IMG/VR virus record: IMGVR_UViG_3300027800_000021
Location: 1 to 47,465 of that record
DNA length: 47,465 bases
From: a virus
Reading direction: 5' to 3' (one strand)
Position 1 is the first letter of the stretch, and every line of letters starts with the position of its first letter. A program made the translations under genes and the position numbers. The notes below the pieces were generated by a model. That model searched no databases and had not been told where the DNA came from. It saw nothing but the letters and a program-made list of their open reading frames with translations. This document shows positions 1 to 47,465 of this stretch, piece after piece.

Positions 1-1010
1 TTGACCCGTCGTGGCTGGTCGCCAAGCCGGGGGGCAACTTAGCCGTCGACGGGAATTTTGATTTCTGGCTCGAAGGTATTTCGGGCACGTTATCCGGTGT
101 GGGGCCGGATACCATGTGGGCTAACGGCCATCTCGGATCAACGAAGGTCGTCTCGCGCCAGACGTTCGCTCTGGGCGACACGGACGGCTTTGACGATTCG
201 GCCCGGTATTACTCGCGGACAGTGGTCACATCCGTGGCAGGGGCCGGGAATTACGCATGCAAAGTCCTCCGCCTTGAGGGCGTGCATCGGACCGCAGGTC
301 GCCGCCTCGCGCTGTCCTTCCGGGGCCGGGTCGATTCGGCACGGAATATCGCGGTTTCGTGTCGGCAGTATTTCGGGACCGGCGGCAGCGCAGAGGTCCT
401 GGGGATCGGCTCTCAGGTCGTTGCGCTGTCCCCGGCGTGGCAGAAACGTGTGGTCACTGTGGATATCCCGTCCGCAGCAGGGAAGACTATCGGGGCTGGA
501 GGAAACGACTTTCTGGCCGTGTATTTCTGGTTTGACGCCGGGACGTCGTATGCGACGGAGACCGCAAACCTCGGCCAGCAATCCGGGACGTTCGATCTCG
601 CACAAGTCAAACTGGAAATCGGGCAGGCCACGCCATATCGCGCTCCACATCCGGCGGACGCAGCCGCGCGCGTGGCCCGGTATTTCCAAACGAGCTACCC
701 GGCGGGAGTAATCCCAGGGACAGCGGCAACATGGGGGGGGACGCTCAAATTCGACGTCAACACGTCGGAAGGCGGGTATGCCTATGCGCAGTCTGGGTTC
801 CCCTTCAAAATGCGTGCGGCTCCTACTGTGTCCCTGTATCATCCGCAGACGGGATCGTTGTCAAAATGTGGAACCAGATACACGCCGTCAACCGAGATTG
901 CAGCGACTGCTTCCGATATAACGGACAACGGATTCAACCGTATTTCAGGCGGAAGCTACGCGCTAAGCAACGTCTATCAGGCCCACTATGTGGCCGACGC
1001 GAGGTTGTAG
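1..1010 (+). CDS. Tail fibre protein, C-terminal part (5' truncated by window edge)
   Basis: The frame is open from base 3 to a TAG at 1008-1010, giving about 335 residues of a longer protein whose start lies outside the window. The segment NLAVDGNFDFW near the N-terminal edge and the following beta-rich, Gly/Ser-rich sequence resemble the carbohydrate-binding-like C-terminal domains of phage tail fibres, which contact the cell surface. It is followed at once by a fibre-assembly-type gene, as expected at the end of a P2-like tail operon. The family call rests on this pattern and context; receptor specificity cannot be read from sequence. Confidence 0.7.
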   Translation, partial: DPSWLVAKPGGNLAVDGNFDFWLEGISGTLSGVGPDTMWANGHLGSTKVVSRQTFALGDTDGFDDSARYYSRTVVTSVAGAGNYACKVLRLEGVHRTAGRRLALSFRGRVDSARNIAVSCRQYFGTGGSAEVLGIGSQVVALSPAWQKRVVTVDIPSAAGKTIGAGGNDFLAVYFWFDAGTSYATETANLGQQSGTFDLAQVKLEIGQATPYRAPHPADAAARVARYFQTSYPAGVIPGTAATWGGTLKFDVNTSEGGYAYAQSGFPFKMRAAPTVSLYHPQTGSLSKCGTRYTPSTEIAATASDITDNGFNRISGGSYALSNVYQAHYVADARL

Positions 1011-1011
1011 T

Positions 1012-1539
1012 ATGCTCCAATATATCGACGCTGGGGACAGCCTGACTCTGGACGGTATGTGTATCCCCAAGGACCCAGGAAACCGCCACTACGATGAGAC
1101 CCTGGCCGCCGTCGAGGCTGGCGAGGCGGAGATCCTCCCCGCGCCGGGGCCGACGCTGGCCGCTGTGGCCGCAGCCAAATTGGCGTCTATCCAGGCCGAG
1201 AAATGCCGGGTGCGCGATGGCGGTTTTTTTGTGGGCGGCGTGCTGTTCGACTCCGATCAGTCGGCCCGGACGTCCTATCTGGAATTGGTGCTGCGCTTCC
1301 AGGTCGAGCCTGGGTTCTCGACGCGCTGGAAGGCCTCGGCCGGGGTCTGGGTGGAGATGAATGCGGCGCTGTTTGCCCAGGTCCAGGCAGCGGGCACGTC
1401 CCACATGCAGGCCGCGTTCACATGGCAGGAAGCCCGGGATGCCGAGGTGTCGGCGATCCTGGCCGCCGTGGCCGCAGGCACGATGACCGATGCGGAGGCC
1501 AGGACGGCCGTGGAGGCTGTATCGACGCAGTTTGAATAG
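1012..1539 (+). CDS. Tail fibre assembly protein (DUF4376-like)
   Basis: A 175-residue protein starting one base after the fibre stop codon. The C-terminal two thirds, from about residue 45 (AAAKLASIQAEKCRVRDGGF) through the TSYLELVLRF helix to the alanine-rich end, match the DUF4376 pattern found in proteins next to phage tail fibres. Such proteins are thought to act as chaperones or caps during fibre folding. The ATG at 1012 was chosen because it nearly abuts the fibre stop, indicating coupled translation. The next gene lies 144 bases downstream. Role is inferred from position and family. Confidence 0.7.
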   Translation: MLQYIDAGDSLTLDGMCIPKDPGNRHYDETLAAVEAGEAEILPAPGPTLAAVAAAKLASIQAEKCRVRDGGFFVGGVLFDSDQSARTSYLELVLRFQVEPGFSTRWKASAGVWVEMNAALFAQVQAAGTSHMQAAFTWQEARDAEVSAILAAVAAGTMTDAEARTAVEAVSTQFE

Positions 1540-1609
1540 AGGAGCAGGCGAGGCGGGTGAAGCCGCCCCACTGGCCTGGTGTACGACCACCGGACCACGG
1601 CCGAAGCCG

Positions 1610-1653
1610 CTGCTCCCTCCCCGGGTGGATCACGGGTGCGAGGGAGGTAGCAG
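1610..1653 (+). promoter_or_regulatory. Imperfect stem-loop upstream of com
   Basis: CTGCTCCCTC (1610-1619) pairs with GAGGG plus AGCAG (1640-1653) around a four-base bulge. It lies in the 144-base spacer between the fibre assembly gene and com and has no T-run, so it is not a standard terminator. A second short hairpin (GGCGG/CCGCC) sits just upstream. In phage Mu, translation of mom depends on RNA structure; whether this hairpin has any such role is speculative. Confidence 0.3.
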
Positions 1654-1683
1654 GCGCAGGCGCAACGTGTAAAGAAGTGGAGC

Positions 1684-1857
1684 ATGCAGGAGATCAGATG
1701 CGGGAGTTGTAACCGGCTTCTGGCCAAGGGGGAGGCTCTGAACCTCTCCATCAAATGTCCCAAGTGCGGGACGCTGAATCACGTGAGGGCCGCGAGCCCC
1801 AAGCGAGAGGGCCGGAGAGCTCCAGGCAAGGAGCTCTCGCATGAAGATGATTTTTGA
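1684..1857 (+). CDS. com: Com-like zinc-ribbon translational regulator
   Basis: A 57-residue protein with a four-cysteine zinc ribbon: C6-x2-C9 and C25-x2-C28, each followed by basic or small residues, then a basic tail. Length and pattern match the Com family of Mu-like phages, an RNA-binding zinc protein that opens the ribosome-binding site of the downstream DNA-modification gene. A purine-rich stretch (AAGTGGAGC) precedes the ATG. The last 17 bases overlap the start of the adenine methyltransferase at 1841, the same tight arrangement as com-mom. By analogy this Com would control translation of that methyltransferase. Confidence 0.8.
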   Translation: MQEIRCGSCNRLLAKGEALNLSIKCPKCGTLNHVRAASPKREGRRAPGKELSHEDDF

Positions 1858-2611
1858 TCACGGGGAATTGCACCACGGGGATTCATTGACCGTGCTGCGA
1901 GGCCTGGCCGATGCCTCGTTCGACGCTATTCTGACCGATCCTCCCTATTCCAGCGGCGGCCTGCATGCCGGAGCACGTCGGGCCGACCCTGCCAACAAGT
2001 ATCAAAACACAGGGACGAAGAAGACCTATCCGGCCATGCTTGGCGACCACAAGGACCAGCGGTCGTTTATTATGTGGGCGACATTGTGGCTTTCGGAGTG
2101 CTGGCGGCTGGTTCCTCCGGGCGCCCCCGTGCTTGTGTTTAGCGACTGGCGGCAACTGCCCGCCATGACCGATGCAATCCAGGCCGCCGGATTCGAGTGG
2201 CGGGGGGTTGTGGTCTGGCATAAGCCGTCCGCCAGGCCGATGCTCGGATCGTTCCGGCGCGATGCCGAATTCGTCGTACATGCCGCCAAGCCGCAGGCGA
2301 AGGTGTTTTCGCGCCGTTGTCTGCCCGGGGTGTTCACCCACCGCGTGGTTCCATCGGAAAAGGTGCACCTGACCAGCAAGCCGGTGGGGCTGCTGGTCGA
2401 TCTCCTTGGTGTGACGCCCGATGGTGGGTGCATCCTGGACCCGTTCATCGGGGGCGGCGCGGTCCCCCTGGCGTGCATGGAAACCGGCCGCCGGTTTTTC
2501 GGCGTGGAACTGTCGGAGGAGTATTATGCCCTGGCCGGACAGCGGATCCGGGAACGGGAGCAGGCCAGGGGGTTGCTGACGGTTCCGATAGCGATGGACA
2601 ATCAGGAGTAA
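1841..2611 (+). CDS. Beta-class DNA N6-adenine/N4-cytosine methyltransferase
   Basis: 256 residues. The catalytic motif IV is TDPPYSS (DPPY at 33-36) and the AdoMet-binding motif I is DPFIGGG at 200-206; catalytic motif first and FxGxG-type motif last marks the beta class (N6_N4_Mtase family). It would transfer a methyl group from S-adenosylmethionine to an amino base in DNA, probably protecting phage DNA from host restriction. No partner restriction gene is present. Its start lies inside com, so translation is probably Com-dependent. A second in-frame ATG occurs at 1847. Recognition sequence cannot be derived; nearby GANTC clustering is noted separately. Confidence 0.88.
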   Translation: MKMIFDHGELHHGDSLTVLRGLADASFDAILTDPPYSSGGLHAGARRADPANKYQNTGTKKTYPAMLGDHKDQRSFIMWATLWLSECWRLVPPGAPVLVFSDWRQLPAMTDAIQAAGFEWRGVVVWHKPSARPMLGSFRRDAEFVVHAAKPQAKVFSRRCLPGVFTHRVVPSEKVHLTSKPVGLLVDLLGVTPDGGCILDPFIGGGAVPLACMETGRRFFGVELSEEYYALAGQRIREREQARGLLTVPIAMDNQE

Positions 2612-2665
2612 AACCAGATACCAAAACGGGAGTCGAATCCAGGAGTCAAATCAGGGAGTCGAATC
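2604..2665. repeat. 13-bp-period direct repeats (GGGAGTCGAATC) beside attP
   Basis: Three copies of GGGAGTCGAATC or AGGAGTCAAATC at 2628-2639, 2641-2652 and 2654-2665, exactly 13 bp apart, preceded by a weaker copy (AGGAGTAAAAC) at 2604. They lie just outside the left arm-type integrase sites. Regular one-turn-plus spacing suggests a protein binding array such as an excisionase or bending-protein site. Every full copy contains two GANTC sites. Function is inference. Confidence 0.5.
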
Positions 2666-2687
2666 GAAATGGCCCCGTTGTGCACGA

Positions 2688-2711
2688 TTGGGGCAAAATT
2701 TGGGGCAAATT
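2688..2711. promoter_or_regulatory. Left arm-type integrase sites of attP (two repeats)
   Basis: TTGGGGCAAAATT (2688-2700) is followed after 12 bp by TTGGGGCAAATT (2700-2711). The same word recurs on the other side of the att core (2901-2920) and inverted at 2946-2958. Direct repeats on both sides of a core are what tyrosine integrase N-domains bind in phage attP sites. Confidence 0.6.
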
Positions 2712-2761
2712 GTGCATGCCTCTTTTTATTTTGTCATTTAAGACGACATGTTGCCTTTTTT

Positions 2762-2785
2762 GTTCGACTCCCCCCGCCTCCACCA
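2762..2785 (+). other. att core: 3' end of tmRNA (ssrA) or tRNA-Ala
   Basis: The 24 bases read as the T-loop (TTCGACT, 2763-2769), T-stem 3' strand, acceptor 3' strand (2775-2781), discriminator A and CCA of a tRNA-like RNA. A T at the position equivalent to U70 is expected for the G3-U70 pair of tmRNA or tRNA-Ala; the T-loop sequence favours tmRNA. No 5' part of the RNA precedes it, so this is an integration core, not a gene. P4-type integrases such as the one at 6210 use tRNA and tmRNA 3' ends. Confidence 0.65.
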
Positions 2786-2800
2786 AGCAACAATTTCAAC

Positions 2801-2843
2801 AAGTCCCGCAAGGTCCCAAAAGCCTTGCGGGACTTAGCTTTTT
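2801..2843 (+). terminator. Rho-independent terminator downstream of the att core
   Basis: A perfect 13-bp stem (AAGTCCCGCAAGG at 2801-2813 with its complement at 2823-2835), nine-base loop, then AGCTTTTT. Placed 16 bases after the tmRNA/tRNA 3' end, it would terminate the host RNA gene after integration, replacing the natural terminator that the phage displaces. Confidence 0.75.
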
Positions 2844-2900
2844 GGGTCGCAAAGTGTCCCCTTACGTCCCGCCATGTCCCTTGACATCCCGCGCATGTCG

Positions 2901-2958
2901 GGGGCAAAAATGGGGCAAAATCGTAAGGCGAGGCCCGGGAGGTGGAATTTTGCCCCAA
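2901..2958. promoter_or_regulatory. Right arm-type integrase sites of attP
   Basis: GGGGCAAAA occurs at 2901-2909 and 2912-2920, spaced 11 bp, in the same orientation as the left-arm pair. A third, inverted copy (complement TTGGGGCAAAATT) occupies 2946-2958 and overlaps the TTG start of the integrase relic; an identical copy lies at 6206-6218 over the start of the intact integrase. Between core and these sites runs a series of GTCCC or ATCCC words (2803-2890) that could be accessory sites. Confidence 0.5.
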
Positions 2959-2998
2959 CTAACCGAAGTGAAGCTCCGCTCGATCAAAGTCAGCGGCC
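2933..2998 (+). repeat. Duplicated integrase 5' end, copy A
   Basis: 66 bp match 6193-6258 at 63 positions (differences at 2969, 2988 and 2990), at an exact offset of 3260 bp. The copy includes the ribosome-binding site, TTG start and first 16 codons of the integrase. Confidence 0.85.
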
Positions 2999-3012
2999 CT
3001 TGGAACAGATAA
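2950..3012 (+). pseudogene. Integrase relic (20 codons)
   Basis: From the TTG at 2950 the frame reads MPQLTEVKLRSIKVSGPWNR and stops at TAA 3010-3012. The first 16 residues match the integrase at 6210 except for two valine substitutions; homology ends at residue 16. It keeps the AGGTGG ribosome-binding site. It probably marks where the integrase gene once began, next to attP, before the 3.26-kb segment arrived. It could also be retained as an integrase-binding part of attP. Confidence 0.7.
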
Positions 3013-3023
3013 GGGCATGACGT

Positions 3024-3052
3024 AAAAATGAAGGCCCGCGCTGGGCGGGCCT
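3024..3052 (-). terminator. Hairpin terminator of the 3084-5993 operon
   Basis: An 8-bp perfect stem (AGGCCCGC at 3032-3039 with GCGGGCCT at 3045-3052) and five-base loop. On the minus strand it is followed by TCATTTTT (complement of 3024-3031), a modest U-run. It sits about 30 bases after the stop of the last minus-strand gene. Confidence 0.6.
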
Positions 3053-3083
3053 GTGGTCTTTGACAAACTAGAATGTGTGCGTA

Positions 3084-3305
3084 TCAGTCCCCGGGCTCGG
3101 GCTCCGGGTCCGGGGACGCGGCGGGGTGCGCTGGTCGCCCGGGTTTGCCCGGAATGACGGCCAGTTCATCCGGGTCGAGGGCGTAGTCACGCCCGAATTT
3201 CGACACGCCCTTGATGCGGCCCTTGCGGATCAGCACGCGCAGGCGCTCGGGCGTGTAGCCGAGGCGCGCGGCGGCCTCGGCGGTAGTGATGAGGGCGGGG
3301 GTCAT
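3084..3305 (-). CDS. Small HTH DNA-binding protein (MerR/excisionase type)
   Basis: 73 residues starting MTPALITTAEAAARLGYTPE. Residues 6-50 show the excisionase-type winged helix: TTAEAAARLGYTPERLRVLIRKGRIKG is the helix-turn-helix, then a basic strand and YALDPDELAVI. The tail is proline- and acid-rich. The start at 3305 was chosen because it overlaps the stop of the upstream HTH gene by four bases (ATGA), giving translational coupling; the longer open frame upstream is arginine/proline-rich shadow sequence. Probably a regulator of this operon or an excisionase-like accessory factor; target unknown. Confidence 0.65.
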   Translation of the reverse strand: MTPALITTAEAAARLGYTPERLRVLIRKGRIKGVSKFGRDYALDPDELAVIPGKPGRPAHPAASPDPEPEPGD

Positions 3306-3721
3306 GCGGGCTCCTTGTTTTCGCGGCGGACGATTTCGGCGGCGATCAGGGCCGCGATCTCGCGCAGGCGCGCGGTGGTCATGCGGGGGATTTGCTGCTC
3401 GATGGGGGCCATGCGCGGGAACGGCGGGATGTCGTCGTTTGCGCGTTTGTCCCGCACGGCCTCGGCACTGCGGCCGATCAACAGGCCGACGTTGGCGTCG
3501 GTGTCGGTTCCCAACAGAGCTATCTCGTGGATTGTCCAGGGCGAGGCCTCGCCACCGGACCCGGCAGGAGGAATATGGCCCAGGGCGTCGGCGGGTATCT
3601 GCCAGTGCCCGGCGTCGGTGCGGACGGCTCCGGGAATTTTCCCGGCTGCGCATAAAAACCGGACGCGCACGTCGGTGACGCCGGTCTGGCGCGCGGCCTC
3701 GCGCGGGGTGAGGGTGGTCAT
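3302..3721 (-). CDS. HTH protein of unknown role
   Basis: 139 residues. The N-terminal 50 residues (MTTLTPREAARQTGVTDVRV, then a hydrophobic helix and HWQIPADAL) again resemble an excisionase/MerR-type winged helix. The rest has a second, SANT-like helical segment (EIALLGTDTDANVGLLIGRS and AVRDKRANDDIPPFP) that could also bind DNA, then an amphipathic C-terminal helix. It is fourth in a five-gene operon and is coupled to the next gene by an ATGA overlap. Two different HTH proteins at the end of one small operon suggest local control, but no specific function can be assigned. Confidence 0.65.
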   Translation of the reverse strand: MTTLTPREAARQTGVTDVRVRFLCAAGKIPGAVRTDAGHWQIPADALGHIPPAGSGGEASPWTIHEIALLGTDTDANVGLLIGRSAEAVRDKRANDDIPPFPRMAPIEQQIPRMTTARLREIAALIAAEIVRRENKEPA

Positions 3722-3730
3722 GCGGGCTCC

Positions 3731-4252
3731 TTAGCGTAATTTGTAGTAGGTGGAGACGGACAGCAACTCGTCGGCCTCGTGGCGTTCGATGGCCTGTATG
3801 GCCATGGTGTAGTCCACGGACGCAAACGGGGTGTTCAGTTGCTTGCGCAGGGTGGCTTTGAATTTCGCCACGGCCTCGGGATGCAGCCCCAGCAGACGGG
3901 AGCGTTGCAATATGGGGCCGTCGAGCAAAAACAGCATCAGGACGTTGGTTTCGGCCGACAGGTATTTTCCCATGCGGCTGTCCCGGTACAGCCGGGCGTT
4001 GACGTTGCACTCCAGGTATCCCAGGGGGTGCGGAAACTCGAAAATCCAGTAGGCCACGGGCACGGCGGTCTCCAGGGCGTCCAGGTAGGCGTACCCCAAC
4101 AGGCCGTCGCGGAACGCCTGGCGCTCCTTGGCCCGGCAGTTGGGGTATTGAATCAGCACGTTCGGATCGCCGTCCGGGCCGAACTCCATGAGCACGCCCT
4201 CGCGTTCGGGGTAGACGCCGGGGAACGGTTTGCCGCTCTCGTAGACGGGCAT
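3731..4252 (-). CDS. Conserved-looking hypothetical protein
   Basis: 173 residues beginning MPVYESGKPFPGVYPEREGV. I do not recognise the family. The protein is soluble, with aromatic-rich segments (AYWIFEFPHPLGYLECNVNA near the middle) and a helical C-terminal half (AVAKFKATLRKQLNTPFASV). No transmembrane segment or catalytic motif is evident. The ATG at 4252 was preferred to the longer frame because a GGAGG lies eight bases upstream, inside the end of the preceding gene, and because the upstream extension is arginine/proline-rich shadow sequence. It is the third gene of the operon. Confidence 0.6.
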   Translation of the reverse strand: MPVYESGKPFPGVYPEREGVLMEFGPDGDPNVLIQYPNCRAKERQAFRDGLLGYAYLDALETAVPVAYWIFEFPHPLGYLECNVNARLYRDSRMGKYLSAETNVLMLFLLDGPILQRSRLLGLHPEAVAKFKATLRKQLNTPFASVDYTMAIQAIERHEADELLSVSTYYKLR

Positions 4253-4254
4253 GG

Positions 4255-4518
4255 CTAATCCTCCAGGTCGCTGACGGTGGCGACAACCCTGCCGGTGACG
4301 CTCGTCAGGTACGAGTCGTCGCCCCGGACGGGGCGGAACACCTGGCCCCAGCGGGTGGACTGCGGCCCGCATTGGTTGCGGTCGTGGTCATCCTGCCAGT
4401 GGGCGCTGCGGCCGTAGGCCCGGCGCACGGCGCGGGTGATCGCCTCGTCGCGGTTGTCGGTGCGGTGGCGCGAGGTGTGCATGGTGTCGCGGCCGACGGT
4501 GATGGTGACGGTCAGCAT
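4255..4518 (-). CDS. Small hypothetical protein
   Basis: 87 residues, polar, with a beta-rich start (MLTVTITVGRDTMHTSRHRT), a basic helix (DEAITRAVRRAYG) and a beta-rich C-terminus ending in VSDLED. No family recognised. Its start overlaps the stop of the 493-residue protein by seven bases and its stop lies two bases before the next gene, so it is co-translated within the operon. Histidine- and arginine-rich composition could suit nucleic-acid contact, but that is speculation. Confidence 0.6.
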   Translation of the reverse strand: MLTVTITVGRDTMHTSRHRTDNRDEAITRAVRRAYGRSAHWQDDHDRNQCGPQSTRWGQVFRPVRGDDSYLTSVTGRVVATVSDLED

Positions 4519-5993
4519 GTGGAGGCCTCCTGTGTGGCGGTTTCGTCAGTGAGTTTCAGGGCGCGGCCTGCGGTCAGCACCTGGGCGGCCAGGGCGGCGT
4601 CGGCGGGGATGCGGCGGCCGATGGCCCCGGCTCCGCCGGTGCGGACGTTGTTGCGGGACCAGTCGTCGCCGTCCATGCCGTTGCACGAGACGGCCCACGC
4701 CCATTCTTCGCCCAGGACCAGGTAGCGGCCGGAGCCATAGATTTGGCCGCGCCGGTCGCGGTCGGACAGGTAGACAGTGATCCCGTCCGCGTGGTGGCTG
4801 CCCTGGGGGTATTCGCCTGCGGCTTCGATGCGGTCAAACGCCTGCCGCAGCACGGCCAGGCGCTCCCGGCGCTCGGCTTCCCGGGCGGCGCGTTCGGCCT
4901 CGGCGGTCTCGGCGGCGGTCGCTTCCTCGGACGTGGCCGGGCGGTAGGTCACGTCGCAGGCGTAGTCACCCTCGTGGCCTAAAAATTGCGATCCCATATA
5001 GGACGGCATGTCCTCGTCGATCTCGTACCGACGCCCGTAGCCGGTATAGACGATCCAGGACCTATCCGGGGCGCGCAGGGCCACGCCCAGGGGCGGGAGG
5101 TTGTCCGCGACAAACGCCCGGCTGGGGGCGCGCGGCGCGGCCGGTGCGGTCTCGCGTTCGGCGCGCAGGCGCTCCCGTTCCCGGCGTTCGACCTGCCGGG
5201 AATCGGCCAGGGCGGCCTTGGCGGCGGCGCGACGTTCGGTGGCCCGGGCCTGCTCGGCGGCGTCCTCGGCCACGTAGGGCGTGGCGGCCTCGATGACAAA
5301 ACGCAGGGTGTCGTAGGATTTTTGGTTGATGATCTTGAAATTCCAGGTCTTTGCGTGGGGGTCCCAGGCACCGCCGTTGACTTTGAACACGCGGATCGCG
5401 TCAGGTGAATAGATGCACGTCAGGCGGGCCGTGTCGCCGTAGCGGGTGACGGTGATGTGGGGAGTGGACAGGGTGGTGATGTCGGCCAGGGCGTCGGCCA
5501 CGGCGGCCGCGCCGTCCACGGCCCGGGCCACGGCCCTGTCGAGCACGCCGCGCAGGCGTCCGGCCAAGTGCGGCAGGACGCGCCAGGCCGTGCTGTCGTA
5601 GTCGAATTCGGCGCCGATGCGCTTGAGCGGGGCCTGCTTGCCGTAGGGGCAGGCCACCAGGTAGCTGCCGTCGTCTTGGCTGGAGACGGCGAAGTGGCCG
5701 TATGCGCCGTCGCTGATGGGCACGACGCGCGGCGTGCCGGTGTAGGCCCGCGCCCACTCCAGGGCGGCCTGGAGCGCGTCGTAGTCGGTGTGCACGGGGT
5801 TGTGCCGCCAGCGCAGGGGCGCGTCGGATTTGGCGTGGAAGCCTGCGGCGGTAAGCAGTTTTTGCCAGGCGCGCTCGTCGTGCAGCTCGCGCGTGGGGTA
5901 CAGGATCACCTGGGGCCGTACGCCCTCGGGGCGCTCGACGCGCAGGTGCGCGCCGATTTGGCCGGTGGGGATATCGTCCAGGGTGGCGGGCAT
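4512..5993 (-). CDS. HARP-like repeat protein of unknown function, first gene of the attP-int cassette
   Basis: 493 residues. Residues 190-238 (IYSPDAIRVFKVNGGAWDPH and TWNFKI) resemble the HARP module of SMARCAL1-type proteins, which binds branched DNA; residues 121-152 (IGAEFDYDSTAWRVLPHLAG) may be a divergent first copy. Two charged Arg/Glu/Ala helices likely to form coiled coils follow at 240-285 and 355-395. A C-terminal domain has a YLVLGEEWAWAVSCNGMDGD segment. No ATPase motif is present, so it is not a full annealing helicase. It begins 45 bases from a TTGACA promoter element and heads an operon of five genes. The HARP assignment is a resemblance judged by eye. Confidence 0.6.
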   Translation of the reverse strand: MPATLDDIPTGQIGAHLRVERPEGVRPQVILYPTRELHDERAWQKLLTAAGFHAKSDAPLRWRHNPVHTDYDALQAALEWARAYTGTPRVVPISDGAYGHFAVSSQDDGSYLVACPYGKQAPLKRIGAEFDYDSTAWRVLPHLAGRLRGVLDRAVARAVDGAAAVADALADITTLSTPHITVTRYGDTARLTCIYSPDAIRVFKVNGGAWDPHAKTWNFKIINQKSYDTLRFVIEAATPYVAEDAAEQARATERRAAAKAALADSRQVERRERERLRAERETAPAAPRAPSRAFVADNLPPLGVALRAPDRSWIVYTGYGRRYEIDEDMPSYMGSQFLGHEGDYACDVTYRPATSEEATAAETAEAERAAREAERRERLAVLRQAFDRIEAAGEYPQGSHHADGITVYLSDRDRRGQIYGSGRYLVLGEEWAWAVSCNGMDGDDWSRNNVRTGGAGAIGRRIPADAALAAQVLTAGRALKLTDETATQEASTC

Positions 5994-6034
5994 GGTATTT
6001 TTCCTGTTTTTTGGCCCGGGCCGATTCCCGTTCG

Positions 6035-6081
6035 CCGTTGATTTAATAGATACACATACAAACTAGGTTTGTCAACAAACC
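6035..6081 (-). promoter_or_regulatory. Promoter and operator palindrome of the minus-strand cassette
   Basis: GGTTTGT-CA-ACAAACC (6066-6081) is a perfect 7-bp inverted repeat. On the minus strand its centre reads TTGACA, an ideal -35 hexamer, followed after 17 bases by TATCTA and an AT-rich stretch that may act as -10. A dimeric repressor bound here would block the promoter directly. The start codon of the 493-residue gene is at 5993. Confidence 0.55.
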
Positions 6082-6144
6082 AAGATAAAAATAAGCCGAG
6101 GGATATCCATAGGATATGCAGTAGTCGCAAGAAAAATATCAGAC

Positions 6145-6196
6145 GGGCGTCACCTATCGTCCACGCCGTCGACGGTGTGGACGATAGGTGACGCCC
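6145..6196. repeat. 52-bp near-perfect palindrome upstream of integrase
   Basis: GGGCGTCACCTATCGTCCAC (6145-6164) is the exact reverse complement of 6177-6196. The centre CCGTC/GACGG continues the symmetry, with one mismatch at 6165/6176. It ends two bases before the integrase ribosome-binding site. There is no T-run on either side, so it is not an ordinary terminator. It is absent from the equivalent position upstream of the integrase relic at 2933. Confidence 0.85.
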
Positions 6197-6258
6197 GGGA
6201 GGTGGAATTTTGCCCCAACTAACCGAAGCGAAGCTCCGCTCGATCAAGGCCAGCGGCC
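6193..6258 (+). repeat. Duplicated integrase 5' end, copy B (functional gene)
   Basis: Partner of 2933-2998 (63 of 66 identical). Its left edge coincides with the right arm of the 52-bp palindrome. Confidence 0.85.
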
Positions 6259-7415
6259 GCATTGAGCGCGTCCACGACAGCGCAGGCCTATACCTCGAAT
6301 TGAGCGCGGCGGGCGGGAAGCACTGGCGATTCAAGTACAAATTTGACGGCAAGGAAAAGCGGTTGTCCTTTGGAGCCTGGCCCGAGGTGTCCCTGAAAGA
6401 GGCCCGGCAGAAACGCGACGACGCCCGGGCCATGGTGGCCAAGGGCATTGACCCTGGCCAGGAACTGAAGCGCAGCCGGGACAATGCGGCGGGCGTCGTC
6501 ACCTTCCAGGCCCTGGCGGAGGAATATGTCGGGAACCAGAAAAACGTGTGGGCGGAAAGCCACACCGTCACCGTCGAAGGCCGGTTGCGGCTCGACGTCT
6601 ATCCGCGCATCGGGGATAGGCCGATCACGGAGATCGAGCCGACGGACATCCTGGCCATCTTGCGGGGGATCGAGGCGCGCCGGGCCTTCGAGACGGCAAG
6701 CCGGGTCCTGGGCGTGTGCTCGCTGATCTTCCGCTACGGGGTGGCCGTCGGCGTTGTGAAATCAGATCCCTGCCGGGACCTGCGCGGGGCGCTGGTGCCG
6801 TTCCAGCACGGCCAGCACGCCGCCCTGACGCGGCCCAGGGATGTCGGCGCGTTTATGCTGGCCATTGACGACTACAAGGGGTCTGCGGTCGTTCGGGCCG
6901 CCCTGGCCTTTTCCGCGCTCACGTTTTGCAGGCCTGGCGAGATCCGGCATGCCGAATGGTGCGAGATCGATTTTGCTACGGAAGAATGGACGGTCCCGGC
7001 AGCCAAAATGAAAACGAGGGTGGAGCACCGTGTGCCGCTTTCGCGGCAGGCGGTGGATGTCCTGACGTGGATCCAGCCGCTGACGGGTTCGGGCCGGTAT
7101 GTGTTTCCGGGGCCCAGGGGAAAGGATCGGCCGCTCTCCGAAAACGGCGTCAACGCGGCGATTCGGAGCATGGGGTACGGCAAGGACCAGATGACGGCGC
7201 ATGGGTTTCGGGCCATGGCCTCCACCCTGCTGAACGAACGTGGCCACCGGCCGGACGTGATCGAGGCCCAGCTTGCCCACAAGGGGACGGACAAGATCCG
7301 GGCCATCTACAATCGGGCGCAGTATTTGGAGGAGCGGCGACAGTTGATGCAGGCATGGGCGGATTACCTGGACGAACTGCGAGCATTATCCGTCAACGGT
7401 TCGTCGGGCAATTGA
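6210..7415 (+). CDS. int: P4-family tyrosine site-specific integrase
   Basis: 401 residues. The N-terminal 90 residues (KLRSIKASGRIERVHDSAGL, then WRFKYKFDGKEKRLSFG) are the DUF4102 arm-type DNA-binding domain of P4-type integrases, followed by a core-binding domain and a catalytic domain with CRPGEIRHAEW (first Arg), HGFR (His and second Arg) and a C-terminal IYNRAQY carrying the Tyr nucleophile. It would recombine attP with the 3' end of a tmRNA or tRNA gene. The start is TTG with AGGTGG seven bases upstream. An arm-type site covers the start codon, suggesting autoregulation. Its 3' end overlaps the convergent excisionase gene by 52 bases. Confidence 0.95.
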   Translation: MPQLTEAKLRSIKASGRIERVHDSAGLYLELSAAGGKHWRFKYKFDGKEKRLSFGAWPEVSLKEARQKRDDARAMVAKGIDPGQELKRSRDNAAGVVTFQALAEEYVGNQKNVWAESHTVTVEGRLRLDVYPRIGDRPITEIEPTDILAILRGIEARRAFETASRVLGVCSLIFRYGVAVGVVKSDPCRDLRGALVPFQHGQHAALTRPRDVGAFMLAIDDYKGSAVVRAALAFSALTFCRPGEIRHAEWCEIDFATEEWTVPAAKMKTRVEHRVPLSRQAVDVLTWIQPLTGSGRYVFPGPRGKDRPLSENGVNAAIRSMGYGKDQMTAHGFRAMASTLLNERGHRPDVIEAQLAHKGTDKIRAIYNRAQYLEERRQLMQAWADYLDELRALSVNGSSGN

Positions 7416-7597
7416 TCATATAGACCCTGTAAATCTGCGAGCCGCCAGACGGGCGTCCCTCCCAGGTAGCGTTGCTTGGGGATGATGCCACGTTGGACGT
7501 ACCGGTAAAATGTCGATCGCGGCATGTTGTTCAGATACGCCCGGGTCTCTTTCGCGCCCAGGAGACGGTTCCCGTCGTGCATCAGTTCGAGTGTCAT
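7364..7597 (-). CDS. Excisionase/AlpA-like HTH protein
   Basis: 77 residues. LLGAKETRAYLNNMPRSTFY-R-YVQRGIIPK is the recognition helix-turn-helix and QRYLGGTPVWRLADLQGLYD the wing, the standard layout of AlpA and excisionase proteins. These bind near att sites to favour excision or activate int. It lies tail-to-tail with int, overlapping by 52 bases. A GGAG lies about 12 bases before the ATG. It is the last gene of the long minus-strand early operon, so excisionase would be made on induction while int has its own transcript from the other strand. Confidence 0.75.
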   Translation of the reverse strand: MTLELMHDGNRLLGAKETRAYLNNMPRSTFYRYVQRGIIPKQRYLGGTPVWRLADLQGLYDQLPDEPLTDNARSSSR

Positions 7598-7674
7598 CTA
7601 GCAAGCTCCATCAATCAATTATTGCGCACTGCGGACAGCAGTGGATGCCAATCCATGGGGCGTTTCCGGATATG

Positions 7675-8484
7675 CTACCACCAAATCTCGGTTGTGACGT
7701 CGCGATACGTAATCGCCCACACCCAGGGGTTTTTAGCAGTCCCGAATCCGCGCTCGTCGTTGAGAAGGTCCCACAGTTTGAGATAGGCCGTGACCGGGTC
7801 CACGCACCACTGGTCCCACGGCCAGCCGTAATCATCGGTCCCGGGCTGCCCGTCGCGATCCGGCAGGCCCCATTTCCAGGTGCGGCCGCCGTCCTTGGAC
7901 AGGCACGCCAGCCCCTCGGCCGCCACGTCCTCGGGCGTGATGTCCTGGATGCACTGCAGCCGCACCTCCACGATCTTGTAGGAGTTGCGGTAGGCCCAGT
8001 GGGGTAAGTGGATGGCGGGACGTTTTTCCCACGCGCAGTAGGGGTCCGGCGCGGAAAAGCGGTGTACCCCGTCCAATCCGTTTGGGTAGTGTCGGTTGGG
8101 CGTGTTTGGAGGGTTGCCGTCGGCGGCGTAGTGAACAAGCGGCCCGCGACACCGCGCAAGCGGTTCCGGCTCACCGCTCGGGAGAGTGCCAGGGTAACTG
8201 TGTGCCTGCCAGAACGTCTCCCGTACCTGCAGTATGTCCCCAGGCTGGCCGTATGGGCAGCGGGACAACACATCGGCATGACGCAAATCGTTCCAGAGCA
8301 TCCTGCGATCTCTCATTATCCAGTCATATCCCGGTGTGTCCGACGGCATAAAACTGGAGACAGGCCCGATCCCCCTAATCCGGTTGACCACCCGCCTGGT
8401 CTGGGTTTTGCGCCCGGCGCGGTTGCCCAGGACCATAGGGCCGGAAAATAGGATGGGACGGACGGAAAATGAGTGGGCGCTCAT
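7675..8484 (-). CDS. ASCH-like phage protein (uncharacterised)
   Basis: 269 residues. The N-terminal VRPILFSGPMVLGNRAGRKT-QTRR, the internal CPYGQPGDILQVRETFW, the IVEVRLQCIQDITPEDVAAE segment and the final NPWVWAITYRDV are hallmarks of a protein family common in phages and related to the ASCH/PUA fold. ASCH domains are thought to bind RNA or modified nucleotides; no activity is established for this phage branch. The start overlaps the upstream P-loop gene by four bases. It belongs to an early block that also holds a methyltransferase and a PAPS-reductase-like protein, so a link to nucleic-acid modification is possible. Confidence 0.7.
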   Translation of the reverse strand: MSAHSFSVRPILFSGPMVLGNRAGRKTQTRRVVNRIRGIGPVSSFMPSDTPGYDWIMRDRRMLWNDLRHADVLSRCPYGQPGDILQVRETFWQAHSYPGTLPSGEPEPLARCRGPLVHYAADGNPPNTPNRHYPNGLDGVHRFSAPDPYCAWEKRPAIHLPHWAYRNSYKIVEVRLQCIQDITPEDVAAEGLACLSKDGGRTWKWGLPDRDGQPGTDDYGWPWDQWCVDPVTAYLKLWDLLNDERGFGTAKNPWVWAITYRDVTTEIWW

Positions 8485-9302
8485 GCCGAGGCCTCCGTTT
8501 GGTCACCGGCCTGCTGACCGCCGTAGTCCAGGCCAGCCCGTTGCAGACGGTCGATCTCGGCGGCGATGAGCGCCCCGGCCACGGCCAGTTGCCGCACCCG
8601 GGATTTATCGTCTCGTTTCGCCCATTGTTGATCCCATTCGGTCTCGGCAAAGATATCCTGGGGCAGTATCTGGCAGCCATCCACATGCAACATGCACGGC
8701 ATGGCATAGTAGCAGGCGGCCCAGGCCAGTTCGCTGTCCTGGCGCGTGTCGTCGTCATACTCGGCCGAAAAGCCCTCGGCTTCGACCTGCCTCCTCCGTT
8801 CGGCCGCGATCAAGGCGACGCCGGGGGAGGTATCCTGGCTGCTGGCCCAGGGACCGTCCGGGGAGAGCAGTCTGACCTCGTGGGCCATGCCTATGATTTC
8901 AGAGCGGTGCCGATGCCATTCAAGGAGTTTCCGGTCAAAATCCTGTCGTGGAAAACCGCACGGCGCCCGTCGCGTCCAACATTCGGAGGCAGGGACGTCC
9001 AGGAAGCGCATTTCCACCTGGGCCTCGTGCTCCCGGGCGATGCGCACCAGGTCCGCGACCATGGCCGGGATGGTCAGGCATTCGTCGATGATCACGAGGT
9101 CGCCGCGACTCAAAACCATCCGGGCCATGGTGCACGCGGTGGCGTGCACATGCGGCTCCGTTGACCAGTGGTAGACGTGGCCCAGGGCGGCCCGTATCCG
9201 GTCGTATTCGATCACGCCCGGGCAGTCTCCGAATTTCCGTTGCACGTGCTCGCTTTTGCCGCTGCCCGGCAGCCCCAGCACGAAGATCATGCGCTTGGCC
9301 AT
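8481..9302 (-). CDS. Fusion of P-loop kinase-like domain and phage 'ERRRQ' domain
   Basis: 273 residues. Residues 5-150 form a P-loop NTPase of the polynucleotide-kinase/zeta-like class: GLPGSGKS at 10-17 and VIIDECLT at 71-78. Residues 163-260 (ALIAAERRRQVEAEGFSAEY, ELAWAACYYA, then VRQLAVAGALIAAEIDRL) match a separate helical domain seen alone in many phage early proteins, of unknown function. The joining of the two in one chain is the odd feature. Phosphorylation of a nucleotide or nucleic-acid end is plausible. The stop overlaps the next gene (ATGA); the upstream DUF5131 gene lies 18 bases away. Confidence 0.65.
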   Translation of the reverse strand: MAKRMIFVLGLPGSGKSEHVQRKFGDCPGVIEYDRIRAALGHVYHWSTEPHVHATACTMARMVLSRGDLVIIDECLTIPAMVADLVRIAREHEAQVEMRFLDVPASECWTRRAPCGFPRQDFDRKLLEWHRHRSEIIGMAHEVRLLSPDGPWASSQDTSPGVALIAAERRRQVEAEGFSAEYDDDTRQDSELAWAACYYAMPCMLHVDGCQILPQDIFAETEWDQQWAKRDDKSRVRQLAVAGALIAAEIDRLQRAGLDYGGQQAGDQTEASA

Positions 9303-9320
9303 GAGTCGGTCTCCAGGTGG

Positions 9321-10313
9321 TTAGAGGTTGGGGAGGCTGTCCCAGATCTGTCCGTCGATATGTCGCCCGGCCCGTTTCTTGCCGACGCGGATCGAGCCCC
9401 GGTCGTGTTCCCCTATCCCAGCCATTTTTGAATTTTGGTTGTCCGGGAGCCATTCCCCCCATTGTTTGAACAGAAAGGGCACCTCGGCCTCCACGCACTC
9501 GTCCCGCACCGTGCGGATCCAGTCCGGATACATCGGCCTTGCGCCGGGGCCTGTCTCGCCACCGGCGACGATCCACGAGCATCGGCGTAGAATGTCCAGA
9601 TGGTCTGTCTCGGCCCTGTCCGGCCGGAGTGCCGTCTTTTTCCCGTCTGCGCCTCTCCACGCCTGCCGCCATCGGAACGTCACCGGCCCCAAAAGCGGCT
9701 CCAGGGACAACCACGTCCGCCAGCCCAGCCCGGCCAGATCCACTAAGTGCGGCGCGCGCTCGTCGAGGCGCTGTTGATCTTCGGCCGTTGCGCCGACGAA
9801 GACATTGGGCAGGGGCCACGGGATACATTCGAGCGGTTCATACGGATTGATCCAGCGTAGGATCTCACCACGGACAGCGGCGCGTGTGGTCGAGGCATCC
9901 GTGAGGTACTCGAGCATCTTTTCCGGTCTTTTGGTGAGCACCAGGAAGACGTGCTGCGGCTCCAGGGCCATGCGGGCGAAGACCTGGTCCCTGAAGCCGT
10001 CCGGAACGTCCTCGTGGAAGAGGTCGGTCCATAGGGCGAACACCGTGGGCTTGGTGATCTCCCGGGGGAGGTCCAGGGCTGACATGTTGCACCGGACGAG
10101 GCCTGTCCATCGGCCAGCCTTGGTCAGACCCGCATAGCGGGAGCAGATGCGCGTATTCGGATGCGCGGCGAACCGCTTCGCCTCCCGGGCGGACCAGCAG
10201 TTTGCGCAGCCTGGAGAAACCGGCGAACAGCCGAGGACGATGTTCCAGGAGCGCTGCCAGTAGATGCCGTGCGACAGGCGGTCGGGGGAGAGGTTGTCGA
10301 AAGCCGTGGTCAT
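9321..10313 (-). CDS. DUF5131 family protein (phage Gp37/Gp68-like)
   Basis: 330 residues. The N-terminal WNIVLGCSPVSPGCANCW holds a CxxxxxxCxxC cluster, followed by MSALDLPREI, VFALWTDLFHEDVPD, VFLVLTKRPEKM, VGATAEDQQRLDERAPHL, LSLEPLLGPV and VAGGETGPGARPM, the ordered motifs of the DUF5131/Gp37-Gp68 family. The cysteine cluster and barrel-like motif order resemble radical-SAM proteins, so an iron-sulfur enzyme is possible, but no reaction is established. Start overlaps the stop of the upstream gene by four bases. Confidence 0.8.
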   Translation of the reverse strand: MTTAFDNLSPDRLSHGIYWQRSWNIVLGCSPVSPGCANCWSAREAKRFAAHPNTRICSRYAGLTKAGRWTGLVRCNMSALDLPREITKPTVFALWTDLFHEDVPDGFRDQVFARMALEPQHVFLVLTKRPEKMLEYLTDASTTRAAVRGEILRWINPYEPLECIPWPLPNVFVGATAEDQQRLDERAPHLVDLAGLGWRTWLSLEPLLGPVTFRWRQAWRGADGKKTALRPDRAETDHLDILRRCSWIVAGGETGPGARPMYPDWIRTVRDECVEAEVPFLFKQWGEWLPDNQNSKMAGIGEHDRGSIRVGKKRAGRHIDGQIWDSLPNL

Positions 10314-10771
10314 GATTTGCTCCGTTGCTCTACGAATTTACGGACCGGCCCAATATGGGGTTCATCGCGCACGACGGCCCGGTCCTCGCCCTTCCAGGCG
10401 CAGGTGGTGTAGCACAGCGGCCGCACCGCCTCGGGCGACAGGCCCAGCTCGGCGGACGCCCAGGCCAGGATGGCGGCGTGGGACGGCGAAAGGGCGTTAT
10501 CGCTGAAATTACCGGCCGCATCCCAGCGGCGGTTCAACGCTGGGACCTCGATGGCCACGTTGTAGCGGTCCCGGTCCAGGACGTAGACCACCAGCACGCG
10601 CAGGGCGTCCCGGGGCGCGCCCGCCGGGTCCATGACGCAAAACAAGCCCTTCGGCGGCTGGCGCTCACCGTCGGGCAAAACGAACTGCCCGTCGCGGAAG
10701 TACCTGCCGGACGGGACGGTGGCGGCGGGAGCCGCCGGGGGCGGGGCGAAGAGGGTGAGTTGGGTGGTCAT
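10310..10771 (-). CDS. Hypothetical early protein
   Basis: 153 residues beginning MTTQLTLFAPPPAAPAATVP. The first 25 residues are a low-complexity Pro/Ala linker starting with a TLF-type motif; the rest includes FVLPDGERQPPKGLFCVMDP, a hydrophobic strand VLVVYVLDRDRYNV and a helical C-terminal region. No family recognised. The start at 10771 was chosen because it overlaps the stop of the PAPS-reductase-like gene (ATGA) and the upstream extension is shadow sequence. The TLF-type N-terminus with a Pro-rich linker looks like a peptide that docks onto a partner (such motifs bind sliding clamps), which is speculation. Confidence 0.55.
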   Translation of the reverse strand: MTTQLTLFAPPPAAPAATVPSGRYFRDGQFVLPDGERQPPKGLFCVMDPAGAPRDALRVLVVYVLDRDRYNVAIEVPALNRRWDAAGNFSDNALSPSHAAILAWASAELGLSPEAVRPLCYTTCAWKGEDRAVVRDEPHIGPVRKFVEQRSKS

Positions 10772-11874
10772 GCCCCAATCTCCATCAGCCTGCCCTGCCG
10801 CATTTCCTGCCGGGGCTCCCACACAAACCGCTGGGCCAACCGTGGCGGCGCGGCGTCCCGGCAGTAGGACAGAACCTGGCGCAAGCCGAGCTTGTCCATG
10901 CAGTAGCGGTAGAGCTTCGGGTGGGTGTGGGCGAGACGTTGAAAACGGTTTTCCGGGCCGTCCAGGTGATCCATGTGCAGGCCGAAGCAGCAAAACACGC
11001 AGCCAGTCCGGCGCACGCCCGTCGTCACCAGCCGTCCATCCACTGCGACGATCCTGCCGTAAACGGACGGGATCGGGATGTCGTTATCCACGATGCAGCG
11101 CAGCACGTCCTGCTCGGTCCAAAAAGACAACGGGGCCGAACGCGGGTGCTCCATGTCGTAGGCGTTGCATCCCGTCTGCAGGTAGGTCCGCTGCCGGGCT
11201 TTCGAGTCGGCGGCCAACGTACCGAGGAACGGTCGCCGTCCGGTCTCTTTTTCGTACTGGGCAGCCGGGCTTTTCTTCATGACCTGACAGCAGTGATCCG
11301 AAATTTTGAACGGGGCATCGACTAAAAAACGCCATTGATCCGGCACTTTGAACCCGTGGACCGGCTTGCCACGTCGATTGATGCCCTGGTCGTAGAGCCG
11401 CCAGACGTTTTTGTTTCGCTCGGTGGGGTTGCGCAGGATGTTCACGCCCCGGGCGATTTTTTTGGACGCGACGGGCCATCCGTAGTCCCTGATGACCTGC
11501 CAAAACGGGATTTTCGGATGCAAAATGGTGTGGTTCGTCGTGCCCTTCACGATGCGCAGGATTTCCGGATACTCCAGGCCGGTGTGACAAAACACGGCCG
11601 GAACATCCGGAAATGCCTGCCGGACCAGCCACAAGAGCACCGACGAGTCCTTGCCGCCGGAAAACGACACGCTCACATTTCCGTCCCATGCCAGATACCA
11701 ATCCTTGATCCGGTCCAGGCTCATGGCCATCTTGTCGGCCAGGGGCAGGGCCTGCCTGCGCTGCAATTCCTGGTAGGCGGCCAAGACCTTCCCGGAGTCC
11801 ACGGACTCTGCCCAACGACTTTCATAGGCGGTCAAGGGGGCGGGCTCGCGGCCGTTGGCGTCAAGGGTGGTCAC
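10768..11874 (-). CDS. PAPS-reductase-like PP-loop protein
   Basis: 368 residues. VSVSFSGGKDSSVLLWLVRQ is the PP-loop of the ATP pyrophosphatase/PAPS reductase superfamily, followed by FCHTGLEYPEI, a KWRF-like QWRFLVDAPFKISDHCCQVM segment, ETGRRPFLGTLAADSKARQR, PLSFWTEQDVLRCI and a cysteine motif TGCVFCCFGLHMDH. These are the signatures of the phage PAPS-reductase-like family. Members related to DndC insert sulfur into DNA, others are IbrA-like; the substrate here is unknown. The GTG start at 11872-11874 overlaps the stop of the cytosine methyltransferase (GTGA), so both are made together, hinting at a role in DNA modification. Confidence 0.8.
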   Translation of the reverse strand: MTTLDANGREPAPLTAYESRWAESVDSGKVLAAYQELQRRQALPLADKMAMSLDRIKDWYLAWDGNVSVSFSGGKDSSVLLWLVRQAFPDVPAVFCHTGLEYPEILRIVKGTTNHTILHPKIPFWQVIRDYGWPVASKKIARGVNILRNPTERNKNVWRLYDQGINRRGKPVHGFKVPDQWRFLVDAPFKISDHCCQVMKKSPAAQYEKETGRRPFLGTLAADSKARQRTYLQTGCNAYDMEHPRSAPLSFWTEQDVLRCIVDNDIPIPSVYGRIVAVDGRLVTTGVRRTGCVFCCFGLHMDHLDGPENRFQRLAHTHPKLYRYCMDKLGLRQVLSYCRDAAPPRLAQRFVWEPRQEMRQGRLMEIGA

Positions 11875-13724
11875 GGCGCAACCTCCGACGCCACGGACAG
11901 GGCGGCCGCAACCGGCGCCACCCAGACCGGCGAGGCGGACATGGTGAACCGCTCCCCGCTCCAGGCCAGAAGCAACGTCTCGCCCATCACCCCGGCGATG
12001 GCCTGGGCCGCTGGCGGCGGCACCGCGTTGCCGATGCGCTCGCGCCAGGCCTGATCGGACAGGCCGTCGAGCTTCAAATATTCCTCCGGGTCCAGGAGGC
12101 CCTGCAGGGCCGCCAACTCCAGCGTCGTGAACGGCCGGTGCCATGTCCCGTCAAGGGCGCGGATCACGGCCACCAGCCGGTCCGACGGTCCGGGCAGGCA
12201 GGCGGCGGGATCGGTTTGCGAAAATTCGCACGTCCCGGGGTCGGCAACGGACCACGCGCCGTTGTCGTGCTGGCCGTAGCCGGTCACAGCCCCGGCCGGA
12301 CCATCCCACGCCAGCACGCCGAAATTGGCCTGGGTCTGGTAGCTCGATTTGCCGCCCCGGTTCCACGGCGTGCACGGATCGGCCACGGCGTACGCCCCCT
12401 GCCCCGTGGTGCTCCCGGCGATGACGGTCCCGGCCGGGGCGCAAAACGGCGTCACGGCGTATTTCCCGTAAACCTGGCCCGGCTGGCGCGGGTCGGCGAC
12501 ACAGGCCCGGCCGTTGGCGGCATGGCTGGCCCCGGTGACGCACGGGGCGATCCGGTCCCAGGCCGTGATGCGGTACAGGCTGTAATGCCGGTTCGGGTTG
12601 CCGTCCGACAGGCGCGGATCAGCGACGGTGAAGCGGCCGTTGGTCGGGAAGCCGCGCCCGGTCACGGTCCCGGCCGGGGAGTCGAAGGGGATGACACCCA
12701 GGGTGGCGCCGCGCAGGGCCACGTTCGCCCCGGGGTCGGCCACGGAATAGCGGCCGCAGGTCGGCCCCGCGTTGCCGGTCACGGTTCCGGCTGGTTCGGA
12801 CCAGGGCAGGACGCCCAGAACGCCGTCCTGGTAGGACCGCTCGGGCACGATGCCGTAGTCGGCCAAAACGCCGTTCGCCACGCGCAGCTTCGACAGCGAC
12901 CGCCAGTCGCTCCCGGCCTCCACGAACGCCAGCCGGACCCAGGTTTTCCATTGCAGCGCGGGCATGCGGTGCATCGGCCCGGCCACGGCCGCCCCGGGCC
13001 GGGGCATCCGGCCCAGCACGTCGCCCACGGCCCGAAGCGGCCGCTTGACCGGCTGATACAAAAACGGCGGCACTTTTTCGCGGTGCCGGGCCACCAGCAG
13101 GAACCTGCGGCGCGACTGCGCCAGCCCGCCCAGCTCGCCGCAGTCGTGGGTGGTCTCGGCCACGGCGTAGCCGTAGGCGCGAAGCAGCTCGCCGATCTGG
13201 TCCAGCAGGTGACGGCCCCGGGTGGCGATGCGCGGCACGTTCTCGAAAAGCATCAATTCGGGCGGATCGTCGGCCCAGGCCTCCAGCATCAGCCACACCC
13301 CGCGCACCGTCAGGCCATTGAGCGCCTGATATCGCCCGCCCTGGCTCTTGCGTTCGGACAAAAGGCCCGAAAAACCCTTGCACGGCGGCGACATGAACAC
13401 GATGTTCGGCCGCTCGTTTCCGGCGGCGCGCCGGATGTCCTCGGGCATGGCCGGACGCCAGCCCGCCGGAGGCTCGTGGCCGTGGAACGCCGCGTACTGC
13501 TCGCGGTCCATCAGGTCCAGAACCGTGCCGGGCACGCCCGCCAGCCGCTCGAAATCGCGGATGGCGGCCGCCGACACGTCCACGCCGCCGCAGCACCGGA
13601 ACCGGGCGCGCAGCGCGCCGACCTGCGCCCGGCCCCGGTTGAACCCCAACGCGCCGCCGCCCAGGCCGCAAAAAAAGTGGAAATGCGTGATCTCCACGGA
13701 CTCAATGGGTGTATGCAACGTCAC
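11871..13724 (-). CDS. DNA cytosine-5 methyltransferase with five internal repeats
   Basis: 617 residues, longer than a typical C5 enzyme. Motif I is FCGLGGGALGF (18-28), the catalytic motif IV SPPCKGFSG holds Cys115, motif VI is ENV (161-163), motif VIII QSRRR (203-207), and motifs IX-X return at 535-572 (ALQGLLDPEEY and IGNAVPPP). The region between, where the target-recognition domain belongs, carries five repeats of roughly 27 residues (about 304-331, 343-370, 386-412, 424-450, 469-496) with consensus PAGTVTG...NGR..VADP. It would methylate cytosine in phage DNA, probably against restriction. It is translationally coupled to flanking genes by four-base overlaps. Confidence 0.92.
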   Translation of the reverse strand: MTLHTPIESVEITHFHFFCGLGGGALGFNRGRAQVGALRARFRCCGGVDVSAAAIRDFERLAGVPGTVLDLMDREQYAAFHGHEPPAGWRPAMPEDIRRAAGNERPNIVFMSPPCKGFSGLLSERKSQGGRYQALNGLTVRGVWLMLEAWADDPPELMLFENVPRIATRGRHLLDQIGELLRAYGYAVAETTHDCGELGGLAQSRRRFLLVARHREKVPPFLYQPVKRPLRAVGDVLGRMPRPGAAVAGPMHRMPALQWKTWVRLAFVEAGSDWRSLSKLRVANGVLADYGIVPERSYQDGVLGVLPWSEPAGTVTGNAGPTCGRYSVADPGANVALRGATLGVIPFDSPAGTVTGRGFPTNGRFTVADPRLSDGNPNRHYSLYRITAWDRIAPCVTGASHAANGRACVADPRQPGQVYGKYAVTPFCAPAGTVIAGSTTGQGAYAVADPCTPWNRGGKSSYQTQANFGVLAWDGPAGAVTGYGQHDNGAWSVADPGTCEFSQTDPAACLPGPSDRLVAVIRALDGTWHRPFTTLELAALQGLLDPEEYLKLDGLSDQAWRERIGNAVPPPAAQAIAGVMGETLLLAWSGERFTMSASPVWVAPVAAALSVASEVAP

Positions 13725-14281
13725 GCCGCCACCTTCTTGGGCATGTAGCTCCGCACGAACGCCAGTACATGATCGTTTACGGGCAGCGCCCGGGAACTGT
13801 TCGGCAGGATCATGCGGGGCAGGCCAGCCATGCGGATGATTGAGCGCATGTGTGATTCGTCTTTGATCGGCAGGGCGCAGGGGATGGTTTCATAGTGGCG
13901 CAGCAACGTGATCAGGCCGATTCGCTCCAGGCCGGGGCGTTTGCCTATGGCCTGGGATATCGCCAAGGCCAGGGCTTTGAAGCGTGAGATATGCCCACGT
14001 CTCTTCTTTGCGATCGGTGGCTGCGTAGCTTTTGCCTTCGGCCGGGGCGTCGCCTTCGGCTTCTCGGGGGGCGTCTCCTCGAGCTGCGCGGGCGGTGTCC
14101 CCTGCAGTAAGGGTTCGAGGCGGTCGGCCAGGGCGGCGTTGAAGGAGTCGGACCGGCCCGAGGCAGCGAGGTAGATGGGGCCTGGGCACGTGGCGCATCC
14201 GGCTCGGCCTTGGCGGAAGCCTTCGCAACAGGCGGAAAAGTCGGGTTCGCCGTGGCCATGGGGGCAGGTGATGGTGGTCAT
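13721..14281 (-). CDS. Cys-rich hypothetical early protein
   Basis: 186 residues. The N-terminal 35 residues have a cysteine cluster (CPHGHGEPDFSACCEGFRQG, then CATCPG) that could bind zinc. A Pro/Lys/Thr linker (about 68-92) follows, then a helical C-terminal domain (FKALALAISQAIGKRPGLER, HYETIPCALPIKDESHMRSI). No family recognised. It overlaps the methyltransferase start by four bases and follows the 44-residue membrane protein by one base, so it is part of the tightly packed early operon. Confidence 0.6.
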   Translation of the reverse strand: MTTITCPHGHGEPDFSACCEGFRQGRAGCATCPGPIYLAASGRSDSFNAALADRLEPLLQGTPPAQLEETPPEKPKATPRPKAKATQPPIAKKRRGHISRFKALALAISQAIGKRPGLERIGLITLLRHYETIPCALPIKDESHMRSIIRMAGLPRMILPNSSRALPVNDHVLAFVRSYMPKKVAA

Positions 14282-14282
14282 G

Positions 14283-14417
14283 TCAGGTCCTGGATGTGTG
14301 ACGCGGCGAAAGCCGGATGCGGGACCCGATCACGGGCCGGGGGCGGGACGAACGAAGAACTGCGACGAGCAGCACCACCAGTCCCATGCCGATGAGCGTC
14401 AGGGCGTCGTGGATCAT
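14283..14417 (-). CDS. 44-residue predicted membrane protein
   Basis: Reads MIHDALTLIGMGLVVLLVAV followed by a basic tail rich in Arg and Ser. Residues 5-20 would form one transmembrane helix, with the positive tail predicted in the cytoplasm. An AAGGAG lies seven bases before the ATG, and the ATG overlaps the RdgC-fusion stop by four bases (ATGA). The stop is one base before the next start. Size and layout recall small phage inner-membrane proteins such as superinfection-exclusion or inhibitor peptides, but there is no sequence match I recognise. Confidence 0.55.
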   Translation of the reverse strand: MIHDALTLIGMGLVVLLVAVLRSSRPRPVIGSRIRLSPRHTSRT

Positions 14418-15886
14418 GCCGACTCCTTCGGGGTTCCGATGCTCACGGTCACATCAGGTTTGGATCTGGATGTAATGACGGCGCCGGCCTCATTTTTTCC
14501 TTTCTTGCGGGACATGGTGACGGTAGTGCCGTTTGCGTAGTGCATGACCACGCTGTCGCCGTCGGCCCCCTTTTCAACGCTGCGGACGCCGTCTGCCCGC
14601 AGGGCCAGGGCGAGGGACACGGTATTTTCGGCGGCGGCGACGCCCAGGCGGCCGCCGCCGGTCTTACGGACACATCCGTCCGCAAACACGTCGTCGCGCT
14701 CCATCTGTTCGATGAGCCGGGCGGCCTTATTGAAGCCGATGCGGAAGTGGCGTTGCAGGCCCGATATGGAGGCTGTGCCCTGGGCCCGGGCGAATTCCAG
14801 GGCCTGGGAGTAGGTTGGGTCCGTGGTGGTGTCGTCGGCCACGGGCAAGGGCCGCCGGGTGGGCTTGGCCTTCCTGGGGGCCTTGTCCTTTGGCAGCAGG
14901 CCCTTGTCCCGCAACCAAGTCAGGTACAGCGTGTCCCACGTCGCAAACAGGCGTTCGAGGCTCAAATGCTTGTCCGCGAACGATCCGTCGGGATCCTCGC
15001 GATCACTGGTCCAAAACGTGGTGTCCACGCGCATGGCGAACGTCTCGCCCCGCACGCGGACGTGATATTCGCCGCCTTCGATGGTCATGAGGATGGTGGC
15101 CTCGACGACGCGGTGATTGCGCGCCAGGGCCTCGGTGACCTCATTCGATTCGCCCGTGGCGGTCAGGGTGAGGGATTTTTCCGAGTCGGCGACGACGACG
15201 CGCTCAAAGACGACTTCTACATCCTTGCCGGATACATCCAGGGTGTCGCCGTCGTGGGAGTACAGCCACGTCAGGAAATCCTGGCCGACTGTCAGGGGGC
15301 AGTTTTCGCCGGGAAGAATCGGCGTGAACGGCACGACGGGGTTGATGGAGCAGGTGAACGTGAGTTCGAAGAGCCGCCGGAACAGCTCGAGGTGCCGGAC
15401 CGTCGTCGAACAGACCCAAATTTCGCCGGTCCCGGGCGTGGTCCATACCACGTCGGCCAGCGACGGCACCGGCGCGGTCTGGGACAGTAGCGACAGGCGT
15501 ACGCGGTCGCGCACCTGGGCCTTCTCGTCCTTGCTCGCAAAGGGGATGAGGACTTTCTTCATGACCTCTTCCCGCTTGCGCTCCAGGAATTTTTTGACTT
15601 CCTGCCGGGTCCGGACCTCCAAGAGCTTGCCCGGCACGCTGCGTTTGTCCATGCGGAACGTCCAGGCCAGATGCGCCAGCCGCTCGGGCGCGGACGCCGT
15701 CCACTGGTTGTCCGTGGGGTCGTCCATGTTCACCCAGCCGTAGGATTCCTCGTCGGGCAGGGTGTCGATGGAGCGGAAGCCATTCCGGGCCAGATGCTCC
15801 GTTGCCTGCTGCAGGGTGGCGCGGTCGATTTCCTGGCCGACGGGGCGGAACCGGGTGATGGGGCAGGATCGTTTGAGGAACGGCAT
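14414..15886 (-). CDS. RdgC-like protein fused to an FtsK gamma-type winged helix
   Basis: 490 residues. The start (MPFLKRSCPITRFRP) and the first 330 or so residues (RSIDTLPDEESYGWVNMDDP, later LFRRLFELTFTCSINPVVPF) match RdgC, a ring-forming DNA-binding protein that limits RecA and RecFOR activity; RdgC is normally about 300 residues. After a basic linker, residues 355-400 (DPTYSQALEFARAQGTASIS, LQRHFRIGFNKAARLIEQME) match the gamma winged helix of FtsK, which reads KOPS sequences. An 89-residue tail follows. This suggests sequence-guided loading of a recombination modulator. The ATG at 15886 overlaps the preceding stop by one base. Confidence 0.8.
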   Translation of the reverse strand: MPFLKRSCPITRFRPVGQEIDRATLQQATEHLARNGFRSIDTLPDEESYGWVNMDDPTDNQWTASAPERLAHLAWTFRMDKRSVPGKLLEVRTRQEVKKFLERKREEVMKKVLIPFASKDEKAQVRDRVRLSLLSQTAPVPSLADVVWTTPGTGEIWVCSTTVRHLELFRRLFELTFTCSINPVVPFTPILPGENCPLTVGQDFLTWLYSHDGDTLDVSGKDVEVVFERVVVADSEKSLTLTATGESNEVTEALARNHRVVEATILMTIEGGEYHVRVRGETFAMRVDTTFWTSDREDPDGSFADKHLSLERLFATWDTLYLTWLRDKGLLPKDKAPRKAKPTRRPLPVADDTTTDPTYSQALEFARAQGTASISGLQRHFRIGFNKAARLIEQMERDDVFADGCVRKTGGGRLGVAAAENTVSLALALRADGVRSVEKGADGDSVVMHYANGTTVTMSRKKGKNEAGAVITSRSKPDVTVSIGTPKESA

Positions 15887-16092
15887 CAGGCGCTCCTTGC
15901 TGGCACGAGGGTGAACACGTCCCGGCCGCCGTGGCCGTCGATGACCAGAAGGCGGTTTTTGAGCTCGCCCAGGCTGGAGCCGGAAAACGTGTAGATGGCG
16001 CCGCGCGTCAGGCACCGGGCGGTCAGTCTGTGCCGCTGGCGGTCATAGGCGTAGTAGGCAAATTTGGAGCCGATGATCAGTTTCCGCGACAT
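15886..16092 (-). CDS. Small hypothetical early protein
   Basis: 68 residues (MSRKLIIGSKFAYYAYDRQR to a VFTLVPARSA end). Mixed beta/alpha with a strongly basic first half. No family recognised. Its stop overlaps the RdgC-fusion start by one base (TGATG), so the two are coupled. Possibly a small partner of the RdgC-like protein, judged only from position. Confidence 0.55.
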   Translation of the reverse strand: MSRKLIIGSKFAYYAYDRQRHRLTARCLTRGAIYTFSGSSLGELKNRLLVIDGHGGRDVFTLVPARSA

Positions 16093-16298
16093 GTTTCCTC
16101 CCTGTCCCCGGTCGGCGTGGCCAGCATGCGGCCGTCCGCCGTATGTTTGCGTTGCAGGTAGGCGTAGGGGGCCAGCGTCCCCAGGATTGCCCGGCGGTCC
16201 CCGTAGGAGAGCCCGGCCCGACTGGCCAGGGCCTGGATGCGCGCCACCACGTCGTCGATGGCGTCGGGCAGGGGGATGTCGCCGGGCGCGGCGGTCAT
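16077..16298 (-). CDS. Small hypothetical early protein
   Basis: 73 residues. Mostly helical: DAIDDVVARIQALASRAGLS followed by YGDRRAILGTLAPYAYLQRK and a polar tail. No family recognised. It overlaps the following gene by 16 bases and the preceding stop by four, consistent with membership of the early operon. Confidence 0.55.
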   Translation of the reverse strand: MTAAPGDIPLPDAIDDVVARIQALASRAGLSYGDRRAILGTLAPYAYLQRKHTADGRMLATPTGDREETCRGN

Positions 16299-16492
16299 GC
16301 CGATTTTCCCGCCGCCAGATCCGGGCGGGCGATGTCGTAGCAGCCGCCGGAGCCGAGGCCGTCCACGTAGGCCTGCATCTCCAGGCAGCGATCCATGGTC
16401 CTGGGGTCTTCGGTCGCCGCCTGCCGGATGTTCAGGCGCAGGGCCAGGAGGGTCATCCGGCTGGGCAGGCAGATCACGGGCATGATGGGCAT
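16295..16492 (-). CDS. Small hypothetical early protein
   Basis: 65 residues from the ATG at 16492, which has GGAGG five to six bases upstream; the longer open frame above it has shadow composition and would read across the end of the next gene. Sequence: MPIMPVICLPSRMTLLALRL, then a polar helical segment with TMDRCLEMQAYVDGLG. No family recognised. Stop overlaps the next gene by four bases. Confidence 0.5.
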   Translation of the reverse strand: MPIMPVICLPSRMTLLALRLNIRQAATEDPRTMDRCLEMQAYVDGLGSGGCYDIARPDLAAGKSA

Positions 16493-16544
16493 GGCGGCCT
16501 CCGTTATGAGTGTTCGAGGTGCTCCCTTCGGAGTCCTCGTCGGA

Positions 16545-17198
16545 TCAAGAAAATGTGGAGTCGTTGACCCTGATGCCCTTCCAATACGAGCGAGGGCCGT
16601 CCATTCGGATTGTGAGGCCCAGGGCCTTGAAAACATCTTCAAACTGTGTGCGGTTGGCAGGGGGCTGAAACCCGTTCTTTTTTGCCCATTTCGCATAGGC
16701 CTCGTAGACATAGGGACAAGGCGTTATGAAATTCTGTTCTTTGATACATTCCTCATTGAGGAAAAGTTGTGCGGAATCGCTATAATCCTGGATCGGGGAG
16801 GGTTGTCCGTCTCCCTTGCTTTCGGGGGCATCCAGGATGGTGAGCGCGGCGTCGAGAAGTTCCGGAGTCAGGGGGTCGACTTGGTCATCACTCTGCCAAA
16901 GAATGTTCACGGCCAGGCATTCAAGACGGTCCGGAATCAGTTCTTTCCGGCGAATGCTGGCGGCCAGATGGCCTGGATGCTCTGCCGATATGCTGATGTT
17001 GGTGTAAAGCCGGAGCATTCCGCCGTTCGGCCGGATTTTGACCTTTTGATACTCTCCACCAAGCGCCCCAAGTTCGTATCCATGCCGGATCAGAGTCGCA
17101 TGGTACGGTTTAACGTCTATTTGCAGAGCGGATGTCCAATCGGCCAGGAAAGGATCGATCGGAACATTAACGGGCATGTCGCCGGGTTGTGTGGACAT
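16545..17198 (-). CDS. Early-operon first gene with a P4/D5-type C-terminal winged helix
   Basis: 217 residues starting MSTQPGDMPVNVPIDPFLAD. The last 55 residues (YVYEAYAKWAKKNGFQPPAN, then FEDVFKALGLTIRMDGPRS-YWKGIRV) follow the pattern of the C-terminal winged helix of P4/D5-type primase-helicases; the helicase at 19293 ends in a similar block (QYEKWAKANGFKKPW). The first 160 residues are unrecognised. GAGG lies eight bases before the ATG. As first gene after the leftward promoter it would be expressed earliest. A role in replication control or origin binding is plausible. Confidence 0.6.
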   Translation of the reverse strand: MSTQPGDMPVNVPIDPFLADWTSALQIDVKPYHATLIRHGYELGALGGEYQKVKIRPNGGMLRLYTNISISAEHPGHLAASIRRKELIPDRLECLAVNILWQSDDQVDPLTPELLDAALTILDAPESKGDGQPSPIQDYSDSAQLFLNEECIKEQNFITPCPYVYEAYAKWAKKNGFQPPANRTQFEDVFKALGLTIRMDGPRSYWKGIRVNDSTFS

Positions 17199-17490
17199 GG
17201 CTCCTCGCTTTGTTTTGGGGCCTGCCTGTGCGTGACAGGCCCCATGTTGCAACGGGCGGACGGCCGATTCCGGCTACACACACCCAACCGTGGAAGGTTC
17301 GCTTCAAGTTTCGCTCTCGGTCTCCCGCATCGTGTCCCCTACTGATCCGACCGCCTGGCTGTGCCCCCTTGGGGGGCCTTGACCGGCCCGCTATGCGGTG
17401 GCCGTCGTTCGGAGTGTCTCACGGGATGGCCCTACAAATATCGAATTAGAAATTTGCGTCAACAAAAATAATCTATTTAGCGAGTGAATT
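17199..17490 (-). promoter_or_regulatory. Leftward early control region
   Basis: No convincing gene lies here. It holds an 8-bp stem hairpin (GGGGCCTG 17217-17224 with CAGGCCCC 17236-17243) in the leader of the 17198 gene and an AT-rich stretch (17430-17490) suitable for a promoter. The repeat AGAAATTTGCG at 17448-17458 also occurs, inverted, in the CI/Cro region. Confidence 0.5.
17448..17458. promoter_or_regulatory. Candidate CI operator (left)
   Basis: AGAAATTTGCG is an exact 11-bp match to the reverse complement of 18308-18318 between the CI and Cro genes. Shared words at both early promoters are expected of repressor operators. Confidence 0.45.
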
Positions 17491-17492
17491 GC

Positions 17493-17515
17493 AAAAAAAA
17501 AGCCGCAGATGCGGC
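17493..17515 (-). terminator. Terminator after the CI repressor gene
   Basis: On the minus strand GCCGC-ATCT-GCGGC is followed by an unbroken run of nine U (A-run 17493-17501). It begins about 30 bases beyond the repressor stop codon and separates repressor transcription from the leftward operon. Confidence 0.8.
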
Positions 17516-17546
17516 AATTTTCAGGAAAACCTGGGGAAGGGAAAGG

Positions 17547-18275
17547 CTAGCGGCGGGTCAGATCGGCCCACAGGCCGACGACGCGGCCGATGATGGGCTT
17601 GCTGTAATCCCCCAGGAAGTCATCCTGGAGAAAATAAGTATCTGGCGGATATTCTTGAGAATTCAGAGAATAGAAGGTGATCATCTCACGGCCCCGGCGG
17701 CTGTGCAGTTGGACCTTCTTGATGGCTTCGCCGCCGTCGGGATCGCGAATTAGAAACATGTCGCTGCCGCGCCGGGGATCAGTGTCATGCCGGTCAACGA
17801 ATACCATGTCCCCGGCCAGGATCAGCGGGATCATCGACCGTTGGCCCTGGGCCACCCGGATCGCCAACAGGCCAGAACGCCCACGTACCAGGGGATCCGT
17901 GATGTCCACGGCAACCCACGATTGGATGCGCTCGTCAGGGATCAGGCCTGGACCGGCCGCCGCCTCGGTAGTGACCACGGGCACGGCCTTGAACTTGTCT
18001 ACCGGCTGGTCCGTGGCGGGAGATTCGGAGTTGTTCAGCAAGTGCAGGATTTTGACATCCCTAAGCGCGATGCCGTCTTCGTCGGGGAACACCAAGCGCG
18101 CGCCGAGCCGCTCCAGCCAGCCGAGGTAATCCTCGGCGTTCGTCTGCTTGCCTTTGAGGGTCTTGCAAAACGTCGAATAGTTAGCCCTGGCCGTCGCGGC
18201 CATGCGTGTTTTTCCGCCCGGACCCGTGGACAGCCGCTCGAGCCAGGCGAGGCTTTTGTCGTACAGAGAGGGCAT
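17547..18275 (-). CDS. CI-type repressor with S24/LexA-like C-terminal domain
   Basis: 242 residues from the ATG at 18275; an upstream in-frame ATG at 18341 would add 22 residues but would place the operator inside the gene and leave only 29 bases to cro. The N-terminal half (YDKSLAWLERLSTGPGGKTR, then MAATARANYSTFCKTLKGKQ) is a helix-turn-helix. The C-terminal half is S24-like: SMIPLILAGDMVFVD with the Ser nucleophile near 147 and Lys in GGEAIKKVQ near 186, the dyad needed for RecA-stimulated self-cleavage. It should maintain lysogeny and be lost on SOS induction. Confidence 0.85.
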   Translation of the reverse strand: MPSLYDKSLAWLERLSTGPGGKTRMAATARANYSTFCKTLKGKQTNAEDYLGWLERLGARLVFPDEDGIALRDVKILHLLNNSESPATDQPVDKFKAVPVVTTEAAAGPGLIPDERIQSWVAVDITDPLVRGRSGLLAIRVAQGQRSMIPLILAGDMVFVDRHDTDPRRGSDMFLIRDPDGGEAIKKVQLHSRRGREMITFYSLNSQEYPPDTYFLQDDFLGDYSKPIIGRVVGLWADLTRR

Positions 18276-18307
18276 AATGCCATTGTCTATCGGGCGTGGG
18301 GTCATTT

Positions 18308-18362
18308 CGCAAATTTCTGATTTGATGATTCGAGTTGACATGATTTGCTAATTAGCTATTTT
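18308..18362. promoter_or_regulatory. CI/Cro operator-promoter region
   Basis: CAAAT-TTCTG-ATTTG (18310-18324) is an interrupted palindrome, and 18308-18318 matches the left operator candidate. For the rightward direction TTGACA (18335-18340) is followed after 16 bases by TATTTT (18357-18362). The -10 lies only eight bases before the cro ATG, so that transcript would be almost leaderless. GATTTGC recurs at 18342-18348. Confidence 0.5.
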
Positions 18363-18370
18363 CCTGCCCC

Positions 18371-18601
18371 ATGGACCGACGCAAATCCCTTACCGAGGCC
18401 ATGGCCACGCTGGGCATGACCATCCCGCAATACGCCGCGCACTGCGGGGTGTCCCAGTCCGTCATTTACAAATTCCTGCAGGGCCTGGACCTGCGGCTGT
18501 CCACCTGGGACAGGATCGACCCGAGTCGCCTGCCCCAGGGCCCGCCAGGTCACGACGCCAACCTACCTGCCCGGCGGCCGGTCGCGAGGATAATTTCATG
18601 A
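18371..18601 (+). CDS. Cro-like HTH protein
   Basis: 76 residues. MATLGMTIPQYAAHCGVSQS-VIYKFLQG is a helix-turn-helix of the Cro/CI class. It is divergent from the CI gene across the operator, the classical position for Cro, and would shut down repressor synthesis and commit to lytic growth. The last 25 residues are Pro/Arg-rich and probably unstructured. Its stop overlaps the start of the next gene by four bases (ATGA). Confidence 0.7.
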   Translation: MDRRKSLTEAMATLGMTIPQYAAHCGVSQSVIYKFLQGLDLRLSTWDRIDPSRLPQGPPGHDANLPARRPVARIIS

Positions 18602-19083
18602 TAAAAGTGGACGAAGACGTGCCCTTGAACACGTGGGGCTTTTTCCAGTTGTCCATTGAACTCCTCGACATCTCGGGCCTCGCCCGCATCCACCGCAAGA
18701 GCCACGACGCCATATACAAATACGCGCGTAATCCGGACCGCTTCCCCGAGGGCGAGGTCCGCCAGGATCCGCTACGGCGCATGCTGATCCAGTGCGCGGA
18801 TGTGGTGAAGCTGGGAGGGGCCAGGGGGCAGGCGGCGGTGCGGGTTGTGGCCGCAATGTTCGCGGCGTTGGTGGAGTGCGAGGTCATGCCTCGCGAGGCT
18901 GTTCGGCCTGATTGTGCGGACGTACCGGGCGAGTGCCTCGACGACTATCCGCCTGTGGTCAGGTTGCACGAGATGATCCGCGAGGGTGCGCCCCTGGAGG
19001 CGGTACAGGATCAGTTCCGGGTGGTGGTGCGCGAGCTGCGGGAGACAGTCGCGGCCTACACGGCGGAAAGGGGCGGTCAATGA
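18598..19083 (+). CDS. Phage regulatory protein, CII-like position
   Basis: 161 residues, mainly helical. The segment LLDISGLARIHRKSHDAIYK-YARNPDRFPEGEVRQDPLRR resembles a helix-turn-helix found in phage regulators encoded right after cro; the C-terminal half (MIREGAPLEAVQDQFRVVVR) is a long helix likely to mediate oligomerisation. Second gene of the rightward early transcript, coupled to cro. It could act like CII, or as a replication regulator; sequence does not decide. Confidence 0.55.
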   Translation: MIKVDEDVPLNTWGFFQLSIELLDISGLARIHRKSHDAIYKYARNPDRFPEGEVRQDPLRRMLIQCADVVKLGGARGQAAVRVVAAMFAALVECEVMPREAVRPDCADVPGECLDDYPPVVRLHEMIREGAPLEAVQDQFRVVVRELRETVAAYTAERGGQ

Positions 19084-19229
19084 TTCCGCATGGTTGGCAT
19101 CATGGCGCGCCCCCCTCGCCCCCCAGGACAGGCGTGGCAATGGTCCCATGCTCCATGGGGCGTTCGCGGGTCCTTCCTGGCCTTCCCTTTATGCGGAGCG
19201 GCAGAGCCTCAAGGATTCACGAAATTTGA
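19080..19229 (+). CDS. Possible 49-residue small protein
   Basis: The ATG at 19080 overlaps the previous stop by four bases (ATGA), the coupling pattern used throughout this phage, and the frame runs to TGA at 19227-19229. The product (MIPHGWHHGAPPSPPRTGVA and on) is Pro/His/Arg-rich with no predicted fold or family. The overlap supports it; composition argues for caution. Confidence 0.3.
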   Translation: MIPHGWHHGAPPSPPRTGVAMVPCSMGRSRVLPGLPFMRSGRASRIHEI

Positions 19230-19292
19230 TTACACAGAATTTACTGCACTTTTGCATAGGCCGTAGCTGTGTCAATGTTATGACATGGGGTC

Positions 19293-20906
19293 GTGATGCC
19301 TAGAGAAAAGGTTGATGAGCTTGAGCGGATACAGCTCCAGATGCGCAGCCGGGCTGAAGCCGAAGAGGCGATGTATGCCAAAAAAGACACGGCGAGCGAT
19401 ACAGTCTCGTCGGACTTTTTGGCACGCTGTGCAGAGGACGGGGAAAGGGGCGCAGCAGAGATTTTTCGGCGATTGTACATGACGTGGAATGGATCGACGG
19501 CACCAGAAGCATACAAAAAAAAATTGCTCTTCTGTCCTGACCCCGATCTTGGCTGGCACTGGTGGGACGGACATCATTGGAACCAGGACAGATCAAAGCG
19601 TGTACTGGAGGCACTGGACGGTGTCGTCGAGATCATACGCCAGGAATCAACGAGGCAGTGGGAGCGGTTCCGGAAAGCGAAAAATGATGGTGATGACGAG
19701 GAAAAGAAGCTCGCTGGTCGCCGAGCTGGAGCGCTTTGGAGGATGTCGAATGAATTGAACGGCACTCGCAAGAGGGGCAATATCTTGGACATGGCCAAGG
19801 CTGGCCGCGACGCTCCACCCTGGGACAGATCCCCATGGTTGTTCCCGGCCCAAAATGGCGCGGTCGATCTCAAAACCGGACGTCTCATGCCTGGCCATCC
19901 CTCCGATTATCTGCGCGGCGGAGCTCCTACGCCATACAAAGACGATGCGACGTGCCCGCAATGGGAGCATTTCCTCTCACAGGTTATGGGGGGGGACGGG
20001 GAAATGGTCACTTTTTTAAAGCGTGTCCTGGGGTATGCGATTACAGGTCTATCAATTCACCATAAATTTTTCGTGTTTTGGGGTCGGTCTCGGAATGGGA
20101 AGGGGACTCTGATCGAAACAATCCGTAAGGTGTTGGGTCCGGCATTGGCTGGGCCGATCATGGCTGAAATGCTGCTTGACCAGGGGCGGTCGCGCTCATC
20201 AGCCGCCGCCAGTCCGGACATTATTGATTTGATGGGTAAACGCATCATCTGGGCCTCCGAGACGGACGAAGGCCGCCGGTTTTCGAGCGCGGCCGTGAAG
20301 CTGATGACCGGCGGGGATACGCTCAAGGGGCGCCCGCTCCAGGGGGGGATGGTTGAAATCCAACCGAATCACAGCCTGTTCCTGCTGACAAACGAACGGC
20401 CAGACGCGCCTGCCTCGGATCAGGGTTTCTGGTCAAGATGTCTTTTGATCAAATTCAACGAGCGGTTTGTCGAAACCCCGCGCCTGCCGAACGAGCATCC
20501 CATAGACGTCCACCTGCCTGAAAAACTTGAATCGGAATTGCCGGGCATCCTTCGCTGGCTCGTGGAGGGCTGCTTGGAATGGCAGCGTGACGGCCTACGG
20601 CCTCCTACCCGTGTCGTCGCTGACACGGATGAATACCGTGGTGACGTGGATATATTTGGTCGATTCCTGGCCGAGGACTGCGTCAGAATCCCAGGGGCGA
20701 AGGTCCAGTGCGCCGAGCTTTACGGGCAATATGAAAAATGGGCGAAGGCCAACGGATTCAAGAAGCCCTGGAGCAGCATCAAGATTTCCAAAGAGCTCAA
20801 GGCCCGGGGCCTCAAGCAGTTTAAATCCTGTTATGTCTACTGGTTGGATGTGGAAATTAAGACAGAATTCAACGCCCACCTGTGCGTCGGTTGGGAGAAT
20901 TTATAG
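19293..20906 (+). CDS. D5-family SF3 replicative helicase
   Basis: 537 residues. The D5 N-terminal region (about 180-245, including PWLFPAQNGAVDLKTGRL) precedes an SF3 helicase core: Walker A GRSRNGKGT (264-272), Walker B IIWASETDEG (318-327), and LFLLTNERPDAP as sensor 1. The C-terminus (about 460-520) is the winged helix typical of P4/D5 proteins. There is no primase domain; priming would be supplied by the CHC2/Toprim protein at 21205. It should unwind phage DNA at the origin. Starts GTG-ATG at 19293/19296. Confidence 0.88.
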   Translation: MMPREKVDELERIQLQMRSRAEAEEAMYAKKDTASDTVSSDFLARCAEDGERGAAEIFRRLYMTWNGSTAPEAYKKKLLFCPDPDLGWHWWDGHHWNQDRSKRVLEALDGVVEIIRQESTRQWERFRKAKNDGDDEEKKLAGRRAGALWRMSNELNGTRKRGNILDMAKAGRDAPPWDRSPWLFPAQNGAVDLKTGRLMPGHPSDYLRGGAPTPYKDDATCPQWEHFLSQVMGGDGEMVTFLKRVLGYAITGLSIHHKFFVFWGRSRNGKGTLIETIRKVLGPALAGPIMAEMLLDQGRSRSSAAASPDIIDLMGKRIIWASETDEGRRFSSAAVKLMTGGDTLKGRPLQGGMVEIQPNHSLFLLTNERPDAPASDQGFWSRCLLIKFNERFVETPRLPNEHPIDVHLPEKLESELPGILRWLVEGCLEWQRDGLRPPTRVVADTDEYRGDVDIFGRFLAEDCVRIPGAKVQCAELYGQYEKWAKANGFKKPWSSIKISKELKARGLKQFKSCYVYWLDVEIKTEFNAHLCVGWENL

Positions 20907-21204
20907 GTGATCCCAGAAACTCTAAAGGAAGCTCCCATGGTTGAATGTCTTTTATTTTACATAGTTACGATGTCATATTGCCGACTTTGGGAGTATTTAG
21001 ACTTTTTTATACATACACACAAAGAAAAAATAAAAAACAAAAATACTAGCGGTAATACGCCTATCGCGCCAAAAAACTCTAAAAACTCCCGCCCCGTTGC
21101 GGTTGGCCGAAATCCGGCCGTTGGAAACTCCCAAAAAGCTCTTATTTCCCGGGCCGAAGCTCCCGGGCGTGGCGCCTCCTATGGCAATATCCGGGGAGGA
21201 TCGT
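20907..21204. other. AT-rich intergenic region, candidate replication origin
   Basis: About 300 bases between helicase and primase genes. It contains an A/T-only-rich run (20993-21052), unlike the GC-rich surroundings, and reiterated AAACTC words (near 20917, 21077 and 21125) followed by AAA or CCC tracts. A 103-codon frame spans it but has poor coding character. Position between the two replication genes and composition suit an origin; no defined initiator sites were proven. Confidence 0.35.
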
Positions 21205-22725
21205 ATGGGAATAGCTGAACAAAAGCTCTCGCCAACCGAACGCCGGGAAATAGCCCTGACGCTTCTCCCCGGCGCCAAGGACGCGGCAAAGGGCCGCCTG
21301 CAGGCTAAGTGCCCGTTTCACGGCGATACGAACCCCAGCTTCTATTACTCGTGGCAGGAGGATTGGTATCGCTGCTACGGCTGCGACGAGCGCGGCGATC
21401 TGTGCCGCCTGTATGGCAGGCTCCATAACCTGGACGATAAGGACGGTTTCCGGGAGTTTGCCCGGCGCTATCTGGGGGGAATCGAGGCAAAGGGGCGGCG
21501 GGGGTACGAGACGCCGCCGCCGCCCAAGCCTGCCGTGCCCCCTGACCGCTTCACGCCTGGTGATCCTCCCCATGCCCCTGATGTCTGGGCTGACCGCGCC
21601 CTGAAATTTGCGGACTATGCCCATGAACAGCTTTTCGCGCCAGAGCATGCCCAGGCCCTGGATTATCTGCATGGCCGCGGTCTGACCGATGAGACCATCC
21701 GCCGATTCCGGCTGGGATGGAATCCCAAGGATTATTTCCGGCCTCGGCAAGCCTGGGGACTTCCTGGAGAGCGAAAGCCGAACGGTCGGTGGAAGCATAT
21801 CCGGCTGGCCATGGGCTGGGTCATCCCGACCATCGTCGACGGCCAGGTCTGGCGGCTCAAGATACGGCAGACGCCAGAGGCGCTACGCAATCCAGAAGAG
21901 GCGAAATATCTCCAGGTTCCAGGGGGCAGCCAGCGGACATGGGTCATCGGCCCTGGCCGCCAGATATTCGTCCTGGTCGAAACCGAATTCGATGCGCTGC
22001 TGGTGCTCCAGGCCGCCGGGGATCTGGTGGGGGTGGTTCCGTTCGGATCAGCGGCCGCGAAGCCTGACAGGAACGCATTTCCGTTGCTGCAAAAGGCCTC
22101 GCTTTTGATCAATGCCCTGGATTTCGACAAGGCTGGTGGCGTGAATACCGGCTGGTGGTCGCAGCATTTTGGGCACAATCACGAGCGGTGCCCGCCGCCG
22201 GAGGGGAAAGATCTGGGGGACTATGCCCAGGCAGGCGGCGACCTGCGGGCCTGGATTCTGGCCTGCCTGCCGTCTCCATTGCGTCGTGTCATGCTGGACG
22301 CTGCTGACGAAAAAACGCCTCACGCGCTGAACGAAACCCCGGTTTCGTTGAACGATCAGGGTGTTTCTCTGGATAGTCCGACTCTGTCAGCTGCGCAGAC
22401 AGCTCCCGGGACGGATAATTTTGCGCTTCCGGACGTGGACGCGCGTATGGGGCGGGAGATCGAGGATCCTGACCTGCGCAAAAACACGCTGGAGTTATCG
22501 ATGCTTTTGCGGGTTACGCCGGAGATCACGGCTGTCGCATACCCGGGGGGCGGCATGGGTTTGCGCTGGCCGTCCGGATGGGATCGGGACCCCGGCAATG
22601 ACGCCCGGTTGTGTCGTGTGAGCAGGCTGCTGATGGGTGAGGCAGGGGATGCGTACAGCCGATATGTCCGGCTGCAGGTTGTGAGTCCGGACACAATGCC
22701 CGGGCCGGTGCGAGGTGGAGCATGA
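21205..22725 (+). CDS. CHC2 zinc-finger/Toprim primase
   Basis: 506 residues. CPFH...RCYGC (Cys36, His39, Cys57, Cys60) is the CHC2 zinc ribbon of DnaG-type primases. A Toprim domain follows with VETEFDALL (Glu259) and ALDFDKAG (Asp306, Asp308), the metal-binding residues. There is no helicase domain, complementing the D5 helicase upstream. The tail after residue 370 is unrecognised. The ATG at 21205 was chosen over upstream ones because GGGGAGGA lies four bases before it and the zinc ribbon starts soon after. It would prime phage DNA synthesis. Confidence 0.9.
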   Translation: MGIAEQKLSPTERREIALTLLPGAKDAAKGRLQAKCPFHGDTNPSFYYSWQEDWYRCYGCDERGDLCRLYGRLHNLDDKDGFREFARRYLGGIEAKGRRGYETPPPPKPAVPPDRFTPGDPPHAPDVWADRALKFADYAHEQLFAPEHAQALDYLHGRGLTDETIRRFRLGWNPKDYFRPRQAWGLPGERKPNGRWKHIRLAMGWVIPTIVDGQVWRLKIRQTPEALRNPEEAKYLQVPGGSQRTWVIGPGRQIFVLVETEFDALLVLQAAGDLVGVVPFGSAAAKPDRNAFPLLQKASLLINALDFDKAGGVNTGWWSQHFGHNHERCPPPEGKDLGDYAQAGGDLRAWILACLPSPLRRVMLDAADEKTPHALNETPVSLNDQGVSLDSPTLSAAQTAPGTDNFALPDVDARMGREIEDPDLRKNTLELSMLLRVTPEITAVAYPGGGMGLRWPSGWDRDPGNDARLCRVSRLLMGEAGDAYSRYVRLQVVSPDTMPGPVRGGA

Positions 22726-22907
22726 TGGAGAAATGTCCCCGATGCGAGGGAATGCACAGGGCGCTGTTATCTGCGGAGACGCGCAATATGGACCGCGAAC
22801 GCTACGTCGTCGATCTGGAGCGGATCATTCGTGAAGTTCTCGCCCTGCGCGATATGCCCCCGTCGTTGTTAGAGCGGATCAAGCTGGTCTGCGGGGGGAG
22901 CCTGTGA
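22722..22907 (+). CDS. Small CxxC protein
   Basis: 61 residues starting MMEKCPRCEGMHRALLSAET with a CxxC pair, then a helical segment (YVVDLERIIREVLALRDMPP) and a final Cys-Gly-Gly. It overlaps the primase stop by four bases and the terminase small subunit by four. Probably a small replication- or packaging-associated protein; no family recognised. Confidence 0.6.
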   Translation: MMEKCPRCEGMHRALLSAETRNMDRERYVVDLERIIREVLALRDMPPSLLERIKLVCGGSL

Positions 22908-23485
22908 GCCGCACCAAGTTCAGTTCCCCGGCGGAGGTGGCGGCTTATCTCCAGGAAACCGGCGTCTACAAGGTTTCGCGGCGGACCGTTTACAACCACA
23001 TCAAGGCCGGATTTCTGAAGCCGGACGGCGACGGGCTCTATCCGTTCGGCGATGTGCGGAAGTATGCGGAAGCACATCTGCAGAAGCTGGCGGAACCTGC
23101 GGGTGAGACGGGGGACATGAACCGGGATCTGATTGCGGCGAAAACCGCCCGGGAGCGGGCGCAGGCCCAGCGGTCGGAATTTCTGCTGCAGAAAGATCGT
23201 AGGAAATATCTGCACATCGCTGACCACACGCTGGCCCTGGCCGGGCGGTGGCAAATGCTGCGCGATGACCTGGAGTCCCTGGCGACGTCCGCAGCTGGTG
23301 ATGTGGTGGAGATGCTGGGGGGTGATCAGACCAGGATCGGCGAGGTGCAGGCCTACCTGCAGGGTGAGTTTCGCTCGTTCCTGGCGGGGTTCGCCAAGGC
23401 CCGCGATTTTGAGGTGCGCATGACCGACGAGGACGTGACCGATTTTCTGGTGGCGTTCAAGGGGCAGACGGATGCGGCCGATTAA
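22904..23485 (+). CDS. Terminase small subunit (Nu1-like)
   Basis: 193 residues with a GTG start that overlaps the preceding stop (GTGA). Residues 8-60 (SPAEVAAYLQETGVYKVSRR-TVYNHIKAGFLKPDGDGLYP) form a winged helix like lambda gpNu1; residues 70-110 (MNRDLIAAKTARERAQAQRS) are the conserved helical segment that contacts the large subunit, and the rest is helical oligomerisation sequence. It would recognise the phage packaging site and recruit the motor. It overlaps the large subunit gene by 14 bases. Confidence 0.85.
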   Translation: MSRTKFSSPAEVAAYLQETGVYKVSRRTVYNHIKAGFLKPDGDGLYPFGDVRKYAEAHLQKLAEPAGETGDMNRDLIAAKTARERAQAQRSEFLLQKDRRKYLHIADHTLALAGRWQMLRDDLESLATSAAGDVVEMLGGDQTRIGEVQAYLQGEFRSFLAGFAKARDFEVRMTDEDVTDFLVAFKGQTDAAD

Positions 23486-25379
23486 CGTTTCGTTGCGGGC
23501 TGCAGAGCGCCGGGTATGCGAGCCGCCGTCGGCGGCCGATCCGGCGGAATGGGCAGAGAAATATCGTACCGTTTTCGCCGGAGAGCGGGCCGGGCGCCCC
23601 TGGAATAACGATTTCACGCCATATCTGCGCTTTCCCATGCATGCCCTGGCCTGGGCATCCGTCCGGCGTATGGCGTTGGCATTTGTGCCCCAATCAGGGA
23701 AGACCCAGATTGCGCTGAATTTCTTGGGGTGGGTTGCCGACAACCACCCAAGCCCCACCATGTTGGTCATGCCGGATGAAGACGCCTCCAAGCGGTCCTT
23801 TGAAAAGCGGCTGCAGCCACTGTTCACCAGGACGGAACGGCTGCGGACGCTGGCCACGGGACGGGCCCGGGACATCGGATACGCAGGGGTCAAATTGGCG
23901 AACGGATTTGATCTGACCCTCGCTAGCGCCAAAGCAGTTTCCTCGATTGCGTCAGATTCTATCCGGTATGTGATTATGGATGAGACGGACAAATACGGAG
24001 ATTTCGCCGGAAAGGAAGCCTCTCCCATATCACTGATTGAAGAGCGCACTCGCTCATATAGCAATACCTGCCTGATCATCAAAATGTGCACGGTCACCAC
24101 TTCCAACGGATATATCTGGCAGGCGATAGAGAATGAATCGGACGTAGTCTACGACTACTACGTCCGCTGTCCGGTGCCGTTGTGTGGGGCGGACCAGCTT
24201 ATGAAATTCGAACAAATCCATTTTCATGGGGTGGACGATCCCCGTGAAATGGTGCGGACCAGGGCCGCCAGATATGTCTGCGAGGCCTGCGGCAGCGAGT
24301 GGGATGACCGGTTGCGCAACCAGGCGGTGGCCGCCGGGGAATGGCGGCCGCGTATTGAGGTGGCCTCGCCCACGTCCGTCGGGTTGCATCTTCCGGCCTG
24401 GGTCAGCCGGTTCGTCAGCCTGTCCGAATGTGCGGCCGCAAGCCTCCTAGCAAAAACGAATACACTTAAAAAACAGTATTTTGTGACGCAAATTTGCTGC
24501 CAGCCATGGGAAGACGTGGTTCGTGACCCCGAAGAGGAACGTCTCGCCGAGCTCGTCGATGCGGACCTGGTTCCCGGAACGGTCCCCGCCGGGACCGTGG
24601 CCCTGACCCTGGCCGTGGACATGCAGCAACGGTATTTCCTTTATTCGGTCATGGCGCACGCGGTGCGGCCGGTCCGCCGCTCGTGGGTGATCGATTACGG
24701 CGACGTCGGAACCTGGGAGGAACTCCAGGTGATTTTTAACACCGCGTATCCCATGGCTGACGGCTCCAACATGGGCATCTGGCGGGGAGGCCTCGACACT
24801 GGCGGCAGCAAGGAAAAGGGCGAGGTCTGGTCCCGCACCGAGGAGGCCTATCTGTGGCTGCAGGACAAGTCCCGTCGCGGCCGGATGTTTGGCCTCAAGG
24901 GCGCGTCGGGGGCCCAGCAGAAAGCGGTGCGTCGCAGCGAGGTGGACGTGCTGCCGAAGAGCAAGCGGAAATTGGAACACGTTGTTGAACTGCGGACCAT
25001 CGATACCGCCTATTTCAAGGACATCGTGGATGAACGCCTTAATGACCCGGATACCGGGCGGCCCATCCATTTTCATGCGGAGACGGATGCCGAATATCTG
25101 CGGCAACTGACGGCGGAACGCAAAGTCCGCGACGCCAAGGGCCGCGTGTCCTGGGAACAACGGGGATCACGGGCGAACCACCAGTGGGACGTGCTGGTGT
25201 ATCATGAGGCGCTGTGCTCGGTGCTTTGGAAACCGTGCCTGGATTTGTTGCCCAGGCCGCAGCGCGTGCAGAATCAGGATCAACCGGTGAAACAAACCCG
25301 GCCTGTGCCCTCGCCACCGTCCGTCCTGGATTTGCGGGGCGGGTTGTCTGGGCGCGGATCGTGGGGGAGCGGGAGGTAA
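23472..25379 (+). CDS. Terminase large subunit, GpA family
   Basis: 635 residues. The GpA-type ATPase domain shows FVPQSGKTQ (Walker A, about 71-79) and IRYVIMDETDKY (Walker B, about 164-175). The C-terminal nuclease half carries LAVDMQQRYFLYSV, GGLDTGGSKEKGE and KDIVDERLNDP segments with the acidic residues expected. This enzyme cuts concatemers and pumps DNA into the prohead. GpA-type terminases usually cut at cos sites. Adjacent upstream gene is its small subunit. Confidence 0.95.
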   Translation: MRPINVSLRAAERRVCEPPSAADPAEWAEKYRTVFAGERAGRPWNNDFTPYLRFPMHALAWASVRRMALAFVPQSGKTQIALNFLGWVADNHPSPTMLVMPDEDASKRSFEKRLQPLFTRTERLRTLATGRARDIGYAGVKLANGFDLTLASAKAVSSIASDSIRYVIMDETDKYGDFAGKEASPISLIEERTRSYSNTCLIIKMCTVTTSNGYIWQAIENESDVVYDYYVRCPVPLCGADQLMKFEQIHFHGVDDPREMVRTRAARYVCEACGSEWDDRLRNQAVAAGEWRPRIEVASPTSVGLHLPAWVSRFVSLSECAAASLLAKTNTLKKQYFVTQICCQPWEDVVRDPEEERLAELVDADLVPGTVPAGTVALTLAVDMQQRYFLYSVMAHAVRPVRRSWVIDYGDVGTWEELQVIFNTAYPMADGSNMGIWRGGLDTGGSKEKGEVWSRTEEAYLWLQDKSRRGRMFGLKGASGAQQKAVRRSEVDVLPKSKRKLEHVVELRTIDTAYFKDIVDERLNDPDTGRPIHFHAETDAEYLRQLTAERKVRDAKGRVSWEQRGSRANHQWDVLVYHEALCSVLWKPCLDLLPRPQRVQNQDQPVKQTRPVPSPPSVLDLRGGLSGRGSWGSGR

Positions 25380-25380
25380 C

Positions 25381-25563
25381 ATGTCGCACGCCGTTTTGGA
25401 TCGTGGACTCAAGCGCACCGAGGTCATGGCGATCCTGGGGATCAGCCAGGCGTCGTTTTATCGGCTCATAGCGGCCGGGAAACTCAAGGCCTACCGCATT
25501 GACGTCGCCTACCGGGTGCGGGCCTCGGAGGTCGAGCGATTTCGTCAGGATCACGAAGCGTGA
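25381..25563 (+). CDS. Small HTH protein between terminase and connector genes
   Basis: 60 residues. LKRTEVMAILGISQASFYRL-IAAGKLKAYRID and VRASEVERFRQDHEA form a complete excisionase/MerR-type winged helix. It begins one base after the terminase stop. Such proteins bind DNA; in this place it could regulate late transcription or assist packaging. It is the fourth or fifth protein of this fold in the phage. Confidence 0.7.
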   Translation: MSHAVLDRGLKRTEVMAILGISQASFYRLIAAGKLKAYRIDVAYRVRASEVERFRQDHEA

Positions 25564-25647
25564 TTTTGCGCGTATTGTCCCCATTTGTATCGGATGCTTG
25601 TCAGACTGGCGTGCATACGATATCGGTCATCGAAAAATGGAGGGCAT

Positions 25648-25875
25648 ATGCGCAGAATCGCCGCTCGCACGGCGGCTGCGGTCTCTCTGGCGGTGTTGCT
25701 TGCCGTCGGCGTGGCTGCGGCCCAGGGTACGCTGTTTCATGGCAACGTGAAATCGAAAATCTTTCATCGTCAGGGATGTCGCTACTTTGATTGCGCCTCA
25801 TGCACCGCTGTTTTTCAGTCCCGGGAGGCCGCCGTCTCCGCCGGTTTTCAGCCATGCAAAGTGTGCAATCCGTAG
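25648..25875 (+). CDS. Exported Ada-type zinc-domain protein
   Basis: 75 residues. The first 25 (MRRIAARTAAAVSLAVLLAV then AAAQ) form a signal peptide. The mature part contains FHRQGCRYFDCASCTAVFQS-REAAVSAGFQPCKVCNP, matching the zinc-binding N-terminal module of the Ada repair protein, with four cysteines in place. Exported Ada-like modules occur in bacterial nuclease-like and surface proteins; alone the role is unknown. GGAGGG precedes the ATG. Probably a moron gene altering the lysogen's envelope or medium. Confidence 0.65.
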   Translation: MRRIAARTAAAVSLAVLLAVGVAAAQGTLFHGNVKSKIFHRQGCRYFDCASCTAVFQSREAAVSAGFQPCKVCNP

Positions 25876-25883
25876 GAGTGATC

Positions 25884-26354
25884 ATGCTAAAGACATCCTT
25901 TGTGGCGTTTTTTTGCGCATTTCTATTGTCATCGGTCAGTTATGCGGCTCAAGTTCAAGGTGGCATTAATCCGCTTACTGGACAACAGCTTCAATATGAG
26001 ACGATTGATGGCTGGAAAAAGGATAATAAGACAGAGAACAACGTGTCTCCGGATGAAAGCGAGTCAGACCGTGAGAAGAGATATTTTGACGAGTATTCCG
26101 AAAAGGCTATACAGGGCGACTATCAGGCCCAGAGAAATTTAGCATGGTTATACAGCACATCAAAAAATCCATTCATTGCTAATCTTATGCTTGGATGTGC
26201 GTGGTATAAGCTGATTTTGCTATCAGGAAGTCCAAAAATTAATGATGGCGACATCGGAAATGTCAAGGTCTATTGCGGGAAACTCTCTCCCGAACAGCAG
26301 GCAGTGACCGAACAGCAGGCGTTGCATCTGTATCAGGAGATATACCAGAAGTGA
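25884..26354 (+). CDS. Exported Sel1-like repeat protein
   Basis: 156 residues. MLKTSFVAFFCAFLLSSVSY-AAQ is a signal peptide. Residues about 75-115 (AIQGDYQAQRNLAWLYSTSK, then MLGCAWYKLIL) match one Sel1-type helical repeat. It begins eight bases after the Ada-like gene with TAGGAG upstream. Its DNA is markedly AT-richer than neighbouring structural genes, suggesting recent acquisition. Together with the preceding gene it forms a small exported-protein island inserted between packaging and head genes. Confidence 0.65.
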   Translation: MLKTSFVAFFCAFLLSSVSYAAQVQGGINPLTGQQLQYETIDGWKKDNKTENNVSPDESESDREKRYFDEYSEKAIQGDYQAQRNLAWLYSTSKNPFIANLMLGCAWYKLILLSGSPKINDGDIGNVKVYCGKLSPEQQAVTEQQALHLYQEIYQK

Positions 26355-26514
26355 CGCCCCGCGTGTCCATTTTTGAGGCGTTATTATCCTCGCATCAAAG
26401 ATGGATGTCGGGCATGCTGAACAATTTTGTGCGTGGCGCAGAAACTTTCTAAACCGTTATCAACCGTTATCAAACGCACGCGCGTGATTTGCCGATATCC
26501 GGTATCTGGTCGGC
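26355..26514. other. Short noncoding spacer with tandem repeat
   Basis: No gene seen. It contains two tandem copies of CCGTTATCAA (about 26455-26475) and palindromic CGCGCG sequence before the connector gene. It may hold a terminator for the exported-protein island or a promoter for the head operon; neither is clear. Confidence 0.25.
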
Positions 26515-26808
26515 ATGAACACCGACACCGGAACCCTGCTTCGTGATGCCGCCATTCTCGCGGACGTGCATACCGTCGAGGAACTCCGGGATCGTCTGGA
26601 ACTTTGGAAGGCAGCGGAAGCCGCAGTAGCCACCAGCCAGTCCTATCAACTCGCCGGTCGGGCATTGACCCGGACCGACGCAGCCGAAATCCGCCACAAT
26701 CTTCTCCTGTATTCCCGGGCCGTGAAGCTCGCCTCCCAGAGAACCATGGGAGGCGGCCCGCGCTTCGTCCCCACACGCTTCACCGGAGGGCTGGCCGATC
26801 ATGGGTAG
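26515..26808 (+). CDS. Head-tail connector, gpW/DUF6148-like
   Basis: 97 residues. VEELRDRLELWKAAEAAVAT-SQSYQLAGRALTRTDAAEIR is the characteristic block of DUF6148 and gpW-type joining proteins, which sit between terminase and portal genes and close the neck of the head. It overlaps the portal gene by eight bases. Lambda gpW occupies the same map position. Confidence 0.75.
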   Translation: MNTDTGTLLRDAAILADVHTVEELRDRLELWKAAEAAVATSQSYQLAGRALTRTDAAEIRHNLLLYSRAVKLASQRTMGGGPRFVPTRFTGGLADHG

Positions 26809-28363
26809 CCGTCCATCCCGCCGCATGGCCGCCACGGCCGCCGCTGTCCGCCCGTATCGCTCCAGGCCCGTCCGTCGTGTGGCGGCCGGGCACGCAGGGA
26901 CCATGGCTGGCTGGCATCCCGTCAGGATCGGCAACCAGCAGTCCGCAATGGATCGTCAGGCCCTGGTGGACCGGGCCGAGGATCTGGCTGCCAACGACGG
27001 GCATGCCGCCAGCCTGATCGACACCAAAACTTTGAACATTTCAGGCTGGGGGCTGGCTCCCCAGAGCCGTCTGCGGGCATCGGATCTGGACCTGTCGCAG
27101 GATGAGGTCCGGAAGATTCGACGTGACCAGGAGCGGGCCTTCCGCCTCTGGTCACGGGAGGCCCACGCCGCCGGGCAACTGCATTTTTTCGACATGCAGG
27201 GGCTGGCCATCCGGGACGCCCTGCGCAGCGGCGAATTTTTGTTTCTGTCCAGGATGCTCGACGATCCCGGCCGCCGCTTTTCGTTCGCTTTGCAGGACGT
27301 GGATCCCTCCAGGCTGTGTTCCCCGTTCGCCTGCCTGGACGATCCGAACCTGCGGGACGGCATCGAGATTGAACCTGCCACTGGCGCGCCCGTCCGGTAT
27401 CACATCAAAAACCCGAGCGTCGGGGCGTACGAGATTGAGCAATGGCAGGCCGTCGACGCCCGGCGTGGGCACAGGCGACTTGTGTTCCACGGCTATCGGT
27501 ACAGCCGGGCCGAGCAGTGGCGCGGGGAACCGGCCCTGGCCCCGGTCGTGAAGCTGTTCAAGGACAAGTACGATTTCCTGGACTACGAGGTCGTGGCCCA
27601 AATTCTGTCATCCTCGCTTCCCATGGCGATCAAGACCGCCCTGGGAGGCATGGGCCTGGGAGGCGAGGGGGAAGAGTCGCCGCAGCGTGTCTTTCATCAG
27701 CGCATCAACCCGGCCCAGATCCTGTACCTGAACGAGGGCGAAGAGGCGCAGATGCTGCAAAGCAATCGGCCGGGGAACAATTTCGAAGGGTTTTTCCGTC
27801 TGATCCTGCGCACCATCGGCGCCGCCGCCGGAGTCCCCTACGAGCAGCTTCTCAAGGATTATTCCCAGACAAATTACAGCTCGGCCCGGGCCGCACTTTT
27901 GGAGTTCTGGCGGGTCTGCACGGAATACCGGGCATGGTTCTTCCGACAGTTCTGCGACCCCATCTGGTCCTACGTCCAGGAGGAAGCCCTGCTGCGCGGA
28001 TACTGGAGCATCCCCGGCGGCGACATCAACCGGTTTTACGCCGACATGGATCTCTGGACCGCCGTCTGGTGGGCCCCGCCGCCGCGCGGCTACGTCGATC
28101 CGCTGAAAGAAATCCAGGCTGCCGAACGGTCGGTCGCCATGGGCTTCCTCTCCCATTCCGACGTTATCGGCGAACAAGGACGGGACGCCGAAGAGGTGTT
28201 CGACCAGATAGCCGAGGACCGCAGGGCTTTGGCGGAGCGGGGCATTGTCATCACGGCGGCCGGGTCGGCGTCGAAACAAGACGAACCCGTGGAAGACGAT
28301 TTCGCTGACCGGTTCGCCGTCCCCCATGGCGCGGCCGCTGAAGGAGCACAGGCATGCCGATGA
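26801..28363 (+). CDS. Portal protein (lambda gpB family)
   Basis: 520 residues. AMDRQALVDRAEDLAANDGH-AASLIDTKTLNISGWGL, FALQDVDPSRLCSP, GAYEIEQWQAVDARRG, and RTIGAAAGVPYEQLLKDYSQ-TNYSSARAALLEFWR are the ordered signatures of lambda-family portals. Twelve copies would form the ring at the head vertex through which DNA passes and to which terminase and connector bind. An alanine/arginine-rich N-terminal extension precedes the conserved region. Confidence 0.93.
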   Translation: MGSRPSRRMAATAAAVRPYRSRPVRRVAAGHAGTMAGWHPVRIGNQQSAMDRQALVDRAEDLAANDGHAASLIDTKTLNISGWGLAPQSRLRASDLDLSQDEVRKIRRDQERAFRLWSREAHAAGQLHFFDMQGLAIRDALRSGEFLFLSRMLDDPGRRFSFALQDVDPSRLCSPFACLDDPNLRDGIEIEPATGAPVRYHIKNPSVGAYEIEQWQAVDARRGHRRLVFHGYRYSRAEQWRGEPALAPVVKLFKDKYDFLDYEVVAQILSSSLPMAIKTALGGMGLGGEGEESPQRVFHQRINPAQILYLNEGEEAQMLQSNRPGNNFEGFFRLILRTIGAAAGVPYEQLLKDYSQTNYSSARAALLEFWRVCTEYRAWFFRQFCDPIWSYVQEEALLRGYWSIPGGDINRFYADMDLWTAVWWAPPPRGYVDPLKEIQAAERSVAMGFLSHSDVIGEQGRDAEEVFDQIAEDRRALAERGIVITAAGSASKQDEPVEDDFADRFAVPHGAAAEGAQACR

Positions 28364-29568
28364 TTCCCGCACAATGGCTCATGGAGCCGGACGCCCTGAC
28401 TTGGTGGTTGCGTCAGTCCTCGGATCGCCTGCGGCTGGGCGCGTCGCTGTTCCTGGATTTCGACCCTGCCCGGGCCAGGCCCTACGAGCTGCTGGATGGC
28501 GGCATCGCCGTCATCCCCATCGCCGGGCCGCTTTCGAAGGCGGATAAATGGTGGTCCATGGGCGGGAGCTATCTGGTCGCCAGCAACCAGGTGCGTCAGG
28601 CCCTGACCGATTCCGCCGTCAAGGCCCTCTTGCTCGACGTCGACAGTCCCGGCGGCGAATGCTCGGGCGTGCAGGAGCTGGCGACGAGCATCGACTCGGC
28701 CGATGCGGTCAAACCCGTCTACGCCTGGGCGGACGGGACGTGCTGCTCGGCCGCCTATTGGCTGGCCTCACGGGCGCGGACCCTGGCCGTAACCCCGATT
28801 ACGTACGTCGGCTCAATCGGCGTTGTCGGGGTGCACCTGGAGATATCCAAGGCGGCCGAATCGGCCGGATACACGTTCACGGTCATCAAGTCGGGCAAGG
28901 AAAAGGCCTTCGGCAACAGCTACGAGCCGCTTTCGCCCGAGGCGTTGGCGTCGATCCAGGGCAGGATGGACGGCATTTATTCGCTTTTCGTCAGTGAGGT
29001 TGCGGCTGCCCGTGGCCTGGATGAGGCAAAGGCCCGCGACTGGGCCGACGGCCGGGTTTTTCTGGCGCAGGAAGGGTTGGGGGCCGGTCTGATCGACCGG
29101 GTTCAGAACAGGGATGAGTTTCTGGCATCCATACGGGAGGAAATTATGGATAAAAAGGTGCAGATGCAGATCCCGGGCGGCCAAGCCGCCCAGGGCGCCG
29201 GGCCGTCGGCGGAGGCTGCGGCCTCTCCGGATGTTGCAGCCATCACCGCACAGTCCGTCCAGTCCGGGCGCGACGAGGTGCTGGCCCTGGTGGGCGTGGT
29301 GGCCGGTGAAGATGTGAAGGCTCGGGTCGAGACGGCCATGGCCGCCGGTCTCACCGGTGAATCGCTGGCCGCAGCTGCGCTGATCGTAGGAGCCTCCAGT
29401 TCCGGCGGGGAAAGCCCGGCCGCAGCCGCAAAGCCCGGGGCCATGCTTGACGCCCTGCGGCGTTTGGACGCCGACGGCGTCAAGCATGGCGCCAAATCGC
29501 AGGGTGCGGCCTCGAATGCCAACTATCTGGTGGATCACATGGCCAGGCAATTCGGAGGTGCGAAATGA
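28354..29568 (+). CDS. Head maturation protease (S49/ClpP fold) with C-terminal scaffold domain
   Basis: 404 residues. The protease domain (about 45-250) has LLLDVDSPGG, the nucleophile Ser132 in GTCCSAAYWLAS, and GSIGVVGVHLE with Lys in SGKEKAFGN near 184, the Ser-Lys dyad of phage S49 proteases such as lambda gpC. Residues after 265 are Ala/Gly-rich and helical, a scaffold. The protein would cleave scaffold and itself inside the prohead. It overlaps the portal by ten bases and the decoration gene by four. An internal translation start is annotated separately. Confidence 0.9.
   Translation: MPMIPAQWLMEPDALTWWLRQSSDRLRLGASLFLDFDPARARPYELLDGGIAVIPIAGPLSKADKWWSMGGSYLVASNQVRQALTDSAVKALLLDVDSPGGECSGVQELATSIDSADAVKPVYAWADGTCCSAAYWLASRARTLAVTPITYVGSIGVVGVHLEISKAAESAGYTFTVIKSGKEKAFGNSYEPLSPEALASIQGRMDGIYSLFVSEVAAARGLDEAKARDWADGRVFLAQEGLGAGLIDRVQNRDEFLASIREEIMDKKVQMQIPGGQAAQGAGPSAEAAASPDVAAITAQSVQSGRDEVLALVGVVAGEDVKARVETAMAAGLTGESLAAAALIVGASSSGGESPAAAAKPGAMLDALRRLDADGVKHGAKSQGAASNANYLVDHMARQFGGAK
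29146..29568 (+). CDS. Nested scaffold protein (Nu3-like internal start)
   Basis: In frame with the protease, an ATG at 29146 (residue 265, MDKKVQMQIPGG) has GGGAGG seven bases upstream, an unusually strong ribosome-binding site for an internal codon. Translation from it gives a 140-residue Ala-rich helical protein identical to the protease C-terminus, exactly as lambda Nu3 lies within gene C. Presence of the site is seen; its use is inferred. Confidence 0.65.
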   Translation: MDKKVQMQIPGGQAAQGAGPSAEAAASPDVAAITAQSVQSGRDEVLALVGVVAGEDVKARVETAMAAGLTGESLAAAALIVGASSSGGESPAAAAKPGAMLDALRRLDADGVKHGAKSQGAASNANYLVDHMARQFGGAK

Positions 29569-30212
29569 CCATCCTGACCGAAAAGTATCGTCTCCCGGAC
29601 GTCGTGCGCCGGGAACTGCGGGATTTCTCCCGCGATCAGGCCGTGTTCACCGGTGGGCTGGTGGCCTTGTGCGGCGTCGTCGGCCGGGTGACCAAGGGGG
29701 CGCCGGCAGCCGCAGCCGATGCGGGCAACACCGGGAATGGCGCGATCTCCAATCTGGCCCTCGGAGGCTTGGCCGAGGTGGGCGCCTATCGTCTGGTCTG
29801 CGCCGAGGCCGTGGCCGGGGCGGGTGTCTTTCACGTGATTAGCCCGCGCGGCCAGCGTCTTGAGGACGCCATTGTCGGTGCGGCCTATGCCTCGCCGCAT
29901 CTCGCGTTCTCCCTGGCCGACGGGGCTGCCGATTTTGCCGTCGGCGACGAAATCACGATTACGGTTCCGGCCGGGAGCGGGAAGTACAAAAATATCGATC
30001 CGGCCGCCGTGGACGGTACCCAGGTGGCCGCCGGTCTGTCCATCGACGTCTACGACGCCCGGCTGTCGGATGTGCGCGGCGTGGTCATCAACGGCCATGC
30101 GGTGGTGATCGGCGACATGCTGTCTTGGCCGACAGGCCTGACCGCCGCCCAGAAAAACCAGGCCCTGGCCGAACTGGCCGCTCTGGGCGTCAAATCCAGT
30201 GTGGGGGTCTAA
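29565..30212 (+). CDS. Head decoration protein (gpD-like)
   Basis: 215 residues. The N-terminal MTILTEKYRLPDVVRRELRD and the sequence GNTGNGAISNLALGGLAEVG-AYRLVC match head-decoration proteins that trimerise on the expanded capsid and stabilise it. Longer than lambda gpD (110 residues) but in the range of related phages that fuse the decoration fold to extra beta sequence. Lies directly before the capsid gene as in lambda. Confidence 0.8.
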   Translation: MTILTEKYRLPDVVRRELRDFSRDQAVFTGGLVALCGVVGRVTKGAPAAAADAGNTGNGAISNLALGGLAEVGAYRLVCAEAVAGAGVFHVISPRGQRLEDAIVGAAYASPHLAFSLADGAADFAVGDEITITVPAGSGKYKNIDPAAVDGTQVAAGLSIDVYDARLSDVRGVVINGHAVVIGDMLSWPTGLTAAQKNQALAELAALGVKSSVGV

Positions 30213-30215
30213 GCC

Positions 30216-31247
30216 ATGCCCATGATCAATCCGTTCGACCAGGATGCCTTCAGTCTGGTCAGCCTGACCACGTCCATCAACATCGTTCCCAACACCTACG
30301 GGCGACTTTTGACCGGGAACATCTTCGCCCATAAGCCGATCTCCACCACGTCCGTGCTGATCGAGCGCAAGGGCAACATCCTGACCCTGCTGCCGTCCCA
30401 GCCGCGCGGGGGGCCCGGGTCGCAGTCCCGTCACAGCGGCCGGAACATGGTCTCGCTGACCGTGCCGCACATCCCCATGGAAGACGTGATTTTGCCCCAG
30501 GCGTTTCAGGGCGTGCGGGAATTCGGCACCGAGAATTCCCTCAAGACCCTCTCGTCGATCATGAGCTCCTTTTTGATCGACAATCACCGCAAATTCGAGA
30601 TCACCTGGGAGTTCTTGATGTGGGGCGCCATCAAGGGCCTGATCCTGGACGGCGACGGCGAGACCGTCATCGAAAACTTGTACGCGCGGTTCGGCATGCA
30701 GCAGAAGGTCATGTACTTCGACCTGGACAACGACGCCACCGACGTGGGCACAACGTGTCGCGAACTGTGCCGCTACATTGAGGAAAACCTGTTCGGCGAC
30801 GTGTCCACGGGCGTTCGTGTCTTCGTGTCCAAGGAATTTTTCGACAAGCTGATCACCCATCCCAGCGTCGAAAAATTCTATCTGAACCAAGTGCGCGCCG
30901 CCGAGCTCATCAGCAAGGACATCCGCAAGGGCTTCACTTTCCACGGCGTGACCTTCGAGGAATTCGGCGGGCAGGCCCCCAGCTCCCAGGGCGAAGTCCT
31001 CCGCTTCATCAACGAGGGCGAGGGGCACGCGATCCCCGAAGGGACCATGTCCACGTTCCAGATGGCCACGGCCCCCGGCAACTTCATGGATACCGTGAAC
31101 ACCATGGGTGAGATGCTCTACGCGCGCCAGGAACTGAAGGATTTTAACCGGGGCGTGGATCTGTGGTTCGAATCGAACCCGCTGCCGTACTGCACCCGGC
31201 CCAACGTCCTGGTGAAATGCGTCGCTGGCGCGGATCCCGAGGCCTAA
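30216..31247 (+). CDS. Major capsid protein (gpE family)
   Basis: 343 residues, the standard length. NTYGRLLTGNIFAHKPISTT-SVLIERKG, SIMSSFLIDNHRKFEITWEF-LMWGAIKG, YIEENLFGDVSTGVRVFVSK-EFFDKLITHPSV and NTMGEMLYARQELKDFNRG-VDLWFESNPLPYCTRP are family signatures of lambda-type E capsid proteins (HK97 fold). It starts four bases after the decoration protein. Confidence 0.95.
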   Translation: MPMINPFDQDAFSLVSLTTSINIVPNTYGRLLTGNIFAHKPISTTSVLIERKGNILTLLPSQPRGGPGSQSRHSGRNMVSLTVPHIPMEDVILPQAFQGVREFGTENSLKTLSSIMSSFLIDNHRKFEITWEFLMWGAIKGLILDGDGETVIENLYARFGMQQKVMYFDLDNDATDVGTTCRELCRYIEENLFGDVSTGVRVFVSKEFFDKLITHPSVEKFYLNQVRAAELISKDIRKGFTFHGVTFEEFGGQAPSSQGEVLRFINEGEGHAIPEGTMSTFQMATAPGNFMDTVNTMGEMLYARQELKDFNRGVDLWFESNPLPYCTRPNVLVKCVAGADPEA

Positions 31248-31248
31248 G

Positions 31249-31533
31249 ATGTTCCCGGCTGACGTCAAACACTTCAAGGCCCGCGAGTGGCGGCATGATC
31301 CGGACCGGGTGTCGCCCGATCTGGTGCTGTCCATGGACGGTGTCCGGGAAAAGGCGGGCGTCCCGATCCGCATCAATCAGGCCTGGGATACGGATGGGCA
31401 TGTCCCGGGTTCGGGGCATTACGACGATCCGGCCACGGCCGTGGATTTCGCGTTTCTTGGCCTGACGTACCGCCGTCAACTGGATCTGCTGGATGAGGCC
31501 GGGTTCTCCGGCATCGGATTCTATCCGGACTAG
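31249..31533 (+). pseudogene. M15 peptidase N-terminal part, frame-broken lysin
   Basis: 94 codons (MFPADVKHFKAREWRHDPDR to GIGFYPD) ending at TAG 31531-31533. This is the N-terminal portion of an M15-type D,D-carboxypeptidase/endopeptidase: PIRINQAWDTDGHVPGSGHY-DDPATAVDF carries two zinc ligands. The third ligand motif (LHAD) lies in the next frame just downstream. Shifting back one base before the TAG gives FYPD-LANARLHADQKARPVRAF, continuous with the domain. So either one C was lost or a -1 shift is used. Alone it would lack a zinc ligand. Confidence 0.65.
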
Positions 31534-31571
31534 CAAATGCCCGGCTGCACGCCGACCAGAAAGCGCGTCCG

Positions 31572-32147
31572 GTGCGGGCGTTCTGGGTCTGCCGCAAGGG
31601 CCAGTACGCCTATTACCGGTCGGCGGAGGAACTGGCCGTGGCCATGGGCTGGCACGAAGCCGCCCCGGCCATGGCACACGTGGACCTGATCCATACCGTG
31701 TCCGCCCGACATGGCCTGCCGTGGGAACTAGTGCTGGCCATGGTCCGGCAGGAATCCGGCGGCAACCAGCACACCGTGCGATTTGAGCCGGAGTTTTTTC
31801 GGCGTTACATCGACGGGCGCGAGTTGGGATTCCGGCCGGAACATTGCTCGAAGGCCACCGAGGCCTACGGCCGGGCGTTTTCCTGGGGACTGCTCCATAT
31901 CATGGGGGAGACGGCCAGGGAACAGGGGTTTTCGGGGTGGTTTCCGGAATTGTGCGACCCGGAAACCGGCCTGGAATGGGGCTGCCGCTATCTGGCCGAT
32001 CTGCGCAGGCGCTTTGGCGGCGAGGGGTGGCCTGTCGTGGTCCGTGCTTACAACGCCGGGTCCGGCGGCCGGAACAACCAGGACAACAACTATCCGGGCG
32101 AGGTTTTGGAAAAGCTCGGCGGGAGGTGGCCGGATGAATCTGCGTAA
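31572..32147 (+). CDS. Lytic transglycosylase (SLT type), possibly fused to the M15 peptidase
   Basis: The frame from about 31530 to 32147 first encodes the missing C-terminal part of the M15 peptidase (LHADQKARPVRAFWVCRKGQ) and then, without a stop, a transglycosylase: LVLAMVRQESGGNQH (catalytic Glu), GRAFSWGLLHIMGETA, and VVVRAYNAGSGGRNN. Starts at GTG 31572, ATG 31644 or ATG 31671 all lack a well-placed ribosome-binding site; the last would give the enzyme alone (158 residues). This supports translation as one bifunctional lysin of about 300 residues if the upstream break is bridged. It would cut peptidoglycan at lysis. Confidence 0.75.
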   Translation: MRAFWVCRKGQYAYYRSAEELAVAMGWHEAAPAMAHVDLIHTVSARHGLPWELVLAMVRQESGGNQHTVRFEPEFFRRYIDGRELGFRPEHCSKATEAYGRAFSWGLLHIMGETAREQGFSGWFPELCDPETGLEWGCRYLADLRRRFGGEGWPVVVRAYNAGSGGRNNQDNNYPGEVLEKLGGRWPDESA

Positions 32148-32652
32148 AATCCTGTGTCATGTCGCGAACCCTCTGCACGTGTACTGCCGGTTGCGCGACA
32201 TGGGGATACCCAAGCTGCGCTCCAGGCGTTTGGCTGCGGTCTGGGAGCGTTGCGTCGCCCGCCCGCTGGGGGTCGTGTCTCTGGCCGTGCTGCTGCTGAC
32301 GGTGGTCGCCCCGGCATCCGCCCTGGCCAAACATCTGCATCTGGAACGCGCCTACCAGCAGGTCTGGTGCGAGCGGCAGCAGGGGGCCATGGAGGTCCGC
32401 CTGCCCGGCGGCCTGCGCATCGACTGCGAGACGGCCACCCATGCCGTCGAGGTCGATTTCGCGGCCAAGTGGGCCGAGGCCGTGGGGCAGGCCCTGGCTT
32501 ACGGCGCGGCCACGGGGAAGCGGCCAGGGATCCTGTTGATTCTGGAAAAACCCTCGGATGAGACGCATTTGGCCAAGTTGCGGTCGGTCATCACCACCTA
32601 CGCGCTGCCGGTGGACATCTGGCTGATCGAACCGGGCGAGGTCGGGCAATGA
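32134..32652 (+). CDS. Exported or membrane-anchored nuclease-fold-like protein
   Basis: 172 residues. After a basic N-terminus, GVVSLAVLLLTVVAPASALA is a hydrophobic export segment. The exported part (MEVRLPGGLRIDCETATHAV-EVDFAAKWAEAVGQALAYG and GKRPGILLILEKP) follows the pattern of a restriction-endonuclease-like fold: acidic RIDC, then VEVDFAAKW. This family is common in the lysis regions of related phages and has no known role. GGAGG lies eight bases before the ATG at 32134; the gene overlaps the transglycosylase by 14 bases and its neighbour by four. Confidence 0.5.
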   Translation: MNLRKILCHVANPLHVYCRLRDMGIPKLRSRRLAAVWERCVARPLGVVSLAVLLLTVVAPASALAKHLHLERAYQQVWCERQQGAMEVRLPGGLRIDCETATHAVEVDFAAKWAEAVGQALAYGAATGKRPGILLILEKPSDETHLAKLRSVITTYALPVDIWLIEPGEVGQ

Positions 32653-33074
32653 ACAGGATGCAATCCGCCTGGCGTCTGGCGCGGGGCCTGTCCGTCTCGC
32701 GGACCGGACGCGCGACCGGCTGCCTGTATCTGCTGCTGTCCGCCGTGCAGGTGCTCGTGTCCATGGGATGGGTGGACCCGAGCGGAAAAATGACCCTGCG
32801 CCTGTGGATCAACGGCTACATCCTGGACGTTCCGGAATTCAATCTGTGGTGGGTCGTGTCGGCCGTCGGCGGTGTGGCCGCCAGCTGGGGCCTGTACGGC
32901 CGGGCTCTGGCCGCCGGGCCGCTGGTTTCCCGGGAGGTCCCCGGGCCTGCGCCGGAAGCGGGAGAGCCGGAGACTCCGGCATCGGAATCGACACCCGATG
33001 AGCGGCCGACCCCGGTTGGCCTCATGGCCCCGGCGGGCGCCGGTCTGGGACAAACCTTTTTGCGGGAGGGATGA
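32649..33074 (+). CDS. Two-helix membrane protein, holin-like candidate
   Basis: 141 residues. Two hydrophobic helices are visible: ATGCLYLLLSAVQVLVSMGW (about 22-41) and LWWVVSAVGGVAASWGLYG (about 66-84), followed by a Pro/Glu-rich cytosolic or periplasmic tail. Size and topology suit a holin or lysis accessory membrane protein (3TM-holin-like in Mu-type phages). A better holin candidate lies at 34384. The start overlaps the previous stop by four bases. Confidence 0.5.
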   Translation: MNRMQSAWRLARGLSVSRTGRATGCLYLLLSAVQVLVSMGWVDPSGKMTLRLWINGYILDVPEFNLWWVVSAVGGVAASWGLYGRALAAGPLVSREVPGPAPEAGEPETPASESTPDERPTPVGLMAPAGAGLGQTFLREG

Positions 33075-33077
33075 GTC

Positions 33078-33461
33078 ATGGCGAGGCTGCTGCTTATGCT
33101 GATTCTCATGGCGTGCGCGGGCTGCGTCGGCATCATGCCCAACCGGACCGCCGATCCGTCCGGAACCGATGTCGAGGCGGCCGCCGGAGCCGACTGGCTG
33201 CGGTTGTCCCTGGACCGTCTGCGCCAGGGCATCGACGCCATAGAGCCGCACGATCCTGTCGAAGCGGCCAGCCTGGACAGTGAATATGCGGCCGCTTCCG
33301 CTGATTGCGAGGCAGCCGAGCAGGCCGTCGCCGCCGGGGCGCCCGAGGCGAAATCCATCTGGCGGCGCGCCCGGGAGTCCATAGGCCGGTTGGCCAGGGC
33401 CTGCCTGCCGATCGCCCTGAAATATGGCCTGGGCAGGATATTCGTCCAGGCGGCGGGCTGA
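33078..33461 (+). CDS. Lipoprotein, spanin candidate
   Basis: 127 residues. MARLLLMLILMACAGC has a lipobox (ACAGC or LMAC-AGC) so the protein should be lipid-anchored after cleavage before Cys16. The remainder is helical (WLRLSLDRLRQGIDAIEPHD, EYAAASADCEAAEQAVAAG), compatible with a periplasm-spanning coiled coil. In a Gram-negative phage lysis cassette this suits an outer-membrane or unimolecular spanin. Sequence match to known spanins is not evident. Confidence 0.55.
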   Translation: MARLLLMLILMACAGCVGIMPNRTADPSGTDVEAAAGADWLRLSLDRLRQGIDAIEPHDPVEAASLDSEYAAASADCEAAEQAVAAGAPEAKSIWRRARESIGRLARACLPIALKYGLGRIFVQAAG

Positions 33462-33463
33462 CC

Positions 33464-34384
33464 ATGCGCATCCTCTCCCTGTCCGGCGGCGGCATTCGCG
33501 GCTATCTCCAGGCGCGGATCGTGGCGGCGATCGAATCCGCTACGGGCCGCAGCGCCTGTCAGTTGTTCGACCTGATCGTCGGCACCAGCACGGGAGGCAT
33601 CCTCGGGGCAGGTCTCGCCCTGGGCTTCCCGGCCGGGGACATGGCGGCATTCTACCGTGACCACGGTCGCGGCATTTTTCGCAAGTCGCTCACCAAAAAA
33701 CTGCGGTCCGTCTGCGGGCTGGCCGACGAGAGCTATGGCTCGACGGGCCTGGAAAAAGGCCTTGCCGCCGTGTTCGGCGACGCGGCGCTTTCGCAGGCCC
33801 GCACCGGCCTGTGCCTGACGGCCTACGATATCGAGAGCCGTAGGCTCGTGTTGTTCAAATCCTGGAAGGCGACGGCCGATCCGGCCCAGGATCACCTGCT
33901 GACCGTGGCCTGCCGGGCCACGGCCGCCGCGCCGACCTATTTCGAGCCTGGCATGGTCAAAACCGATACGGGCCTCATGCGGGCCTGCATCGACGGCGGC
34001 GTGTGGGCCAACAATCCGGCCATGGTGGGGCTGGTGGAGGCCATAAAGCGGGGTGTGGCGCCCCAGGATATTCGGATGCTGTCCATCGGCGCCGGGTCCG
34101 AGGATCGGCCGTACCTGCTGTCCGATGCGCGCGGATGGGGGCTGGCCGGTTGGGCGCGTCCGCTGCTTGACGTCCTTTTTTCAGGACAGGCCGCTGCCGT
34201 CGATTACCAGTGCCTGCAACTCCTGGGCGACCAGTACGTCACCCTGCAGCCCACCCTGGCCGAACCGATCCCCCTGGACGCTGTGACGCCCCGGGCGTTC
34301 ACCATGATGGAATTCCATGCCGGGCGCGTCGTTGACAGCGGCGACTACCGGCGCGGCCTGAATCTGCTGGAAGGGGGGGCGTAA
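33464..34384 (+). CDS. Patatin-like phospholipase
   Basis: 306 residues. All patatin motifs are intact: the oxyanion loop SGGGIRGYL (7-15), the nucleophile elbow GTSTGG with Ser42, and the dyad DGGVWANNP with Asp177. The enzyme should hydrolyse membrane phospholipids. It resembles the CapV-type patatins of CBASS defence in the N-terminal motif block, but no cyclase gene is near. It lies two bases after the lipoprotein and abuts the holin (one-base overlap), so it is transcribed with lysis genes and may help disrupt membranes, or serve envelope modification or interference with competitors. Confidence 0.88.
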   Translation: MRILSLSGGGIRGYLQARIVAAIESATGRSACQLFDLIVGTSTGGILGAGLALGFPAGDMAAFYRDHGRGIFRKSLTKKLRSVCGLADESYGSTGLEKGLAAVFGDAALSQARTGLCLTAYDIESRRLVLFKSWKATADPAQDHLLTVACRATAAAPTYFEPGMVKTDTGLMRACIDGGVWANNPAMVGLVEAIKRGVAPQDIRMLSIGAGSEDRPYLLSDARGWGLAGWARPLLDVLFSGQAAAVDYQCLQLLGDQYVTLQPTLAEPIPLDAVTPRAFTMMEFHAGRVVDSGDYRRGLNLLEGGA

Positions 34385-34857
34385 TGCTCAAGACGGCGGG
34401 CGAATATCTCCTGGGGTCTGTGCAGGATCTGCTGGGATGTTACGGCCTGAAGGTGGGCGGCTCCATGGTCGGGTTGGCCTGCCTGTGGATAGGAGGCCAG
34501 GACCGGCTGATAGAGGGCCTGTTCGGTCTGATCTGCCTGGATTTCGCCCTGGGGTTCGCCCACGGCTGGCATCTCGGCCGTCTGTCCAAATCCAAATTCC
34601 TGGGCGGTCTCGCGAAGTTCGTCCTGTACTACGCCACGCTTTTGTGCGCCTCGCTGCTGGATTCCGTCCTGAACGCCAAAACAGAGGCCATCTGGCACGC
34701 ACAGTTCCGGGATTTCCTGATCATCTATTTCTGTCTGCACGAGGCCCTGTCCATCCTGCAGCACCTGCATTTTTTCGGCGTACCGCTTCCGGCCGCGCTC
34801 ATGAAGCGTCTGACAGACTACCGGGATTGCAAACTCTGGAAGGGGCGGGCGGTATGA
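34384..34857 (+). CDS. Phage holin (holin_4/Cph1-like)
   Basis: 157 residues. Three or so hydrophobic segments: MVGLACLWIGGQDRLIEGLF-GLICLDFALGFAHGW, KFVLYYATLLCASLLDSVL, and FRDFLIIYFCLHEALSILQH, with LGRLSKSKFLGGLAKF between. Alternation LGFAHGW...KF, length and ending match the toxin-secretion/phage-lysis holin family. It would open the inner membrane to time lysis. It overlaps the patatin gene by one base and the next gene by four. Confidence 0.75.
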   Translation: MLKTAGEYLLGSVQDLLGCYGLKVGGSMVGLACLWIGGQDRLIEGLFGLICLDFALGFAHGWHLGRLSKSKFLGGLAKFVLYYATLLCASLLDSVLNAKTEAIWHAQFRDFLIIYFCLHEALSILQHLHFFGVPLPAALMKRLTDYRDCKLWKGRAV

Positions 34858-35177
34858 CGCTGCAGGAGCAACTGGCGGCCGATCTTGCCGTGTTCATTGA
34901 TGCCCAGGGGTTTTCGCGGTCCACCATCCTGCAGGGACAGGACGTCCTGGCCGACCACGTCTCGGATTCGGCCCAGGCCCTGGACGAATGGCGCAAGCGG
35001 ACCCAGGAACCTCCGGGCGTCGGCGTGCGTCTGTTGACCCTGCTGGTCGGGGAGTCGGATCTGAAGCGGCCGTTGGCCGAAGACGTCCTGGACGTGGATG
35101 GAGTGGAGTGGACCGTGTTGTCCACGTCGGTCGAATACGGCCTGCTGACCCTGCACCTCTACCGGCACGAGTCGTAA
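34854..35177 (+). CDS. Head-tail joining protein
   Basis: 107 residues. MTLQEQLAADLAVFIDAQGF and then EDVLDVDGVEWTVLSTSVEY-GLLTLHLYR. Length, beta-rich C-terminus and position directly before the tail completion genes agree with small neck proteins (head-closure type). Sequence identity to a named family is not certain. Confidence 0.55.
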   Translation: MTLQEQLAADLAVFIDAQGFSRSTILQGQDVLADHVSDSAQALDEWRKRTQEPPGVGVRLLTLLVGESDLKRPLAEDVLDVDGVEWTVLSTSVEYGLLTLHLYRHES

Positions 35178-35178
35178 G

Positions 35179-35751
35179 ATGCTCAATTTTTACTACGACA
35201 TCCCCTCGTATGAGCGAGAGCTCGCCCCGCTGGTGGACCTGCCGGACAAGATGCCCGTGGCCCTGCAGCGGTCGCTGGGGAAGCTCCTGACAAAGCTCAA
35301 AACCGAGTTTGTCCGGGGAGTGTCGTCGGAAACCGTGTTGCCGCAGAAGCACGTTCGGGCCGGACTGTATCAGTCCCGTGTGACCTGGGAAGGGGACGGG
35401 GCGCAGGGCTACCTGGGAGGGACGAAGGGTCGGCAGTTGCTTTTCCGCTACAAGGTCAAGCCGTCCGGCCCGTCCGTGCGGCGGCCTCCGGTCGGGGCGT
35501 CGGCCCAGGTTCTGCGTTCGTCCGGTCTGGGGGTCATCCCTGGCTCGTTCCTGGCCCAGCTGTCGTCAGGGCATATCGGGGTGTTCCGCCGCAAGGACGG
35601 ATCGCGCCGGATCAAGGAACTCACTGGGCCGTCCGTGCAGTTCTTTTTTCACCGGGACAGCATCCGGATTCCGATCGAGGATCAGTCGGATGAGTTGTTC
35701 GCAAAATTTCTGGCGCACGAAGTGGAATTCCTGCTCCAGCAGGCTGGATAG
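35179..35751 (+). CDS. Minor tail/tail completion protein (gpZ-like)
   Basis: 190 residues starting MLNFYYDIPSYERELAPLVD. The segment LQRSLGKLLTKLKTEFVRGV and the later SSGLGVIPGSFLAQLSSGHI-GVFRRKDG are typical of the lambda gpZ/P2 gpS-like tail completion family, which joins tail to head. It follows the joining protein with one base between. Confidence 0.65.
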   Translation: MLNFYYDIPSYERELAPLVDLPDKMPVALQRSLGKLLTKLKTEFVRGVSSETVLPQKHVRAGLYQSRVTWEGDGAQGYLGGTKGRQLLFRYKVKPSGPSVRRPPVGASAQVLRSSGLGVIPGSFLAQLSSGHIGVFRRKDGSRRIKELTGPSVQFFFHRDSIRIPIEDQSDELFAKFLAHEVEFLLQQAG

Positions 35752-35759
35752 GAGGGCGT

Positions 35760-36251
35760 ATGTCGTTTTTGCTGTTGTCCGACTTGCGGGATTACCTGAC
35801 GGAGGCCCTGGCCCAGTTGCCGCTGTTGTCCCCGGAAAGCCGGGGCAACCCGGCCGCGCTGCGGCCGCCCCGGGTCCTGATCGGCGAATTGCCGCCGCGC
35901 AACCAGGGGGACAAGGAAGAGACGGCCTATCCTTTCGTGCTGATCCGGGGCCTTTCCGGAGAGGACTACGAGGACGGAACTCTGTGTGATGTCGCGATCA
36001 TTTGCGCCGTGAGCGCCGCCGAACGGGGGGAGGCCATGGAGCACGAGATCCAGAACCTGCTGTCGTTCGTGCGCACGGCCCTGCTCAAGCGGCGGCTGAT
36101 CGGCGGCCGCAATGAATTGGTCCAGGACAAGCAGGGCCGCCTGTTGTCCTGGCAGGTCTTTGAGGAGTTTTCGTTCCCCTACATGGGCGCCCAGATCAAG
36201 GGGCTCTGGCGCGTGCCCAGCATACAACTCACGGAGGAATCCTATGGATGA
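35760..36251 (+). CDS. Tail terminator-like protein
   Basis: 163 residues. FLLLSDLRDYLTEALAQLPL, ETAYPFVLIRGLSGEDYEDG-TLCDVAIICAVSA, and EHEIQNLLSFVRTALLKRRL look like the fold of tail terminator proteins (lambda gpU-like alpha/beta). It precedes the sheath gene, as tail terminators do in myophages. Family name uncertain. Confidence 0.6.
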   Translation: MSFLLLSDLRDYLTEALAQLPLLSPESRGNPAALRPPRVLIGELPPRNQGDKEETAYPFVLIRGLSGEDYEDGTLCDVAIICAVSAAERGEAMEHEIQNLLSFVRTALLKRRLIGGRNELVQDKQGRLLSWQVFEEFSFPYMGAQIKGLWRVPSIQLTEESYG

Positions 36252-36582
36252 GAGCAGCAACATCGAAACGCCCATGGTGGACGGTAGCGCCGAGACGACA
36301 GCCGCCCCGACCGAACCGTCGATTTCCGAGGCGCCCGCCCATGTGATCTACGTCGGCCCGCGTCTGGTGCGGCCGTTTCCTGTGTCCGCCATGGCCGTGT
36401 TCCGTGGCCCCATGCCGCCGCCGCTGGCCCAGGCCGTTGCCGATGATCCGGAATTGGCCGCCTGTTTCGTTCCCGTGGCCGAGGCCGGGACCGCTCTCCG
36501 GGCTGTGAATCGCCCCGGGACGGCTCTCGCGCGGGCTGTGGCCGCCGTCCGTACCAAGTACCTGACCAGGAAGGAGGGATAG
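36244..36582 (+). CDS. Small hypothetical tail protein
   Basis: 112 residues. First 30 are Ser/Thr/Glu-rich and disordered; then HVIYVGPRLVRPFPVSAMAV-FRGPMPPPLAQAV and RTKYLTRKEG. Located between the terminator and sheath genes, where Mu- and P2-like phages often have a small protein of unknown function. GGAGG precedes the ATG by six bases; the gene overlaps its upstream neighbour by eight bases. Confidence 0.6.
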   Translation: MDESSNIETPMVDGSAETTAAPTEPSISEAPAHVIYVGPRLVRPFPVSAMAVFRGPMPPPLAQAVADDPELAACFVPVAEAGTALRAVNRPGTALARAVAAVRTKYLTRKEG

Positions 36583-36585
36583 CCC

Positions 36586-38025
36586 ATGGCTACCGGCTAC
36601 CGTCATGGCGTTTACGCCAAACGTCTGCCCACCTCGATCATCCCGCCGCGCCGCACCACGGTGTCCATCCCGTTCGTGGTGGGCGTCGCCCCGGTCCACA
36701 AGCTGGCGGCCGACAAGCGCCCCATAAACCAGGTGAAGATGATCTTCACCTACGAAGAATTCGCCAACACCCTCGGCTGGGACGATGATGTGGCCAGCTA
36801 CAATCTGTGCGAGTTCGCCAAGATCTTCTTCTCGCTCTACACGGTCACGCCCATGTTCGTGGTCAACGTGTTCGATCCGGCCGTGCATAAGACAGCCTAC
36901 GAGAATATGGCGGGCACTTTCGACGCCGACGGCCTGCTGCAGGTGGGCCATTACGGCCTGACCGGGCTGGTGGTGAAATCCACCGACGGCCTGACCACTT
37001 ACGTCGCCGGAACGGATTACGACCTGGACGGCCCCGGGGGAACCCTGACCCGCAAAACGGCCGGCGCCATCCCGGTAGGCGGAACCGTCAAAATGAGCTT
37101 CACCGCTGGCGACCCTTCCCTGGTCGACACGGCCGACATCATCGGCGGCGTGGACGGCGGAAAAAAGACCGGCCTTGAGCTGCTCGACATGGTCTTTCCC
37201 CTCTTTCGCGAGCTGCCGGGATTGATCGTGTCCCCGGGCTATTCGGCGGATCCGGCCGTGGCCATCCTCATGGCCGCCAAGGGCGCGAATGTGAATGGCC
37301 ATTTTCGGGCCAAGGCCGTCGTCGATCTGCCGGAAAGCTGCGAAATCTATTCCGCCTGCCCCGGTTGGAAAAACGACCACAACCTGACCGACGAGAATAT
37401 GGTCGTGTGCTGGCCGCGCCTCAAGTACGGCACGGAAACGCACTGGATGAGTTCGCACCTGGCCGCGCTCTACGCCAAAGTTGACGGCGACAACGAAGAC
37501 GTCCCGTACGAAACCCCGTCCAACAAACGCTATCTGGCCGAGGGCGCGACGCTCAACGGCGCCGACGTGTGGCTGACCCCCGAAGAAGCGAACTATCTCA
37601 ATGGCCAGGGCATCGTGACCGCGCTCAACTTCATCGGCGGCTGGCGCTGCTGGGGCGGCCGCACGGCCACCTACCCGGACAACACCGACGTGATCGACGC
37701 CTTCGACTGCATCAACCGGATGTTCGACTGGATCCAGAACACCGTGACCCTTACGTTCTGGTCCAAGGTGGACAAGCCGCTGACGCGGCGTCTGGTCGAA
37801 ACCATCGTGGACAGTTGCAACATCTGGCTGAACGGCTTGGCGGCGCGCGAATATATTCTGGGCGGCCGCCTGGAGTTCATTTCCGACGAGAACCCGATCA
37901 CGGATCTGATGGACGGCATCGCGCGATTCCACCTGTACGCCACGCCGCCCAGCCCGGCCCGGGAGATCATGTTCCTGCTCGAATACGATCCCAACTACCT
38001 GAACAACCTGTTCGGCCAGTCCTAA
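36586..38025 (+). CDS. Contractile tail sheath protein (FI-type)
   Basis: 479 residues. TGYRHGVYAKRLPTSIIPPR, SIPFVVGVAPVHKLA, KKTGLELLDMVFPLFRELPG-LIVSPGYS, GGWRCWGGRTATYPD and LEYDPNYLNNLFGQS are the ordered motifs of P2 FI-type sheaths; the final segments form the contraction linkers. Inserted positions 110-160 carry an Ig-like domain. It shows the phage is a myovirus. Confidence 0.93.
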   Translation: MATGYRHGVYAKRLPTSIIPPRRTTVSIPFVVGVAPVHKLAADKRPINQVKMIFTYEEFANTLGWDDDVASYNLCEFAKIFFSLYTVTPMFVVNVFDPAVHKTAYENMAGTFDADGLLQVGHYGLTGLVVKSTDGLTTYVAGTDYDLDGPGGTLTRKTAGAIPVGGTVKMSFTAGDPSLVDTADIIGGVDGGKKTGLELLDMVFPLFRELPGLIVSPGYSADPAVAILMAAKGANVNGHFRAKAVVDLPESCEIYSACPGWKNDHNLTDENMVVCWPRLKYGTETHWMSSHLAALYAKVDGDNEDVPYETPSNKRYLAEGATLNGADVWLTPEEANYLNGQGIVTALNFIGGWRCWGGRTATYPDNTDVIDAFDCINRMFDWIQNTVTLTFWSKVDKPLTRRLVETIVDSCNIWLNGLAAREYILGGRLEFISDENPITDLMDGIARFHLYATPPSPAREIMFLLEYDPNYLNNLFGQS

Positions 38026-38035
38026 GGAGGCCAGC

Positions 38036-38569
38036 ATGTCCATCATCAACAGGGTCCCGGAAAAACTCATCAACTACAAGGTCTATCAGGACGGCTCGGA
38101 CCTGGTCGGCGTGGCCGACATTGACTTGCCTGACGTGGACCACATGGCCGAGACGCTGTCCGGGTCCGGCATTGGCGGCGAGTTCGAGTCGCCGACCATG
38201 GGCCACACCAAGGGCATGACCCTGAAGCTCAAGTTCCGGACGCTCTACCGGCCGCTGATGCTGCTTTTGACGCCCACGCCCAAGGTGTTCGACCTGCGCC
38301 TGTCCATCCAGGCCCTGGACGCGGGCAACAGCGAATACACCTCCTATCCCTCGCGGATCGTGGTGCGCGGCGTGCCCAAGAAAAAGGGCCTGGGTAAGCT
38401 CGACGTGGGCAAGAAGATGGACAACGAGATGGAACTCTCGGTCACCTATCTGAAGGTCTTCGTGGACGGCAAGGAAGCCATGGAAGTCGATCAGCTCAAC
38501 TTCATCTACAAGATCGACGGCGTGGACGCCCTGGCCTCGGTGCGGGAGCACCTGGGCATGACCAACTAG
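38036..38569 (+). CDS. Tail tube protein (FII-type)
   Basis: 177 residues. LINYKVYQDGSDLVGVADID-LPDVDHMAETLSGSGIGGE, ESPTMGHTKGMTLKLKFRTL and KVFVDGKEAMEVDQLNFIYK-IDGVD match P2 FII tube proteins. Ten bases separate it from the sheath with AGGAGG in the gap. Confidence 0.93.
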   Translation: MSIINRVPEKLINYKVYQDGSDLVGVADIDLPDVDHMAETLSGSGIGGEFESPTMGHTKGMTLKLKFRTLYRPLMLLLTPTPKVFDLRLSIQALDAGNSEYTSYPSRIVVRGVPKKKGLGKLDVGKKMDNEMELSVTYLKVFVDGKEAMEVDQLNFIYKIDGVDALASVREHLGMTN

Positions 38570-38629
38570 CAACGGCTTCGCGCGGCTGCGGCCGCTGATC
38601 TTTGACAACCGAGTATGTGCTGTTCGCGT

Positions 38630-38658
38630 CCGGGGCTCCCGACAGCCGGGAGCCCCGG
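38630..38658. terminator. Strong hairpin after the tail tube gene
   Basis: A perfect 12-bp GC stem (CCGGGGCTCCCG 38630-38641 and its complement 38647-38658) with a five-base loop. No full T-run follows, but on the plus strand GTTTGTT lies nearby. It may attenuate transcription before the BRCT cassette. Confidence 0.5.
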
Positions 38659-38707
38659 GGGAGGTGTTTGTTACAGAATTAAGATCAGATCCTTATGAAC
38701 ATATTCG

Positions 38708-39598
38708 TCAAGTGGGGGCGCCATTTCGGCCGACAAGGCGCAGGAAATCATCCCGGTCGATGGTTCTGATCCCAAGCTCAAGCGCTTTTTCCAGTTTTGA
38801 TCCAGGGGCGTCGCCATACACGAGGTAGTCGAGTTTCTTGCTGACTGAACTGACCACCGTACCGCCAAGTTGCTCAACCCAGTTTTGGGCCGTGTACCGG
38901 GCGACGCCATACAATTCGCCCGTGAAGAGGACGCGCTTTCCCTCAAGGCTCTTGGTGGCCGTGCCGGGTGATGCCTCCATGGCAGGCGACTCCGGTGTGT
39001 TAACAACGGCCTCGACCCAATGGTCTTCGGTGATGATGGCGAGCGGCAAGCCATTGTCCCTGATCTCCATAGCCCGCATGATTTTTGTGCCGAATGTGGC
39101 GTGTTTCCAGTCTGGGTTCGCTGCCGAGCCGATGACGACATAGTGCGTCTTTTCCGTCACCCTCGGCTGCGCGTTTCCGTCGCGTTCCCGGACGGCCTTT
39201 TCGCATGCCGCACGTGGGCCAAAGGCAAAAAGGCCGGTGAAGACGAAGTTCCGCCCGGCAAACTCGACGGCGGGGGGCGGATCGTCAAAAGGGAGGCTGG
39301 CGGCGGGGGCGGTGATGGACTCCGACAGGTGCTGGCCGCGGCTTTCCTTCAGTAGGCTCAAGAGTTCCGCCGATTCATCGGCGTCAAGCACGCCGTCGCG
39401 GAGCATGTCCCGAAGCCTGGAAACCAGGACATTGCCCGGAAAGCACGTGGCCGCCTCCCGGTTTTTTTCCAGCCAGGCGCAGATGAAGTCCACTTCCTGC
39501 CGGTTGATGATGTCGTCGGCGGTGATCCCGGTGCAAATCCCGAGCAGCTCGTCGATCTTTCGTTGCTTGAGGCGTTCAAAGTCGCGCTGGATGTTCAT
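38708..39598 (-). CDS. Tandem-BRCT protein carried as a moron
   Basis: 296 residues. Two BRCT domains: about 110-205 (FAGRNFVFTGLFAFGPRAAC, THYVVIGSAANPDWK, EDHWVEAVV) and about 222-296 (LEGKRVLFTGELYGVARYTA, LDYLVYGDAPGSKLEKALEL). These phosphopeptide/DNA-end-binding modules occur in NAD-dependent ligases and in a bacterial family of stand-alone BRCT proteins. The N-terminal 90 residues are helical, with FICAWLEKNREAATCFPGNV. It runs against the tail operon, between tube and chaperone genes. A TTG six codons upstream is an alternative start. DNA repair role is plausible. Confidence 0.75.
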   Translation of the reverse strand: MNIQRDFERLKQRKIDELLGICTGITADDIINRQEVDFICAWLEKNREAATCFPGNVLVSRLRDMLRDGVLDADESAELLSLLKESRGQHLSESITAPAASLPFDDPPPAVEFAGRNFVFTGLFAFGPRAACEKAVRERDGNAQPRVTEKTHYVVIGSAANPDWKHATFGTKIMRAMEIRDNGLPLAIITEDHWVEAVVNTPESPAMEASPGTATKSLEGKRVLFTGELYGVARYTAQNWVEQLGGTVVSSVSKKLDYLVYGDAPGSKLEKALELGIRTIDRDDFLRLVGRNGAPT

Positions 39599-39627
39599 GG
39601 CGTGAATCCCATTCAAAAGAAGCTGTC

Positions 39628-39723
39628 ATGTTGTCGATACTGAAGGCGATCCTTGCGGAACTACGTGCGATTCGCGGGCTGCTTGAAAAGGAACAGGCAG
39701 CCCGCTCACGAAGCGCCGGTTAG
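39628..39723 (+). CDS. Possible 31-residue coiled-coil peptide
   Basis: ATG at 39628 to TAG at 39721-39723, encoding MLSILKAILAELRAIRGLLE followed by a basic, alanine-rich end. It is a single amphipathic helix with heptad leucines. It lies on the plus strand between two minus-strand genes and overlaps the stop of the DUF4177 gene by four bases. The ribosome-binding site is weak. Similar mini-helices are scattered in phages, but this could be chance. Confidence 0.3.
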   Translation: MLSILKAILAELRAIRGLLEKEQAARSRSAG

Positions 39724-39956
39724 GGTTTTTCCCGCTTGAAGAAGAATTCATAGGTAAATTCGCATTGTACACCATTTAAAATATCTGTCGTTGTATACCT
39801 CCTGTAGGATACCAGTTCCCATCCTTCACTCCCCATGGCGTTTAGAGCCGCGTTGAGTGACGGAAACTCCTTCATGGCCTCACCATCGCATCCCACGAAA
39901 TAGCGACCTGTGGAGTTAACGGAGGCGAGGGTGCACGAGTACTCGAAGGTCTTCAT
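39720..39956 (-). CDS. DUF4177-like small protein
   Basis: 78 residues. MKTFEYSCTLASVNSTGRYF, LNAALNAMGSEGWELVSYRR and CEFTYEFFFKRE are the three blocks of DUF4177, a small beta-alpha-beta family of unknown function found in many genomes and phages. AGGAGG precedes the ATG at 39956, which fixes the start over the longer frame. It is on the opposite strand to the tail genes, in tandem with the BRCT gene, and somewhat AT-richer, consistent with an acquired moron cassette. Confidence 0.7.
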   Translation of the reverse strand: MKTFEYSCTLASVNSTGRYFVGCDGEAMKEFPSLNAALNAMGSEGWELVSYRRYTTTDILNGVQCEFTYEFFFKREKP

Positions 39957-40089
39957 CCGAAAATCCTCCTGTTCAGGTTGGGGCCTGCCCGGCCTGTGCC
40001 GATTGGCCGATAAAAATAGACGATTCAGTATCAGCCTGATCTGCAAAAGTACAGCGAACAGCACATCCCGGTTGCCCGGCGACACGTCC

Positions 40090-40107
40090 GGCGTGGTCCG
40101 CCACGCC
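40090..40107. other. Hairpin before the tail chaperone gene
   Basis: GGCGTGG-TCCG-CCACGCC, a perfect 7-bp stem. It stands between the minus-strand cassette and the resumption of tail genes. No T-run; may be a remnant boundary element or leader structure. Confidence 0.4.
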
Positions 40108-40141
40108 CCGACATAACCAAAACCAGGAAAGGAGTATCCCC

Positions 40142-40516
40142 ATGTCCGATCTCGAAAAGAAACCCGAAGGCGCTGTCCCGCCCGTCCAGGGCGCTCCCGT
40201 CCCCCCGCAGACCGCCGCCGCGATGGCCCAGCCCGCCCCGGCGGGGCAGCCGTCCGCCCAGGCGGCCCCGGCCGAGTGCACCGTGACCCTCAAGCATCCG
40301 TTCAAGGCCGGGGACCGGAGCGTCACCTCCGTGTCCTTCGCCCGGCGGCCGGTCGCCCGCGATCTGGTCCGGCAGTTCCCGGACGCGACCACCGCCGAGG
40401 AGCGCGAGCTGCACGGCATCGCGGTCCTGCTCGGCGTCAATCCCGAGGACCTCATGGAAATGGATGGCTATGACTACCTGGCCGTGCAGAAGAAGTGGGC
40501 CGCTTTTTTGGCCTGA
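40142..40516 (+). CDS. Tail assembly chaperone E
   Basis: 124 residues. A Pro/Ala-rich N-terminal tail is followed by CTVTLKHPFKAGDRSVTSVS-FARRPVARDLVRQFPDATTA, HGIAVLLGVNPEDLMEMDGY, the pattern of P2 gpE-type tail assembly proteins. These coat the tape measure during tail assembly. AAAGGAG lies eight bases before the ATG. It ends at TGA 40514-40516 just after a slippery sequence that allows extension into E'. Confidence 0.85.
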   Translation: MSDLEKKPEGAVPPVQGAPVPPQTAAAMAQPAPAGQPSAQAAPAECTVTLKHPFKAGDRSVTSVSFARRPVARDLVRQFPDATTAEERELHGIAVLLGVNPEDLMEMDGYDYLAVQKKWAAFLA

Positions 40517-40704
40517 TCGGGGCACGCCTGGGCGACACGGTCACGCACGTCGCCCAGGTGATGCCCCGGCCCGAGGACGTCCGGATGATGATCGTGGCCC
40601 TGGCCTCGCGCACCGGATGGGGCCTGGGCGAATTGCTGGATCTGACGCTGACGGAATTGGTCGCATGGATGGAGGCGGCCCGGGATGTGGAACCGAGATT
40701 ATGA
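40142..40704 (+). CDS. E-E' fusion by programmed -1 frameshift
   Basis: The heptamer T TTT TTG (40504-40510) sits in the zero frame (GCT TTT TTG GCC TGA). A -1 slip there reads TTT TTT GGC CTG and continues in the frame ending at 40704, giving 123 + 64 = 187 residues. The E' part (RPEDVRMMIVALASRTGWGL, LLDLTLTELVAWMEAARDV) is the standard gpE' sequence. P2-like phages use the same heptamer in gene E, so the mechanism is well founded. E' also has its own ATG at 40495. Confidence 0.85.
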
Positions 40705-40864
40705 GCGGGGGAAGCAGGATCTGATGAAATACGAAACGAAATCGACCCCGAGGACTACAAGACCGGCCAGAAATCCATGCCCGAACGCAGCCGGAATGTC
40801 CTGGATCCCAAACAGGGCCCGGATGGCGACCTCGCCGAGGAATACCAACAGGAAGACGGTGTAG
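40685..40864 (+). CDS. Possible broken small tail ORF
   Basis: ATG at 40685 gives MWNRDYERGKQDLMKYETKS and an Arg/Pro/Thr-rich remainder to TAG 40862-40864 (59 residues). The N-terminal 14 residues look natural, but from about 40725 the -1 frame (DEIRNEIDPEDYKTGQKSMP, then ERSRNVLDPKQGPDGDLAEE) looks far more protein-like. That frame has no start of its own. So the gene may be frameshifted near 40723. It lies between E' and the tape measure. Confidence 0.4.
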   Translation: MWNRDYERGKQDLMKYETKSTPRTTRPARNPCPNAAGMSWIPNRARMATSPRNTNRKTV

Positions 40865-40867
40865 GTC

Positions 40868-43318
40868 ATGAGCAAGGCCATCGCTATTGGGTTGATGGTG
40901 AGCGCGGCGCTCGCGCCGGGCTTTACCACTGTATTTAAGACAGCTCGCGAACAGGCGCAAGGGTTAAAGACCGCTCTTTCCAACTCTCGGCTGGGAGCTA
41001 CGGCTGCCGCCGACGTGGCCCGACTCGGTGCCCGGCTTGATAGGCTAAAGGCCTCCCAGGGCGCCCTGGGCTCGGACAACGTCAAACTGGCCAATCGGAT
41101 CACCCAGACCCAACAGGCGTTGAGCAAGGCCCGGGCTGCGGCGAGTCAATATGGCGTCACTCTGGACAACGCATCTGCCAAACATAAGGCATTTGCCGCT
41201 TCTGCCGACAAGGCGACGCAATCGTTACATCGGTTACAGGCAGCCCAGCGGCGGAAAGCCGTCCGAGATGAGGCCAGGGGAGAATTGCTCGGGGTTGCGG
41301 GGGCGGCAGCCGCCTTTGTGGCCCCGGTGAAGGTGTCCATGGACGAAGAGCATCGTCTCCGTGCCATCGGAAATATCGCGAACCTCTCCGCCCAACAGGT
41401 GGAGGAACTCGGCCAGTCGATGCGCCGGGTCGGGGCTGACACGAACCAGACCTCGGACGCCATGTTGGACGCCTACAACGTCCTTTTGGGCAAGGGCCTG
41501 GATTCCGGCCGGGCCACGGCGGTTCTGGCTCCCATCGGCAAAACGGCCACGGCCGCCCAGGCGTCGGTCGAGGATCTGTCCGTGACCACCTATGCCCTGC
41601 TCGACAACCTCAAGCTGGCGGAAAGCCAGGTTCCCAAGGCCATGGACATGCTGGCCCAGGCCGGAAAGGAGGGCAGTTTCGAACTCAAGGACATGGCCAA
41701 GTTTTTCCCGCAGTTGACGGCACAAGCCGCGACCCTGGGCATGCAGGGTACCGAGGCCGTGGCCACACTGGGAAGCGCCCTCCAGGTGGCCATGAAAGGC
41801 GCCGGATCGCCCGAAGAGGCTGCGAACAACCTCAAGAATTTCCTGCAGAAGATGACATCGCCGGACACGGTCAAAAATTTCAAGGAAGAATTCGGGGTCA
41901 ACCTTGAGACGAGCATGAAAGAGGCTATGGCCCGGGGAGAGAACCCCGTGGAATACATGGTTGCGCTGATCGGCAAACTCACCAAAGGGGACAAGTTCCG
42001 GATCGGTGAACTTTTTGGGGACATGCAGGTCGGGAATTTCCTGGCCCCCATGCTCCAGAACATGGAGGAATACCGGCAGATCAAGGAACGGACCTTGGGC
42101 GCCTCCGGGGTTGTGGACCAGGATTTCGCCAACATGATGGGCACGGGTACTGAACGCATCAAGATCGCCACGATCTCCCTGACCCGGCTTGGATCGACGT
42201 TAGGATCTGTGCTGCTGCCCACCGTGGGGGCTGCCGCCGAGAGTCTGGGGGCGATGGTCAGTGTCGTTGCCGACCTGGCCCAGCGATATCCGAATCTGAC
42301 GACGGTGATCGCTTTTACGGCTGCAGGGCTGGTGGCATTCAAGGTTGCCGCCATGGCCGGGCGAATCGGCGGGACGTTGCTGATGGATGGCGTCAGTCTG
42401 GTCACCGGGGCTTTCCGGACGTTGCGGCCGTCGGTCATCGCGGCCAACGCCAGCATGCTCTGGAGCCGGACCGTTGCGATAGCCTCGGCTGTCGCGCACG
42501 GGGTCTGGCAGGGCGCGCTCCTGGTGGGCCGGGGCGTCATGCTCGGCTGGGCAGCCGTCACCACGGCCGTGACCGCCGCCCAGTGGCTCTGGAACGCCGC
42601 CCTGACCGCCAATCCCATCGGACTGGTCATCACCGCCGTGGCCGCCCTGGCCGGGGCCGCCTACCTCATTTACGAGAACTGGGAGCCGATCAAGACCTGG
42701 TTCGCCGATCTGTGGGACTCCATTGCCGCCGCCTGCGGCGCTGCCATGCAGGAAATCACCTCCCTCGTCACGTCGCCCTTGGGCTACCTGGAAGACACGC
42801 TGGGGGCGGTCACGGGCTGGCTCGGTTTCGGCGGTAAGGAGTCGGCCTCGGGCGCCACGGCGGCCGAGGGCCTGGGGCAGACCGTGCCCGAGCCTGCCAG
42901 TCCGACGCCGACAGCGCCGCCAGCCTCCGGCGTTACGCCAACCACCTTGTCCGGCCTGACAGCCGAAAAGGCCCAGGCCCTGGCATCCGATCCGAAATGG
43001 CAGTCTCCCAGGCATCAGGCGATCCTGCAACGGGCCATGGCCGGGCAGGGCGGCCAGGCCGAACAGACGCCCCCGGCGAAGTCTTTGCCCGTGAGAGGCA
43101 GCCAGGCCGAAGCCTCGCCCCCGGCCGGATCAGCCCCGGCCAAGGGAGGCGGAGCCGGGTCCGGGCTGGTCGTGAACAACACCGTCACGGTGACCGGCGT
43201 CGGCCTGGAGCACGTGCAGCAGGTGGTCAAGACGGCCCTGGACGCCTTCTCGCGGGACCTGGAATCGCGCCTCGAGGCCATGCGTTCGCAACAGATGCGG
43301 GTGGCCTATGGCGGCTAG
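40868..43318 (+). CDS. Tape measure protein
   Basis: 816 residues. The N-terminus has a coiled-coil region (LGARLDRLKASQGALGSDNV), then the TP901/P2-type tape core (LAESQVPKAMDMLAQAGKEG, AQAATLGMQGTEAVATLGSA, EFGVNLETSM), hydrophobic helices around 500-610 (WNAALTANPIGLVITAVAAL) and a Pro/Ala-rich tail. It sets tail length and is ejected during infection. 816 residues would correspond to a moderate tail by the usual 1.5 angstrom per residue rule. Confidence 0.93.
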   Translation: MSKAIAIGLMVSAALAPGFTTVFKTAREQAQGLKTALSNSRLGATAAADVARLGARLDRLKASQGALGSDNVKLANRITQTQQALSKARAAASQYGVTLDNASAKHKAFAASADKATQSLHRLQAAQRRKAVRDEARGELLGVAGAAAAFVAPVKVSMDEEHRLRAIGNIANLSAQQVEELGQSMRRVGADTNQTSDAMLDAYNVLLGKGLDSGRATAVLAPIGKTATAAQASVEDLSVTTYALLDNLKLAESQVPKAMDMLAQAGKEGSFELKDMAKFFPQLTAQAATLGMQGTEAVATLGSALQVAMKGAGSPEEAANNLKNFLQKMTSPDTVKNFKEEFGVNLETSMKEAMARGENPVEYMVALIGKLTKGDKFRIGELFGDMQVGNFLAPMLQNMEEYRQIKERTLGASGVVDQDFANMMGTGTERIKIATISLTRLGSTLGSVLLPTVGAAAESLGAMVSVVADLAQRYPNLTTVIAFTAAGLVAFKVAAMAGRIGGTLLMDGVSLVTGAFRTLRPSVIAANASMLWSRTVAIASAVAHGVWQGALLVGRGVMLGWAAVTTAVTAAQWLWNAALTANPIGLVITAVAALAGAAYLIYENWEPIKTWFADLWDSIAAACGAAMQEITSLVTSPLGYLEDTLGAVTGWLGFGGKESASGATAAEGLGQTVPEPASPTPTAPPASGVTPTTLSGLTAEKAQALASDPKWQSPRHQAILQRAMAGQGGQAEQTPPAKSLPVRGSQAEASPPAGSAPAKGGGAGSGLVVNNTVTVTGVGLEHVQQVVKTALDAFSRDLESRLEAMRSQQMRVAYGG

Positions 43319-43517
43319 CAGCTACACGACCATCCAGGGCGACATGTGGGACGCCATCGCCTACCGACTGTGGGGCAACGAGAAGCTGATGCACAAGCTC
43401 ATGGAGCTCAATCCGGAGCATCGCCATGTGGTGGTGTTCCCGTCTGGGGTGCGGCTGGCCGTCCCGGAACTTGAGGCCGAACTGACCCGGCAGGCCATGG
43501 ACCCGCCATGGAAATGA
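43308..43517 (+). CDS. Tail protein X (LysM-like)
   Basis: 69 residues. YTTIQGDMWDAIAYRLWGNE-KLMHKLMELNP and VVVFPSGVRLAVPE match P2 gpX, a LysM-like small baseplate/tail protein. It overlaps the tape measure by 11 bases and gene D by ten. Confidence 0.9.
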   Translation: MAASSYTTIQGDMWDAIAYRLWGNEKLMHKLMELNPEHRHVVVFPSGVRLAVPELEAELTRQAMDPPWK

Positions 43518-44545
43518 GCGGCAGCAGCATCCAGACCCGGCAGGCGGTCCTGTCCCTGCTCTACGAGGGCAAGGACATCTCCGCCGACATAGCCCCCTAC
43601 GTCCTGTCGTTTTCGTTCACGGACGAGGCGCACGGCAAGGCCGACGATCTCCAGGTCACCCTGGAGGATCGGGATCATCGCTGGAAAAAAGACTGGTATC
43701 CGGACAAGGGGGCCAAGCTAACGGCCTCCATCCGTTGTCTCGACTGGGACAAGCCGGACAGCGCCCCCATCGTCATGCGCTGCGGCACGTTTACCGTCGA
43801 TGAGGTCGAACTCTCCGGCGCCCCGGACACGGTATCCATCAAGGCTGTGAGCGCTGCCGTCACCACCTCCCTGCGCCAGACGAAAAAAACCAAGGCTTGG
43901 GAAAACGCCTCCCTCAAGCAGGTGGCCCAGGACATGGCGGACGCGAACGGCCTGACGTTGCGCTACGACGGACCGGATTTCCAATTTCAGCGCATGGATC
44001 AGCGCGAGACGTCCGACCTGGGATTCCTCAAGCGCATGGCCGAGGAGAGGGGGATGAACCTCAAGGTGGCCGAGGATTCCATCATCCTCATGAGCGGGAA
44101 GGATGGCGATTCCCGGTCCCCGGCCAAGACCCTGACTCGGGGCGAAAACGCAATCAAATCCTTCCGGTTCAAGGAAAAAACCGACGGCGTCTATGGCGGC
44201 GGCTCGCAGGTGAACTTCCACAACCCCCTTACCAAGGAAACGACGTCCTACGCACAGAGCGGTTCCGGCCGGGGGGCGGACGTGCACCGGGTGAATCGGC
44301 GTCTGGACCCGAAAGACGACGGGGCGACGCTGGCGGCGGCCGAGGCGCGCGCAAAGAACAAGCAGGAGGTCGAAGGCAGCATGACGATTCTCGGCGACCC
44401 CGATTTGCGGGCGGCCATGACCGTAAACGTCAAGGGGTTCGGGCGTTTCGATGGCACGTTTACGATCGAGACCGCTACGCATTCGTTTGACCGGGGATCT
44501 GGCTACACGACGGACCTGAAACTGCGCAAGGCGCTGGGGTATTGA
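43508..44545 (+). CDS. Baseplate hub / late control protein D
   Basis: 345 residues. SLLYEGKDISADIAPYVLSF-SFTDEAHGKADDLQVTLEDR, NASLKQVAQDMADANGLTLR, DLGFLKRMAEERGMNLKVAE and GRFDGTFTIETATHSFDRGS-GYTTDLKLR are the ordered motifs of the P2 gpD/phage late-control family, the hub that connects tube to spike. The start ATG at 43508 overlaps gpX. Confidence 0.93.
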   Translation: MEMSGSSIQTRQAVLSLLYEGKDISADIAPYVLSFSFTDEAHGKADDLQVTLEDRDHRWKKDWYPDKGAKLTASIRCLDWDKPDSAPIVMRCGTFTVDEVELSGAPDTVSIKAVSAAVTTSLRQTKKTKAWENASLKQVAQDMADANGLTLRYDGPDFQFQRMDQRETSDLGFLKRMAEERGMNLKVAEDSIILMSGKDGDSRSPAKTLTRGENAIKSFRFKEKTDGVYGGGSQVNFHNPLTKETTSYAQSGSGRGADVHRVNRRLDPKDDGATLAAAEARAKNKQEVEGSMTILGDPDLRAAMTVNVKGFGRFDGTFTIETATHSFDRGSGYTTDLKLRKALGY

Positions 44546-44546
44546 A

Positions 44547-45227
44547 ATGTTTGCGGAACTGGCAGCCAGGATGGACCGGATCGAGGAGATGGTGCGGCAC
44601 GTCGTGCGCGTGGGGACCGTGGTTTCGACGGATCCTGCGGCTGGCACAGCCCGGGTCCAGATCGGCGACGCCGACGGACTGGTCTCCTACAACCTGCCCG
44701 TGCTGCAGCCGCAGACCCTCCGGAATAAGGACTACGCCATGCCTGACCCGGGCGAACACGTCGTATGTGTGTTTCTCCCCCTGGGAATCGAGCAGGGATT
44801 CTGCCTGGGATCGTTTTATTCCAAGGTGGACGCCACACCGGTCCAGACGGCGGACAAACGCCACATCACATTCGCGGACAAAACCAAGCTCGAATACGAC
44901 CGCAAGGTGCATGAACTGCGGGCCAACGTGCGCGGCGGCGTTGAAACCTCCGTGCTCAAGAAGCTGCAATTGCATCGGGTGAAAAAGGGCAACGTGCTGT
45001 TCAAGGTCCTGACGGAGAAAATCTTACCGAAAGAACCGCCCGAAACTCCAGAAGCCGAGGATTGGAAGGAGCTCAAAGGACTAGGCTATTTCGGCGTGGA
45101 TGCCGATCGCATGGTGTTTTTGAACGCGAAAAAAATAGTGTTGCTCGGCCAGCTCGTGCAGGGGGCCTACGTCCCGGATCTGATCAAGGACGAGGTGTAC
45201 AGCGAAGACGCACGGAAGGAGGAATAG
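44547..45227 (+). CDS. Baseplate assembly protein V (spike)
   Basis: 226 residues. VRVGTVVSTDPAAGTARVQI-GDADGLVSYNLPVLQPQT is the OB-fold and KDYAMPDPGEHVVCVFLPLG-IEQGFCLGSFYSK the core of gpV. The C-terminal half has beta-helix repeats ending in DRMVFLNAKKIVLLGQ. It forms the membrane-piercing spike. It begins one base after D. Confidence 0.9.
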   Translation: MFAELAARMDRIEEMVRHVVRVGTVVSTDPAAGTARVQIGDADGLVSYNLPVLQPQTLRNKDYAMPDPGEHVVCVFLPLGIEQGFCLGSFYSKVDATPVQTADKRHITFADKTKLEYDRKVHELRANVRGGVETSVLKKLQLHRVKKGNVLFKVLTEKILPKEPPETPEAEDWKELKGLGYFGVDADRMVFLNAKKIVLLGQLVQGAYVPDLIKDEVYSEDARKEE

Positions 45228-45229
45228 CC

Positions 45230-45616
45230 ATGCCGCAGGTAGGCAGCCTTGGCGACGTGGCGTTTGAGGTCAGCACGGACCGCATTGTGACCTGGAACAA
45301 CTGTGTCCGGGACACCAAAATGAATTTTGCCCAGCATGACGTGATCGAAGGCAAGGCCAGATTGCAGAAGCTGGGCGCGGGGCTGGATGAGTTTTCCCTG
45401 GCCATCACCCTGGACGTGAATTTTTGCTCGCCGGACAAGGAGCTGAAGAAGCTCGACGAGATGCAGCAGGAGGGCAAGGCGCACCGGCTGATACTCGGCG
45501 GCCGCATTTTCGGGAAATTCGTCGTCGAGGACAAAAGCGAAAACCGAACGAGGACCGATCCCCAGGGACGGACCATGGTGGCCCACGTGCAGCTCAAGCT
45601 TAAGGAATACAACTGA
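45230..45616 (+). CDS. Tail protein U (P2 gpU family)
   Basis: 128 residues. GSLGDVAFEVSTDRIVTWNN, KLGAGLDEFSLAITLDVNF, LKKLDEMQQEGKAHRLILGG-RIFGKFVVED and AHVQLKLKEY match the P2 gpU family, thought to end or stabilise the tail. GGAGGAATAG precedes the ATG. In P2 gene U lies after T; here it lies between V and W. Confidence 0.88.
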   Translation: MPQVGSLGDVAFEVSTDRIVTWNNCVRDTKMNFAQHDVIEGKARLQKLGAGLDEFSLAITLDVNFCSPDKELKKLDEMQQEGKAHRLILGGRIFGKFVVEDKSENRTRTDPQGRTMVAHVQLKLKEYN

Positions 45617-45951
45617 TGGCCTGGGAGATCACCGCCGCTACCCGGCCGCCCATCGTCATCGGCGCCACGGGCATCGACGAAATCATGCAGAACGTGCGCA
45701 CGATCCTGAGCACCTTGTCGTGGTCCGTGCCGCTTGACCGGGCGTTTGCCGGGGGAGGGGATTTTCTGGACTCGCCGTCGCCGTTCGAGGCCCAACGGCG
45801 CATGGCCGGAATCGTCGAACAGGTCGAAACCCACGAGCCTCGCGTCAAGGTGACGGGGATCCGGTTCGAGAAATTCACGCTCGCCGAGCACATGGACGGC
45901 CTGCTTGCCCCGGTGCTCGAATTCACGCTGCGGGAGGGCGTCACGTTATGA
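45616..45951 (+). CDS. Baseplate wedge protein W (gp25-like)
   Basis: 111 residues. NVRTILSTLSWSVPLDRAF, PFEAQRRMAGIVEQVETHEP-RVKVTGIRFE and PVLEFTLREG match gpW/gp25-type baseplate proteins. Its ATG overlaps the stop of U by one base; its stop overlaps J by four. Confidence 0.88.
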   Translation: MAWEITAATRPPIVIGATGIDEIMQNVRTILSTLSWSVPLDRAFAGGGDFLDSPSPFEAQRRMAGIVEQVETHEPRVKVTGIRFEKFTLAEHMDGLLAPVLEFTLREGVTL

Positions 45952-47057
45952 CCTTGCAGGATATCATGTTTTGCCCGATCGATCCCGCCCAGGCCCAGGC
46001 CGACGTCATTGCCGCTTACGAGGACGTCACCGGGCTGACCCTGGCCCCAGGCGCGCCGGAACGGCTGTTTCTGGAGGCCGTGGCCGTGGTCTTGACCCAG
46101 CAGCGCTACCTGATCGACTGGACGGGCAAACAAAACCTCCTGGCCTATGCGACCGGCGACTATCTGGAGCACCTGGGGGCGTTCTATTCCTGCCCCCGGC
46201 TGGCATCCACGGCCGCAACGGTCACCATGCGATTCTCCACGGACGCCGCGAAATCCTACGCGGTGCTGGTGCCCCAGGGGACGCGCGTCACTCCGGATGG
46301 CTCGCTGATTTTCACAACCGACGTCACGGCCGTCATCGCGGCGGGATCTCTGTACGTGGATGTCCTGGCCACCTGCCGGACCACGGGGCCGGATGGCTCC
46401 GGGTTTGTGGCCGGGCAGATCAGTCGTATGATCGATGTGCTGGCCGGGGTCACGGAGGTGACCAACCTATCGACCTCGTTCGGAGGCGCCGACGAGGAGG
46501 ATGACGCCCGATACCGGGAACGCATCCGGCTGGCTATCGAGGCGTTTTCGACCTGCGGCCCGGAAGGGGCCTATCTGTTCCACACGCTGACCGTCTCGCC
46601 CACCATCATCGACGCCGCAGCGGTCTGCCACGAACCGGGGCAGGTGACCGTCTATCCCCTGTGTTCCGGCGGGACCCTGCCGCCTTCCGAGATCGTCGCG
46701 GCCGTGCATGTGGCGCTTTCCGGGCGGTCCGTTCGCCCTCTTACCGACAGTGTCCAGGTGCGCCCTCCGGAGCCGGTGTCCTATCAGGTTGTCGGGACAT
46801 GGTACCTGGATGAGGCGTCATCCTCCCGGGCCGCAGCCATTTCCTCGGCGGTTACGGCGGCAGTGTCGGGTTATCTGGCCTGGCAGCGCGGCCGCCTGGG
46901 GCGGGACATCGATCCGTCAGAACTCACGGCCCGGATCAAGGCCGCCGGGGTAAAGCGGGTGGAGGTCACCCTGCCGGTTTATACGCGCCTGTCGGCCTGG
47001 CAGGTGGCCACGCCTGGGGATGTCGCCGTGGTTTTCGGGGGCATGGAAAGCGCATGA
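45948..47057 (+). CDS. Baseplate protein J
   Basis: 369 residues. VTGLTLAPGAPERLFLEAVA, QNLLAYATGDYLEHLGAFYS, TNLSTSFGGADEEDDARYRE-RIRLAIEAFSTCGPEGAYLF, ITAVSPTII-like TVSPTIIDAAAVCHEPGQVT and LGRDIDPSELTARIKAAGVK are the P2 gpJ family blocks. The protein builds the wedge with W. Overlaps I by four bases. Confidence 0.93.
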   Translation: MTLQDIMFCPIDPAQAQADVIAAYEDVTGLTLAPGAPERLFLEAVAVVLTQQRYLIDWTGKQNLLAYATGDYLEHLGAFYSCPRLASTAATVTMRFSTDAAKSYAVLVPQGTRVTPDGSLIFTTDVTAVIAAGSLYVDVLATCRTTGPDGSGFVAGQISRMIDVLAGVTEVTNLSTSFGGADEEDDARYRERIRLAIEAFSTCGPEGAYLFHTLTVSPTIIDAAAVCHEPGQVTVYPLCSGGTLPPSEIVAAVHVALSGRSVRPLTDSVQVRPPEPVSYQVVGTWYLDEASSSRAAAISSAVTAAVSGYLAWQRGRLGRDIDPSELTARIKAAGVKRVEVTLPVYTRLSAWQVATPGDVAVVFGGMESA

Positions 47058-47465
47058 GCGGCCGTGACCTCCAGACCCTGGCCCTGACGGACATCCTGCC
47101 GCCGTCGATTTCCTGGGATGCGACGATCCGGGCCCTGGCCGACAGCCTGGACCCTGTGCACCAGGACGTGACCGCCACGATCCCGGTCGTGACCATCTAT
47201 GCCGCCCTGGCCGCCCTGCCCGACGAGATCCTCGACGTGGTCGGCTGGGGGTTTCACATTGAGGGCTACGACCTGCTGCGGACCAGGGAGGAGCGGCTGC
47301 ACATCGTCAGCCGGTTCTACGACTACCACCGGTTCAAGGGCACCGTGCATGGTCTGGCCCTGTACCTGCGCACGTTTCTGTCCCGGGACCTGCTGTCCTG
47401 CGCCCCGCCCACGAAATCCTATTGCGGCGCCAGCCTGACCGACGCCGAGCGGGCGGCCTGGGAGG
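47054..47465 (+). CDS. Tail protein I, N-terminal part (truncated by window end)
   Basis: 137 residues are visible. SLDPVHQDVTATIPVVTIYA-ALAALPDEILDVVGWGFHI-EGYD and EERLHIVSRFYDYHRFKGTV-HGLALYLRTF match P2 gpI. The last codons (KSYCGASLTDAERAAWE) are typical of a longer variant that continues beyond the window. The tail fibre gene would follow. Confidence 0.88.
   Translation, partial: MSGRDLQTLALTDILPPSISWDATIRALADSLDPVHQDVTATIPVVTIYAALAALPDEILDVVGWGFHIEGYDLLRTREERLHIVSRFYDYHRFKGTVHGLALYLRTFLSRDLLSCAPPTKSYCGASLTDAERAAWE

Follow-up and report, generated by a model that had tools for sequence, protein, structure and literature searches.

An accessory operon at the attP-integrase junction of a temperate Desulfovibrionaceae phage, bounded by a duplicated integrase start

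The window analyzed here, a viral contig of 47,465 nucleotides, belongs to a temperate tailed phage of the Desulfovibrionaceae with its own terminase and portal, and it carries a five-gene minus-strand operon between attP and the integrase gene (int). The explanation we favor, and consider reasonably probable, is that an acquired accessory operon was inserted where attP and int overlap, that a 66-bp duplication kept both, and that the operon combines an Aca-like frame with anti-defence or early-DNA cargo.

The duplication of the integrase start described in the first-pass annotation was reproduced exactly: positions 2933-2998 (+) and 6193-6258 (+) are identical at 63 of 66 positions with a start-to-start spacing of 3260 bp, the mismatches are confined to 2969/6229, 2988/6248, and 2990/6250, and the longest exact run common to both copies is 36 nt. 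Within the duplicated segment lie the RBS (GGAGGTGG) and the opening 16 codons, beginning with the TTG start, of int (6210..7415, +), which encodes a tyrosine integrase with Arm-DNA-bind_3, Phage_int_M, and Phage_integrase domains. The right copy provides the RBS and start of the functional integrase and holds an arm-type site at 6208-6216; in the left copy, the reading frame meets a stop after 19 codons, and an inverted arm-type site predicted from repeats (TTTTGCCCC) lies at 2948-2956. The copies match each other at 46 of 49 positions, and either matches the nearest relatives (L007 and L009) at 42-45 of 49, so this is a true duplication within the lineage of the window phage; the closer likeness of the copies to each other led us to reject recombination between two diverged int lineages. 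Since lineage-specific bases are common to both, the start was duplicated from the phage's own int, which does not support the earlier proposal of a joint arrival of the operon with a new copy of that start.

Comparison with relatives supports the view, also put forward earlier, that the cassette is an insertion that displaced the original attP-int junction. In 95 related integrase loci, the gap from the tRNA or tmRNA gene to int measures 147-281 bp in 91 and 585-670 bp in the other 4, and in the junctions of L021 and L022 the RNA gene, arms, and int are contiguous. In the window, the attP core is 163 bp from the left copy and 3423 bp from the real int. The cassette has a GC content of 67.4% (62.8% for the phage) and a tetranucleotide composition that is extreme for the phage, being matched by 1 of 77 same-size windows. 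We looked for the five genes as a fixed part of the module, the case named beforehand as speaking against an insertion, and they were absent from every relative with a visible slot. The cassette is carried by one contig; for the closest phages (L007-L009), the provirus records are cut off where int begins and do not include the slot.

The attP core (2762..2787, +) is the 3' end of a tmRNA/tRNA (GTTCGACTCCCCCCGCCTCCACCA), as judged by blastn of 2762-2975, which matched the tmRNA-int junction of L021 and L022. A terminator-like hairpin (2801..2835, +) directly follows the core, and these relatives also have one after the RNA gene. On the P side lie three GGGAGTCGAATC-type repeats with 13-bp spacing (2628..2665, +), candidate accessory or excision sites, and the predicted P-arm arm-type sites (2690..2710, +), consisting of GGGGCAAAA and the near-copy GGGGCAAAT; two predicted P'-arm sites GGGGCAAAA are found 11 bp apart at 2901..2920 (+). 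Five of the six exact occurrences of GGGGCAAAA in the 47 kb fall at attP or at a copy of the int start, against 0.9 expected. On the strength of these repeats, we regard the arm-type sites as candidate Int-binding sites. A TTGACA -35 hexamer at 2881..2886 (+), 69 nt before the left int start, presumably marks the native int promoter, now 3.3 kb from int; an exact TTGACA occurs upstream of int in 44 of 107 relatives, mostly at -62 to -82 (1.6 expected). With an RNA-gene 3' end as core, arm repeats, and int downstream in the same direction, the window fits an Arm-DNA-bind_3 integrase module at a tmRNA or tRNA gene.

Across about 100 relatives, the arm-type repeats tend to recur, inverted, across the int start, and this start-site motif co-varies with them from relative to relative; both observations are new here. 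An inverted self-match of at least 8 nt between arm motif and int start was present in 66 of 102 loci, compared with at most 27 across 10,000 permutations. In a positional test, a motif copy lay near the int start in 52 of 84 loci, and in 46 of these it fell at -11 to +3, against a null mean of 18 and a null maximum of 26; about one third of the relatives had no start-site copy by the tests used. A scan of viral contigs for the arm-site plus start pattern gave no match, and the int-start pattern recovered six trimmed provirus records and nothing else. An int start inside an inverted arm-type site means that attP and int overlap, and therefore that any insertion leaving both functional must duplicate the overlap. 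This explains the need for some duplication and not its exact ends, because the arm site accounts for 9 bp of the 66 bp duplicated.

Each of the five minus-strand ORFs of the operon has an SD-like leader, and their GC3 is 0.83-0.95. P0001 (4512..5993, 493 aa) contains a HARP-like segment at 195-221 and a C-terminal domain (NGMDGDDWSRNN...GGAGAIG) common to phage polyvalent-type proteins; P0002 (4255..4518, 87 aa) had no relatives in our searches; and P0003 (3731..4252, 173 aa) is PHROG 12389-like with a 44% homologue in L177. P0004 (3302..3721, 139 aa) is an HTH_17 protein, 77-78% identical in prophage L183, whose second segment matches phage homing endonuclease records, and the terminal gene P0005 (3084..3305, 73 aa) encodes an HTH_17 or excisionase-like protein conserved in L183. 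Of the five genes initially described as unrecognised, two, P0004 and P0005, are recognisable as HTH_17/excisionase-like DNA-binding proteins.

Searches of PHROGs, Pfam, and PADLOC assigned the cargo to no informative family, a PDB sequence search returned nothing, and we found no known Acr in the operon. P0001 was not found in 288 Desulfovibrionaceae genomes or in phages and had one weak match in plasmids; no enzymatic domain was found in its 493 aa, and fold searches with its AlphaFold model (pLDDT 57, partly confident) were empty, with neither a solved nor a predicted structural relative. The model of P0003 (pLDDT 38) was unusable, and searches of viral contigs for P0003 and P0004 found none. 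PADLOC models gave no convincing match to the cassette proteins; a HORMA match to P0001 (E 7e-4, 17 bits) and matches to T7 tail fibre were rejected as composition or coiled-coil noise.

The operon was said to have its own promoter, operator, and terminator together with a palindrome, and this stood up. A rho-independent terminator lies at 3032..3052 (-), the leader CAACGGCGAACGGGAATCGGCCCGGG at 6013..6041 (-) is conserved in L183, and a candidate operator/promoter at 6058..6081 comprises the inverted repeats ACAAACTAGGTTTGT (6058-6072) and GGTTTGTCAACAAACC (6066-6081) with a perfect minus-strand TTGACA -35 inside them; a generic promoter scan did not find the operon promoter. A further inverted repeat (ATATCCATAGGATAT) is at 6103..6117. 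The right copy is abutted by a 54-bp near-perfect palindrome (6144..6197) with 27-nt arms that are 96% complementary, predicted to form a hairpin in the int mRNA leader; leader folding gave z = -7.5, and 0.12 matches to the palindrome half-site were expected by chance. Viral contigs scanned for exact copies of the palindrome had none, and an Rfam mir-3190 match was just this palindrome. No good int promoter is visible within the cassette, where the one -35 found was TTGTCA at 6069.

Prophage L183 carries a second operon with the same promoter-leader and 3' HTH pair and with five unrelated cargo genes between them. P0004 (77%) and P0005 (58%) are conserved in the same order, as are the terminator, TTGACAAACC, and the leader, and the TTGACA and core-promoter inverted repeat recur, the latter partly conserved (ACAAACctaGTTTGT in the window, ACAAACcacGTTTtT in L183). 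A tblastn search of P0001-P0003 against the L183 cargo showed no relation. The exact leader occurred in G046 only among the 288 genomes; leader matches with 3 mismatches in G138, G250, and G279 came without the promoter and HTH genes and were discarded. Based on these two operons, the operon looks modular, with a fixed frame and differing cargo.

This organization resembles acr-aca operons, in which the inverted repeat lies inside the core promoter (PMC9410906). In the window, the repeats at 6058-6072 and 6066-6081 overlap TTGACA, the last two genes are HTH regulators (as in L183) in an operon of mostly small genes of no known family that ends in a terminator, and cargo varies across the two operons while regulator and promoter stay. 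The window differs in having an HTH_17/MerR-like pair in place of a tested Aca family and in its first gene, since P0001, with 493 aa, exceeds typical Acr proteins in size. The best models for P0004 and P0005 were HTH_17 and excise, in libraries without Aca models as such, and we know of no Aca type described as HTH_17. In KplE1, attL overlaps the int promoter and int is negatively autoregulated (PMC2951348); the window shares the RNA gene, arm sites, int promoter, and int overlapping in one direction, whereas here a cassette of 3.2 kb divides the overlap and separates int from its native promoter. The likening to a P4-type cargo slot fits in part: as in P4-like satellite and P2-like prophage defence hotspots, variable cargo lies near the integrase of a temperate element, but P4 cargo sits between psu and int (PMC9122126), and here it lies between attP and int of a tailed phage, with no defence gene recognised. 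Polyvalent proteins, which occur in phages and conjugative elements, combine several disparate domains in a long polypeptide that is injected along with the DNA. P0001 shares its C-terminal domain and HARP/DUF5710-like segments with large phage proteins (L153 and L163), one of which (L153) has the LPD38 polyvalent domain, whereas P0001 itself stands alone as a short version encoded within a regulated operon; the polyvalent-protein survey makes no mention of HARP.

Other readings were weighed against this one. The cassette could serve mainly to control integration and excision, with the two HTH proteins and the palindrome acting on int and attP, in keeping with the palindrome and inverted repeats just upstream of int and with matches of P0004 and P0005 to excisionase-type models (TIGR01764, E 5e-4 and 1e-4; phrog_2655, E 1.4e-4). 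We find this unlikely, as these scores fall under the curated cut-off, an excisionase-like gene (7364-7597) already adjoins int in a stretch common to L007-L009, and the same HTH pair closes the operon in L183, where the surrounding 20 kb that we read contained no related integrase. A small non-autonomous element targeting the int start and moved by the phage Int, with the 66-bp repeats as attL and attR, would account for direct repeats that contain an arm-type site and for a cassette with no recombinase. However, the repeats contain no recognisable core-type site, neither the cassette genes nor the palindrome recurred in viral contigs, and blastn of the window found no int-start repeat around the L183 operon, which makes this reading quite improbable.

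Illegitimate recombination could instead have duplicated the int start by chance and brought in selfish or neutral genes of no benefit, a moron; most cargo genes lack a described family, the instance is single, and three substitutions between the copies imply a fairly recent event. Each of the five ORFs is intact and strongly codon-biased, however, and retention of the frame with different cargo in another prophage points to selection on the module, so that we doubt this reading. That the source is a metagenomic contig raises the prospect of two phages joined at a repeat by the assembly, which we judge very improbable: both flanks and the two cassette junctions fit one insertion, and the copies share no exact run beyond 36 nt, whereas metagenome assemblies commonly finish with longer k-mers.

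We therefore return to insertion at the attP-int overlap. We hypothesize that a horizontally acquired accessory operon entered the attP-int junction of a phage in whose integrase family the start of int would be a third, inverted arm-type site of attP, and that duplication of the 66-bp overlap allowed the insertion to persist, with a complete attP arm preserved by the left copy and the RBS and start of int by the right copy. Overlapping the arm sites, the native int promoter would be expected to be subject to repression by Int; it would now be stranded upstream, so that int would now have to be transcribed from the divergent control region of the cassette. The fixed frame would comprise a promoter with operator, a leader, two 3' HTH genes, and a terminator, into which cargo could be swapped. 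By analogy with Aca proteins, the terminal HTH protein or proteins probably repress the operon promoter. The cargo, a HARP-like/polyvalent-type predicted DNA-binding protein and two proteins without an assigned role, would most likely be expressed in a burst after DNA entry and act on host defence or early phage DNA; the defence or counter-defence role suggested by the first-pass annotation is supported by analogy only.

To our knowledge, few anti-defence genes are known in phages of the Desulfovibrionaceae, and the conserved promoter-leader and HTH pair may serve as bait for further cargo genes in them. More tentatively, the operon may represent an undescribed family of modular anti-defence operons in sulfate-reducer phages, with an Aca-like promoter-leader and an HTH_17-type pair, that captured integrase control by splitting the attP-int overlap; if so, entry-phase counter-defence and the integration decision would come under one regulator. 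Seen in many of about 100 loci, the arm site at the start codon could be tested as a general feature of integrase control, and its duplication would be a concrete rule for how cargo enters the most constrained part of a temperate phage in a widespread integrase family.

The start of the integrase gene (int) occurs twice in the window, as the first-pass annotation had correctly located: positions 2933-2998, near attP, and 6193-6258, at the start of the functional int (6210-7415, plus strand), are identical at 63 of 66 positions at a spacing of 3260 bp, the longest mismatch-free stretch being 36 nt. The repeat spans the int RBS, its TTG start codon and codons 1-16; int encodes a tyrosine integrase of 401 aa (Arm-DNA-bind_3, E 6e-24; Phage_int_M, E 1e-28; Phage_integrase, E 8e-20). 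In the left copy, likeness to int stops after 16 codons and the frame closes after 19, ending in VSGPWNR and a stop. The two copies have 46 of 49 coding bases in common, while each shares 42-45 with two of the closest phages (L007 and L009, provirus records trimmed at the int start). Both copies thus descend from a single int start in this phage lineage, and the proposal that a new int start arrived together with the operon is therefore not favored.

The 47-kb window encodes a gpA-type terminase, a lambda-type portal and an S24-type repressor, and it looks circularly permuted since tail genes run off both ends. Because the attP core (2762-2787), which is the 3' end of a tmRNA/tRNA, lies inside this record, and because a sister record (G007, 81-91% matches, trimmed at gene ends) extends from int as far as the stop codon of the methylase (2611), the window is most likely a free or excised phage form with its attP junction intact. 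Just before attP, at 1684-2611, a Com-like zinc ribbon (PF10122, E 2e-24) overlaps an N6/N4 DNA methylase gene, so that Com is paired here with a methylase, not with Mom. Three 12-13 bp repeats at 2628-2665 are complementary to that part of the attP core which corresponds to the T-loop.

Solidesulfovibrio aerotolerans and a Desulfovibrio MAG, with integrases 76 and 73% identical to that of the window, carry the order tmRNA, terminator-like hairpin, two copies of GGGGCAAAA and int, without the cassette. An RNA gene lies upstream of int in 95 of 108 integrase loci from many phyla, at a gap of 147-281 bp in 91 and 585-670 bp in 4. The core-to-left-copy distance of 163 bp matches this spacing and int itself is 3423 bp from the core, so the left copy is the original int start, and displacement of the original attP-int junction, also proposed at first pass, holds. 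TTGACA stands at -69 relative to the left copy; the exact hexamer recurs in 44 of the 107 loci compared, usually between -62 and -82 (1.6 expected), and the native int promoter is thus probably stranded away from int. In all four relatives with the longer gap (L115, L116, L056 and L099), the gap holds a gene, overlapping or adjoining the int start, for a free-standing arm-binding domain (~125-160 aa), confirmed as Arm-DNA-bind_3 in L116, L099 and L115 (E 2e-25 to 2e-20) and read by eye only in L056; its product is a candidate Int competitor or autoregulator.

Predicted arm-type repeats GGGGCAAAA flank the attP core, at 2690 on its P side and at 2901 and 2912 on the other, and an inverted copy, TTTTGCCCC, covers the int start. 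Repeat and inverted copy co-vary in relatives, being GGGGGCAT and ATGCCCCC in three loci (L109, L111, L112) and GGGGGTACA and TGTACCCCC in L117. A self match of at least 8 nt was present in 66 of 102 loci, with a maximum of 27 in 10,000 permutations. Defining the motif independently, we found an inverted copy close to the start in 52 of the 84 loci that have paired direct repeats, and in 46 of these it lay at -11 to +3; motif swapping between loci gave 18 on average and at most 26; these start-motif counts are somewhat inflated by related sequences, although the motif families come from several phyla. Across ~100 loci, the int start thus tends to fall in an inverted predicted arm-type site whose sequence varies along with the upstream repeats. 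A brief literature search found no statement of this as a general rule; in KplE1 the att region overlaps the int promoter, with negative autoregulation (PMC2951348). With such a site over the int start, attP and int would share sequence, and an insertion preserving both must therefore duplicate the shared part.

The segment between the copies has five ORFs on the minus strand (P0001-P0005), all preceded by an SD-like leader and with a GC3 of 0.83-0.95, as well as a terminator (3052-3032, minus strand) and a 54-bp palindrome (6144-6197) that adjoins the right copy and recurs neither elsewhere in the window nor in viral contigs. The cassette is foreign in make-up (GC 67.4 versus 62.8%; 1 of 77 same-size windows as extreme in tetranucleotide profile).

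The terminal genes, P0004 and P0005, encode an HTH_17/excisionase-like pair. Among 348 genomes of the order, P0004 has a homologue (78%) in G046 only, where homologues of both genes are again the last two of an operon (L183), which follows tail genes, and precede a terminator. The upstream region is kept as TTGACAAACC and CAACGGCGnACGGGAATCnGCCCGGG, with an exact leader match only in G046 among 288 genomes, and the core promoters carry inverted repeats, ACAAACctaGTTTGT in the window and ACAAACcacGTTTtT in L183. Between these conserved ends L183 has five cargo genes with no relationship to P0001-P0003; they are essentially unknown, one matching a PHROG of unknown function and another giving a marginal match. 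Judged from two operons, with the cassette on one contig, the operon appears to be a module with a fixed frame and swapped cargo. This layout, together with the core-promoter repeats and terminal HTH gene, is that of acr-aca operons (PMC9410906); by analogy the operon probably works like one, and we do not claim that it is one. Anti-defence genes have been discovered through the conservation of regulatory sequence (PMC11065993).

P0001 (493 aa) had no homologue in 288 Desulfovibrionaceae genomes; it has a HARP-like segment below cut-off (E 0.03) and a C-terminal domain with NGMDGDDWSRNN...GGAGAIG. Since a relative with the same layout (L144) has a significant HARP domain (E 5e-12), and large phage proteins with this C-terminal domain carry DUF5710 (L153, L163) and in one case LPD38, its relatives suggest a polyvalent-type DNA-binding protein (PMC5512222). 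In a phage family (L003-L006, L143-L169), the domain NGMDGDDWS.NN..TGGAGAIG is either free-standing or embedded in very large proteins that also carry HARP, DUF5710 or LPD38. No relatives of P0002 were found. A 44% homologue of P0003 closes an operon of L177 (9426-13941 in that locus), behind genes for ParB-like and PAPS-reductase-like (DUF3440-related) proteins and an SNF2 helicase; an acetyltransferase-like protein is also encoded there, and the operon is possibly a DNA-modification or host-takeover set. Counter-defence or early DNA protection is, tentatively and by analogy, the likeliest single reading of the cargo.

The sequence comparisons establish the anatomy, ancestral spacing, co-variation and module conservation. 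In the mechanism that we propose, the operon promoter would fire after DNA entry and the cargo would be made, whereupon P0004/P0005 would shut the promoter off via the 6058-6081 repeats. Severed from its native promoter, int would be read from a putative promoter in the divergent region (6082-6209), and its expression may be tuned there by a second inverted repeat and a hairpin beside the RBS.
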